Positions 1-64,000 of a DNA stretch of 64,000 bases are shown here, piece by piece (the first letter of the stretch is position 1; each line of letters begins with the position of its first letter). The notes under the pieces were generated by a model, which worked only from the letters and a program-made list of their open reading frames with translations, searched no databases and had not been told where the DNA came from. Origin of the DNA: Arenicola marina. Taxonomy: Eukaryota > Annelida > Polychaeta > Arenicolidae. Location of the stretch: contig OZ025249.1 of the NCBI GenBank assembly GCA_964019135.1, positions 18,129,088-18,193,087 on the forward strand, given 5' to 3'. Both the position numbers and the translations under genes were made by a program.

Positions 1-335
1 ACGGCTGCTGGCGTCATGAGGGATGATACCAGGGACAAGACGGCTGCTGGGGTCGTGAGAGATGATACCAGGGACAAGACGGCTGCTAGGGTCATGAGGG
101 ATGATACCAGGGACAAGACGGCTGCTGGGGTCATGAGGGATGATACCAGGGACAAGACGGTTGCTGGGGTCATGAGGGATGATACCAGGGACAAGACGGC
201 TGCTGGGGTCATGAGGGATGATACCAGGGACAAGACGGCTGCTGGGGTCATGAGGGATGATACCAGGGACAAGACGGCTGCTGGGGTCATGAGGGATGAT
301 ACCAGGGACAAGACGGCTGCTGGGGGTCATGAGGG

Positions 336-3300
336 ATGATACCAGGGACAAGACGGCTGCTGGGGGTCATGAGGGATGATACCAGGGACAAGACGGCTGC
401 TGGGGTCATGAGGGATGATACCAGGGACAAGACGGCTGCTGGGGTCATGAGGGATGATACCAGGGACAAGACGGCTGCTGGGGTCATGAGGGATGATACC
501 AGGGACAAGACGGCTGCTGGGGTCATGAGGGATGATACCAGGGACAAGAGGGCTGCTGGGGTCACGAGGGATGATACCAGGGACAAGACGGCTGCTGGGG
601 TCGTGAGGGATGATACCAGGGACAAGACGGCTGCTGGCGTCATGAGGGATGATACCAGGGACAAGACGGCTGCTGGGGTGATGAGGGATGATACCAGGGA
701 CAAGACGGCTGCTGGGGTCGTGAGGGATGATACCAGGGACAAGACGGCTGCTGGCGTCATGAGGGGTGATACCAGGGACAAGACGGCTGCTGGCGTCATG
801 AGGGATGATACCAGGGACAAGACGGCTGCTGGCGTCATGAGGGATGATACCAGGTACAAGACGGCTGCTGGGCCCATGAGGGATGATACCAGGGACAAGA
901 CGGCTGCTGGGGTCATGAGGGATGATAACAGGTACAAGACGGCTGCTGGGGTCATGAGGGATGATACCAGGGACAGGACGGCTGCTGGCGTCATGAGGGA
1001 TGATACCAGGGACAAGACGGCTGCTGGGGTCGTGAGGGATGATACCAGGGACAAGACGGCTGCTAGGGTCATGAGGGATGATACCAGGGACAAGACGGCT
1101 GCTGGGGTCATGAGGGATGATACCAGGGACAAGACGGTTGCTGGGGTCATGAGGGATGATACCAGGGACAAGACGGCTGCTAGGGGTCATGAGGGATGAT
1201 ACCAGGGACAAGACGGCTGCTGGGGTCATGAGGGATGATACCAGGGACAAGACTGTTGCTGGGGTCATGAGGGATGATACCAGGGACAAGACGGCTGCTG
1301 GGGGTCATGAGGGATGATACCAGGGACAAGACGGCTGCTAGGGTCATGAGGGATGATACCAGGGACAAGACGGCTGCTGGGGTCATGAGGGATGATACCA
1401 GGGACAAGACGGCTGCTGGGGTCATGAGGGATGATACCAGGGACAAGACGGCTGCTAGGGTCGTGAGGGATGATACCAGGGACAAGACGGCTGCTGGGGT
1501 CATGAGGGATGATACCAGGGACAAGACGGCTGCTGGGGTCATGAGGGATGATACCAGGGACAAGACGGCTGCTGGGGTCATGAGGGATGATACCAGGGAC
1601 AAGACGACTGCTGGGGTCGTGAGGGATGATACCAGGGACAAGACGGCTGCTGGCGTCATGAGGGATGATACCAGGGACAAGACGGCTGCTGGGGGTCATG
1701 AGGGATGATACCAGGGACAAGACGGCTGCTAGGGGTCATGAGGGATGATAACAGGTACAAGACGGCTGCTGGGGGTCATTAGGGATGATACCAGGGACAA
1801 GACGGCTGCTAGGGTCGTGAGGGATGATACCAGGGACAAGACGGCTGCTGGGGTCGTGAGGGATGATACCAGGGACAAGACGGCTGCTGGGCTCGTGAGG
1901 GATGATACCAGGGACAAGACGGCTGCTGGGGTCGTGAGGGATGATACCAGGGACAAGACGGCTGCTGGGGTCATGAGGGATGATACCAGGGACAAGACGG
2001 CTGCTGGGGTCGTGAGGGATGATACCAGGGACAAGACGGCTGCTGGGGTCGTGAGGGATGATACCAGGGACAAGACGGCTGCTGGGGTCATGAGGGATGA
2101 TACCAGGGACAAGACGGCTGCTGGGGTCGTGAGGGATGATACCAGGGACAAGACGGCTGCTGGGGTCGTGAGGGATGATACCAGGGACAAGACGGCTGCT
2201 GGGGGTCATGAGGGATGATACCAGGGACAAGACGGCTGCTGGGGTCATGAGGGATGATACCAGGGACAAGACGGCTGCTGGGGTCATGAGGGATGATACC
2301 AGGGACAAGACGGCTGCTGGGGTCATGAGGGATGATACCAGGGACAAGACGGCTGCTGGGGTCATGAGGGATGATACCAGGGACAAGACGGCTGCTGGGG
2401 TCGTGAGGGATGATACCAGGGACAAGACGGCTGCTAGGGTCATGAGGGATGATACCAGGGACAAGACGGCTGCTAGGGGTCATGAGGGATGATACCAGGG
2501 ACAAGACGGCTGCTGGGGTCATGAGGGATGATACCAGGGAGAAGACGGCAGCTGGGGTCATGAGGGATGATACCAGGGACAAGACGGCTGCTGGGGTCAT
2601 GAGGGATGATACCAGGGACAAGACGGCTGCTGGGGTCATGAGGGATGATACCAGGGACAAGACGGCTGCTGGGGTCATGAGGGATGATACCAGGGACAAG
2701 ACGGCTGCTGGGGTCATGAGGGATGATACCAGGTACAAGACGGCTGCTGGGCCCATGAGGGATGATACCAGGGACAAGACGGCTGCTGGGGTCATGAGGG
2801 ATGATAACAGGTACAAGACGGCTGCTGGGGTCATGAGGGATGATACCAGGGACAGGACGGCTGCTGGGGTCATGAGGGATGATACCAGGGACAAGACGGC
2901 TGCTGGGGTCGTGAGAGATGATACCAGGGACAAGACGGCTGCTAGGGTCATGAGGGATGATACCAGGGACAAGACGGCTGCTGGGGTCATGAGGGATGAT
3001 ACCAGGGACAAGACGGTTGCTGGGGTCATGAGGGATGATACCAGGGACAAGACGGCTGCTGGGGTCATGAGGGATGATACCAGGGACAAGACGGCTGCTG
3101 GGGTCATGAGGGATGATACCAGGGACAAGACGGCTGCTGGGGTCATGAGGGATGATACCAGGGACAAGACGGCTGCTGGGGGTCATGAGGGATGATACCA
3201 GGGACAAGACGGCTGCTGGGGGTCATGAGGGATGATACCAGGGACAAGACGGCTGCTGGGGTCATGAGGGATGATACCAGGGACAAGACGGCTGCTGGGG

Positions 3301-4600
3301 TCATGAGGGATGATACCAGGGACAAGACGGCTGCTGGGGTCATGAGGGATGATACCAGGGACAAGACGGCTGCTGGGGTCATGAGGGATGATACCAGGGA
3401 CAAGAGGGCTGCTGGGGTCACGAGGGATGATACCAGGGACAAGACGGCTGCTGGGGTCGTGAGGGATGATACCAGGGACAAGACGGCTGCTGGCGTCATG
3501 AGGGATGATACCAGGGACAAGACGGCTGCTGGGGTCATGAGGGATGATACCAGGGACAAGACGGCTGCTGGGGTCGTGAGGGATGATACCAGGGACAAGA
3601 CGGCTGCTGGCGTCATGAGGGGTGATACCAGGGACAAGACGGTTGCTGGCGTCATGAGGGATGATACCAGGGACAAGACGGCTGCTGGCGTCATGAGGGA
3701 TGATACCAGGTACAAGACGGCTGCTGGGCCCATGAGGGATGATACCAGGGACAAGACGGCTGCTGGGGTCATGAGGGATGATAACAGGTACAAGACGGCT
3801 GCTGGGGTCATGAGGGATGATACCAGGGACAGGACGGCTGCTGGCGTCATGAGGGATGATACCAGGGACAAGACGGCTGCTGGGGTCGTGAGGGATGATA
3901 CCAGGGACAAGACGGCTGCTAGGGTCATGAGGGATGATACCAGGGACAAGACGGCTGCTGGGGTCATGAGGGATGATACCAGGGACAAGACGGTTGCTGG
4001 GGTCATGAGGGATGATACCAGGGACAAGACGGCTGCTAGGGGTCATGAGGGATGATACCAGGGACAAGACGGCTGCTGGGGTCATGAGGGATGATACCAG
4101 GGACAAGACTGTTGCTGGGGTCATGAGGGATGATACCAGGGACAAGACGGCTGCTGGGGGTCATGAGGGATGATACCAGGGACAAGACGGCTGCTAGGGT
4201 CATGAGGGATGATACCAGGGACAAGACGGCTGCTGGGGTCATGAGGGATGATACCAGGGACAAGACGGCTGCTGGGGTCATGAGGGATGATACCAGGGAC
4301 AAGACGGCTGCTAGGGTCGTGAGGGATGATACCAGGGACAAGACGGCTGCTGGGGTCATGAGGGATGATACCAGGGACAAGACGGCTGCTGGGGTCATGA
4401 GGGATGATACCAGGGACAAGACGGCTGCTGGGGTCATGAGGGATGATACCAGGGACAAGACGACTGCTGGGGTCGTGAGGGATGATACCAGGGACAAGAC
4501 GGCTGCTGGCGTCATGAGGGATGATACCAGGGACAAGACGGCTGCTGGGGGTCATGAGGGATGATACCAGGGACAAGACGGCTGCTAGGGGTCATGAGGG
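336..4600. repeat. 2856-bp higher-order duplication inside the 39-bp array
   Basis: The variant pattern of about 336-1750 recurs at 3192-4606 with a constant offset of 2856 bp, equal to 73 units plus nine extra single-base insertions. Shared private variants include the gggcccatgag unit (near 870 and 3726), aacaggtacaag (near 928 and 3784) and gactgttgctgg (near 1252 and 4108). Copying long after the array formed, by unequal exchange or replication slippage, explains this. Confidence 0.85.
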
Positions 4601-6029
4601 ATGATAACAGGTACAAGACGGCTGCTGGGGGTCATTAGGGATGATACCAGGGACAAGACGGCTGCTAGGGTCGTGAGGGATGATACCAGGGACAAGACGG
4701 CTGCTGGGGTCGTGAGGGATGATACCAGGGACAAGACGGCTGCTGGGGTCGTGAGGGATGATACCAGGGACAAGACGGCTGCTGGGGTCATGAGGGATGA
4801 TACCAGGGACAAGACGGCTGCTGGGGTCGTGAGGGATGATACCAGGGACAAGACGGCTGCTGGGGTCGTGAGGGATGATACCAGGGACAAGACGGCTGCT
4901 GGGGTCATGAGGGATGATACCAGGGACAAGACGGCTGCTGGGGTCATGAGGGATGATACCAGGGACAAGACGGCTGCTGGGGGTCATGAGGGATGATACC
5001 ACGGACAAGACGGCTGCTGGGGTCATGAGGGATGATACCAGGGACAAGACGGCTGCTGGGGGTCATGAGGGATGATACCAGGGACAAGACGGCTGCTGGG
5101 GTCATGAGGGATGATACCAGGGACAAGACGGCTGCTGGGGTCGTGAGGGATGATACCAGGGACAAGACGGCTGCTGGGGTCGTGAGGGATGATACTAGGG
5201 ACAAGACGGCTGCTGGGGGTCATGAGGGATGATACCAGGGACAAGACGGCTGCTGGGGTCATGAGGGATGATACCAGGGACAAGACGGCTGCTGGGGTCA
5301 TGAGGGATGATACCAGGGACAAGACGGCTGCTGGGGTCATGAGGGATGATACCAGGGACAAGACGGCTGCTGGCGTCATGAGGGATGATACCAGGGACAA
5401 GACGGCTGCTGGGGGTCATGAGGGATGATACCAGGGACAAGACGGCTGCTGGGGGTCATGAGGGATGATAACAGGTACAAGACGGCTGCTGGGGTCATGA
5501 GGGATGATACCAGGGACAAGACGGCTGCTGGGGTCGTGAGGGATGATACCAGGGACAAGACGGCTGCTGGGGTCATGAGGGATGATACCAGGGACAAGAC
5601 GGCTGCTGGGGTCGTGAGGGATGATACCAGGGACAAGACGGCTGCTGGGGTCGTGAGGGATGATACCAGGGACAAGACGGCTGCTGGGGTCATGAGGGAT
5701 GATACCAGGGACAAGACGGCTGCTGGGGTCATGAGGGATGATACCAGGGACAAGACGGCTGCTGGGGTCATGAGGGATGATACCAGGGACAAGACGGCTG
5801 CTGGGGTCATGAGGGATGATACCAGGGACAAGACGGCTGCTAGGGTCATGAGGGATGATACCAGGGACAGGACGGCTGCTGGGGTCATGAGGGATGATAC
5901 CAGGGACAAGACGGCTGCTGGGGTCATGAGGGATGATACCAGGGACAAGACGGCTGCTGGGGTCATGAGGGATGATACCAGGGACAAGACGGCTGCTGGG
6001 GTCATGAGGGATGATACCAGGGACAAGAC

Positions 6030-8400
6030 GGCTGCTAGGGTCATGAGGGATGATACCAGGGACAGGACGGCTGCTGGGGTCATGAGGGATGATACCAGGG
6101 ACAAGACGGCTGCTAAGGTCATGAGGGATGATACCAGGGACAAGACGGCTGCTGGGGTCATGAGGGATGATACCAGGGACAAGACGGCTGCTGGCGTCAT
6201 GAGGGATAATACCAGGGACAAGACGGCTGCTGGGGTCATGAGGGATGATACCAGGGACAAGACGGCTGCTGGGGTCATGAGGGATGATACCAGGGACAAG
6301 ACGGCTGCTGGGGTCATGAGGGATGATACCAGGGACAAGACGGCTGCTGGGGTCATGAGGGATGATACCAGGGACAAGACGGCTGCTGGGGTCATGAGGG
6401 ATGATACCAGGGACAAGACGGCTGCTGGGGTCATGAGGGATGATACCAGGGACAAGACGGCTGCTAGGGTCATGAGGGATGATACCAGGGACAGGACGGC
6501 TGCTGGGGTCATGAGGGATGATACCAGGGACAAGACGGCTGCTAGGGTCATGAGGGATGATACCAGGGACAAGACGGCTGCTGGGGTCATGAGGGATAAT
6601 ACCAGGGACAAGACGGCTGCTAGGGTCATGAGGGATGATACCAGGGACAGGACGGCTGCTGGGGTCATGAGGGATGATACCAGGGACAAGACGGCTGCTG
6701 GGGTCATGAGGGATGATACCAGGGACAAGACGGCTGCTGGCGTCATGAGGGATAATACCAGGGACAAGACGGCTGCTGGGGTCATGAGGGATGATACCAG
6801 GGACAAGACGGCTGCTGGGGTCATGAGGGATGATACCAGGGAGAAGACGGCTGCTGGGGTCATGAGGGATGATACCAGGGACAAGACGGCTGCTGGGGTC
6901 GTGAGGGATGATACCAGGGACAAGACGGCTGCTGGGGTCATGAGGGATGATACCAGGGACAAGACGGCTGCTGGCGTCATGAGGGATGATACCAGGGACA
7001 AGACGGCTGCTGGGGTCATGAGGGATGATACCAGGGACAAGACGGCTGCTGGGGTCATGAGGGATAATACCAGGGACAAGACGGCTGCTGGGGTCATGAG
7101 GGATGATACCAGGGACAAGACGGCTGCTGGGGTCATGAGGGATGATACCAGGGACAAGACGGCTGCTGGGGTCATGAGGGATGATACCAGGGACAAGACG
7201 GCTGCTGGGGTCATGAGGGATGATACCAGGGACAAGACGGCTGCTGGGGTCATGAGGGATGATACCAGGGACAAGACGGCTGCTGGGGTCATGAGGGATG
7301 ATACCAGGGACAAGACGGCTGCTAGGGTCATGAGGGATGATACCAGGGACAGGACGGCTGCTGGGGTCATGAGGGATGATACCAGGGACAAGACGGCTGC
7401 TAGGGTCATGAGGGATGATACCAGGGACAAGACGGCTGCTGGGGTCATGAGGGATAATACCAGGGACAAGACGGCTGCTGGCGTCATGAGGGATAATACC
7501 AGGGACAAGACGGCTGCTGGGGTCATGAGGGATGATACCAGGGACAAGACGGCTGCTGGGGTCATGAGGGATGATACCAGGGACAAGACGGCTGCTGGGG
7601 TCATGAGGGATGATACCAGGGACAAGACGGCTGCTGGGGTCATGAGGGATGATACCAGGGACAAGACGGCTGCTGGGGTCATGAGGGATGATACCAGGGA
7701 CAAGACGGCTGCTGGGGTCATGAGGGATGATACCAGGGACAAGACGGCTGCTAGGGTCATGAGGGATGATACCAGGGACAGGACGGCTGCTGGGGTCATG
7801 AGAGATGATACCAGGGACAAGACGGCTGCTAGGGTCATGAGGGATGATACCAGGGACAAGACGGCTGCTGGGGTCATGAGGGATAATACCAGGGACAAGA
7901 CGGCTGCTAGGGTCATGAGGGATGATACCAGGGACAGGACGGCTGCTGGGGTCATGAGGGATGATACCAGGGACAAGACGGCTGCTGGGGTCATGAGGGA
8001 TGATACCAGGGACAAGACGGCTGCTGGCGTCATGAGGGATAATACCAGGGACAAGACGGCTGCTGGGGTCATGAGGGATGATACCAGGGACAAGACGGCT
8101 GCTGGGGTCATGAGGGATGATACCAGGGAGAAGACGGCTGCTGGGGTCATGAGGGATGATACCAGGGACAAGACGGCTGCTGGGGTCGTGAGGGATGATA
8201 CCAGGGACAAGACGGCTGCTGGGGTCATGAGGGATGATACCAGGGACAAGACGGCTGCTGGCGTCATGAGGGATGATACCAGGGACAAGACGGCTGCTGG
8301 GGTCATGAGGGATGATACCAGGGACAAGACGGCTGCTGGGGTCATGAGGGATGATACCAGGGACAAGACGGCTGCTGGGGTCATGAGGGATGATACCTGG
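6030..8400. repeat. 1287-bp (33-unit) higher-order duplication inside the 39-bp array
   Basis: Marker variants recur at an offset of exactly 1287 bp: gggataat at 6204/7491 and 6594/7881, gacaggacgg near 6061/7348, 6490/7777 and 6650/7937, and gagaagacgg at 6841/8128. All copies keep the 39-bp register without indels. Confidence 0.85.
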
Positions 8401-8905
8401 GACAAGACTGTTGCTGGGGTCATGAGGGATGATACCAGGGACAAGACAGCTGCTGGGGTCATGAGGGATGATACCAGGGACAAGACGGCTGCTGGGGTCA
8501 TGAGGGATGATACCTGGGACAAGACTGTTGCTGGGGTCATGAGGGATGATACCAGGGACAAGACGGCTGCTGGGGTCATGAGGGATGATACCAGGGACAA
8601 GACGGCTGCTGGGGTCATGAGGGATGATACCAGGGACAAGACGGCTGCTGGGGTCATGAGGGATGATACCAGGGACAAGACTGCTGCTGGGGTCATGAGG
8701 GATGATACCAGGGACAAGACGGCTGCTGGGGTCATGAGGGATGATACCAGGGACAAGACGGCTGCTGGGGTCATGAGGGATGCTACCAGGGACAAGACGG
8801 CTGCTGGGGTCATGAGGGATGATACCAGGGACAAGACGGCTGCCGGGGTCATGAGGGATGATACCAGGGACAAGACGGCTGCCGGGGTCATGAGGGATGA
8901 TACGT

Positions 8906-9019
8906 ACAAACCCCAGATTTGTGTCCCAGTATGATTTGTTTTCGGGAACGGCAGTTCATTTTCTTATGGTAGTTATATATAGTAGTTAAGAATATAGTGT
9001 GGGTTGTCTGTTTGTCTAC
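8906..9019. other. Short unique spacer between two minisatellites
   Basis: AT-rich unique sequence between the 39-bp giant array and the donor-derived array, within the CPLANE1 intron after exon 4 if the gene continues to the left. Nothing recognisable. Confidence 0.6.
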
Positions 9020-9699
9020 ACATTCACTCACCGGCTCATAGTAGTGTCATAGTAACAGTCACTCACCGGCTTGTGACATACCAACAGTGACGTAGCCACT
9101 TACCGACTCGTGACATACTGACAGTAACACAGCCACTCGCCGACTCGTGACACACCGACACAGAGACGCAGCCACTTACCGACTCGTGACATACCGACAC
9201 AGTGACACAGTCACTCACCGGCTCGTGACATAGTAACACAGTCACTCACCGGCTCGTGACATACCGACACAGTGACGCAGTCACTCACCGACTCGCGACA
9301 CACTGACAGTCACTCGCCGACTCGTGACACACCGACACAGTGACGCAGCCACTTAACGACTCGTGACATACCGACAGTGACACAGCCACTTAACGACTCG
9401 TGACATACCGACAGTGACACAGCCAATTACCGATTCGTGACATACCGACACAGTGACACAGTCACTCACCGGCTCGTGACATACCGACATAGTGACACAG
9501 TCACTCACCGGCTCGTGACATACCGACAGTGACACAGTCACTCACCGGCTCGTGACATACCGACATAGTGACACAGTCACTCACCGGCTCGTGACATACC
9601 GACATAGTGACACAGTCACTCACCGGCTCGTCACATACCGAGAGTGACACAGCCACTCACCGACTCGTGACATACCGACACAGTGACACAGCGACTCAC
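9020..9699 (-). repeat. 39-bp minisatellite built on the 5' splice site of CPLANE1 exon 4
   Basis: About 18 imperfect units of 36-39 bp, running directly from the exon 4/intron boundary. Read on the minus strand each unit contains cacgagtcggtgagtg or a close variant, matching the true junction aacgagtcg|gtgagtcg at 9700/9699. I count about a dozen GTGAGT copies including the true site, two GTAAGT, two GCGAGT and a few decayed ones. Each unit also has a second donor-like tcggtatgt. The array presumably arose by tandem duplication of the junction. Using the next donor (at about 9660) would add 39 bp in frame, 13 residues (VSRCVTVSVCHES); the following unit contains an in-frame TGA. Confidence 0.9.
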
Positions 9700-9932
9700 C
9701 GACTCGTTGACAGCGAACACGGCGTGGACGCTGACGTCAGGACATCCCTTGCTGGGCAGCGGGACGCCGTCGTCAGGCTGCACACGCGACCACGTGCCAA
9801 CCAGCACGTTGGAGGCGGGGTCAAACAGGCCGTGATTGACGTCCAGCTCCCAGACAAACACGTGCTCCGTATCCAGGACAACCAACATGCGCGAGGCGCT
9901 GTCTGAGATGAACAGCTGGATCTTAAAAGGCT
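9700..9932 (-). CDS. CPLANE1: CPLANE1 exon 4 (beta-propeller part)
   Basis: A 233-bp internal exon: acceptor ttgcctttgcag|ag, donor gagtcg|gtgagt. It enters in phase 1 (G+AG gives Glu) and leaves in phase 0, matching exon 3. The 77 full codons include the WD/propeller-like strand VVLDTEHVFVWELDV and GTWSRVQPDDGVPLPSKG. From memory, the human protein has CIFLWEY, GQWSQIKPEEAVLLPS and VVNAVFIKNE at the same place; here the end reads SVHAVFAVNES. CPLANE1 acts with INTU, FUZ, WDPCP and RSG1 at the ciliary base to recruit intraflagellar transport A proteins. The next exon is not in the window, so the following intron is at least 9.7 kb and mostly minisatellite. Confidence 0.88.
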
Positions 9933-12800
9933 CTGCAAAGGCAAGAATTCAATAGTTGGCAATCGTAGTTCCGCTTGTTTTGTAAGTGAATTGGGGTATA
10001 GTCAAACAATTCATTCGTGGAAATAGACGCATTCGCATATCGCTGCAAAGCACTTGTTTGATTTTACAGTGTTCGAATTATGGGTTTCTACATTAAAGCG
10101 GGAATGGTGAATGGATTCGGTGGATAAATGTGCAGCTGAAAATTAAGGGGTTTTAATTATAGTTATCTGATGGCAGAATCACCATGTCTACTGCCCTGTG
10201 TAAAACGAGTCAAGCTCGGCTTTGGGCCAATCCGACAGAGATTCGTATTGTGGTACAGACGTCTTATGATTGCGCATGGGTATTTAGCATCAAGTTAGGG
10301 GGGGGAAGTCACTCAATGCATTGATAAAACATGCACAGAAATGCGCGATTGGTCACAAAAGGTTTCATAATGCTGATTCTATTATTGTCATTATACATCT
10401 ACTAATATAGCTGGTCTTGTTAGGTATTGGAATATATATTCGTCCTTCGGCAATTGTTACCCCAGAAATGATGCTAAGTGCGCCATAACGGGAAATGGAC
10501 GGATGGATGGATGGATTGGAGCAGCGATTAAGCCACCTTTTGTGAACACATAGGTTAAACCGGGACAAGACAACACCTGGAGCGATGAGGTGAACGGGTG
10601 AAGACACAGGCGAGGTTAACATTCGCCACCTGTTGGTCGACAGTCGAGAAGGCTGCCTCTTGACCACGGCGACTTTCACAAACAGGCAAATGTCAAAGAC
10701 ACGTGTCGGACCATATAAATATCGCACTGAGCATAGAGCAAGAGACCCAGAATCGAGTATCTTACAGCCGTCATGGCATGTTTTATTCCATCAGACGCGC
10801 ACGGATCTCTTAAATTAATTGACTTCTCATCCCCCTATCCCGCCACCTCTCAGTTTTACAAAGACTCACAACTAAACTAACGCAGGCGCGTTCAACCATG
10901 GCAGACAGTAGATCGACAACAGGCCGATGTCATATTTTATTGATTGGCCGCGCCATTCTAAATAACATGTTAAATCGCTTTTGAAGTGTTGTCATGGCAT
11001 CCATCATCCGATGTGAGACGCCCTCCCCTCGCGCCGCATGCACGCGACACGAGCGATAATACAGATAAATACGACTGCTATGCCGAGCCCGTCAATAAAA
11101 ACCACCGCTGTCGCCTTTTGCGGTTGACCGACCGACGCCGGAAACCACATGGTGGTGAGGACAGTGCGCCAGCCCGTGAAGGTCGCGATACGACACACCG
11201 GGCGCCACCTGTGTCACCATGGAGACCGTAGCGGTGGGTGGAGGAGGGGGCGGGGGGGGGGGGCGGGGTCGTATGGTCGTGATGCTGTGTTCAGTGCAGC
11301 AGCACAGCCAGCTGTGACGGGCTCACACATCAGTACATTACACAGTTCTATAGTGGCGATGATAAAGTTACGCCGAGCGTCCAACCATCGCCGGCTGCAG
11401 ACGATCAGGATGATCCTTTACTTTTCAGAATGTGAGAGGCAGGTGTCACAGGTGTGTCGTATTATAGTACCGCCGTTAAGTCCACCAAAAGGGCAGGCGC
11501 CGTCGCCAACCATCTTCAATAATATGATGTATCATTATTATATAGGAGCCTTGTGACATAGGCGTTAATGGCTTACGCAGCCAATGCTGGTTGTGTGTTA
11601 CACCGCAGATATCTTCGTATTTATAAAACCTACTGGCGTTGACAAATTATTAATGAGCAGCATATCAGCTAATGCAAATAATATTAGTAATTAAGCAAAG
11701 ACAATTTAATTCACGCAATTGTGCATTGTAACGTGCGTGGAATAGTCCTATTTATCTATGCAAGGCGTTTGTCTGATGCACATACCAAGTATTACATTCC
11801 CCTCCATACTATACAATTATTGGGGTGATCTGATGTACAAGTATTAGCCTACTTTCTGCTTTCTGTTATATCATTATTGTGGTTATCTGATATACAAGTA
11901 TTACATTCCGCTCTCCATAATACATTACATTAATGTTAAGGGAGTGGGAGACGCGATTTTAGTATTTGTCACAGATATTTGGGCTCAGTACCAACTTTCT
12001 ACCAGCCGGGTCTTGCCAAAATGTCCATTTAATAATAGACTTAGAAAGACGAAAAGCGATAAATAAATGGTTACAAATGCGTTCGGCTTACGTTTATCAC
12101 GTGAATAAGTACAGCCACTGTACATATATAACCGGGTTCTCAGCCTACTCCAAAGGTTATCGATTAAAGACATATATATGCTGCATTGGTTTGTCAACTG
12201 TGCACGTCCTACATGCTTATTGAAGGCTACAGCGATAGGCTACATATCGAGTTACCTTCAGAGCCAATGACCACATCAAACGAAAGCGGTGATTATTATT
12301 GCTTTATTTTTTTTTTTGTAAATCATAATGTGTGCTAAACGCTGACAAATGTATGCGACCAAATAGGTTTTAAACGTCAAAGGAGAGGCGTTGGCGACAT
12401 TGCCTGTCTCTCTCCAGCGGTCAATCAATAGTATAGCGATATAGCCCAGTGTAGACACCCAATACAAGATCTTGACACATGGTCAATAAGGAATATCGCT
12501 TAACAGTCACAGTTGTATCTATTGCTCTCAGTAAAAGTATACACACTGTCCTTCACCTACCCGCCCCCCCCCCCCCCCCACCGCCGCCCCCGAATCCTGG
12601 GATCGTCAGTTTTGCAGCTTTCATTTCATTTCTCTCTTCGATAAGCATTCCGTCCCAGCACCAAAGATTCCGTTACTAGGTAGCAGCTAAGCCCCAAACC
12701 TGTGACTGGATCCCATGACGGATCTCCTGTGTTCATATACGTCGAGCTTGAGAAAACAAAAACAGTTCACTTGACCTAGTCAACGGCTATACGAATTTAC
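9933..12800 (-). other. CPLANE1 intron 3 (2868 bp)
   Basis: Intron between exons 3 and 4, with gtaaat at its 5' end and ttgcctttgcag at its 3' end. It holds a short GGAT run near 10497, a G-tract near 11250 and a C-tract near 12565, and an X-box-like motif at 11213-11226. Its small open frames show no protein-like composition or splice support. Confidence 0.75.
11213..11226 (+). promoter_or_regulatory. RFX X-box-like motif in CPLANE1 intron 3
   Basis: GTCACCATGGAGAC fits the degenerate X-box pattern RYYNYY-N(1-3)-RRNRAC. A similar block (tgtgttaccatggagacctg) occurs at 50.88 kb. The motif is degenerate, so chance is possible. Confidence 0.3.
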
Positions 12801-12956
12801 CTGTTTTGAACTCAGCGTTGTCGTCCGCGTGGTGCGGCACGTGGGTTGCCTTGGGAACGGTGAAGTCTGATAGACCGGGCACAAATCGCAGCCAATCAGA
12901 ATCCTTGTGCCACAGAAAGAGGTCCCCGCTTTGAAGAATTCCACCGATGAAATGTC
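12801..12956 (-). CDS. CPLANE1: CPLANE1 exon 3 (beta-propeller part)
   Basis: A 156-bp exon: acceptor ctctttaattaag|ga and donor aaaacag|gtaaat. It enters in phase 1 and exits in phase 1. Joined to exon 2 it reads AHSDN-GHFIGGILQSGDLF and continues LWHKDSDWLRFVPG. The GDLFLW strand is a typical propeller blade signature. From memory, human CPLANE1 has AWLAGVLTTGELFLWNKDQD in the same place. The second half (LSDFTVPKATHVPHHADDNA) is a less conserved loop. The phase agreement across three junctions is strong internal support. Confidence 0.88.
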
Positions 12957-13206
12957 CTTAATTAAAGAGAAATAAATGTGTCTTTAAGACCATGGGATCA
13001 ATATTTGGACATGGGGGATGTCTTATAATAACGAACACACAGTGCTTTCCATTGGACCTTAGGTCTTAAATACATCACGATGGGCAACAATCGGTTTGGG
13101 AATCCATTTCCTATTGTTGATAGGGGGAAGGGGGCCAGAAAATATTTCTCCAAGTTCCATGCACGGATATGGATATTATATGTAGCAGCAACATATCCGG
13201 ACCTAC
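12957..13206 (-). other. CPLANE1 intron 2 (250 bp)
   Basis: Short intron with donor aatg|gtaggt (exon 2 side, 13206) and acceptor tttaattaag (exon 3 side, 12957). No repeats or elements seen. Confidence 0.8.
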
Positions 13207-13342
13207 CATTGTCTGAGTGGGCCAGAGCCAGTGTGTCAGCCAGCAGAGGTTGTAACCTAGGAATCTTCCGTTTCGTTTTGCCAGAGGGCAGGTAGAGGAC
13301 ACTGGCGCGACGCTCATCTAAAAGGAGAATGCTCTCCTGCTT
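13207..13342 (-). CDS. CPLANE1: CPLANE1 exon 2
   Basis: A 136-bp exon with acceptor gttgttattccag|aag and donor caatg|gtaggt, entering in phase 0 and leaving in phase 1. It encodes KQESILLLDERRASVLYLPS, GKTKRKIPRLQPLLADTLAL and AHSDN. From memory, the human protein has KESVFLLDDKFINEINLLSG followed by KTKKKIPSLQPLLKD; the near-identity of (S)GKTK(R/K)KIP(R/S)LQPLL is what identified the gene. The acceptor directly abuts a 37-bp minisatellite whose units copy it. Confidence 0.92.
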
Positions 13343-14015
13343 CTGGAATAACAACACCAACGTGACGTAGTACACATAGCTTCTGGAATAATACCAACGT
13401 GACGTAGTACACATAGCTTCTGGAATAACCCCAACGTGACGTAGTACACATAGCTTCTGGAATAATACCAACGTGACGTAGTACACATAGCTTCTGGAAT
13501 AATACCAACGTGACGTAGTACACATAGCTTCTGGAATAATACCAACGTGACGTAGTACACATAGCTTCTGGAATAATACCAACGTGACGTAGTACACATA
13601 GCTTCTGGAATAACACCAACGTGACGTAGTACACATAGCTTCTGGAATAATACCAACGTGACGTAGTACACATAGCTTCTGGAATAATACCAACGTGACG
13701 TAGTACACATAGCTTCTGGAATAACCCCAACGTGACGTAGTAGACATAGCTTCTCAAATAACAACACCAACGTGACGTAGTACACATAGAGTCTGGAACA
13801 CCACTAACGTAACGTAGTACACATAACTTCTGGAATAACCCCACCAAAGTGACGTAGTACACATAGCTTCTCAAATAACAACACCAACGTGGCGTAGTAC
13901 ACATAACTTCTGGCACAACAACACCAAAGTGACGTAGTACACATAACTTCTGGAATAACCCCACCAAAGTGACGTAGTCCACATGGCTTCTCAAATAACC
14001 CATCGACCTCGTGCA
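13343..14015 (-). repeat. 37-bp minisatellite built on the 3' splice site of CPLANE1 exon 2
   Basis: About 18 units, most of them 37 bp and a few 38-41 bp near the ends. Read on minus, each contains tattattccagaagc, which matches the real junction ttgttattccag|aagcag at 13343/13342. About 13 copies keep the CAG; others read TTTGAGAAG. The repeat is open in all three minus frames. The first two acceptors are 40 bp apart and the rest mostly 37 bp, so about every third copy would add sequence in frame. Each unit also contains gtgacgta, a CRE-like half-site, probably incidental. Confidence 0.9.
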
Positions 14016-14082
14016 CATAGCAAATGACGGTCGTTTTATAGTGAAATTTATATTAGATTTCTCGCTTACAGAAATCGAAATT

Positions 14083-14215
14083 ATTTTCAGACTGAAGTGA
14101 CCTGACGCTAACAGAATTGACCAGCTATTATTAGACTGAAGTGATCTGACGCGAGCAGAATTGACCAGATATTACCAGACTGAAGTAACCTGACGCCACC
14201 AGAAGTTACAGGCCG
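14083..14215. repeat. Imperfect 52-bp tandem repeat, about 2.5 units
   Basis: The motif agactgaagtgacctgacgc followed by an agaattgaccag block occurs three times at spacings near 52 bp, just upstream of the acceptor array within intron 1. Confidence 0.75.
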
Positions 14216-14535
14216 CTCTCGTCACTTTTGAATACCATTACGTGATCAGGATAACGATTTTTCATGAATAAGGGGCGACTATATTACGCAGCGTGAATAC
14301 CCAAGGGCAGTGGGGGAGGACATTAATCTGAGTGAAATGTGCTGAAGATAACCCTAATAACTTGGGTTTGTGTCAACATGCCGGAAGTATAACAGTTAAA
14401 CATCTGTTACCATTCATTCAGCAGCAGAGCGGGAAACCGGTTTACGGTCGTTGGTTTTATAACTTGTTACGACCCGTCTATTTCCAGTAGATCTGCGTCT
14501 ACACCTATTCACAGATGTGGTGGGCGTCCTCCATC

Positions 14536-14550
14536 TCCCGGCAGAGGGCG
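14536..14550 (+). promoter_or_regulatory. CTCF-like motif
   Basis: CCCGGCAGAGGGCGT resembles the CTCF core (CCNNNAGRGGGCG). A related motif in opposite orientation lies in the neighbouring dispersed repeat at about 15012 (gcgccctctgatggcag). Inference from motif similarity only. Confidence 0.3.
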
Positions 14551-14742
14551 TTACGCTTGCGCCATAGTCCCTCTGCCGCACATCAAATTTAACCATCAGA
14601 ATTATCCTTCATACGCGAAAATTGAAATGAATCTAATCGAAGATAAATTCGCAGTTTGGCATCAAATACACCACTGTTTAGCATTCACTGTGCCACTGGT
14701 ACCATACCGGACGAATGCATTTGAGTTTGATTAATTTAAAGC

Positions 14743-15045
14743 CGTGTTACTTTCGAACTATATTTTCGAGTGCGGTCGAGGTCAAAGGCGTGAAGCGTTT
14801 TGAACTTTGACCCCGTGCTACTTTGAAATATTTTTTCACTTAACTCTTCCATTGTGATCATTCGACAACGGAATGTATATATTTTTCAAATTCTGCATGA
14901 AAAATATAATATTCAATCTAAAAAAACCTCTAAAACTATTTGTGACCCCAGGACCGTTGGGGTCAACCGTGAGGTGGGCGGTGACGTGGGGCAGAGGTGA
15001 TGTGAGGAACAAGCGCCCTCTGATGGCAGAGTGGGGCGTCCTATG
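14743..15045 (+). repeat. Dispersed repeat, copy 1
   Basis: About 300 bp matching 57340-57605 in the same orientation. Shared blocks include gaactttgaccc, cttccattgtgat, cgacaacg(g/c)aatgt, gttggggt(c/t)aacc and gtggggcagaggtgatgtga. It has no long frame or clear terminal repeats, so it is probably a non-autonomous interspersed element of unknown class. Confidence 0.75.
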
Positions 15046-15405
15046 CTACCACACGAACGGGTTCATCGTGTTCACACAACAACCCTAAGGCGCAGTCACG
15101 CCCCGAAATCAATGTGAAATATACAGCGATGAATGGGGAAACAAACGTACGCTACTTTAAGTCGCTCAATACTCACAAGAAGGTATATGTGCCTATAATT
15201 GAAGCTTACTGAAGCCAAATAACCCCCATTTAGGGGATGGTGGCCAGGGTGGTGCCCGCATGCTGACCGTTTAAGTCACCTGTTGCCATTGTGTTTGTAG
15301 ATAATGCGCACTTCCATCGATCGCTTTAAATTTCCGATACTAATGACTGGGTCGTGGGCAAGTGATCCATAGCGAGTATCGACGGCAATCGGGGTTCGTG
15401 GGAGG

Positions 15406-17745
15406 CAATCAGGGCCCAACAATGCGAGCAACAGGACACCGTAAGCCACGCGAATAGTAGGCGTCAGGCCATTGCAGGGCTACAGGACACCATAGGCCAC
15501 GCGTATAGCAGAGCATGGTGAACCAGAGAGCGGACGTCAGGCTATGGCAGGGCTACAGGACACCATAGGCCACGCGTATAGTAGGGCATGGTGAACCAGA
15601 GAGCCGGCGTCAGGCTATGGCAGGGATACAGGACACCATAGGCCACGCGTATAGCAGGGCATGGTGAACCAGAGAGCCGGCGTCAGGCTATGGCAGGGCT
15701 ACAGGACACCATAGGCCACGCGTATAGTAGGGCATGGTGAACCAGAGAGCCGGCGTCAGGCTATGGCAGGGCTACACTACACCATAGGCCACGCGTATAG
15801 TAGGGCATGGTGAACCAGAGAGCCGGCGTCAGGCCATAGCAGGGCTACAGGACACCATAGGCCACGCGTATAGTAGGGCTTGGTGAACCAGAGAGCCGGC
15901 GTCAGGCTATGGCAGGGCTGCAGGACACCATAGGCCACGCGTATAGTAGGGCATGGTGAACCAGAGAGCCGGCGTCAGGCCATTGCAGGGCTACAGGACA
16001 CCATAGGCCACGCGTATAGTAGGGCATGGTGAACCAGAGAGCTGGCGTCAGGCTATGGCAGGGCTACAGGACACCATAGGCCACGCGTATAGCAGGGCAT
16101 GGTGAACCAGAGAGCCGGCATCAGGCTATGGCAGGGCTACAGGACACCATAGGCCACGCGTATAGTGGGGCATGGTGAACCACAGAGCCGGCGTCAGGCT
16201 ATGGCAGGGCTACGGGACACCATAGGCCACGCGTATAGCAGGGCATGGTGACCCAGAGAGCCGGCGTCAGGCTATGGCAGGGCTACAGGACACCATAGGC
16301 CACGCGTATAGTAGGGCATGGTGAACCAGAGAGCCGGCGTCAGGCTATGGCAGGGCTACAGGACACCATAGGCCACGCGTATAGTAGGGCATGGTGAACC
16401 AGAGAGCCGGCGTCAGGCTATGGCAGGGCTACAGGACACCATAGGCCACGCGTATAGTAGGGCATGGTGAACCAGAGAGCCGGCGTCAGGCCATAGCAGG
16501 GCTACAGGACACCATATGCCACGCGTATAGTACGGCATGGTGAACCAGAGAGCCGGCGTCAGGCTATGGCAGGGCTACAGGACACCATAGGCCACGCGTA
16601 TAGTAGGGCATGGTGAACCAGAGAGCCGGCGTCAGGCCATAGCAGGGCTACAGGACACCATAGGCCACGCGTATAGTAGGGCATGGTGAACCAGAGAGCC
16701 GGCGTCAGGCTATGGCAGGGCTACAGGACACCATAGGCCACGCGTATAGCAGAGCATGGTGAACCAGAGAGCCGGCATCAGGCTATGGCAGGGCTACAGG
16801 ACACCATAGGCCACGCGTATAGTGGGGCATGGTGAACCACAGAGCCGGCGTCAGGCTATGGCAGGGCTACGGGACACCATAGGCCACGCGTATAGCAGGG
16901 CATGGTGACCCAGAGAGCCGGCGTCAGGCTATGGCAGGGCTACAGGACACCATAGGCCACGCGTATAGTAGGGCATGGTGAACCAGAGAGCCGGCGTCAG
17001 GCTATGGCAGGGCTACAGGACACCATAGGCCACGCGTATAGTAGGGCATGGTGAACCAGAGAGCCGGCGTCAGGCTATGGCAGGGCTACAGGACACCATA
17101 GGCCACGCGTATAGTAGGGCATGGTGAACCAGAGAGCCGGCGTCAGGCCATAGCAGGGCTACAGGACACCATATGCCACGCGTATAGTACGGCATGGTGA
17201 ACCAGAGAGCCGGCGTCAGGCTATGGCAGGGCTACAGGACACCATAGGCCACGCGTATAGTAGGGCATGGTGAACCAGAGAGCCGGCGTCAGGCCATAGC
17301 AGGGCTACAGGACACCATAGGCCACGCGTATAGTAGGGCATGGTGAACCAGAGAGCCGGCGTCAGGCTATGGCAGGGCTACAGGACACCATAGGCCACAC
17401 GTATAGTGGGGCATGGTGAACCAGATAGCCGGCGTCAGGCTATGGCAGGGCTACAGGACACCATAGGCCACGCGCATAGTAGGGCATGGTGAACCAGAGA
17501 GCCGGCGTCAGGCTATGGCAGGGCTACAGGACACCATAAGCCACGCGTATAGTAGGGCATGGTGAACCAGAGCCGGCGTCAGGCCATAGCAGGGTTACAG
17601 GACACCATAGGCCACGCGTATAGCAGGGCATGGTGAACCAGAGGGCCGGCGTCAAGCTATGGCAGGGCTACAGGACACCATAGGCCACGCGTATAGTAGG
17701 GCATGGTGAACCAGAGAGCCGGCGTCAGGCTATGGCAGGGCAACA
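15406..17745. repeat. 73-bp minisatellite (about 32 units) in CPLANE1 intron 1
   Basis: Units of 73 bp with core caggacaccataggccacgc followed by gtatagtagggcatggtgaacc. A block with private variants (ggcatcagg, gtggggcatgg, gctacggg, gtgaccc) occurs at 16117 and again at 16774, an offset of 657 bp or exactly nine units, showing higher-order duplication. As 73 is not a multiple of three, no long frame results. Confidence 0.97.
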
Positions 17746-17769
17746 CGGCCGGTGTCAGCGCCTGGGGGA

Positions 17770-17995
17770 GCAAGGGTCAAGCATAGGCCATGTGAAGCCA
17801 TGATACTAGGGCAACCTGGAGGTCACGATAAACCATAAGACCAGGGTAAACTATATGTCACGAGAAGTCATGGGACCAGGGTAAACTATAGGTCACGAGA
17901 AGTTACGGGACCAGGGTGAACTATAGGTCACGATAAGTCATAGGACCAAGGTAAGCTAGGTAACATAGGTCATGTCAAGCCAGGGTTAAACATGG
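17770..17995. repeat. Degenerate 35-bp repeat next to the 73-bp array
   Basis: About five decayed units containing ggtcacgataa or ggtcacgagaag and gggaccagggtaaactat. It follows the 73-bp array after a short transition and is unrelated in sequence. Confidence 0.8.
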
Positions 17996-18710
17996 TCAGA
18001 CAGTGGGGCCGTAGGCTGCAGCCATAAAGCATCAGTCGAAGGATAGAAACGGCCGCACAGTTAATCCATCGCTTCCGACTGTTGCGTTTGTTATTTTTAT
18101 GCACGTGTTCATTGAATATAGTTGTAATCCTGGCTGGCAGCCTATCGCATGTATACAGAGTGGGTTGCAGGAAGTTCAAGCGGCGACACGCCTGTAACAG
18201 CTGTCGGGCCATCTCAACGATCTGCAAACCCATAAAATCTGCCAGATACGCGGCGATATAACACACCCACACACAACTATATATGACATAAACACCTTAC
18301 TTCCTACACACCCTCGCACAATATATATATATACATATACCTCGCCCGAGGCTTTAGTCTGTACGTTTTGTGATTTGCAATGAAACCAAGGAGCCTACTT
18401 CTAACACCAAAGGCCACTACAAATGTTACAATGAGTAATGTCATCCCGCAGCAGCTACGGTGTTTACGCTGCCTTCCTCATCGAGACACGTGCGTAGGAA
18501 AGGATGCCACGGTTTGATATCCCCACCTTGTCGAGAAAAGCTCACGAGCAGAAAAAATGGTATTTGTCCCGTCTAGGCAAGATGGATCCGTCGATGGGTA
18601 TACCAAGCGTATTAATAACACGATGAGCAAACTGGTGGCTGATAAGGTCATGATATAACGCTATTTGCGCAGCAATTAGGCAACCCATCAACTGCAAGAG
18701 TGGGGGATCT

Positions 18711-18738
18711 GATGGTATCTGATGGTATCTGATGGTAA
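18711..18738. repeat. 10-bp direct repeat (3 units)
   Basis: tctgatggta repeated three times in tandem. Confidence 0.85.
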
Positions 18739-21329
18739 CAGACTTATCTGTTTAACAAAGTAGTATGTCAGGTACGAGAAACAAAAGAGTTAGCATGAAA
18801 TGTTAAAGTAAGGCCAAGGTTTGTTTCGTACTTCTGGCATTCGGCCTATAGTACAACACATATTTTACTAAACCATTATGAAATGGCGTATGTGGTAAAG
18901 GTGGTTACGCGATTGCCAGGGATTCCGGAAGATATCGACCCCACGTATATCAAGGTTTGGCTGCCAGGCTACTATGACTTATAGCGAACGCTGTAGATAT
19001 AGAGATTATAATATCGCTCAATAGAAAACGGAAATCGCATTCGAATTTATCACATGCTAGACAACAGTTTTTAGTCAACGGTTCAAAATCACTTGCAACT
19101 TGTGTCGTACTAATAAAGACGTGTTGGCGCTAAATATATAACTTATCAGGCGGAAGCCTCCATGTAGTATATCGACCACCCTAAGGGCATCGGTAAGCAG
19201 CGGCGGTGTTACAAAACTATAATATATATGGATCATTCATAAAGCAAAATCCAGCTAACCACCAGGGTCCTAAAGTTTTAATGCGCATACTGCTGGTAAA
19301 TACCACGTCAATATCCTCCATGCACAGCAACACGGGTGGGCTGTTCTTCTTCTAAATCACTGCAAACCACCATAGCTCACGTATTACTCTGCCATACCAA
19401 TTTACCGGAATTTAGATTAATTACCATTTACCAGATTTCTTGATCTCAAGCATAATTGATAGGGTGGAGGAGTATGCGCCCCGCAGTTTGGTCGCAGCAG
19501 TCTCGAGAGCGGCTCACATGTGAACAGACAGAGAGTGATGAAGGGTTCGACCCGGCCACCATTTTATGGGATTTCGCTACTTAAAACATTAATCACAAAA
19601 GCGAAAGAAGTCATGGCCTGGATTGATCGGCCAGAAGGACCTTCTGACCAGTGACCGAGTGGTATAGTTAGAGGGGCCATGTGGTTGGGAGGGGTGCATG
19701 CAAATTCCTACTCCGTCGTGTTAAAAACTGGAAGGACCGACTTACGTTTCACAGCGCATGCGCGCATCCCACACTTTCCAAATGTGTTCTACGGTCCGGA
19801 AGTGGAGGGGGGGGGGACAGGAGGGGCAGCATTAGCAGCCTCCCGCAAGAGATACCATCAGCCGGAAACTCTAACCATGATGATGGTAATTAGGTCCGTA
19901 GAGAGACGACCAGGTGTTGGGGACACAATGACACTAGAGCGAGGCGGAGACGAGGAAGGGCAAAAACCACTGTCTTCATATTAATCGCAAATCGATATCT
20001 GTTCTATTCCCGTCTTGTCAAACATCTCAGGCACGGTATTATATGAACGTAACGATATAATGAGTCGCTCATCTTGACAATTTATTATACCAGAGCTACG
20101 ACAGCATCTCATTAGCTGCAATCATACCCCTGGTGAGTTATGAGCTCAGGGACCTTGAAATCCCAGCCCTAAATAGCATCGAATCTGGAAGTGATACATC
20201 ATATATATGATGTCTATTAGTTTGTGTTTAGCAATGTAGTAACATGGTAGGCAACTATGTTGAGTAAGATCATAACACCCAGGACCATGGATACACCTCA
20301 GAAAACAATACCCTTGATAAACCGAGTGCCAGACCAATATTATTGGTTTATATCGCAACAATCATAATTATAGACACTCCCCTACACTAAATCCCATGGG
20401 AACAACAAGACATCCGAAACGAACTAAGTATATAATAGATAGAAGAACGTGCGCAACGTACGATTTATTACTATTTAAACATCAGCGTTCATTTGAAACA
20501 CTTAATTGCCTCTAAGATACGTAATATGCAATAACGAATGGCTCTATCGACTGAGTTTCTTCGCCGTTAATTGCATCATAACGATTTCTGTTAAAAACAT
20601 ACATTTCCGATTATCTTTCATTGACGCGGTGACTGATACGATTCGGTGTGTTGCCGAACAAACACGTCCATGATGAATTGCCAGTAGTCCTCTCATCACC
20701 AAAACTCGCCTATGATATGATATACATATGGTCGTCAAGAATCTTTCACCTGGCAACGTTTCAGTGCGAAAAAAACTAACCCACTTGCATGAACCCCAGA
20801 AAACACCTGTCCGCGAGACGAAGACGAATACCTAAATATGCAACAAAAACAAAAACACTGATGACGTAATGCGAGGGTTTCTGTACGAGACGCTCTCGCG
20901 CTTGGCACGCACCTGGAAACCGGTGGCGCCATCTGGTGATTGACAGGGACCTATCGACTCTTGTGGCTTGAATGCGACACATATAACCTATTTCTCTACA
21001 CCCCCCCCCCCCTACTCCGCCCCACACACACACCCCGCTCCTACCGCCTCCCGAGCGAATATATCGCCTCTCCGACACCGGTGGTGACAGTCGTGGATCA
21101 AATCGATATTAGTCTATAACAATCGTTATATATTTATGTATCCAGCATAAAGAGTTTAAGCTGGCTGGCTGCTGGTCGTTTGGTGTCAAATGCTTGCTAT
21201 TCATTGAAATTTGTCGGTTAGTTATGGGCCAAACAAAAACTAGAAAATACCTATGAGTCATACTCCACAAAGCGAGGTGGAATTTCTTGATAATATTCCC
21301 CAACTAACAAAATATTTATAAGGATTGGT

Positions 21330-21545
21330 TTTATATTCAGGACGCTTTAACCACTTTTGGTCATCGCGTCAATGGGAGAAGGAAGGGAGAGTGGGGCCAT
21401 GTCCCCGGGGGTAACCCCCTACTCTTTGAGAAGAAGGACATGGGATCTTTATCCTGCGACCACACAGACATGCCGTTAGGCTCTCAGGTGGCCAGATCAC
21501 TCAAGGCGAGCGCTCTAACCCACTGAGCTACCGGGCCGGCCCCAA
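21330..21545 (-). mobile_element. tRNA-derived SINE
   Basis: On the minus strand, from 21545, the sequence begins ggggccggcccggtagctca then gtgggttagagcgctcgcct, a tRNA-like head with a good A box (TAGCTCAGTGG). About 50 bp further on, gtcgcaggataaagatccca is a degenerate B box. The tRNA-unrelated part continues to about 21330. No intact cloverleaf or 3' end is expected, so it is a SINE rather than a tRNA gene. It has the same orientation as CPLANE1 and lies in intron 1. Confidence 0.75.
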
Positions 21546-21641
21546 TATTCAAAAGGAAGACGACATAACACCAATGCATGATAAGACTAGTACATTATAA
21601 GGGACATAAGGCTGGACTTCCAAGCCACCCAGTTGCCTCAC

Positions 21642-21722
21642 CTGTCCCACAAAGGCCATGTGGGGCCATGGTTTCTTCCGCCTGATGGTGCTGGAGGCCA
21701 GCACCTCCAGCTCCAGTTTCAT
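21642..21722 (-). CDS. CPLANE1: CPLANE1 first coding exon (start codon)
   Basis: An 81-bp coding segment of 27 codons in phase 0, with donor ggacag|gtgagg. It begins MKLELEVLASSTIRRKKPWP and ends HMAFVGQ. From memory, human CPLANE1 begins MEIRLEVLTSTGIKQKKPWP and reaches WLGQ before the segment found here in exon 2, so both start codon and splice junction agree. The start is the first ATG in frame with this conserved N-terminus; two upstream ATGs in the 5'UTR only open a five-codon frame ending in TGA. The four exons in the window give 202 residues, well under a tenth of this very large protein (about 3200 residues in vertebrates). Confidence 0.92.
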
Positions 21723-21797
21723 CGTGCAGCCAGTCAGGACAAGGCCCAGTCGGGATCTGCAGTCACTGAGACATCCTCATTGCAGACTTCGGTCGAT
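21723..21797 (-). other. CPLANE1 5'UTR part of the first coding exon, with a small uORF
   Basis: Upstream of the ATG the minus strand has a strong acceptor, attactttttccag|atcgacc, at 21798/21797. This implies a separate non-coding first exon further upstream. The 75-bp leader contains ATGAGGATGTCTCAGTGA, a five-codon upstream reading frame (MRMSQ). Confidence 0.7.
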
Positions 21798-22361
21798 CTG
21801 GAAAAAGTAATTTTATCATTAGCGCCAGCTTCATCAATATATGTTAGAGTCGGTTTTCGGTTGCCAGTTGAACGAGTTCGTGGTGCATCAATGGACAGAT
21901 GTAAGAGTTGTCATGTCTGCATAGTAATTAGTTCTTTTAAAGATGTGATGACGTATTGCACAAGGACGCTGTTATGTGGCACAGAGATGCAGTAATAGGG
22001 CTTCATGTATCTTAATAAACGGGTTGTTGCTTTTCATTTATTGCATACTGTATTTTTAATTTAAATGTTTTTTTCATGAGAACCATGGCTGTATGAAGTT
22101 ACATCTTCAACCCTAAATTTAACAAAGTAAAGATACCGAGATCTATTTATACACACCCCACCTCCGGCAACTGGACATGAACCATCGTAAAATAAAACTC
22201 TAAATGTGCTAGGTATTCAATTACGAAGATGAAAAAAGCAGCTGGTAGTGCAAATTGCATTATATTATAGCAGGTCAATACTTCCTCGAGATATCCGCGA
22301 TGGGGCGGAAACAGAACCGACATCAAGCACTTAGATCGTGTTGCCAAGACACCACGTGTGC

Positions 22362-22376
22362 GTTACCCTTGGTTAC
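22362..22376 (-). promoter_or_regulatory. RFX X-box upstream of CPLANE1
   Basis: On the minus strand GTAACCAAGGGTAAC fits the strict X-box form GTNRCC-N3-RGYAAC. It lies about 640 bp upstream of the ATG. A half-site-like ttggcaac lies about 20 bp downstream on the same strand (near 22343). RFX factors drive ciliary genes, and CPLANE1 is one, so position and gene function fit. The transcription start was not located. Confidence 0.55.
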
Positions 22377-22399
22377 CACGGTCATCGGCGTTCGTCCGA

Positions 22400-24970
22400 C
22401 ATCAAATTCCACTAGAGCGATCACTGAAGAAATGGAAGCTTTTTTTCTAATGCATGGGCCATCAATTAAGTGTGTCTACTATGTTGCTAGCAGTTCATCA
22501 CATTCATTTATCACGACTGCGATCGGGTATCGTGTTCACGGAATGACATGAAGGAGCCTCTACAGTTTAACTGATAAACCAAGGGCTCCGGGTTTGATGC
22601 TCCATCATGCTGGGCATCCGACTCCGGGAATTGTCCCCCGTAACAGTTGTCTCATCGTCTCAGGAGGTTCATTGGCCGGATTAATTTTATGTGTGCACAA
22701 AAGTGGCCTAAAGCACCAATCCATGGGGTGACACGGTACTTCTGCCCATAATATTCTGCCGCATGTTGGTAAGCAATACGGACCATAGAATCTTCTAGTA
22801 TTGCACATTATTGGAATTTGGTATCATCTATTCAACCTTATTGGCTTGTGTAGAACATATTCTTAGTTGTTATTGTAACAGCCTTTAATGACTGGCCGTC
22901 AACAGATGGTATTCTTAGTTAGTTTTCAAAATGCTTGTCAACATACTAGTTGAGGAAGAGATAATCGTAGTCACTTCAAATTGTGACAGCAGCAAGACAG
23001 ATGCAGATCAGCTTTGGGATCTCGCCAGGTATATTGGTTTAGACCTTGACATAGATACCAACCACGCCATCGCTAGCAACCAACCTCTGAAGCGATTGCA
23101 ATAAAAATAATGATCCATCGATTTTGAGGCCACGTGCGCATGAGAAGCATGAAAGAAAGAGGCCACGGCGAACAAATATTGAACGATCATATCGCAATTT
23201 AGATGACACGACTTGAACCATCATGGTTTCTATTCCATATTGCAGTGGATGGACGGCTGCATGGACTTCCACTTGTTATTTTGACAAATATCTGAAAAAC
23301 GGCATCATTGTCCAAACCCATTGAAGAAAGCAAAGAAATGATACGACTCAATGCATTGACACTTGCTCATGTTTCTTCGTCGGCTACATTCTTGAGTATT
23401 GATCACGCAGCGTAAGTCAATAGTGAATGAAGTCGTATCCCTTAACGACGCTTTTTGCTAAACCTTATGCGTGTTAAGCATGATAATGTCCCCAGAAGGT
23501 GAGACATACAACAAACTTATACCGGTAAAGTAGACGAATGTTGACAAGTTTTCAATCGAAGCTGTCCCGAAGGACATATCAAAAGCCATATATATATATA
23601 TATATGAAGCGGGAGAGTGAGATCCAATGTTATGACTATCCTCTATAATTGCATGTAATCAAACACGTAATAATTTGGTACAGAAGTCCCCGGCAGCGTA
23701 AATGCGATTCATACCTATTCTTTGAGGGCTTATCCGTCAAATCATCCTGTCGTGAATGAGAACACGAAGACACTGACAAAACAATGGTCAATCGGCAAGT
23801 GGCGAGTGTTTGCTATCCTCAAATTTGTTCACATCTCCGCCGAGTTAGCTCAGATGTTATAAATGCAGCAAGATGGTATTCGGTACGCCGTAAACAGGAC
23901 ATGTAATAGTCATCACCGGCCTCTTGTCTCCGGTATTCACTCTTAGTTACGTAAGTGCGGCTTGCAGGCTGCAGGAAAAGGCGTTTTGGGCGACGGACCC
24001 GTCTCATATGTAGGTACACTGGTATATGATATGGCAAAAAATGGGATGATTACCATGCAAGAACGAACTGGAACATGCTTCCAGGCCATCTGCGGCAGGG
24101 CTGCGGCTGACTCACCCGGCCACCCGCCCGACCCCGCAGTGTTTATGCCACTTGAGCGGGGTGGGCTGATGGGCCGTGCGACCCTACCACCAGCAGGTGC
24201 CCGCCACTTACTACCAGGACTACAGGTCTCCATGCCGCTGACCTCTCACGACGTTAACATGTAGCACGGCTTCACCTCAGCCGTGTTACAACGGAAGATG
24301 GATATCCGGGTCGCCGTCTTTTGTTCAAAGCAAAGTGCGTCTCACTTGCTATAATCTCAGACCACACAGCCAGATGGTCTACCGGCGCGAATGCTTTCCG
24401 CGAGTCGGGCAATGCTATTATAACTACTGGACTGTTTTTGTATCGGGAACTATGATCGAGCCGGTGACTCATAACGGGACGTTCCATACGGCAGTATCCC
24501 GGTAACTAGGCAACGACACGTGTTCAATGACTGTAACATATCGGTCAGGATCAGAAGGGGACCTAAGACCGTCGTTAAACACATAAGGCGAACTCAGGGG
24601 AGTAGAGGGGTTGGGGGTGGTTGAAGTGCATTAAACTCTACCCCTTCTCTCAATGTTTGCTGTAATGTAGTCAAATACATATCATAAAACCTAAAATGTC
24701 CTTTTGGTATTGTCCAAAGAGCGGTCATTCTATTATTAAGGATCTACCACAAAGGTAGCTGCGCATGGGTGAGGTTCGGGCGCCGATAAGACGGATAATG
24801 CTATCGGTTATGGTGTCTGCGGAATTATAAAAGAACATTCCCGGGTCACTAGTCTTATATACTAGTACTTTGAATGCTGCATATAAGTGTAATTACAAAT
24901 TACTGTTTTATGACTGGTAATGGTGGCTTGGGAAAATGTATGGGAATGGGGGTGGGGGCACATGCGAGCA
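22400..24970. other. Unique intergenic sequence upstream of CPLANE1
   Basis: About 2.6 kb with no recognisable gene. It holds a TA run near 23591. Open frames of 90-100 codons on both strands near 23.95-24.25 kb overlap each other and show no known domain. Confidence 0.6.
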
Positions 24971-24971
24971 A

Positions 24972-27900
24972 TATGACGGACATGAATCCAATACTGACGA
25001 CCGGGGTTCAGACAAGACTCTAATACTGACGACCGGGGTTCAGACAACACTCCAATACTGACGACCGGGGTTCAGACAAGACTCCAATACTGACGACCGG
25101 GGTTCAGACAACACTCCAATACTGACGACCGAGGTTCAGACAACACTCCAATACTGACGACCGAGGTTCAGACAAGACTTCAATACTGACAACCGGGGTT
25201 CAGACAAGACTCCCATACTGACGACCGAGGTGCAGACAACACTCCCATACTGACGACTGGGGTTCAGACAACACTCCAATACTGACGTCTGGGGTTCAGA
25301 CAACACTCCCATACTGACGACCGGGGTTCAGACAACACTCCAATACTGACGACCGAGGTTCAGAAAAGACTCCAATACTGACGACTGGGGTTCAGACAAC
25401 ACTCCAATACTGACGACTGGGGTTCAGACAAGACTCCCATACTGACGACCGAGGTTCAGACAAGACTCCAATACTGACGACCGAGGTTCAGACAAGACTC
25501 CAATACTGACGACCGGGGTTCAGACAAGACTCAAATACTGACGACCGGGCTTCAGACAACACTCCAATACTGACGACCGAGGTTTGGACAAGACTCCCAT
25601 ACTGACGACCGAGGTGCAGACAACACTCCAATACTGACGACCGGGGTTCAGACAACACTCCAATACTGACGACCGGGGTTCAGACAACACTCCAATACTG
25701 ACGACCGAGGTTTGGACAAGACACCAATACTGACGACTGGGGTTCAGACAACACTCCAATACTGACGACCGGGGTTCAGACAACACTCCAATACTGACGA
25801 CCGGGGTTCAGACAAGACACCAATACTGACGACCGAGGTTTGGACAAGACTCCCATACTGACGACCGGGGTTCAGACAAGACCCCAATACTGACGACAGG
25901 GGTTCAGACAACACTCCAATACTGACGACCGAGGTTTGGACAAGACTCCCATACTGACGACCGAGGTGCAGACAACACTCCAATACTGACGACTGGGGTT
26001 CAGACAACACTCCAATACTGACGACCGGGGTTCAGACAACACTCCAATACTGACGACCGGGGTTCAGACAAGACTCCCATACTGACGACAGGGGTTCAGA
26101 CAAGACACCAATACTGACGACCGAGGTTTGGACAAGACTCCAATACTGACGACCGGGGTTCAGACAAGACCCCAATACTGACGACAGGGGTTCAGACAAG
26201 ACTCCAATACTGACGACCGGGGTTCAGACAAGACTCCCATACTGACGACAGGGGTTCAGACACGACTCCAATACTGGCGACCGAGGTTCAGACAAGACTC
26301 CCATACTGACGACAGGGGTTCAGACAAGACTCCAATACTGACGACCGGGGTTCAGACAAGACTCCCATACTGACGACAGGGGTTCAGACAACACTCCAAT
26401 ACTGACGACCGAGGTTTGGACAAGACTCCCATACTGACGACCGGGGTTCAGACAAGACTCCAATACTGACGACCGGGGTTCAGACAACACTCCAATACTG
26501 ACGACCGAGGTTCAGACAACACTCCAATACTGACGACCGAGGTTTGGACAAGACTCCCATGCTGACGACCGGGGTTCAGACAAGACTCCCATACTGACGA
26601 CCGGGGTTCAGACAACACTCCAATACTGACGACCGAGGTTTGGACAAGACTCCCATACTGACGACCGGGGTTCAGACAACACTCCCATACTGACGACTGG
26701 GGTTCAGACAAGACTCCAATACTGACAACCGGGGTTCAGACAACACTCCAATACTGACAACCGGGGTTCAGACAACACTCCAATACTGACAACCGGGGTT
26801 CAGACAACACTTCAATACTGACAACCGGGGTTCAGACAACACTCCAATACTGACGACTGGGGTTCAGACAAGACTCCAATACTGGCGACTGGGGTTCAGA
26901 CAAGACTCCAATACTGGCGACCGGGGTTCAGACAACACTCCAATACTGACGACTGGGGTTCAGACAAGACTCCAATACTGGCGACTGGGGTTCAGACAAC
27001 ACTCCAATACTGGCGACTGGGGTTCAGACAACACTCCAATACTGACGACCGAGGTTTAGACAAGACTCCCATACTAACGACCGGGGTTCAGACAAGACTC
27101 CCATACTGACGACCGGGGTTCAGACAACACTCCAATACTGACGACCGAGGTTTGGACAAGACTCCCATACTGACGACTGGGGTTCAGACAACACTCCCAT
27201 ACTGACGACCGGGGTTCAGACAAGACTCTAATACTGGCGACTGGGGTTCAGACAAGACTCCAATACTGGCGACTGGGGTTCAGACAAGACTCCAATACTG
27301 GCGACTGGGGTTCAGACAAGACTCCAATACTGGCGACCGGGGTTCAGACAACACTCCAATACTGACGACTGGGGTTCAGACAACACTCCAATACTGACGA
27401 CCGGGGTTCAGACAAGACTCCAAAACTGACCACCGAGGTTCAGACAACACTCCAATACTGACGACCGAGGTTCAGACAAGACCCCGATACTGACGACCGA
27501 GGTTTGGACAAGACTCCCATACGGACGACCGGGGTTCAGACAAGACTCCAATACTGACGACCGGGGTTCAGACAAGACTCCAAAACTGACGACCGAGGTT
27601 CAGACAACACTCCAATACTGACGACCGAGGTTCAGACAAGACTCCCATACTGACGACCGAGGCTCAGACAAGACTCCCATACTGACGACCGAGGTTCAGA
27701 CAACACTCCAATACTGACGACCGAGGTTTAGACAACACTCCAATACTGGCGACCGGGGTTCAGACAACACTCCAATACTGACGACCGAGGTTCAGACAAG
27801 ACTCCCATACTGACGACCGAGGCTCAGACAAGACTCCCATACTGACGACCGAGGTTCAGACAACACTCCAATACTGACGACCGAGGTTTAGACAACACTC

Positions 27901-28818
27901 CAATACTGGCGACCGGGGTTCAGACAACACTCCAATACTGACGACCGAGGTTCAGACAACACTCCAATACTGACGACCGAGGTTTAGACAACACTCCAAT
28001 ACTGGCGACCGGGGTTCAGACAACACTCCAATACTGACGACCGAGGTTCAGACAAGACACCAATACTGACGACCGAGGTTCAGACAACACTCCAATACTG
28101 ACGACTGGGGTTCAGAAAAGACTCCAATACTGGCGACCGGGGTTCAGACAACACTCCAATACTGACGACCGAGGTTCAGACAAGACCCCAATACTGACGA
28201 CCGAGGTTTAGACAACACTCCCATACTGACGACCGAGGTTCAGACAAGACTCCCATACTGACGACCGAGGTTTAGACAACACTCCAATACTGACGACCGA
28301 GGGTCAGACAAGACTCCCATACTGACGACCGGGGTTCAGACGAGACTCCAATACTGACGACCGAAGTTCAGACAACACTCCAATACTGACGACCGGGGTT
28401 CAGAAAACACTCCAATACTGACGACCGGGGTTCAGACAACACTCCAATACTGACGACCGAGGTTCAGACAACACTCCAATACTGACGACTGGGGTTCAGA
28501 CAAGACCCCAATACTGACGACCGGGGTTCAGACAACACTCCAATACTGACGACAGGGGTTCAGGCAACACTCCAATACTGACGACAGGGGTTCAGACAAG
28601 ACTCCAATACTGACGACCGGGGTTCAGACAAGACTCCAATACTGACGACCGGGGTTCAGACAAGACTCCCATACTGACGACCGGGGTTCAGACAAGACTC
28701 CCATACTGACGACCGGGGTTCAGACAAGACTCCCATACTGACGACCGGGGTTCAGACAAGACTCCAACACTGACGACCGGGGTTCAGACAAGACTCCCAT
28801 ACTGACGACTGGGGTTCA
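24972..28818. repeat. 32-bp minisatellite (about 120 units)
   Basis: Units read caatactgacgaccggggtt then cagacaagactc. Variants at a few fixed sites (gaccggg/gaccgag/gactggg/gacaggg; acaagact/acaacact; ccaat/cccat; gttcaga/gtttgga) are mixed along the array. A local higher-order period of 160 bp (five units) is marked by ggctcagac at 27661 and 27821. Open minus frames of 80-90 codons arise because three units equal 96 bp; they are not genes. Confidence 0.97.
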
Positions 28819-29789
28819 CGCGAACACTGAATACCGGAATTAAGGGGTCAACTTCCTGTATAGTCACTCGTCCACAGAAGTCAGAAAGATGTCAGCGCAG
28901 AGAAAGGGAAGATAAATCTACATCCTTTGAGACCTCAGCTGTTTGTTTCTAAACGTATCATTTATCTGTCCAAGTATTCAAGAACAGATTAAATGCGGTG
29001 ATATGATCTATAAGCAAATCACAAGGTACAGGAGAAGACGTACCCATAGTGCATCGCGTCAACAGGACATGGGACTGCCTTAACATGGGCCCAAGCAATC
29101 AACAGTTTTGAGCACACTATTCGCCTTTGAGTGTTGCCAAAAAAAACAGTGAACTTAAATTGACCTTTATATTGATGCCTTATTGCCTGGCTTTCATTCA
29201 GAAATTCCCCGTGGGCAAACAACAACAACGTTAGAGCTATAAACATGACACAATAAGTCAAATAATAGTTGTTAAAATCTATACAACGGATACATATCCA
29301 CTGTACAAGGCTTACTCTTCGCCGCTCTATAGATGATCGGACAGGCGATCGAAATGTGCTGTGTCGAAGGTTAGGGTCGCACCAGAGATTGATAATTTTC
29401 TATCGATGAACCTATAAGTTGCCACCAGTGATGTTCACATTCTCAACAAAGTCCCACTCGGCAAAATGTCACAGCAATTGTTTATCTCATTTGGACAGGG
29501 CTTATATCATATTACGAAACGGTGATAGGACGGTTTGGAGGTCCGATCCGCCACAACGTGTATAATTCACAAAAAATTGTGTCACAGAACCACAACAGCT
29601 ATATATTGGACCCATTTTAGCCATTTATTGATTCTGCTCATTATGCGAATCCACGACTAATCTCTGTGGTTGATAGTAACCTCGCTTTCACTCGCGTCTT
29701 CACCTATAAATAGTGTAATAGTTATCCACTTTATACATCCAGTAACTGGTAACCATATCCTTTAATTGACATTCAAACTGTCTGATTTC
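28819..29789. other. Unique spacer between two 32-bp arrays
   Basis: About 970 bp of AT-rich unique sequence. The only notable frame (minus, 29019-29261) begins with a hydrophobic stretch but has no similarity I recognise and no splice support. Confidence 0.6.
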
Positions 29790-30614
29790 AGCATACCTCA
29801 CACTGTTTGACCCCTGCATCAGCAATACCTCACACTGTTTGACCCCTGTATCAGTCATACCTCACTGTTTGACCCCTGTATCAGTCATACCTCACACCAT
29901 TTGACCCCTGTATCAGCCATACCTCACATTATTTGACCCCTGTATCAGCCATACCTCACACTGTTTGACCTCTGTATCATTCACTGTTTGACCCCTGTAT
30001 CAGCCATACCATACATCGTTTGACCCCATTAATGATCAGTCATACCTCACACTGTTTGACCCCTGTATCAGCCATACCTCACACAGTTTGACCTTAAAAT
30101 TTGTATCAGCCATACCTCACAGTTTGACCTCTGTATCAGCCATACCTCACACAGTTGGACCTTGGTAGCAGCCATACTTCATACCATTTGATCCCTGTAT
30201 CAGCCATACCTGACGATATTTGACCCTTGTATTGCCCATACCTCACACCACTTGACCCCTGTATTGCCCATACCTCACACCATTTGATCCCTGTATCAGC
30301 CATACCTCAAACCATTTGACCCCTGTTTCAGCCAAACCTCACATTGTTTGACCCCTGTAGCAGGCATACCTCACATTGTTTGACCCCTGTATCAGCCATA
30401 CCTCACACCATTTGACCCCTGCATCAGCCATACCTCACTGTTTGACCCCTGTTTCAGCCATATACCTCACACTGTTGGACCCCTGTATCAGCCATACCTC
30501 AAACAGTTTGACCCCTGTGTCAGCCATACCTTACACTGTTGGACCCCTGTATCAGCCATACCTCAAACAGTTTGACCCCTGTGTCAGCCATACCTTACAC
30601 TGTTGGACCCCTAT
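29790..30614. repeat. Degenerate minisatellite of about 32 bp (about 26 units)
   Basis: Diverged units of tcagccatacctcacactgt followed by ttgacccctgta, with indels. It is much more decayed than the neighbouring 32-bp array and unrelated to it in sequence. The last three units (30480-30610) are nearly identical duplicates. Confidence 0.93.
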
Positions 30615-32640
30615 ATCTTGCTAAGCCCCCTACTGTATCTTGTCATATTTATATATCTGGGTGCTATTGCAATTATAATGTTAGATCATTAAGGTGCGTT
30701 AATTGCAAATGTTAGGTCACAATTTTTAGTTTTCTTGCTGGGAATTGCTGATATTGTATAAATTTTACTCACAAATACTGTGCCATCAATTATATTACAT
30801 AAAGATAACTTGCAAAAAAGGAAAAATAAATAATAAATCTGTTAACTACATACTGATTATAAATAATAAATAGTGGTATAAGTGAAAATGATATGATACA
30901 TCAATTTAAAATCTCAACAGATATAATTTATAAGTATTAAATTTTGTAATATATACAGTGCTCATGCAGGATTGAATCTCCATTCAGTTAATTGCAAACT
31001 TTCACTTAATCGCAATAAAACCAAATGCCATTTCCTATAAAATCTCATGTTAACAACTTTGGTAATCATAACTTTGGTTAATCATAAAATCTGCTTAATT
31101 AATAGCTATTATAACATTTACCAGTTTTACTTACAGACAGATTAGGAAATTAGTCTAAATAAATATTATTTTAAATAATAATCAGTGTTTAATCAGTTAA
31201 TAAGCAATGCATATATATATAGCATATATACACATACAGCAATTCTGATAGGTATACATCCTGCGTCATTTGTCACCAAAAAATTTCAAATGACACATTT
31301 CGTTTAGTTGTGAGGGGACATGGGGATATATTGTAAATATATAGTCAGCAAACTAGGCAATATTTCATTTCAATTTTACAGACCCATTATTGTTCGGATG
31401 TCCCATAATTTTAAGGAGCTCTGGGACACTTGGACCCACCCACTAGCCTACCTTTGATAATCACTGCACATATATATAAACCCAATTAATATATATCTTC
31501 TGTTCTGACCTGTCAAACATTGCCAACTTCTGATAAGCACAACTTTGGTTAGTGGCAAGAACTTCGCTGGCAAACAGATGTAGCAATCAAGGGGAGTGCA
31601 CTGTATATACATGTCTGTCGAATTCTTATTTGACTTTGACTTAATTATTATTATTTTTATTTATTAATTATAACAAACTTAACTAGAAATTAGTGGTTAA
31701 ATAAAAATAAATATCAGTTATTTAACTAGAATATGAGCAAGCTTACCTGATATGAAGTATATATTTATCAGATTATAAATATATATTAATCCAATATATA
31801 TCTGATAGTAGTCAGTAAAGTGATGATGCATGACGTACTATTCATGATATTCAGATAGACTACCCATAATTTAATTATAGGTAGTGTTCAGACAGTGTAT
31901 CTGGGTCTCGAATGCTGAATTTCATTTCAGTGCACCATGCAGTTGTCAGGTAATCCATGCAGCCTTGCAATGTTAATGTAAATCTAGCCACTCACTGACT
32001 CAGGCTGGTTGCCATGCAGCCAGATAAGTTATATGATAAAATAGTGGCTATAGGCATCTTACAAATACAAGTGATTCCTGATAGATTCCAGGCCGTCATG
32101 GCAAACAGATACACATAACGAAGTGTGGGTACGTGTTACGCCTGTGTAGACTTCGTCTAGGTCTGCCTAACATGGGCGTGGAGAATCAATCGATATTTAA
32201 TCCATATCCCACTCAGAAAGCAGGCATGTGCACGTTCGCGCACCTGGCGCCAGGTAAGTGTATCGCAATCAACGTACGAGAGGCCCTGGTAACGAATTCA
32301 AGCCGAGAACAGAAATAGTGACTAATGATACTTGTATTCTGCTTCGAAAATAAAGCTAATGCCTTGCTAAAAGGCCAACGTACCTTTAAAATCGCATTTG
32401 TTTACATGTTTCCATCGCTTGTTTCGCCCGCTTGTCACTGGAACGCCACTGACGTCATAGGGAATGCCCCACGGAATCCCCGTACAGGTAACTTTCAGCG
32501 GAGTGGTGTTAACCGGGTGACTCTTTTGTTTCGAACTCCAAACCCTTGGCGTTTGACTTATGACGAAGTATTTTGACCCTTAAACTTGGCATACGTACTT
32601 TATACTGACAGAATAATGCTAGATCTAGCCTTTCATAAGA
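30615..32640. other. AT-rich block with transposon debris
   Basis: Strongly AT-rich, with many ATATAT runs and no supported gene. It includes the pogo-like element annotated separately. A 61-codon plus frame at 32133-32318 has no recognisable domain. Confidence 0.6.
30956..31603. mobile_element. Possible non-autonomous pogo/Tigger-like DNA element
   Basis: The left end reads ta|cagtgctcatgc and the right end, reversed, ta|cagtgcactcccc. Both are flanked by TA, the Tc1/mariner target duplication. Inside both ends are motifs such as aactttggtta and ttaatcgcaa, reminiscent of pogo termini. Only about six terminal bases match exactly and there is no transposase frame. Confidence 0.35.
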
Positions 32641-32748
32641 CCAAGGCTTGCCGAGTTAGGCAGTGTTTGCTTCATCAATGCATCTAGTACACAGGTGGAA
32701 TTTGCCTGATCAGACAAAACATGAGAAGAACGTCCTAAACAGGGGCTT

Positions 32749-33047
32749 TGGGATCCAGGAATTTGAAAAAGGGGGGGGGGGGGGGGGGATCCAAACTCGG
32801 GGAGGAGGGGAGTCTGCACAAAATTGCGACCGGGGGATCCACCAATTTGTTGACGCATCCGGAGGGTCCACTGAAAACTTGCGACCGGGGACGTTCTTCC
32901 TAAAAAAGGAGGGGTCCACGCCTCGAGGATCAGATTGCCTAAATGTTGCATTGAAAAACGGCATTCTTCCTCAAAAAGGGAAGAGGGGGGGGGGGGGGGT
33001 ACGGACCACAGGAAACCCTCCCCTTGATCCTACATCCGCCCTTGTTA
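32749..33047 (+). mobile_element. hAT-like MITE, copy A, with long G-tracts
   Basis: Starts ggatccaggaatttg and ends gatcctacatccgcccttg. It shares gaaaacttgcgaccgggg with the element at 49516-49690. G-runs of about 18 and 14 lie inside. Ends of the CAGGGGCGGATC type are common among hAT-derived MITEs; target duplications are not clear. Confidence 0.5.
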
Positions 33048-33119
33048 AACGCCATACGTAATTTTTTTTAATACCTAAATGACATTGCCTTTGCAATTAT
33101 GTGACCTATTTAAGAAATA

Positions 33120-33770
33120 TCGGATTATATATGTGCTGATGATACAACGTTAATTGCTGAGCATATAAATTACACTTGGGTCAAAGTTTCACATATAGGC
33201 TGTAATGACAAAATAAATCATCAATTAACAAATCGAAGTGAATAGAATGAACAAATTATTATCAAACGAAGAAGTCAAAGTTCATGTTTTTCTAGATGCC
33301 TGGCAAACACCCAGAGGTTCCAAGTATTTTATTTATAATAACACTCGCCTGGAATGTCTAGATGAATTCAACTAGGACTCACTACAAAATATAACATGAA
33401 GTGGCACAGTCACTCAAACAAGATAACAAACAAAGTGTTGAAAGTCATTTCAACCATGCATGAACAAATTTAAGTATACATTAAATTATCACAGAATACT
33501 CTTTTAACAATATAAAACTCACTTATAGTACCCCATTTAAACCATTGTATTCTGGCCTGGGGTTATCTCACTAAACCTTTAGAAAAGTAACAGAAGAAAG
33601 CTATTAGCATTATAACTCAAAGTGAATTTAACGAACATATGCAGAGCCATCTTTTAAAATAACATTCATCATTGACAACTTTTTAAAGGTCATCGAAAAT
33701 TGACCAACAAAAATGTACCACATTATTTCAGTCATATACCAATTTTATATTGCATGTAATGTCCAGGTTT
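33120..33770 (+). pseudogene. Reverse transcriptase remnant of a non-LTR retrotransposon
   Basis: Decayed coding sequence on plus. It begins with the catalytic-motif region CADDTTLIAEH (the YADD box with Tyr to Cys) at about 33133. A frame change follows, then the conserved C-terminal RT pattern: NKITNKVLKVIST, LSQNTLLTI*NSLIVPHLNH, CILAWGY and QKKAISIITQSEFNEH. Stops and frameshifts show it is dead. The type is Jockey/CR1/RTE-like. No endonuclease domain is visible upstream. Confidence 0.8.
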
Positions 33771-33779
33771 ATTGTCATG

Positions 33780-36120
33780 GCACAAGGAGGGGGGGGGGGG
33801 TACTTCCGTTCCTCATGAATGGGCTATTCATTTCATCGTGAAGTGGAAATGAAATCGGGAAATCGCCAGTTTATATTATGACCGCCCTTCCTTTGTATGC
33901 ACGGAGTTCTCCTTTTGATTCATCGTACCTATACTGCACATGTCATTTTCGGAGGGGAGCGGGGGGGGGGGGGGTGGACTTTCATTTGGTTCTCATTGCA
34001 GGTGTTCCGCGGAAAACACCCCCCTTTTTCAGATTTACTCGCTCCACCTCCCCCCACACCCTCTCCCCGCCCTCTGCTTTTTGCATCTGCCTGAAATCGA
34101 TCGGTTTGTGAAAATATCTTAATTTTATGCTGTTCCGCGTAGGCCCGTTTTTTGCTCGTTATACATAGCCTCCCACGCCGCAGTTAACTTGCAATACCCC
34201 CGTTTATGTGAAAATTCTCGTTTCAAAAGCCGCCTTTTCTCAAGTAGCCAGGGCGGACCCATACGCATTGAATCATTTGACACATTACGACAGATCTGGC
34301 ATTACGCCAAACCTGGAGCGCACACACTTTAGCACATGATTGAGATGATTATGCCAGCAGGTTTTGCCCATTAGCGTTACTCCGGTCTTGGATATTTTCT
34401 ATGATTATAAAAAAATCATAAATCTTCACTAGAGCTGTGAAAAAGAATTACGACCCAATGCGAGTCCATTTTGACTCCTGTGTCTTCCTTTGCTATTGAA
34501 GCAAAGACGGTTTTCGATCGTTATAATGACCCCCCCCCCCCCCCGCCCCTCCCCCACACCGACCAATCCACCCATACGTCCATGTTTTTTCTTTAATGCA
34601 AGGTCAGCATCTTTCGCAAGTCGGAGGACTTCCCGCCATTTCCTCTTAAGGCGAGTCGACTATTCTTAATGACGCCATAGATTGTCTAGACAATCTTTGA
34701 TTACACGCCCACATATATCCCGTTTTAGTGATGTTTGCTTACGAAGGCTATTTGTCGTTAACACAATAACTCGATAAGTGTGACCTTCTCGCGAGCCAGG
34801 AAGGAGACGCTGTCCCTTGGTGCCCGCCGGTACGATTCATCATATCAGGATCAGCGCAGGTTGGAAAAGCGATCGCAATACGTACAGACGCAAGGTCAAG
34901 ACTCGATTCTTCACGGTCCAGATAACGTGCATGTACGTATTACTATGGAAGTTCAAATTTGTGTTCAAAATTTTATGATAGAAAGCGGACGCTTTGATGT
35001 TTTATCTAGACGAAACAAGCACATATAAACAGTATAACAAAATTGGTCGCTAACGTGTAATGTAACTATTAGATGTCAGTTGTTAGACTACGGCCTTGAA
35101 TATTAGTATATGTCGTTGTTGCTAAGTTTTCTCCACTTACTTGTCCAGCGGTTCACCAGCAAACCCGTTTATACCCACGAGAGGATTGTATCAGATTTTT
35201 CTGTTTATCTAATCGTGTTTAAATAAATATGTTTAAACCAAGGGGTGAGGGCAAGGGGACAGAACAACCCTTCCGCTAATCGATCAATTAAGTTAAATAA
35301 CAGAGGTTTGGGGAGGGCGCCAGGGAGAGGTGGAGGTTGGAACTGGGGGTGGTGGGTGGGTGTGGGGGGGGGGGCGTAAGACACGTTAGAGATTGGTATC
35401 CCTCTCTCACCCTCACAACCAGCACCTAATTGATTTAAAAAAGGAATGGTGTCGGCGTACATCTTTTATCTAACGATAAACGAAAAATGCTGATCTAACG
35501 TTATTGTACAGCACCGACGATCGATTAAAATAACATCAATCGTCGGTCTATGTCTCGCGCATAATCTACTTATCTTAGCTAGTCATAGAACGACCCAATA
35601 TTCTCCATGGGAAAGCAGAAATAGTGATGCCAGAGCAAACGAGACTAAGGGGAATATTAGGACCTAAAGCGAACCATGGTTGCATGTTTAAAAGTTGTCA
35701 AGCCTTGCAAACAGAGACTTTTTAACTTTAGCTCATTAAGACGAACATTTTCCATTTTCGTCTTAGGTCGGTGTGTTCGATTATTAAGACGAAAATCTAC
35801 GATTTCTAAATTCACCAAGAGATGCAGAATAGCAATCGTCAGGCTAAGTTCGTAGATGGGCGATGTGGGTCACAGGTGCAGATTCCATTTGTGCAAATCG
35901 CCAGAATTGTTTTTCTGCTAAAAATTCCCAAAGTTCAAAGTCCATCTCTTGGGGGGATGGGGGTATTTGTTACTAAACCACTTCCAAATATACATTTCCC
36001 AGTGGTTACTAACGCCATTTAATTATTAGATGCAATTATTTTACAATGTCTCTTATGCCATAAATATTAATATCTAAAGTCACCAAAATAAACTCAAGCA
36101 GCGAACGATCCATTTCCAAA
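33780..36120. other. Unique sequence with several homopolymer tracts
   Basis: No supported gene. G- or C-runs of 10 or more lie near 33788, 33961, 34531 and 35366, probably within degraded MITEs. A perfect 8-bp stem (attgtcta-gacaat) lies near 34680. Overlapping 60-110-codon frames are proline- or glycine-rich artefacts of the tracts. Confidence 0.55.
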
Positions 36121-36167
36121 CCCCCGCCCAGATAAGAGATTTGTGACGTCACAAGATGAACCGGTTT

Positions 36168-36708
36168 GAGTGCGCCTCGCTCGCTTCTAGTCACACGATT
36201 CATCACGTACATTTTATTTTATAGTAATAAGCTTACTTGTGGAAACCCGAACGTTATGGTGTCAAATACATAACGGTTAGGACAAAAAACTAAGTAGCTT
36301 TCACCAATTTGTCTGCTGGTCGCGCAATTACTATTTTATTTGATTATAAGACATATTTGTAGGTTATTGATCTAGATCCCATGATATAATAAGCATAACT
36401 TTTTATGAATGAGGCGTTCGCACTACTGTTTTGCGAAGGGCGTTTTGAGGTTTTCAACTTTTACAGTTCCTTAGCAATCTCGAGATGGCTCGAAGCGATA
36501 CGTACGGCGGCAGACCACATGCTCCGGTTGCCCGAATACCTCCACTTGTTCTTCTTCACCCTCACTATCATTAATTCCAAATAATCGCGCTGGCATAGCT
36601 GCATCCCGATCGATGCGGAAGGACGATGGCCCTCCTAGACGCCATGCTCAAAAGTCGCGTTTTACCGTATTGCGCAACGAAACCGGTTCATTTGTGACGT
36701 CACGAATC
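36168..36708. mobile_element. MITE-like element with inverted termini around TGACGTCA
   Basis: Left gtgacgtcacaagatgaacc (36142 on) and, inverted on the right, gtgacgtcacaaatgaaccg (ending near 36704). Both continue ggttt and then a tgcgc-rich stretch, about 30 bp of inverted repeat around roughly 510 bp without a transposase frame. Boundaries are approximate. Confidence 0.4.
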
Positions 36709-36899
36709 ACTGAAAAAGTTGCCCCTGTCTATCTTCTACTTTTTTGGGTAGGTCTGTGATAAAATGGCTAATATTGTTAATATTGGTGGCAAATAAATTC
36801 AGTGCGTATGGAATTTCGTTAATATAGTGCAAATGGATCAAATATATGCAAAGTAACATAGGACATAAGAGATGGACTTTAATACGGGACCCTACGGGA

Positions 36900-37050
36900 G
36901 CATTTTGGCGGGAACATGGCCTCCTCAATTTCTCCATGAAGAGAACGACACCTTGCGTGAGACATGACGTTAGTATTTGGGCGCAAAGTACTATATTGAT
37001 CAAGGTCACGCTCCAAGGTCAAGGTCACAGGAAGGTCAAGGTCACGAAAC
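36900..37050 (+). repeat. AGGTCA-rich microrepeat and an E2F-like site
   Basis: At 37000-37047 caaggtcaaggtcac-type motifs occur four times, each holding the nuclear-receptor half-site AGGTCA. TTTTGGCGGGAAC at about 36903 resembles an E2F site. The half-site run is a simple-repeat type, so function is uncertain. Confidence 0.5.
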
Positions 37051-37099
37051 ATGTTTTCCCGCGTAACTCATTAATAATAATATTAGGTCTAGAGATCCG

Positions 37100-38770
37100 C
37101 AGTTTTTTCCAGAGTATTTTTCAGAGTACTTAAGCAGGCACAAAAATCATGTGGCCTCAGATTTCACCTCACATTTATAGTTTTTGAGTTATTGGATGAA
37201 GCGCCCCCCCCCCCCCCCACACACACAAAACGCCCTCCCCTCCCAGGCAGCCACATCCCTTTCCCCGGACACCGATGCGTGTCCTACACGTCGTGTGGCT
37301 ATGTATGACTCGCTCTTTAACATACGCTTTTGGTTAGTCAGCGTCAGATAAATAAACAACAATTAATTTATCAATAATAATATTCAGTTTTTTGTCACAA
37401 GAACAAAACACAAATTACATTCATTCAGTACATTTTGTAAGACATTTATCGTAACAAGAGCAGAAACCAAAGGCTTATTCGCTCAAATTAGGTGAGGTGA
37501 TTCGAGCTGCAAATTATATGGAAGCAAGCTAACAAAGAAGAAACGCGATAAAAGTCAAATACATAAACATAGAAGTATAGGAGCCATTGAAGGTTATATA
37601 GCGTTTGTCACAGCTAGCCACAGTACAGAATAACACATCTAAAGGCACAAATCTATTCATCGGAAAACATTTTTAGTATGATATCTTTCACTTCTTTCTT
37701 TCTTAATGTATTTAGACTTGCAAAAATTAACCTTCCTCAGCCATTTATTAAATCTACTTTGATCATTATGAGGTACTACTATGAAGAAATAATATTTCTG
37801 CTTCGCTTTTTACTCAAACATACTATAATTATCGCGTATTGTCAACTTATCTAATTTATACTTATAAGACATCCAGTAACTATTTATTTCGTTCTTAAAC
37901 GCACGTGCAGGGCGATGTCTTCCGCTGACGTTAATGGCGATATATTCCGCCATCCCATGATGAAGACAGTCCGCGAATTTATGGCGAGGCGTTCCGCCAT
38001 TTTGCGGCGAAGGTTTTCCGCCAGATATAATTTTTAGTAATAATTTGTATATGTTTTGTGTTTAAATATTTGGCAATACATTTGCCCCAAGCAATACCAT
38101 ACCCTATTTTCTGTTTTTATATCCAGGGGACAAGCTGCGGGCGAGCCAGCTTATATTTATAAATTTAGCGAGTTACGTAAGTACAATACGATGCTTTGTT
38201 AAAACATTTGGTATCCAAATGTCAACAAACTTCCATGCAGTGCCCCATCATGTAATTAACTTTTCATACCATTGTAATATCGCGATTATTTGAAATGTTT
38301 TTCGCCTCACTTAACGGACGTAGGATTGTTCTACGCGCCATTTTGATATGAACATATTTCGGATAAGAAAACATTCCTGGCCGACGTATTACAGGCGCGG
38401 ATGGTTACACAATTATCCCAATCACCCAATCAGGCAGTGTATACATACGCCACGCTCGCATTTAACTCCTCATGTACCCCATGTGGCCAGACGAGAGGCG
38501 ATTATAATTATTAGGTTCAGTGTGTGTGTCTGGGGATTGGTCCGTGTGTCATTGTGTCAGGGAACATGCGCCTGGCCAGTCCATGTAACGTAACAGCCTC
38601 ACAGTCTCCCCTTCGCGAGACTTGTGTAACCAGTAATTGTGTAACCAATTAAAGGGTATCGAGGTAGAGAAAGTCTCGCGGTAGAGAATGAAAATAATAC
38701 AAACTTGCGGTGACTACATGCATGCAGGTAGATTACCTATATGTAGGGTCCCTGAGGGGGGGGGGGGTAG
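37100..38770. other. Unique AT-rich sequence
   Basis: No gene supported. It contains a C-tract at 37204 and a short degenerate repeat of ttccgcca/atggcga at 37920-38030. Confidence 0.55.
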
Positions 38771-38960
38771 CCATGTCGCGTGTCGATTTTAAGAAAAGGT
38801 CCATGTCGTGTGTCAATTTTAAGAAAAGTTCAATGTCGCATGTCGATTTTAAGAAAAGGTCCATGTCGCGTGTCGCTAAGTCTTATGTCGCATGTCGATT
38901 CTAAGACAACCCCAATGTCGCGTTGTCGCTTTTAAAAATCGCCGTGTCGCCGTGTCGAAA
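38771..38960. repeat. 30-bp tandem repeat (about 5 units)
   Basis: Units of catgtcgcgtgtcgatttta plus agaaaaggtc, decaying rightwards. It follows directly on a G-run. Confidence 0.85.
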
Positions 38961-38969
38961 AAGCCCCTA

Positions 38970-39350
38970 TGGGGCCCTATATGTGGTGGAATGTGTACAA
39001 ATGTTAGTGGCATCATGCGTGCCAAATGGCATCGAAAACCCGTAATTTGGACACCAAAAAACAATCCAATTTTAACATCGCCAATGTCAGACCCGCTGTT
39101 TCTTTAGTAAGCTTCAGAGAGAGACAGAAACGCGTTATTTGCTCCGATCTTTCTGCATACTCAAAGTCCTTCGAGTAATCGGCCAATCGAGTTAAAATTG
39201 TGAAAAATCTTGGTGACAAGGTGAAAGCGGGTACGGGACCCATATGTGGTGATGTTCCAATGTTAGTTACATCATGAGTGCCAAATAGCATCGAAATCGA
39301 ACCAGCAGTTTAGACGCAAAACAATAATCACACTTTAACATGACCAAGCC
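38970..39350. repeat. Direct duplication of about 110 bp, offset near 268 bp
   Basis: The blocks near 38975 and 39240 share tatgtggtg, aatgttagt, catcat(g)(c/a)gtgccaaat, gcatcgaaa and ttttaacat with similar spacing, so this is an old local duplication. Confidence 0.6.
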
Positions 39351-39956
39351 CATTATAAAGCCTCAAGACGCAAACTGCATGGCTGACAGCGCGTTGACGT
39401 TTCGGCCTATAACTTGGTCGACATTGCATGTAGACCATCCCGATCGGCCTTAAAATGTTCAACGTATAGTCGCAGTCGGTACTAACAGGTTCAAGTTGCA
39501 CCTATCACCCCGATTTTCGTCTTTCTCAAGCTATGTTTGACAATCTCGGTTATGTTGTCGTGGCGTTTATAATATCTGTGTAAATTAAAAATTAGACTTT
39601 TTACTTATTAACTCTTGCTTCAAGTTTAGTGATGGAAACCACTGCTCAAAAGTATTTCCATCACGATTCACCAGATGAGCAAGCTAGTCATCATGGTCAT
39701 GTCGCCTATGTCAGGACTTTTTTTGGGTTTGAGAAAAATGCGGCTGCAATGCCCAACTTTTGATGACGTAGTACACAAGTAAGCCACCCTTTCCCATGCC
39801 ATTCTGGCAAAATGAAGGCCTTAAAGTTACATGTGGAGCTGACCGTTGCCACGGCTGCACCAAAATAAACATAAACAGGAAATGTTACCTTTGACCACAA
39901 GCAGTGTCAACGGCCACCGCCAAAGAAAAAGTTGCGCTCCGGACGCTTCTATTGTC

Positions 39957-40927
39957 TATAATAGGGCTATAAAGTCTCGTTCGCTTAGACTTCCGGTTTA
40001 CTCGTTTTGGGGACAAACAAACGAAGCACGTGTTCGGAACGAGTTTAGAATCTCTGCGCACACTGGTATCCTGACTATCTGTGACGTAGGGGTGACGTGT
40101 ATGTTACGCAAAGAGAGAGACTGGGTACCAGACTACCTGCGCAAAAGCCAGGCGCCGAGGGGTGGGTCCATTGCGGAAGGCCTAGCGCTATGATTAAGAT
40201 TATTTAAGAAATATAGCTTCACAAAACGGATAGATGACATATTTTTTATTCGTTTGCGCCGTCACAATGACGAATATTTGTTAGGACGGGACAATACGAC
40301 TGAGAAACTAACGTTTTTTTGCATTTCCTACGAAAACGAGGCATTATGACGTCACACGGATTCTCTCCGGTGACAACGTTGGCGCAACGCTTCAAACAGA
40401 AAACTTACACAAATGAAGAAACTTGGTCCTTTTGTGATCCAAAAGTGATACGAAAACATCCAACTGGTCTTATTTTATCTTTACCATGTGGTTTAATGAC
40501 GCACCAGTGTGTTGTCACTCCATGCACTGCACATTTTGACAGCGGAATGGTTAAGTCGATCACTTGCTCTCGCCATTTTTGTTACCGCGGAGGCACGCGA
40601 AACTCTGTGACGTCACTCGTTGTTTGGTGAACTTGCGAAAGCCCGGGTGCAGGGCTAAATTTAGAACGTTATTTTTAGCTTTCGAGCCTTTTGAAGACGG
40701 ATTTTTCCTTGCATATTCCCAAGGTTCTGCGTTTCATCGCCTCCAAATATTTTAACGTATATCTCCCATAGCCATGTTTAGTGAAATGGTACTCATAATC
40801 TTTAGAATGAACCTGGAAAGAAATTGACTTGTAGCTGTCTATACTTCAACATGAAGCACGTGTGTTTGTTTGTCCCCAAAACTGAAGTCTCGCGGCCCGA
40901 TCGCGAGAACTGTATAGCCCTATTTAG
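39957..40927. mobile_element. Element of about 970 bp with long inverted ends
   Basis: Left arm 39957-40031 contains aatagggctataaagtctcg and gttttggggacaaacaaacg then aagcacgtg. The right arm (40851-40927, reversed) contains cacgtgcttc in the matching inner position, gttttggggacaaacaaaca and aatagggctatacagttctcg. The interior has a 103-codon plus frame (40319-40630) without known domains and two TGACGTCA sites. Probably a non-autonomous DNA transposon or an inverted duplication. Confidence 0.55.
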
Positions 40928-41284
40928 CGCTTGGGCTCCCTGTCGGTGGCACCGGTAAACGACTTGTGTACACACGTTAATGACGTTTCAAATCAGCACA
41001 AGTTTTCATTTTTGTGGCGGACAATTCATGAATTTGAAATGTTTTGCTCATTGGCAGATAATTGGTGAGCGATATGGTAGGTGTTTATTGTCTGTTATAA
41101 ACCTTAAGGCCTTAGGTTTGTGTTCTTATACGCAAATTTGGCATTCAAAAACAGCGAAACAACTCCACATGCAACTTTAATGTTACAAGCCTTTTTTATT
41201 TATGGCACTTTTCGTATTTGCACTTATCCAATAAATGACCTAAATATATCGGACATTTTTATCAGAAGACAATGCGCTGTATGA

Positions 41285-41470
41285 GTAACTGTAAAGTTCG
41301 AAGTCACGAAAAACCTTTATCTTTAATCCCTTCTTTATTTGACAAATTTATTTCTTCAATCGGTCGTACGATAAAGTCCAAAATACAAAAAAAATACGGT
41401 TGAGGTCAACCTAGCCTTGCGGTTGACTGTTACGTTATGCAGAGGGGACATGAGGTACACGAACGAAAAA
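41285..41470 (+). repeat. Dispersed repeat, possible diverged copy 3
   Basis: Shares with 14743-15045 and 57340-57605 the order tttatt...gtacgat...ggtcaacc...gcggttgac...gcagaggggacatgagg. More diverged than the other two. Confidence 0.4.
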
Positions 41471-41479
41471 CTAACGGCC

Positions 41480-42560
41480 TCCGTTACTAACACTCATCAA
41501 GAATAGCAGTAGACATCCTTTGACGACCAGATTCGGTTTATGGATACGGGTTTTGTAACCTACAATCGTAATCAAAGATAATGATAGCTGGGTAGAACTT
41601 TTTGGCCTTTCAATAGAACAAAACAAGATAAAGATATATCCAGCTTAAATTTGGTTTTCATGTTTGTATAAACGTATTCAACCTAATCATTATGAAAAAT
41701 ACACTGACGTCACGTATTGCGGTAATGAGAATAAATGAGGTAAAGTGGAGAATATACGTAATTAGTCTAATAACGTAAAAGCGTCTGGTCTACGTTGAGT
41801 GCCGCCCACGGTCTATAACATCCCTTCATGACAGTCGACGTCAAGGGATGTTGGGGAAATTTCCATTTCCTATAGGAAATTACGTTGCCGGTTCGACGTT
41901 AGGTTTGCATGTGACGGCTTTCTAAGATCGGAGCAAAGGTGTCGAGGACAGGATTCAATATATTCCCCAGTAGAGAGCTCACCCTCAAAGCCATCTAATC
42001 TGACACGTGGGGATGACACAGCGTGTCTCATTGCCTCATTTCCCGACTCCCATATGGATTTCGCAGCTTCCAACTACACCTCAAGTTATTTATATCAGAC
42101 ATAATATAAATGAACAAGAACTATATTATATTTGTGTACAAAAAGTGGAACAACTACGTCACTACGGTTATCGCCTCGAGGATGTCCCGTTTCGGCCCTA
42201 ACGTTACGTACGCTGAGCAGGTGCTGACCGCGATGTGTTGTACCTGGGAAACAAGTGCCATGTGCAGTCACACGTTAAATAGCGCTTCATCAGGAAACCT
42301 GAGCAACCGTCATTAATTGATTCCTTATCCGATGATGGAATATGATCCTATATGATGGTTATTACCAGGAATGTGATAAGCAAAACCGCAGTTACGCTGG
42401 TTTTCGTATGAAATAAATTCACATGAATATGTCGGCCCAGATTTATACTTCCTAGTCACATAAATCATATACATATTTCAGTTCATTACCACAAAAAGGC
42501 TAGACATTTTCGACATGGGCAGCTAGGCCGTCTGCCAAGAACGATGAACTATAGAATGGC
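41480..42560. other. Unique sequence, no gene seen
   Basis: Mixed-composition sequence without protein-like frames or recognised elements. Confidence 0.5.
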
Positions 42561-42568
42561 TTCGTGGG

Positions 42569-42940
42569 CTTCTCATCGCAATAACAAAGGCATATGCGAG
42601 GCTTCTCATCGCATTAACAAAGGCATATGCGAGGCTTCTCATCGCAATAACAAAGGCATATGCGAGGCTTCTCATCGCAATAACAAAGGCATATGCGAGG
42701 CTTCTCATCGCATTAACAAAGGCATATGCGAGGCTTCTCATCGCAATAACAAAGGCATATGCGAGGCTTCTCATCGCAATAACAAAGGCATATGCGAGGC
42801 TTCTCATCGCAATAACAAAGAAATATGCGAGGCTTCTCATCGCATTAACAAAGGCATATGCGAGGCTTCTCATCGCAATAACAAAGGCATATGCGAGGCT
42901 TCTCATCGCAATAACAAAGGCATATGCGAGGCTTCTCATC
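42569..42940. repeat. 33-bp minisatellite (about 11 units), open on both strands
   Basis: Units of cttctcatcgcaataacaaa plus ggcatatgcgagg. On plus they read ASHRNNKGICE; the Asn/Ile variant gives a rough three- to four-unit order (I-N-N). The frame starts at 42544 and runs into unique sequence to 43065, but shows no signal peptide or known domain. On minus the repeat reads MRSLAYAFVIA. No evidence that either is translated. Confidence 0.93.
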
Positions 42941-43930
42941 CAGGCGTCTCGTGCAGTGATACCATTTTTGAGGGCACAGAGCTGAAGGTAAACATCGGCT
43001 CACTCGGGGAAAGAAGTGAAATAATGAATCTTTGTCTTGGATCTATGTACGGTGGCCTTTGTTAAGTACTGGCCGCACACACGCAAGCCGACATCAGTAG
43101 AGCTAATCTTGATGTTAAATATTAAACCGACCAGTACGGACCAGCACAAATTAGTTCAACATGGATTTACTGGAGCTATAAATTTCAAGAAATGCGCTTC
43201 TACTTTAGATACTGGATAAATAAATTTACTGATTTCATATGTAATCAGGTAGGTTATTGCGCTTTATCTGTGGTTTGGTTTTCATACCGACGCTAGAGTC
43301 TATGATATAGACGCTACATGTAATGCCTTGGCTGTCATGCTCGACGGGCAGTTTTACCTTGAACAGCCGGATCATATTCCGTTGCCGAAGAAAGATATAT
43401 TGGAAATCGAGAGGCTATTAAATGACTGTCGAAATTTGTGCCACGACTTTAATGGTTTATGACGGTATATGACCTCCCCTACCCACCCCCCACCCCGACC
43501 TCGACTCGTCAGCTACCTAGCCTCAGTTTCAGATTTCAGATACTATTCGTTCTTGTGAAAATTCCCCAAATAAAATTAATAGATATATTTATTTTACTTT
43601 TAATTAACATTGCAGGGCAAAAGTGTCATTCCTATGCAAAGGTTTACCCACTCGTGACCGCACAATGCGAAATATTATGAAAATATCATTGCCATTTGTA
43701 AGTTTCAAGTTTAAATGACTGGAATATGCAGGGTTCCATAATATAGTTCAGCAAGTTTAGGACAGGCGATTAATCAAAGGCTAATACAATTATTCCCTAC
43801 GATTGTAGTGGTAGTGAAGGTTATGTATTTGTGAGGTATATTTCAGAGGTTTATTCGGTAAGAATCCGTCTCCATTTTCGCCTAGGGAACACGTTTTAAT
43901 GATTCAATTTGACGTTTTACGACTAGTTTT
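42941..43930. other. Unique sequence, no gene seen
   Basis: AT-rich with short frames only; a pyrimidine-rich patch lies near 43470. Confidence 0.5.
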
Positions 43931-44080
43931 ACGTGATGGCCGAGGGACTAGAGTGTCGGACGGCGCGCCCTCTGCCGGGCGGGAGATCGGCTTCCCTCTT
44001 CCCCCATCGGTAGGGCTGTCCGTGCGCACCACCAGGCCTATGGGTCTTCCATTCCGCGACAATATAATAGCGGGCATCGG
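43930..44080 (+). mobile_element. Possible tRNA-like SINE head with a CTCF-like motif
   Basis: atggccgagggactagagtg then tcggac resembles a Leu/Ser tRNA-type A-box head as used by SINEs. gcgccctctgccgggcggga (43965 on) contains a CTCF-like core on the reverse strand. No convincing B box was found. Confidence 0.25.
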
Positions 44081-46060
44081 ATTTGTTGCGTAAATATTTG
44101 GACTGGATTTTTTTCGTATTTGTAGAAGAAGTGGCACCGAGCGTCTAGCGTCCCTCAGCGCCGCCAAAGCCGGAGCTGGCCGGCCAGTGGCGCCCCCAGT
44201 GGCCACGTCCTATAGGCGTCCGTGTATCCCCCATTTTTTCCTTGCGATAATCACATCTTCTTCCTGCTCCATCACCTCCCCGCTCCATCACCCCCCCCCC
44301 CTCCCCCAGCTATCCCCACCATTCTGTTTGCCATGCCCAAAGGTTAACACATAGGAACGATGGTAGGGTGGAGGTAGGGGCGGAGTGAGGGGGGGGGGGG
44401 CGGCTGAGGGGCGTTACGCGAAGACTTGCAAGAGGGTGGGTTGGGGTTATTAAAATATAAAGCGGGGGAGGGGCGGGCACATGTGCAGAACCCCCTTTCT
44501 TCCAATAGAACGGAGATTGGTAAAAATGCCGCATCTATAAGGAAGCGTCATCCTTCAGGCCATTCACACAGTGTTTAACGATAACGGCAGTGGGCAGTCT
44601 CTATCCTCGGGGCGTCGCTCAAGCAATAGTTCCATGGTGTGGAGTCTATAACGGCTGGTCGAAATCAAGGGACTAAAGCCGCCTGGGAGGGCTGGGTGGG
44701 GGTTGGGATGGGGGAAAGACCCGCTCGGCAGGCCCACCTCGTCTTGGCGTTGCGTGAGGGCGAACAAGGCACGGACCCGGTATGCGAGAGACTTGAGGGT
44801 TGATTGGCGCTTGGGTCGGAGGGATTTGGAGGTGGGGTGGGTGATATGGGGATGGCTGGGGCGGCGAGGGAGGCTGGGGAAGGGCGGCAGACGGGGCTTA
44901 GAGCGCAATAATCTAGCAAAAAGACCGATCGGTGTCCCGGCGAGGCTAGTCGACCCATAAGGAGAGCCGCCTCGGCAGTAAAAGGTTTCGGGGCCCTAGC
45001 AACACCGTGAAAGATATCGTTAATACCCTTCCTGCCCTCTATGAGCTATGGGGCGGTGACGCACGATGCACGGTAAAGACGCGGGTCGAGGACATCGAAT
45101 GCAGGAGAGATTTAATCCCCTGGCCTTGGGGTGAATTCGATTCTAGGGTAGGGCCTGGTATACACCGACAATGTCAATAATCCTTATATATACGCATATC
45201 CGATATATAAATACGAATCAAATGGGGCAAATGAGAAGGAAGTTGAAACGAATGACGCTCCATGCAGTAGGTGCACACCTTGTGTGACTGTCTCAGTGTC
45301 TCTGTTAACAGCCCTGCTGCAACCATTGCATGCTAACTGTTGTCTCCATCTTGAGCGCACCGAACGCGCAAAGCCAGGATCAGAAAACAAGAAAAGCCTA
45401 GAAAAACAATGTAGAGCATGAGGGGCGAGAGACACGGACCACTCTCACTCATTAGGGGGCGCTGGTGGAATACTAATGGCGACTTCCCTGGTGATGGTAT
45501 GGGTGAAGCCTTCCCGATGGCAGGGGTAACGGGCCCGAGGACTCCCCCGGGAGTAACGAGGGCTCCCCCGGGCAGACCTAGGTGTCGGGCGGGATGGGAG
45601 GGGTGTGTGTGTGGGGGGGGGGGGGGGGGGCATGGGTTATAATGCCTATCAGAAGGTGGGGGTGAGGTGGGTTTGGTCGGAAGGGGAACGGGTGGGGGGT
45701 GAGGGGTGGGTGTACGATAGTCACGCGGGATGCAGCCGTGTGTCTTGAGTCTACAAACATGTGGGTTGACGCCACCGTTGCCGCCTTGTTTGAGATCCCC
45801 ACAGGCGGCTAGTCCCTTCAGCAAGCGCCGAGCAGTGGCCGATCGAGGGAGAGTACGTACCCTTCCAGGCTGGATGGCTGGCTTGATAGCTGGCTGTCTG
45901 TACGCAGCTCGAGCCGCCACCCCCATCCCTCCCTCCACCACCTCCGAGACCGGGCGGGGCGCCGCCGCACGGAGGGAACTGACAAACGAGCCGGTGGGCA
46001 ATCGCCGTCTCCCTTTTATCGCCATCCCAGCCCCTCAGTCTCCAGCGGGCGGTACGAGCG
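44080..46060. other. GC-richer region with homopolymer tracts
   Basis: GC-rich, with G- or C-runs near 44290, 44390 and 45617. Several long overlapping frames exist on both strands (for example 45333-46025 minus and 45730-46173 plus), but they are proline-, arginine- and glycine-rich and overlap each other, so I make no call. It may hold a promoter or CpG-rich patch. Confidence 0.45.
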
Positions 46061-46128
46061 GCCTAACGTGTCAGGCTGCGCAGCCCAACCGGCAGCGAAT
46101 CGTCGGCAGTCAGCCACACACACACCTC

Positions 46129-46407
46129 ATTGATGTGAGAATCAGAAAGCAGAAACAGATTTCTCGTCCATGATGCGTAGAGGTCGATGGGAGCTGTTCC
46201 GCGGTTGAGGCCTGGATCTGTCACGCACGGCCCGTTCATCGCCGTGCGTGGTCTGATGAAACGGAAGTATCTTCTCTGACTCTCTAGCCTTTCTTGCTTC
46301 AGTCGGGCGGGGGGAGAAATTGGAGGCTTTGACATCGGCTCTGACTCTGCATCAGCAAGAGACAATGGAGGGGATATACACCTTGGTACTCTCAATTCCT
46401 CCTTCAT
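46129..46407 (-). CDS. Candidate coding exon, unidentified protein
   Basis: From ATG at 46407 (an in-frame TAA lies just upstream) the minus strand encodes about 93 residues of natural-looking composition. They include KPPISPPARLKQERL, RRYFRFIRPRTAMNGP and APIDLYASWTRNLFLLSDSH, and end at a possible donor aatgag|gtgtgt. I do not recognise a family and found no partner exon. It could be chance, as the overlapping GC-rich region has many open frames. Confidence 0.3.
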
Positions 46408-46565
46408 GGCTTAAATACTATTCACCAAGGAATTAACTCTCTGGGATATTGGACACCAGATGCTGGCAGATGTGACGTGTTCTGAGTGTTACATAGTCTG
46501 GTATTCGGATTGATTGGGGCACAAGAAATCTTTGTTTTATCTGAATAGTCGACGAGTTCGGAATA

Positions 46566-46623
46566 ATGCATCCAGTACACGTGTGGCTCTTCTTGAAGAG
46601 CCTCCTGCTCTTCTCGATACACG
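46566..46623 (+). CDS. Candidate signal-peptide first exon
   Basis: From ATG at 46566 the plus strand reads MHPVHVWLFLKSLLLFSIH, a plausible signal peptide (short N-region, hydrophobic core). The next base completes a phase-1 junction at a good donor, cacg|gtaggt. Signal-peptide exons often end in phase 1. No downstream exon was recognised. It lies about 160 bp from the candidate minus exon, head to head, which would suit a bidirectional promoter if both are real. Confidence 0.3.
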
Positions 46624-46639
46624 GTAGGTATACCTGTCT

Positions 46640-48640
46640 ATGTAACAGTCGGAGCATTCGAGGGGGGAGGGTGGGTCTTCAGCTTCTGAGCCCGGTTTCA
46701 CCACCATTCGGTCGTTCGTGTATTTTATCACGCCGCTTATTTGACTTTTGTTGCGTCTTTTATCATGTCACCCGGTTGGTGCATGAAATGATACATACTC
46801 TCAGTCACGCCTTCCCTAAATATACGGTCAAAATATCCTTTCATGGACAACATGAAATACTAGATTATCTCTAGCGATCACAAAATCTAACATCAACGTA
46901 TCCTTTCACGGAACATGAAGCCATTAACAGCATGTGCCATGTACTGTGTTTTGCTTCTTTTTTTTCCTCTTGTTCATTCCCGCTTTTTATCGTCCCCAAC
47001 TAACGAACAACAGATTTATATATATATAAATCCCGTTAATTAATTCCAATGCATTGCTGCGACATATAGGTATGATAACCTTTCGCACGGCACAGCACAA
47101 GGACAGAGACGACATTGCAGCTGTCAGTTACAACTGCCCATAGCTGGAGGCAGTATTGACCTTCCTTTGGTTTATCACTTCAGGAATAGATTAAAATAAC
47201 TGGGCATCTGACAGTTGGTTAGACTAGGCATCTGACAGTATCGACAAACTGACTCAATATTTTGATGGACGAGAAATCGCTTAGTCGACCGTGTTAATTG
47301 ATCGACCAACAGACCATCGCGATACTGAACGCTGCGAACGATATGCGTATTGCTATCTAAACATTGCAGAGGCTTCCTGTGCCATCTGCATGAATCCGAC
47401 GTTATCTTAATGCGTCACATTCCGAGCAAACCTTGTTGTTTTTTATGTTACAACTGCTGCAATGTCATTGTTTGGCCATTACCACCATAATCTTGTTAGT
47501 TATATGTCAAACAAGATTTAAGCTTACACAATATTTAGAGCTACATTGTTGACGTTATTTATGAATTTATTTATGCGGGCGTGTTTTGTGTTGGAATACC
47601 GTGGGACCGAAGATGGTTTGATGGGTGGGGGGATGGGGAATTACAAGCATGAATGGCAGGAAAGGTCAATAAAAAATGTTTATTGACGGTTAAAAATAAA
47701 TTGACCCCATCAAAGGTGGGGTTGAAAAGGCCACATCGTAGTGGCAAGCCCTAGTGCAACAAGATACACATAAACAGGGACATTTCATGAACAATTCGTG
47801 AATATGAAATTGCGATTACAGGGATGGTGGGTGGAAAAAAGAAAAACAACGATTATTACGGATGGGAATGTGGCCGGAAAACAAACACGTTCACTCCGCT
47901 CTGACTCCGGAAACGGGAAGAGCCAGCTGGTTGATGTGCCACGTTTGACTAAACACCGTGAGGCAGCCAGTTCGATTGCACAAAGATAACCGATAATCGA
48001 CTACCCTTCATAAATACGTTTTAACGTTGCAAAACCTCCATATGTTGCAAAATTAGCATGACTTGTGGCTTTGTATGATCTTCAGTGTAGAACGAAACTG
48101 TTTACAAGTAGAGCTTCTTGTTGTACTGTATCATGTAAACTCAATTCGCAACGAGTGGGATTTGGTTCGTATACAAAATTGAGAAGCAGGGGAGGGAATA
48201 GGGCCTACCTTTGCCGATCTCCGCGATTGGCATCCAGGAATTCTTGGAGATTCGCGATTAGCTGTTGGCTGTTATTATAGCAGTTTGTGGATTCCTCGAT
48301 ATTCGCGATATCACTTTCGCGCCCGGTCTTGCACAGTCCTCATCTTGGAGATTCGATATTGCACTCCCTACATCTTGGGGATTCGCGATTCCGAGCGGGT
48401 ACGCACCCCCCCCCGCCCCCCGAGAAGCGGTAAGCTGTGTTATGCTTAGCGGGCAAAGCTCTGATGTCAGGGATACACCCATCACTGACGTTATATTGTT
48501 TGGACATTGGCCCGAAAATATGGCGTGTTGCTCCCTACAATGTTACCGTATTGCTCTACCCTGCGCCTAGGCTGTGTCAAAATGGTGAGCAAGGCCATAC
48601 AGTGGCTCTTCTCGGGCGTCATGGTGTGTGCATGAGGGGG
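46640..48640. other. Mostly unique sequence
   Basis: No gene supported. Contains a TATA-type run near 47020 and a short inverted repeat near 47705 (ccccatcaaaggtgggg). Around 48200-48395 the motif cttggagattcgcgatt occurs in three to four degenerate copies. Confidence 0.5.
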
Positions 48641-48835
48641 CAGGGGGGGGGGGGGGGGCGGTGAGGGGCGTCGGATCTTGCTTACTGACTTTCTTTTTTC
48701 TTAGAGAAAATTTCAGCATCAAAAGTGTCGGCCCCTTTTTTCCATCAGATTCCTCGTATGTGCTAAAGTGCCCCTGATCCCCCGCCCTCATCCACCCTTT
48801 AGAAAATATTGCATCCGCTCTTGCAATGTCATTGA
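48640..48835 (-). mobile_element. Possible hAT-like MITE with G-tract
   Basis: One end reads gagcggatgcaatatt on minus; the other has agatccgacgcccct. A run of about 15 G lies at 48643. Termini and composition recall the elements at 32749 and 49516, but interior similarity is weak. Confidence 0.35.
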
Positions 48836-48993
48836 GAACTCCTTCTTCAGGTAACGACTTAACCACTCGGGGGGGTGGGGGGGGGGAGGGGGTTCACCTC
48901 CAACCCGTCGGCATCAGCTAAAGTGCTTCCATTCCATCAGCTGGGAGGGACAGTGGAGGCCCACCGCACTACTTTTCCCGGCGCAGTGTTTAC

Positions 48994-49043
48994 CTTGGCG
49001 AGGCAGGTATACGGCTCCCTGTTGCTGTTGTTCCGCGCTGCAT
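48994..49043 (-). CDS. Weak candidate first exon with strong start context
   Basis: The minus strand has gccgccATGcagcgc, a near-ideal start context, followed by 16 codons (MQRGTTATGSRIPASP) and a donor-like ccaag|gtaaac. There is no known similarity and no second exon, so it is speculative. Confidence 0.15.
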
Positions 49044-49515
49044 GGCGGCGATCGCAGATCGGTGCGGCTGTATTTATCAGCTTGCAAGCCGATAGCGAAA
49101 ACCTGCCAACGTTTGTGACTTGACCTTCGCGATGCCGCTACGCTGAATGTTGTTTCGGGTATTCTATACTGCCTCTAGCACATAGACCGACACGGTTTAT
49201 TGGCTGAACCCTCCGTCGCGCCCCACCGCTGGCTGAGACCGGTGGGTAACAAGGAGAAAGGCGACAAGGTCTTGCTCCTCCCGCTATGCCACGCCCTTTC
49301 CATGTCCAGCCGTTTGAAGCTTGGACCTCATTCTGCTGATGACGTAAATGTACACGAATGTATCCTATGTAACCATGGAATAGTTTTTCGATTATTAAGC
49401 CTGATAACTAAAGAAAAATTACCATGCTTAATGAAATCTACGAAAACGCAGTTGCCTCCTTTATATGCGGATGCCTAAATTGCTCCATTGTGTTAATCCA
49501 CTTCCTCCAACAGTG

Positions 49516-49690
49516 CAGGGGCGGATCTAGGAATTTGCTAGGGAGGGAAGGGGGTTGTCCTTTGAAAACTTGCGACCGGGTCGGGTGCTCTACGAAAACT
49601 TGCGCCGGGCAGGGGTGCTCGGCGAACCCAAGGGCGGGGGGGGGGTGCAACCCCACTACCCCCACCCCACCCCCTAGGTCCGCCCCTAGG
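49516..49690 (+). mobile_element. hAT-like MITE, copy B
   Basis: A 175-bp element with inverted ends caggggcggatctagg and cctaggtccgcccct. Inside are two copies of gaaaacttgcg(a)ccggg and a 9-10 bp G-run. It shares gaaaacttgcgaccggg and ggat(c/t)(c/t)aggaatttg with copy A. The 8-bp target duplication is not evident. Confidence 0.6.
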
Positions 49691-49699
49691 GGAAACACA

Positions 49700-51745
49700 T
49701 CAAACGACGGCGTCAGTACAGATGACCGCGGCGCCTTACGCTGCTAAACCTATACCTGTCAAATAACACTTATGGTCCCTGGTTACGGCTCTGTCGCAAG
49801 AAGGAAGGTCCAGAGCCGTTATATATGTACCATCAGCTCCCCCCCCCCCCCCCCCCCCCCCCCCCACTTCCTCCTCCCTCTCTGTGCCATTTCTTATCTC
49901 CACAAACACGCATCTCCTCCATCTGCCCAAACCCATCCCCTACCCCATCCTCCGCCTGTCCCCTCCCATATTTTCCGCCTCCCCTACCCCCCCCCCCCCC
50001 CACCGTCCCTCCCCCGAGACCCCCTTCGCCACCGGTAGCCGGTGGAATGCCTCGACGGCGATAAAGTTGTCTGCTGGTCAAGGGTTGCGTCGTACATCAT
50101 AGCCACATGTCCGGCTGCTCTCCCTGTATGGGCGGTGAGACGGTGGGCGGAGTGGCGGCCGCCGACGGCGGACAAAGGTATGTGCGCTGGATGAGGACTG
50201 CTGAACATGTGCGAAGGCATGGCGAACGGTCGGCCAGGAAAGGGGAGAGGGAGCAGGAGAAGGGTGCAAGGCGAGATGAAGGAGCCCCTGCTTCCTCCAC
50301 TCGCCCCCAGTTAAATTCTCAAATTCATTAAATGTCATATTCGATTATTCGATACTCATCGTGCACCTTTTTTCGTTAGCAGTTTTCCTTTTTCTTTTCA
50401 AAATAGAGTGGGTAGATGTATGCATATGGTGCTATCTATACACATGGATAAGAACCACGTACAAGGTTCCACACTTGAATAATTATTGAAAGGGCGGGCA
50501 ATAGAAGCCCTATATATGAGAGAAGGGATAGCTAGTTGGTATTATCTTGCCAGTAAAAATAATTCTGTGGCCTGAATTCGACGGGAAAAAGATACCCCCC
50601 CCCCTCCCTCCCCACCTTGCACAAAGATGTAATGTAGAAGCATCACATTTTAGAGGGGGATAAACCATGTTATAATGTTATAATGTTATGGGGTCGCAAA
50701 CCAGCTCTCAGCCGTGCCACCAGCGCCCCTGCCCGCCCCCCCCCCCCCTCTCTCTCCACTCCCCCTGCCCGATACAACCTCCCCACTCCCCCCTCCCCGC
50801 ATAACACTTTCCCCCCATACGCCCCCCCCCCCCTTCCCGCTCCTGCAGCGTCACATCACCGCGAGCGACACGTCCCATATGTGTTACCATGGAGACCTGT
50901 AATGTCGCGCTTTCTGGCGTCAAGTCCCGGCTGCCTGAGAAACGAGTTGGCCGAGAAGTGACTGTGATTATGGGGTGCATAAGGCCGCAAATTACGGGAA
51001 TTTCTGCGCCTTGCAACTTCCCAACCATTTCTCTCCCCCTCTGATGTTGCGAGGACCAATTAGTCAGTCGGGTGGAGAGGGAGAGTGGGTGGGCGGAGCA
51101 GGCTGGCTGGCACTACTTACCCTTAGGATGGGGTAGCCAGACAATGCCTCGTGATTAACGACGGCAGTGTTCTCGTAGTGCGTCCATTGTTATTGGACCA
51201 ATTCACCATTGCTTAAGAGATTGGCCGCACCCCACCTCCCATGGTTGCTTCAGCGACGGTTTTCTTTCACTACATGCAGATTGTATATAAAGTAGCCTTT
51301 GTGTTTTTACTATGAATCAAATTACAAGCATCTTACTATCTTGTAAAGTTACGCATGCATCAATGTTTTTACTGAGAAGCACAGTTATTGTGCGCAATAA
51401 ATAACAATAACATGTTGATAGTGCACTTTTCTTGGCCTGGTGTATCTCCTGTAGGAATGGAATGGAGGTGGTGTATGCCGCTCGCCATGGAATATGTGGA
51501 TAAATAATTACACGCCTTATGTACCCTATATTATCAGCAGACCCTCTGAACATCTCTCAGCCAGTCTGTGTGACTTCCTCATTCCCCACTCTCCACAGAT
51601 AATAGCCTCTTCACACGCCTCGTGGCACAATACACAGAAGCAACAAGCAAAGAACGAAACAAAAGGAAGCTTTGCTTGTTTTATGCCGCTTTGCGCACTT
51701 GAATTATGCCAAGAAACCTCACTGGACATGGGCTTAGGTGAAACC
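49700..51745. other. Low-complexity C-rich region
   Basis: Contains C-runs at 49840-49865 (about 26), 49987, 50596, 50736 and 50821 with C/T-rich flanks. Many overlapping proline- or glycine-rich frames are artefacts of these. An X-box-like site lies at 50883. Confidence 0.55.
50883..50896 (+). promoter_or_regulatory. RFX X-box-like motif
   Basis: GTTACCATGGAGAC fits RYYNYY-N2-RRNRAC. Its context (tgtgttaccatggagacc) closely resembles that of the motif at 11213. Confidence 0.35.
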
Positions 51746-51749
51746 CTAA

Positions 51750-52041
51750 ATCCGGCTGCCAGACCACGTGGAGGGATCCCGCTGCCACACCACATGGACG
51801 GATCCGGCCGCCAGACCAGGTGGATGGATCCCGCTGCCAGACCACGTGGGCGGATCCGGCTTCCAAACCACGTGGGCGGATTCGGCTTCCAGATCGCGTG
51901 GGCGGATCCGGCGGCCAGATCACTTGGGCGGATCCGGCTGCCAGACCAGGTGAATGGATCCCGCTGCCAGATCCGGCTTCTAGACCACGTTGGCTGCTTT
52001 TAGACCCGGTGGTGACTCCCAGATTTAGACCGCCTTGGCGG
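51750..52041. repeat. 27-bp minisatellite (about 9-10 units)
   Basis: Units of cggatccggctgccagacca plus cgtgggc. As 27 is a multiple of three, the array is open in three plus frames (for example GRIRLPDHVGG-type units) and decays at its right end. Not called a protein. Confidence 0.92.
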
Positions 52042-52868
52042 ATTGCATGTTTAGAGTGGCTCTATCTGGCTCTATCTAAGGCTTCATTGACTTACGACTA
52101 GGAATGTGATGGCTGGTTGCACTGCTAGCCGGCAGATGTCGCTTGAATCGAACCGGATAAAAGTGACAGCGCGCCGCCAAGCGGCTTATGCGGACACGAA
52201 GAACGCCTTCAAAGGGAGCCCCTATCTGACAGCTCTACAATAATATAAGTCCCGCTGAAGGTCAGGTTATTTCGGCCTACGTATGACGTGCGAGTGCGCT
52301 GATAATACTCCTGGGTATGTAGCACCCACCGACAGCTGTGGACCAATCCGCCAGATGTCAGTAATGGTAAAAAAAATGGTTTCAGATTGAATTTGTACAC
52401 GCAGTCGTGGTCGTGTGGTGAAAAATTGGGCATGGGGGGGGGGGGCATTGGAGACACGTGTCTACTCTGCTCCCCGAACCCCTTTCATCGTTTAGGGCTG
52501 TTTATGAATATATGTATATGTTTCAAAAAATATGACTGAAATGAAAAATGAACCCGGAAATGGCAATCGTGCCTCCCCCCCCCCTCCCCCCCACGGCGGC
52601 CCCATTGCCTGGTCGACGTCAAGGAGACGTAGGACGTAGGCAAGAAAGCCTAAGAATCGCTCTGCTGAGAGGCTCAAGTTTATCATTAAGAAATAATGAG
52701 GATAATACATGTACATCAAAGTCTTTAAGTCGCTCATAACAGTGATATTTACTCATAGTTGTGAACAAATCTTTTGTTGAATAAAAGCTGCCCTATTAAT
52801 CTGAAGACAAAACGACGCCATCGGGTGGGCAGCGGCCTGGTATTCTGCGCACATAGTGACATATGGGG

Positions 52869-53407
52869 CGTCGACGAAATAGCAATGGCGTCGACAAAAT
52901 GACAAGTACGTTGACGAAGTACAAATTACGTCGACAAAATGACAAGTACGTTGACGAAGTACAAATTACGTCGACGAAATGCAACTTTCGTATTGACCAA
53001 ATTAATTATTTCCGGTGATAGCTACAACACGAAACAACAAACTGACAAAGCGCGAAAATCGGGCTTCCGTCTCTAAACACCGAATTATACAGAGACCTAC
53101 AAACTTATCACAGTATGGTACCGGGCTATACGAGGCATCTTGTCCTCAGCGGGATATGCCGCCCCCTCCCCCCCCGCCCGATACACTCACCATGCTCCGT
53201 GTCATTCGGTAGGCGGAAGATCCGGTTTCCGCGCTTTGTCAGGTTGTTCCAGGTTGTAGCTATCACCGGACAAAATTAATTGGATCAAGAAGAAAGTTTC
53301 TACGTATTGCTATTTCGTCAACGTAATTACCATTTCGTCGACGAAAGTTGCATTTCGTCGACGTAATGGCTATTTCGTCGACGGAATTGCTATTTCGTCG
53401 ACGAAAT
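52869..53407. mobile_element. Foldback-type element with 20-bp subterminal iterons
   Basis: Each arm consists of about five to six 20-bp units (cgtcgacgaaatagcaatgg, cgttgacgaagtacaaatta and variants): left 52869-52990, right 53305-53407 in inverted orientation. The inverted symmetry continues inwards through ccggtgatagctacaac (left, 53013 on) with its complement near 53255, and aacaaactgacaaagcgcg with its complement near 53235. The interior (53070-53215) is unique. This is the structure of a Foldback or long-inverted-repeat MITE; no transposase is present. Confidence 0.8.
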
Positions 53408-53876
53408 GAAGGGTGTAACACTCTGCTCCTGCCGTACCCCCTAACACACACATACCCTTGTTGGCATTACATTCACCTCCTCAGGTCATACCACACACAT
53501 AAATTACCTTCGCAGATTGTCATCTCAATATGGTTGACCTTAAAAATAACCCCATGCTACATCGCCCCCCCTCCCCACTTGACGCCACCACCCACCCCCA
53601 CACCCACCCCCACTCCAACAACACCCACCGCCATAGCCCAAAGGGGCTGTATGGCTCGCACATATGTCCCTTTAAGGATCCCGCCCTGTAATCAGCGGGG
53701 CCCTCCTCTCAGACCGGCAGAATATATACACAAAGCTGGACTTCTCGATGGCTGGAAGCTTGCCTCAGACATCTGCAGACATCATTAGTGGAAGCTTCAG
53801 ATACTCCCAACCGCCTTTTGTCTGTTTTTCAATTTGACCTTCACCACCTTCGTTTGTCATTGAGTCCGCCTAAATC

Positions 53877-53897
53877 TCTCTCTCTCTCTCTCTCTCT
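53877..53897. repeat. CT microsatellite
   Basis: Perfect (CT)n of about 10 units. Confidence 0.95.
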
Positions 53898-54214
53898 GGG
53901 TTCGGCCGCAGCTGGCCGTGTGTCTATGGCAGTCCTGCTTTAAAGACAATCCATGACTCTTTTGCGCCGGCCAATTTACAATGCTATTAGAAAGTATCAT
54001 GCCGAATTGTTTTATTTGTCTTTAGTTCTCTAAATTAGACCTATATGATGTAAAACTGAAGTAAGGGTTTGATTGCATTAAAGGTTTATACATTACACGT
54101 ACTGTACGCTGACAGATGTACAGTGGTCAGAGGCAGTTGATGACGCAATACACGTTTTGTCTTTTACCATCGTGACGTGGTTTATGACAGTTATTACCAT
54201 GGTTCATAGTAGCC

Positions 54215-54258
54215 ATTACCGAGGCAACATAGGTCTCGGTACCAATTACCATGGAAAC
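54215..54258 (+). promoter_or_regulatory. Pair of RFX X-box motifs 30 bp apart
   Basis: ATTACCGAGGCAAC (54215-54228) and ATTACCATGGAAAC (54245-54258) both fit RYYNYY-N2-RRNRAC. A third, half-matching copy (attaccatggttca) lies at about 54192. It could be a promoter or enhancer of a ciliary gene. Confidence 0.4.
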
Positions 54259-54438
54259 ATGGTTCATGTTAAAACCATACGGGTTTCTTTCCTCGCGAGA
54301 ACCCCGAATAAATTCCCGTCAGTCGGAATAGAACTGAAACAGTTCTTCTAATATTTTTAACACCGTCACAGAATACACCGCTTCATTTCGTGCCTTAACG
54401 AGGAGCCATAAAAACGGCAGACGTCTGAATGGACGCTA

Positions 54439-54450
54439 TTTGGCGGGAAA
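54439..54450 (+). promoter_or_regulatory. Perfect E2F-type site with a short start-codon frame
   Basis: TTTGGCGGGAAA matches TTTSGCGSGAAA exactly. It overlaps a small plus frame, atggacgctatttggcgg (MDAIWREMDVRS), which runs into a donor-like gatcg|gtgagg at about 54465. ccataaaaac upstream (54408) could be TATA-like. Together with the X-boxes 200 bp upstream this looks like a promoter, but no downstream exon was found. Confidence 0.3.
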
Positions 54451-54551
54451 TGGATGTGAGATCGGTGAGGCAGCCGGGTTGAACTCAATTACTTCGGTAC
54501 CTTCACTAGAGACACATACAAAACGTTACAGGAACCAATATCGCCAGGAGG

Positions 54552-54602
54552 AAAACGGTTAGGCCTTGTTAAGCCTTGTTAGGCCTTGTTAGGCCTTGTT
54601 AT
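54552..54602. repeat. 10-bp repeat ttaggccttg (4-5 units)
   Basis: Tandem ttaggccttg or ttaagccttg copies. Confidence 0.9.
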
Positions 54603-54734
54603 GCTGGTCTCACAAATCCCATGTAAAAATCAGTCACGTTCGCACCACCGCGGTTTAGTTATGCTGGACGCAGTGTTAGTTACATCACGTTTTTCAAGCA
54701 TCTAAGGGTTCGTCGTACATTGCATAATAACGAA

Positions 54735-54995
54735 TGGTACTAATGATGATAATGTGGGCAACCGTCGATAATGGTAATTCTGATAATGGTAAAGCGGATA
54801 ATGGTAATGATGATGGTGGTAATGCTGATGATGATAATGCTGGTAGTGGTAATGCTGATAATGCTGCTAATTGTAATGATGATAATGATAATGTTATAAA
54901 TGGTAACGCTGCTAATGGTAATGCTGCTAATGCTGATGATGGTAATAATGATAATGCTGATAATGGTAATGCTCACAACGATAATCCTAGTTATT
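54735..54995. repeat. Degenerate (GAT/AAT)-rich trinucleotide microsatellite
   Basis: Interspersed gataatggtaatgctgat motifs over about 260 bp. The open frames (Asp/Asn/Gly/Ala on plus, Ile/Ser/Thr on minus) follow from the triplet period. Confidence 0.9.
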
Positions 54996-54999
54996 GTAA

Positions 55000-57335
55000 G
55001 TCTTGATATTGAAAGGTTTGTTCACATGATTTTCTTCTGCACACAGTAAGTCATTATGTAAGCCATTATTACGGGTGTGGTATATATTCGACTTACACCC
55101 CCATCGTGCATTCTGACATCATCGCGTCTGCAACTTGTTAGAAAGGGGCACAAAACCATGAAATACTATACATTCCTAGGATAAAATGAATCTGCGTCAA
55201 AGATCCTCCTCCTCGAGGAATAGGTAGGATATGAGGTAGGCCTATACATAACATGACCCCTGGACAACCTGCATCCGCCCATGAGTGGTCCTGTCAAAAC
55301 TACTTGTTGATGGGCAAGTCAGCATCCTGTAGATTGAAGGGAGTGTGAGTGTGTGTGTTAGGGAGGAAGGGGTGGGGTGGGTTTGGGGGGGGGGGGGGTG
55401 GTGATGCAAATGAATGAATATCTGTTTAAGAGTGGGTATAGATGGTGGCAATTCCTCCCCGGTGCCCCTATCGAGTGCCTCTAACCCTCACCCTCCATGT
55501 CCTTCACAATCCACAATCGTGGAGCCTACTTCCTGCCCTCACATATCCGTCCATGCTGTGAAACCTAGCCGACAATATGCTTGCGCTCAAGGGCATCATT
55601 TCTGTCTTCCTCACTCGATATTTATGTTGGCTTCGAGAGAAGCCATGTAACCTCCGCCCTGCCGCCCAGTGGTAACCGAATCATTGTACCGGTCGCTGTG
55701 AACCCTGGGGGGAGGGGCGGGGGGTGGGGTGGAGGTACCCGGGCGGGAAGGCTTTACGGGGGCAGCAAGGTACCGTCTCAGATTACCAGATCGCGGACGG
55801 CTCTGTTTGTTCGGAAACAGAGCTCTACAGTCCTTGATGGGTAGCCGACGATGCCGGTGTAATGGCCATGGACCCCATGCGGGGCCAGTCGGCCAACCCA
55901 TCTCCCCGTCGCCTGCAGACCACAACGTTGCTTTTGTCCTTCCTTCTGGCGCTCAGGTAACCGCTTATGTCGCCTCACAGCGTGGACGCAATTTCAACAG
56001 TATTTGCTTCCGATGGCAGAATACAATGGCTCTACTGATGAACCGACTCCCCGGGGGGCCTACCATTGGCACTATTCATTACAAACCACTCATCCAAGGA
56101 GGTGACTGATGGTCTTTTAATTGGACGTTCAGGGCGGAGACACAGCCAGAATATGGAAGCATTAGACAGTTTAGTATCAGTCTGCTGACAAGACACTTAC
56201 AGTTGGCTCTCATATGTCAGCGATGAGGTACTGAAAACAGCGTTATATATTATTATTATTAGGTATTGCAATTTGTTATGTCTACGTAATAGAAGATGAA
56301 GGCCCATATGGTTCAAATCTAGGCATAATTACATGCATTATCTTGCCTATCGTCATGTTGAAAAGTTTAAACTGTGGTCAGCAACATTTTGTAGATGTGT
56401 TATTTGTAGTTATACAATAAGGACATAAATTAGATTTAATCATACATTATTTATTTTGGCCAAAATCAGTATGACAAGCTGTAAGTATCATATAATTCAA
56501 TGCTAGCTAATCAGCCATGCATATAGACCGCTGCAGCATTAATACTTGATTATTAATTGTGGCATTGACAATAACAACGCGATTATTGCTGCATGCTTTC
56601 TTTGGTTCGTTCGCGTCTTCTGACACCCCGCGGCGCTCAGCCCCTCCATTTAGTAGCGGCCCGGGGACCAGCGCCTATAGACGGGCAATAAAGGAAAGCT
56701 ATAATGCTGTCTTGCCTTATTGTCGGGGGGTCGGGGACATAAACTAAACAGATGCGCTGCTGAGAGGCGGACGACTCCCCAGGGTGTCTGCCGAGACCTT
56801 GAGGGCCTGGCTCAGCCCTCTTAAATTCCACATTAGGACAACCGGATCGGTCAGCCATGTGACAAACAGACGCCCGCCTTGGGGTGCTCTGCTTTGTGTC
56901 GGCGGCGGTCCGACTTTTGGCAGCCCCCCCCCCCCCCTCCCCCCCACGTCTGCCCTCCTTCCTCGCAACCCTGTTCTAGTTGGTATGTGTGCATCGATAA
57001 CATACCCTGCTTTCGACAAAACGTAAAATAAATCTGTTTTGTGATGTCGGTCACAAAGCAAGGTGGTGCTATGTTTATCGTACTCATTGATCGTTGTGTC
57101 CGGTTATGCGGGGAACCAACCTGGGATGCATATATTTTAGCACTCGTCTGAAATGAAATAGTGGATAAATACTAAATAACATGTAGAGTCTATATAAATT
57201 TTGAGAATACAATGCAAAGCACAATTAAAAGCCATCATTCATTTTATGTTTGCTTAAACTCTCTGCAGTGAGTCACAAAACGGAACCAGAGTTCGTATAG
57301 TAAACCTTACATAATCTCTGACGGAACCTCCTGTG
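55000..57335. other. Unique sequence with two homopolymer tracts
   Basis: No gene supported. G-run near 55385 and C-run near 56925. A 126-codon plus frame at 55729-56109 overlaps a 104-codon minus frame and neither has a known domain. Confidence 0.5.
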
Positions 57336-57339
57336 CGAT

Positions 57340-57605
57340 CTCGCGATCTCGCGATCAAAAGCGTTAAGCGCCTTGAACTTTGACCCTGTGTGAGTTTGAA
57401 AGTTTCTTTTATTCTTCCATTGTGATTGTACGACAACGCAATGTCTATATGTTCCAAATTTTGCATCGAAAATACGAAGTTCAACCTAAACAACCCTCTA
57501 AAATCATTCGTGAGCCCAGCACTGTTGGGGTTAACCATGAGGTTGGCGGTTACGTGGGGCAGAGGTGATGTGAGGAAGGAGCACCCTCTGCCGGGAGAGT
57601 GCCTC
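57340..57605 (+). repeat. Dispersed repeat, copy 2, carrying a CTCF-like motif
   Basis: Matches 14743-15045 over its whole length (see copy 1). Its right end reads gcaccctctgccgggagagt, a CTCF-like core in reverse orientation, at the position where copy 1 has gcgccctctgatggcagagt. Confidence 0.75.
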
Positions 57606-58098
57606 CTCGGATGTCTGTCATAAGCTTGCACATGTCGGGTCTCGGGGATTTCCTTTGGGGCTGAGCAGATGAAAACCAGAAACCTTTTTCAGGTACAGAA
57701 AGGAGAGAGTAGAATACAGAGCGCCGTATACACGGGAAGCCGTATCGGTTAGGAGAGAAAAAGGGGGCCACATTGCTGGTCGTGCTAAGACCTGACCATG
57801 CATATAGTATCTGGAGATTTCTTTCGTCGTGAGTGGCGGGTCTGGCGTGTGTCAGCATGTGTGGTTTCGGAAGGGGTGGTTGTGCATGAGGAGGAAAAGG
57901 GTTTTTTATATCACCGCAAGAAGCAATGAAAAATCAGTGACAAAAATCACCAAGGCGACTGAAGCTCCAACTTAACGTTGCCCGTTACCAATCGATGACA
58001 GCATAGGCCCCCAGCAAATGCATGCATATAGAGGCCAAATTGTATTATAGAAATACGGTGTCAGCTTTCATCGACGTAATAATGCGTTGCCATAGTTT

Positions 58099-58575
58099 AG
58101 TTGATGGACAGCCTCAGTTGATGGACGGCCTTAGTGGATGGACAGCGTCAGTTGATGGACGGCCTTGGTTGATGGACAGCGTCAGTTGATGGACAGCGTC
58201 AGTTGATGGACGGCCTTAGTGGATGGACAGCATCTGTTGATAGACGGCCTTAGTTGATGGATAGCGTCTGTTCATGGACGGTCTTAGTTGATGGACAGCG
58301 TCAGTTGATGGACAGGGTCAGTTGATGGACGGCCTGAGTTGATGGACAGCCTGAGTTGATGGACAGCCTCAATTGATGGACAGCTTCAATTGATGGACAG
58401 CCTCAGTTGATGTACAGCCTCAGTTGATGGACAGCCTCAGTTGATGTACAGCATCAGTTGATGGACAGCCTGAGTTGATGAACATGCCTCAATTGATGGA
58501 CAGCCTCAGTTGATGGACAGCCTCAATTGATGGACAGCCTCAGTTGATGTACAGCCTCAGTTGGTGAGCGGCCTT
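58099..58575. repeat. 17-bp minisatellite (about 28 units)
   Basis: Units of cagttgatggacagcct or its gcgt/ggcct variants, with a few short indels. It ends about 20 bp before the 54-bp array. Confidence 0.93.
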
Positions 58576-58593
58576 AATTACGGGTCAATGGGT

Positions 58594-61500
58594 TCATGGG
58601 TGACCCACACCTGTTACATCCATGGTGACTTGGTCTCGGTCTATACTTCATGGCTGACCCACACCTCTTATATCCATGGTGACGTGGTCTCGGTCTATCC
58701 TTATGGGTGACCCACACCTCTTATATCCATGGTGACGTGGTCTTGGTCTATCCTTCATGGCTGACCCTCACCTCTTATATCCATGGTGACGTGGTCTGGG
58801 TCTATCCTTCATGGCTGACCCACACCTCTTACATCCATGGTGACTTGGTCTCGGTCTATGCTTCATGGGTGACCCACACCTCTTATATCCATGGTGACGT
58901 GGTCTCGGTCTATCCTTCATGGGTGATCGACCCACACCTCTTATATCCATGGTGACGTGGTCTTGGTCTATCCTTCATGGCTGACCCTCACCTCTTATAT
59001 CCATGGTGACGTGGTCTCGGTCTATCCTTCATGGCTGACCCACACCTCTTACATCCATGGTGACGTGGTCTTGGTCTATCCTTCATGGCTGACCCACACC
59101 TCTTACATCCATGGTGACGTGGTCTCGGTCTATCCTTCATGGCTGACCCACACCTCTTACATCCATGGTGACGTGGTCTCGGTCTATCCTTATGGCTGAC
59201 CCACACCTCTTACATCCATGGTGACGTGGCCTCGGTCTATCCTTATGGGTGACCCACACCTCTTATATCCATGGTGACGTGGTCTTGGCCTATCCTTCAT
59301 GGCTGACCCACACCTCTTACATCCATGGTGACGTGGTCTTGGTCTATCCTTCATGGCTGACCCACACCTCTTATATCCATGGTGACGTGGTCTCGGTCTA
59401 TCCTTCATGGGGGATCGACCCACACCTCTTATATCCATGGTGACGTGGTCTCGGTCTATCGTTCATGGCTGACCCACACCTCTTACATCCATGGTGACGT
59501 GGTATCGGTCTATCCTTCATGGCTGACCCACACCTTTTACATCCATGGTGACGTGGTCTTGGTCTATCCTTCATGGCTGACCCACACCTCTTATATCCAT
59601 GGTGACGTGGTCTGGGCCTATCCTTCATGGGTGACCGACACCTTTTACATCCATGGTGACGTGGTCTTGGTCTATCCTTCATGGCTGACCCACACCTCTT
59701 ATATCCATGGTGACGTGGTCTTGGCCTATCCTTCATGGGTGACCCACACCTCTTACATCCATGGTGACGTGGTCTTGGTCTATCCTTCATGGCTGACCCA
59801 CACCTCTTATATCCATGGTGACGTGGTCTTGGCCTATCCTTATGGGTGACCCACACCTCTTACATCCATGGTGACGTGCACGATCGGCCTATCCTTCATG
59901 GGTGACCCACACCTCTTACATCCATGGTGACGTGGTCTTGGTCTATCCTTCATGGCTGACCCACACCTGTTATATCCATGGTTACGTGGTCTCGGTCTAT
60001 CCTTCATGGCTGACCCACACCTCTTACATCCATGGTGACGTGGTCTTGGTCTATCCTTCATGGCTGACCCACACCTCTTATATCCATGGTGACGTGGTCT
60101 TGGTCTATCCTTCATGGCTGACCCACACCTCTTACATCCATGGTGACGTGGTCTTGGTCTATCCTTCATGGCTGACCCACACCTCTTACATCCATGGTGA
60201 AGTGGTCTCGGTCTATCCTTCATGGCTGACCCACACCTCTTATATCCATGGTGACGTGGTCTCGGTCTATCCTTCATGGCTGACCCACACCTTTTACATC
60301 CATGGTGACGTGGTCTTGGCCTATCCTTCATGGCTGACCCACACCTCTTACATCCATGGTGACGTGGTCTTGGTCTATCCTTCATGACTGACCCACACCT
60401 CTTATATCCATGGTGACATGGTATCGGTCTATCCTTCATGCCTGACCCACACCTCTTATATCCATGGTGACGTGGTCTTGGCCTATCCTTCATGGGTGAT
60501 CGACCCACACCTCTTACATCCATGGTGACGTGGTCTCGGTCTATCCTTCATGGCTGACCCACACCTCTTACATCCATGGTGATGTGGTCTCGGTCTATCC
60601 TTCATGGCTGACCCACACCTCTTACATCCATGGTGACGTGGTCTCGGTCTATCCTTCACGGCTGACCCACACCTTTTATATCCATGGTGACGTGGTCTCG
60701 GTCTATCCTTCATGGGTGACCCACACCTCTTACATCCATGGTGACGTGGTCTTGGTCTATCCTTCATGGCTGACCCACACCTCTTACATCCATGGTGACG
60801 TGGCCTCGGTCTATCCTTCATGGCTGACCCACACCTCTTACATCCATGGTGACGTGGTCTCGGTCTATCCTTCATGGCTGACCCACACCTCTTATATCCA
60901 TGGTGACGTGGTCTCGGTCTATCCTTCATGGGTGACCCACACCTCTTACATCCATGGTGACGTGGTCTCGGTCTATCCTTCATGGCTGACCCACACCTCT
61001 TACATCCATGGTGACATGGTATCGGTCTATCCTTATGGGTGACCCACACCTCTTACATCCATGGTGACGTGGTCTCGGTCTATCCTTCATGGCTGACCCA
61101 CACCTCTTACATCCATGGTGATGTGGTCTTGGTCTATCTTTCATGGCTGACCCACACCTCTTACATCCATGGTGACGTGGTCTCGGTCTATCCTTCATGG
61201 CTGACCCACACCTCTTACATCCATGGTGACGTGGTCTTGGTCTATCCTTCATGGCTGACCCACACCTCTTACATCCATGGTGACGTGGTCTCGGTCTATC
61301 CTTCATGGCTGACCCACACCTTTTACATCCATGGTGACGTGGTCTTGGTCTATCCTTCATGGCTGACCCACACCTCTTATATCCATGGTGACGTGGTCTT
61401 GGCCTATCCTTCATGGCTGACCCACACCTTTTACATCCATGGTGACGTGGTCTCGGTCTATCCTTCATGGCTGACCCACACCTCTTACATCCATGGTGAC

Positions 61501-64000
61501 GTGGTCTCGGTCTATCCTTCATGGCTGACCCACACCTCTTACATCCATGGTGACGTGGTCTCGGTCTATCCTTATGGGTGACCCACACCTCTTACATCCA
61601 TGGTGACATGGTATCGGTCTATGCTTCATGGCTGACCCACACCTCTTACATCCATGATGACGTGGTCTCGGTCTATCCTTATGGGTGACCCACACTTCTT
61701 ACATCCATGGTGACGTGGTCTCGGTCTATCCTTATGGGTGACCCACACCTCTTACATCCATGGTGACGTGGTCTCGGTCTATCCTTATGGGTGACCCACA
61801 CCTCTTACATCCATGGTGACGTGGTCTCGGTCTATCCTTCATGGCTGACCCACACCTCTTATATCCATGGTGACGTGGTCTCGGTCTATCTTTATGGGTG
61901 ACCCACACCTCTTACATCCATGGTGACGTGGTCTCGGTCTATCCTTCATGGCTGACCCACACCTCTTACATCCATGGTGACGTGGTCTCGGTCTATCCTT
62001 AATGGCTGACCCACACCTCTTATATCCATGGTGACGTGGTCTCGGTCTATCCTTATGGGTGACCCACACTTCTTACATCCATGGTGACGTGGTCTCGGTC
62101 TATCCTTCATGGCTGACCCACACCTCTTACATCCATGGTGACGTGGTCTCGGTCTATCCTTCATGGCTGACCCACACCTCTTATATCCATGGTGACGTGG
62201 TCTTGGCCTATCCTTATGGCTGACCCACACCTCTTACATCCATGGTGACGTGGTCTTGGCCTATCCTTATGGGTGACCCACACCTCTTACATCCATGGTG
62301 ACGTGGTCTCGGTCTATCCTTCATGGCTGACCCACACCTTTTACATCCATGGTGACGTGGTCTCGGTCTATCCTTCATGGGTGATCGACCCACACCTCTT
62401 ACATCCATGGTGACGTGGTCTCGGTCTATCCTTCATGGCTGACCCACACCTCTTACATCCATGGTGACGTGGTCTTGGTCTATCCTTCATGGGTGATCGA
62501 CCCACACCTCTTACATCCATGGTGACGTGGTCTCGGTCTATCCTTCATGGCTGACCCACACCTCTTACATCCATGGTGACGTGGTCTTGGTCTATCCTTC
62601 ATGGCTGACCCACACCTCTTACATACATGGTGACGTGGTCTCGGTCTATCCTTCATGGCTGACCCACACTTCTTACATCCATGGTGACGTGGTCTTGGTC
62701 TATCCTTCATGGCTGACCCACACCTCTTACATCCATGGTGACGTGGTCTCGGTCTATCCTTCATGGCTGACCCACACCTTTTACATCCATGGTGACGTGG
62801 TCTTGGTCTATCCTTCATGGCTGACCCACACCTCTTATATCCATGGTGACGTGGTCTCGGTCTATCCTTCATGGCTGACCCACACCTCTTACATCCATGG
62901 TGACGTGGTCTCGGTCTATCCTTTATGGCTGACCCACACCTCTTACATCCATGGCGACGTGGTCTCGGTCTATCCTTCATGGCTGACCCACACCTCTTAT
63001 ATCCATAGTGACGTGGTCTTGGTCTATCCTTCATGGCTGACCCACACCTCTTATATCCATGGTGACGTGGTCTTGGTCTATCCTTCATGGCTGACCCACA
63101 CCTCTTATATCCATGGTGACGAGGTCTTGGCCTATCCTTCATGGCTGACCCACACCTCTTACATCCATGGTGACGTGGTCTCGGTCTATCCTTCATGGCT
63201 GACCCACACCTCTTATATCCATGGTGACGTGGTCTCGGTCTATCCTTATGGGTGACCCACACCTCTTACATCCATGGTGACGTGGTCTCGGTCTATCTTT
63301 CATGGCTGACCCACACCTCTTATATCCATGGTTACGTGATCTTGGCCTATCCTTATGAGTGACCCACACCTCTTACATCCATGGTGACGTGGTCTTGGCC
63401 TATCCTTCATGGGTGACCCACACCTCTTATATCCATGGTGACGTGGTCTCGGTCTATCCTTCATGGCTGACCCACACCTCTTACATCCATGGTGACGTGG
63501 TCTCGGTCTATCCTTCATGGCTGACCCACACCTCTTATATCCATGGTGACGTGGTCTTGGCCTATCCTTCATGGCTGACCCACACCTCTTGCATCCATGG
63601 TGACATGGTATCGGTCTATCCTTATGGGTGACCCACACCTCTTACATCCATGGTGACGTGGTCTCGGTCTATCCTTCATGGCTGACCCACACCTTTTACA
63701 TCCATGGTGACGTGGTCTTGGTCTATCCTTCATGGCTGACCCACACCTCTTATATCCATGGTGACGTGGTCTTGGCCTATCCTTCATGGGTGATCGACCC
63801 ACACCTCTTATATCCATGGTGACGTGGTCTCGGTCTATCCTTCATGGCTGACCCACACCTCTTACATCCATGGTGACGTGGTCTCGGTCTATCCTTCATG
63901 GGTGACCCACACCTCTTACATCCATGGTGACGTGGTCTTGGTCTATCCTTCATGGCTGACCCACACCTCTTACATCCATGGTGACGTGGTCTCGGTCTAT
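58594..64000. repeat. 54-bp minisatellite (about 100 units), continues off right edge
   Basis: Units of gacccacacctcttacatcc, atggtgacgtggtctcggtc and tatccttcatggct. Fifty-four is a multiple of three, so repeats such as THTSYIHGDVVSVYPSWL (plus) and a basic KDRPRPRHHGCKRCG-type repeat (minus) stay open. Frequent 53-bp units (ccttatgggtgacc) and longer units with gtgatcgaccc (58924, 59413, 60497, 62390, 62495, 63789) break the frame. Nearly every unit contains CCATGG and TGACGTGG. No start, promoter or splice evidence for translation. Confidence 0.97.

Follow-up and report, generated by a model that had tools for sequence, protein, structure and literature searches.

Tandem arrays containing splice junctions in a CPLANE1-like gene and at sampled 5′ splice sites of an annelid genome

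Described junction arrays and the present locus

Tandem arrays called mirages are described in the available portions of two reports at the 5′ or 3′ exon-intron boundaries of the lancelet genes Adh3, BflGb6, BflGb9, PGBD5, and troponin C (PMC3087553, PMC3902484). In the excerpted text of the globin paper, the Adh3 data and the authors' own RT-PCR results suggest that splicing is undisturbed by mirages (PMC3087553). Lancelets were the source of the described splice-junction arrays that we found in the literature, as given in these partial texts (PMC3087553, PMC3902484), which is no proof of their absence elsewhere. Other systems share single features with the arrays analyzed here. The Rogers model of intron gain, as cited in the available part of PMC3087553, also obtains extra splice sites by tandem duplication across a junction (an AG|GT proto-splice site), whereas we saw no new intron, the copies lying inside an existing one. 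Intronic minisatellites of Caenorhabditis elegans have likewise been tied to splicing, namely, to multiple alternative splicing, but units containing a splice site are not stated in the excerpted text (PMC4039745). The first-intron repeats of earthworm metallothionein genes are also minisatellite-like intron units of an annelid, but the portion of that report at hand gives no junction repeat (PMC12783039), and the corresponding portion of a further report describes intronic repeats, with no junction repeat reported (PMC3045353).

The window (i.e., the whole stretch of DNA analyzed, 64,000 nucleotides, C2:18129088-18193087) belongs to an 867-Mb genome and carries a CPLANE1-like gene with one array at a 3′ splice site and another at a 5′ splice site. 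As in the lancelet mirages known from the excerpted reports (PMC3087553, PMC3902484), the arrays span an exon-intron boundary, many of their units carry splice signals, and the authentic junction adjoins them. They differ from those mirages in that the host is an annelid, sampled donors are hit far more often than acceptors, many arrayed donors have coding-strand G-runs, and the unit of the focal acceptor array has four exon bases. The kind of array is thus already described in lancelets. Our preferred reading, which we consider fairly probable, is that both arrays are mirage-type minisatellites seeded at junctions, that such arrays favor donors, and that the array at the focal acceptor represents an infrequent case whose rate is at or below that of the background. 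Nothing about the rate of the acceptor half of the observation stands out; the donor half points to a broader, testable phenomenon. The birth of minisatellites is poorly understood and the choice of 5′ splice site is central in splicing, and a genome with many donors ahead of runs of near-identical further donors would be a natural experiment on both the origin of arrays and the choice of the proper donor among equally strong copies. The donor bias narrows the possible mechanisms, and with the present host the phenomenon reaches beyond lancelets into an apparently different phylum.

The CPLANE1-like gene and its two arrays

The gene lies on the minus strand. The coding part of exon 1 (21642..21722; MKLELEVLASSTIRRKKPWPHMAFVGQ) ends in phase 0 at a donor, CAG|GTGAGG, with a score of 11.4. 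Exon 2 (13207..13342; 136 nt, phase 0 to 1; KQESILLLDERRASVLYLPSGKTKRKIPRLQPLLADTLALAHSDN) starts with AAGCAGG and ends at the donor ATG|GTAGGT. Exon 3 (12801..12956; (G)HFIGGILQSGDLFLWHKDSDWLRF...), placed by eye, has the acceptor AATTAAG|GACATTTC and the donor ACAG|GTAAAT, and its phase fits that of exon 2; its scoring used a start one base off from the 12956 boundary given here. The join of exon 1 to exon 2 keeps the phase, has no gap, and reads ...AFVGQKQESILLLDE..., which makes the exon-proximal AG the probable acceptor of exon 2. We take this join to align gap-free with the N terminus of human CPLANE1. A match to PF15392 (Joubert; E value, 5.9e-9), the domain that marks CPLANE1, was found on the minus strand at C2:18095697-18095855, about 33 kb before the first position of the window and therefore downstream on the strand of the gene, to whose transcript it putatively belongs. 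A Pfam search with the two N-terminal exon-derived pieces of the gene returned no family.

The region from 13207 to 14015 consists of exon 2 and the acceptor array in intron 1 (13343..13999, minus strand), which has 17 units of 37 to 40 bp, most of them ending CCAG|AAG. TRF placed it at 13339-13999 (period, 37; 17.4 copies; score, 936), and when the minus strand was cut at AG, 17 units, each 37 or 40 bp long, were obtained between 13989 and 13343. The motif TATTCCAGAAG occurs 13 times in the array, with the exon-proximal copy counted, and is absent from both strands of the rest of the window. The 37-bp array of about 13 repeats that a sequence-only reading had placed at the acceptor of exon 2 is therefore real. 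Its final unit ends ...TTATTCCAG|AAGC, directly 5′ of the exon 2 start at 13342 (AAGCAGGAG). Past the AG, the array unit reads AAGCTATG and exon 2 reads AAGCAGGA, with four exon bases (AAGC) common to both. In terms of what defines a mirage, the array thus adjoins its exon, and its unit contains the AG and just four exon bases.

The 17 upstream AGs have acceptor scores from -2.2 to 7.1, and seven upstream copies score 7.1, compared with 6.8 for the exon-proximal site. All three minus-strand frames are open across the core of the array, as the same reading had noted; this is weak evidence, because shuffling a 37-bp unit left it just as free of stops in 4.2% of cases. Its statement that every third acceptor would keep the frame of exon 2 holds in the core, where the unit ends place in-frame upstream acceptors at 114, 225, and 336 bp.

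Arrays near exons are to be expected in this window, since tandem arrays make up about 38% of its length (sum of 16 spans picked from the TRF output). One of these, a 73-bp minisatellite of 31 copies (15460..17745, on the strand of the gene, minus), lies in intron 1 away from the junctions. Three very large minisatellites occupy positions 1-8903 (39 bp × 228), 24979-28818 (32 bp × 120), and 58593-64000 (54 bp × 100), and two of the three reach a window edge. Against this background, the acceptor array could be an ordinary intronic minisatellite that abuts exon 2 by chance, or the acceptor could later have been taken from the array. The arrays filling the window and the commonness of one-sided array edges in introns speak for such an origin, as does the sharing of AAGC alone with exon 2; yet the array stops immediately beyond the AG, and a match over four exon bases would arise by chance in about 1 in 256 cases. 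We regard this account of the acceptor array as rather unlikely, although it is the strongest of the rival explanations. As a separate observation, the minus strand of intron 1 at 21480-21542 (GGCCCGGTAGCTCAGTGGGTTAGAGCG...) resembles by eye the head of a tRNA-derived SINE; ARAGORN detected no tRNA in the window.

The donor array adjoins a later exon of the same gene, 3.6 kb from the acceptor array, and holds both an exon part and the splice signal in its unit. This exon (9700..9932, minus strand), with its start and its acceptor CTTTGCAG|AG placed by eye, ends GTCAACGAGTCG|GTGAGT, and its 3′ end, AACGAGTCG, matches the array unit. The array itself (9033..9700, minus strand) comprises 18 units of 29 to 39 bp, as delimited by TRF and unit cutting. 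The units mostly read GTCACGAG[TC]CG|GTGAGT (CACGAG[TC]CG|GTGAGT) or a near match, with 8 contiguous exon bases, or 11 with a one-base gap. Fifteen donor-like sites were listed in the array, with scores of 4.9 to 10.4; 14 of the 15 contain GTGAGT or GTAAGT, and several later copies outscore the first (10.4 versus 8.8). Between the window and the PF15392 match, tandem CAGGTGAGT...GGGGG units occur on the minus strand at C2:18123519-18124050, possibly forming another donor array of this gene.

Array starts at sampled donors and acceptors

Junctions were sampled in the same genome from 135 exons of three families (TCP1, kinesin, and myosin), of which 205 junctions were kept, i.e., 105 donors and 100 acceptors. 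The exons derive from 50 of 77, 45 of 133, and 40 of 49 reported matches for myosin, kinesin, and TCP1, respectively. First-look candidates were scored in 65/168, 122/240, and 71/71 cases in the three families, in the same order, so that a first-look bias is possible. Junctions were chosen by consensus score, and those scoring <5 were dropped. Five kinesin loci (L041, L042, L044, L045, and L050) were left out before counting, as they lie on short contigs, contain in-frame TAG/TAA, and are a probable contaminant. The kinesin matches on these short contigs (C390, C536, and C504) have in-frame TAG, with TAA also in four of five and TGA in none, and they probably represent a contaminant with a ciliate-like code.

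In the strict test, a 24-bp window across each junction was compared with the intron side, and a copy was recorded for a match of ≥19/24 at ≤300 bp. A copy was present at 17 of 105 donors and at 1 of 100 acceptors (Fisher P = 8e-5). The families were in agreement, with 5/33, 4/29, and 8/43 donors and 0/31, 1/32, and 0/37 acceptors for TCP1, kinesin, and myosin, respectively. Over 24 combinations of threshold and window position, any copy was found at 13 to 18 donors and at 0 to 3 acceptors. Sixteen of the 17 arrayed donors were one-sided, with copies on the intron side only; the remaining one, L122, has an extra copy on the exon side too. The junction of L103, and perhaps that of L122, was probably placed one unit too far downstream, and both still stand at an array start.

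As a background, we examined 16,170 intronic positions away from exons, of which 393 had copies on the right side alone and 490 on the left side alone; among intronic decoys, one-sided copies were present at 13/691 donor-like and 22/729 acceptor-like sites. Because arrays inflate the denominator, the rate was expressed as edge/(edge + none), which gave about 3% for the collapsed intron background. Against 3%, the 16 one-sided donors of 105 have a binomial P of ~1e-7, and against a harsher 5.5% a P of ~2e-4, values to be read with the caveat that neither positions nor exons belonging to one gene are independent (grouping by contig position assigns the 17 arrayed donors to 14 genes). In long loci, the rate of exon-facing array edges was 14% at the donor and 1.6 to 4.7% in the complete bins more than 120 bp away; for acceptors, the junction itself had 2.4%, and the rate peaked at 8.3% between 240 and 360 bp upstream.

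The donor excess is an excess of array starts and not of coverage, as raw coverage does not favor junctions. Long arrays cover much of the introns, and any copy on either side within 300 bp was found at 23% of intron positions (3,722/16,170), which is above the 16% of donors; the decoys gave 241/691 (donor-like) and 223/729 (acceptor-like).

The strict test recorded no copies at the focal acceptor, owing to the sharing of just four exon bases and to three additional bases in the last unit. A looser test with four exon bases in the window flagged the focal acceptor in six of six settings. With it, 1 to 3 of 100 acceptors were positive, compared with 3.9 to 4.9% of AG decoys and 4.0 to 4.6% of random positions, and donors were positive in 14 to 18 of 105 cases. 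In this sample, donors are frequent array starts, far above background, and acceptors do not exceed the background. The array at the focal acceptor is therefore an infrequent, chance-level case, no commoner than the background would give, and it does not come from the donor process. In an intron-rich gene of such a genome, donor arrays can be expected, and an acceptor array occasionally. The proposal that splice junctions in general are favored by arrays consequently stands for donors (17/105 versus ~3%) and falls for acceptors (1-3/100 versus ~4-5%). The suggestion that the acceptor array mirrors the donor array is borne out insofar as both exist in one gene, but the acceptor rate is that of the background, and the two are thus not alike in cause.

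Several side observations came from the sampled genes. Donor arrays with 37 to 81 exon bases per unit are present in myosin and kinesin genes (L018, L038, L039, L051, L057, L091, and L102). A myosin gene at C4:367768-384767 shows repeated matches to the same parts of the model (about 110-152 and 590-640), perhaps representing clusters of alternative exons. A candidate class of exons set in long stop-free arrays was dropped after frames were recomputed for 12 loci, with 64 to 134 amino acids in 11 of them and 355 in one.

G-runs and the proposed origin of donor arrays

The units at arrayed donors contain 3 to 81 exon bases, followed by the donor and often by a G-rich spacer; in L091, for example, a 42-bp unit is made up of 37 exon bases and GTAAG. 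These arrays, for example those of L091 and L018, probably derive from the exon, because exon sequence matched by the protein family profile continues in the copies. G content from +6 to +40 was 43% in arrayed donors and 24% in the others. Donors with a coding-strand GGGGG within +2 to +45 were arrayed in 9 of 12 cases, compared with 8 of 93 without such a run, and a CCCCC control gave 2 of 8 and 15 of 97, respectively; over nine settings of run and window, P was ≤0.0011 for G and ≥0.05 for C. In the whole genome, pairs of CAGGTGAGT enclosed GGGGG 494 times and CCCCC 22 times (39 and 9 for the reversed-pattern control). At the level of words, tandem donor words made up 27.5% of copies versus 21.9% in the reversed control, a modest excess, and acceptor words had the opposite trend (74 pairs in 5,383 copies versus 159 in 5,187 for the reverse). 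All of these paired-word counts, those enclosing G- or C-runs included, are of neighbors within arrays rather than of arrays, so that a few large arrays weigh heavily.

Away from exons, the edge rate was 7.9% at G-runs and 8.3% at C-runs, compared with ~3%, and edges occurred at 3 of 25 intronic donor-like decoys followed by GGGGG and at 10 of 422 decoys without it. The effect of G-runs is therefore partly nonspecific to junctions. G-runs as a general seed of arrays, a candidate that we considered, were unsupported, given that C-runs raise the intronic edge rate equally. The earlier idea that R-loops or stalled replication at exon edges may underlie the arrays gains circumstantial support from the coding-strand G-runs, at donors only.

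The sequence of events that we envisage would begin with a single tandem duplication of a segment of ~37 to 39 bp spanning the exon-intron junction. The copies would then multiply inside the intron, the exon-proximal one staying fixed because coding and splicing need it, and the remaining intronic ones drifting; by analogy with lancelet mirages, normal splicing from the exon-proximal site would be expected. Such short tandem duplications are probably made by a process acting at the exon-to-intron edge and tied to coding-strand G-runs near the intron start, the donor perhaps being duplicated at a G-run-associated stall or break. A duplicated donor would be harmless, as it would leave the authentic donor first in the transcript; a duplicated acceptor would put decoys ahead of the authentic one, and acceptor arrays may thus be lost by selection. 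We put forward only tentatively, as something that may well prove otherwise, the wider proposal that an edge-specific, G-run-aided process turns about 1 in 6 to 7 5′ splice sites (the sample rate) into arrays carrying coding sequence. If this is true, the spliceosome would have to select a single donor from many nearly identical copies in much of the gene set.

A G-run close to a donor can serve as a splicing enhancer. Donor arrays might accordingly be merely tolerated, with no mutational hot spot, the G-runs keeping the proper donor dominant. The acceptor deficit fits such a filter, but if tolerance were the sole factor, array starts would not be expected to be more frequent at donors than in freely evolving intron, as they are in the sample (16 of 105 one-sided donors against ~3%), and we judge this explanation unlikely. 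The data would fit the G-runs either as a cause of the arrays or as a condition of their tolerance, save that tolerance by itself should not exceed the level of neutral intron.

Seeding at junctions in general, acting on donors and acceptors alike, is an improbable alternative to the donor-biased seeding that we favor. It would account for the presence of one array of each kind as its two products in the CPLANE1-like gene, for an acceptor repeat elsewhere (L066, where a 24-bp window with 10 exon bases matches at 22/24), and for the lancelet mirages at both 5′ and 3′ boundaries in the excerpted report (PMC3087553). The Fisher test on sampled donors and acceptors contradicts it, however, as do acceptor repeats at or below background. 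Least probable of all is that the spare acceptors and donors are used to give variable mRNA, with in-frame steps producing protein length variants, since, despite the open frames over the acceptor-array core and the several copies that outscore the authentic sites, exon 1 continues into exon 2 in phase, two-thirds of the acceptor steps shift the frame, and lancelet mirages are reported, in the text available, without disturbance of regular splicing (PMC3087553).

A minor observation concerns the host. The mitochondrial contig (C762) has the order nad3, nad2 (as PF00361), cox1, cox2, with nad3, nad2, and cox2 identified by Pfam. ARAGORN returned no tRNA from the mitochondrial sequence; the tRNAs, atp8, and cox3 were read by eye only. 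The contig uses the table 5 code, with AGA at conserved Ser sites. A lancelet host, which the mirage reports had brought into consideration, was rejected on account of AGA at these Ser sites and of a gene order that we take to differ from that of lancelets. The order nad3-nad2-cox1-cox2 together with AGA as Ser is, we presume, the typical annelid arrangement.
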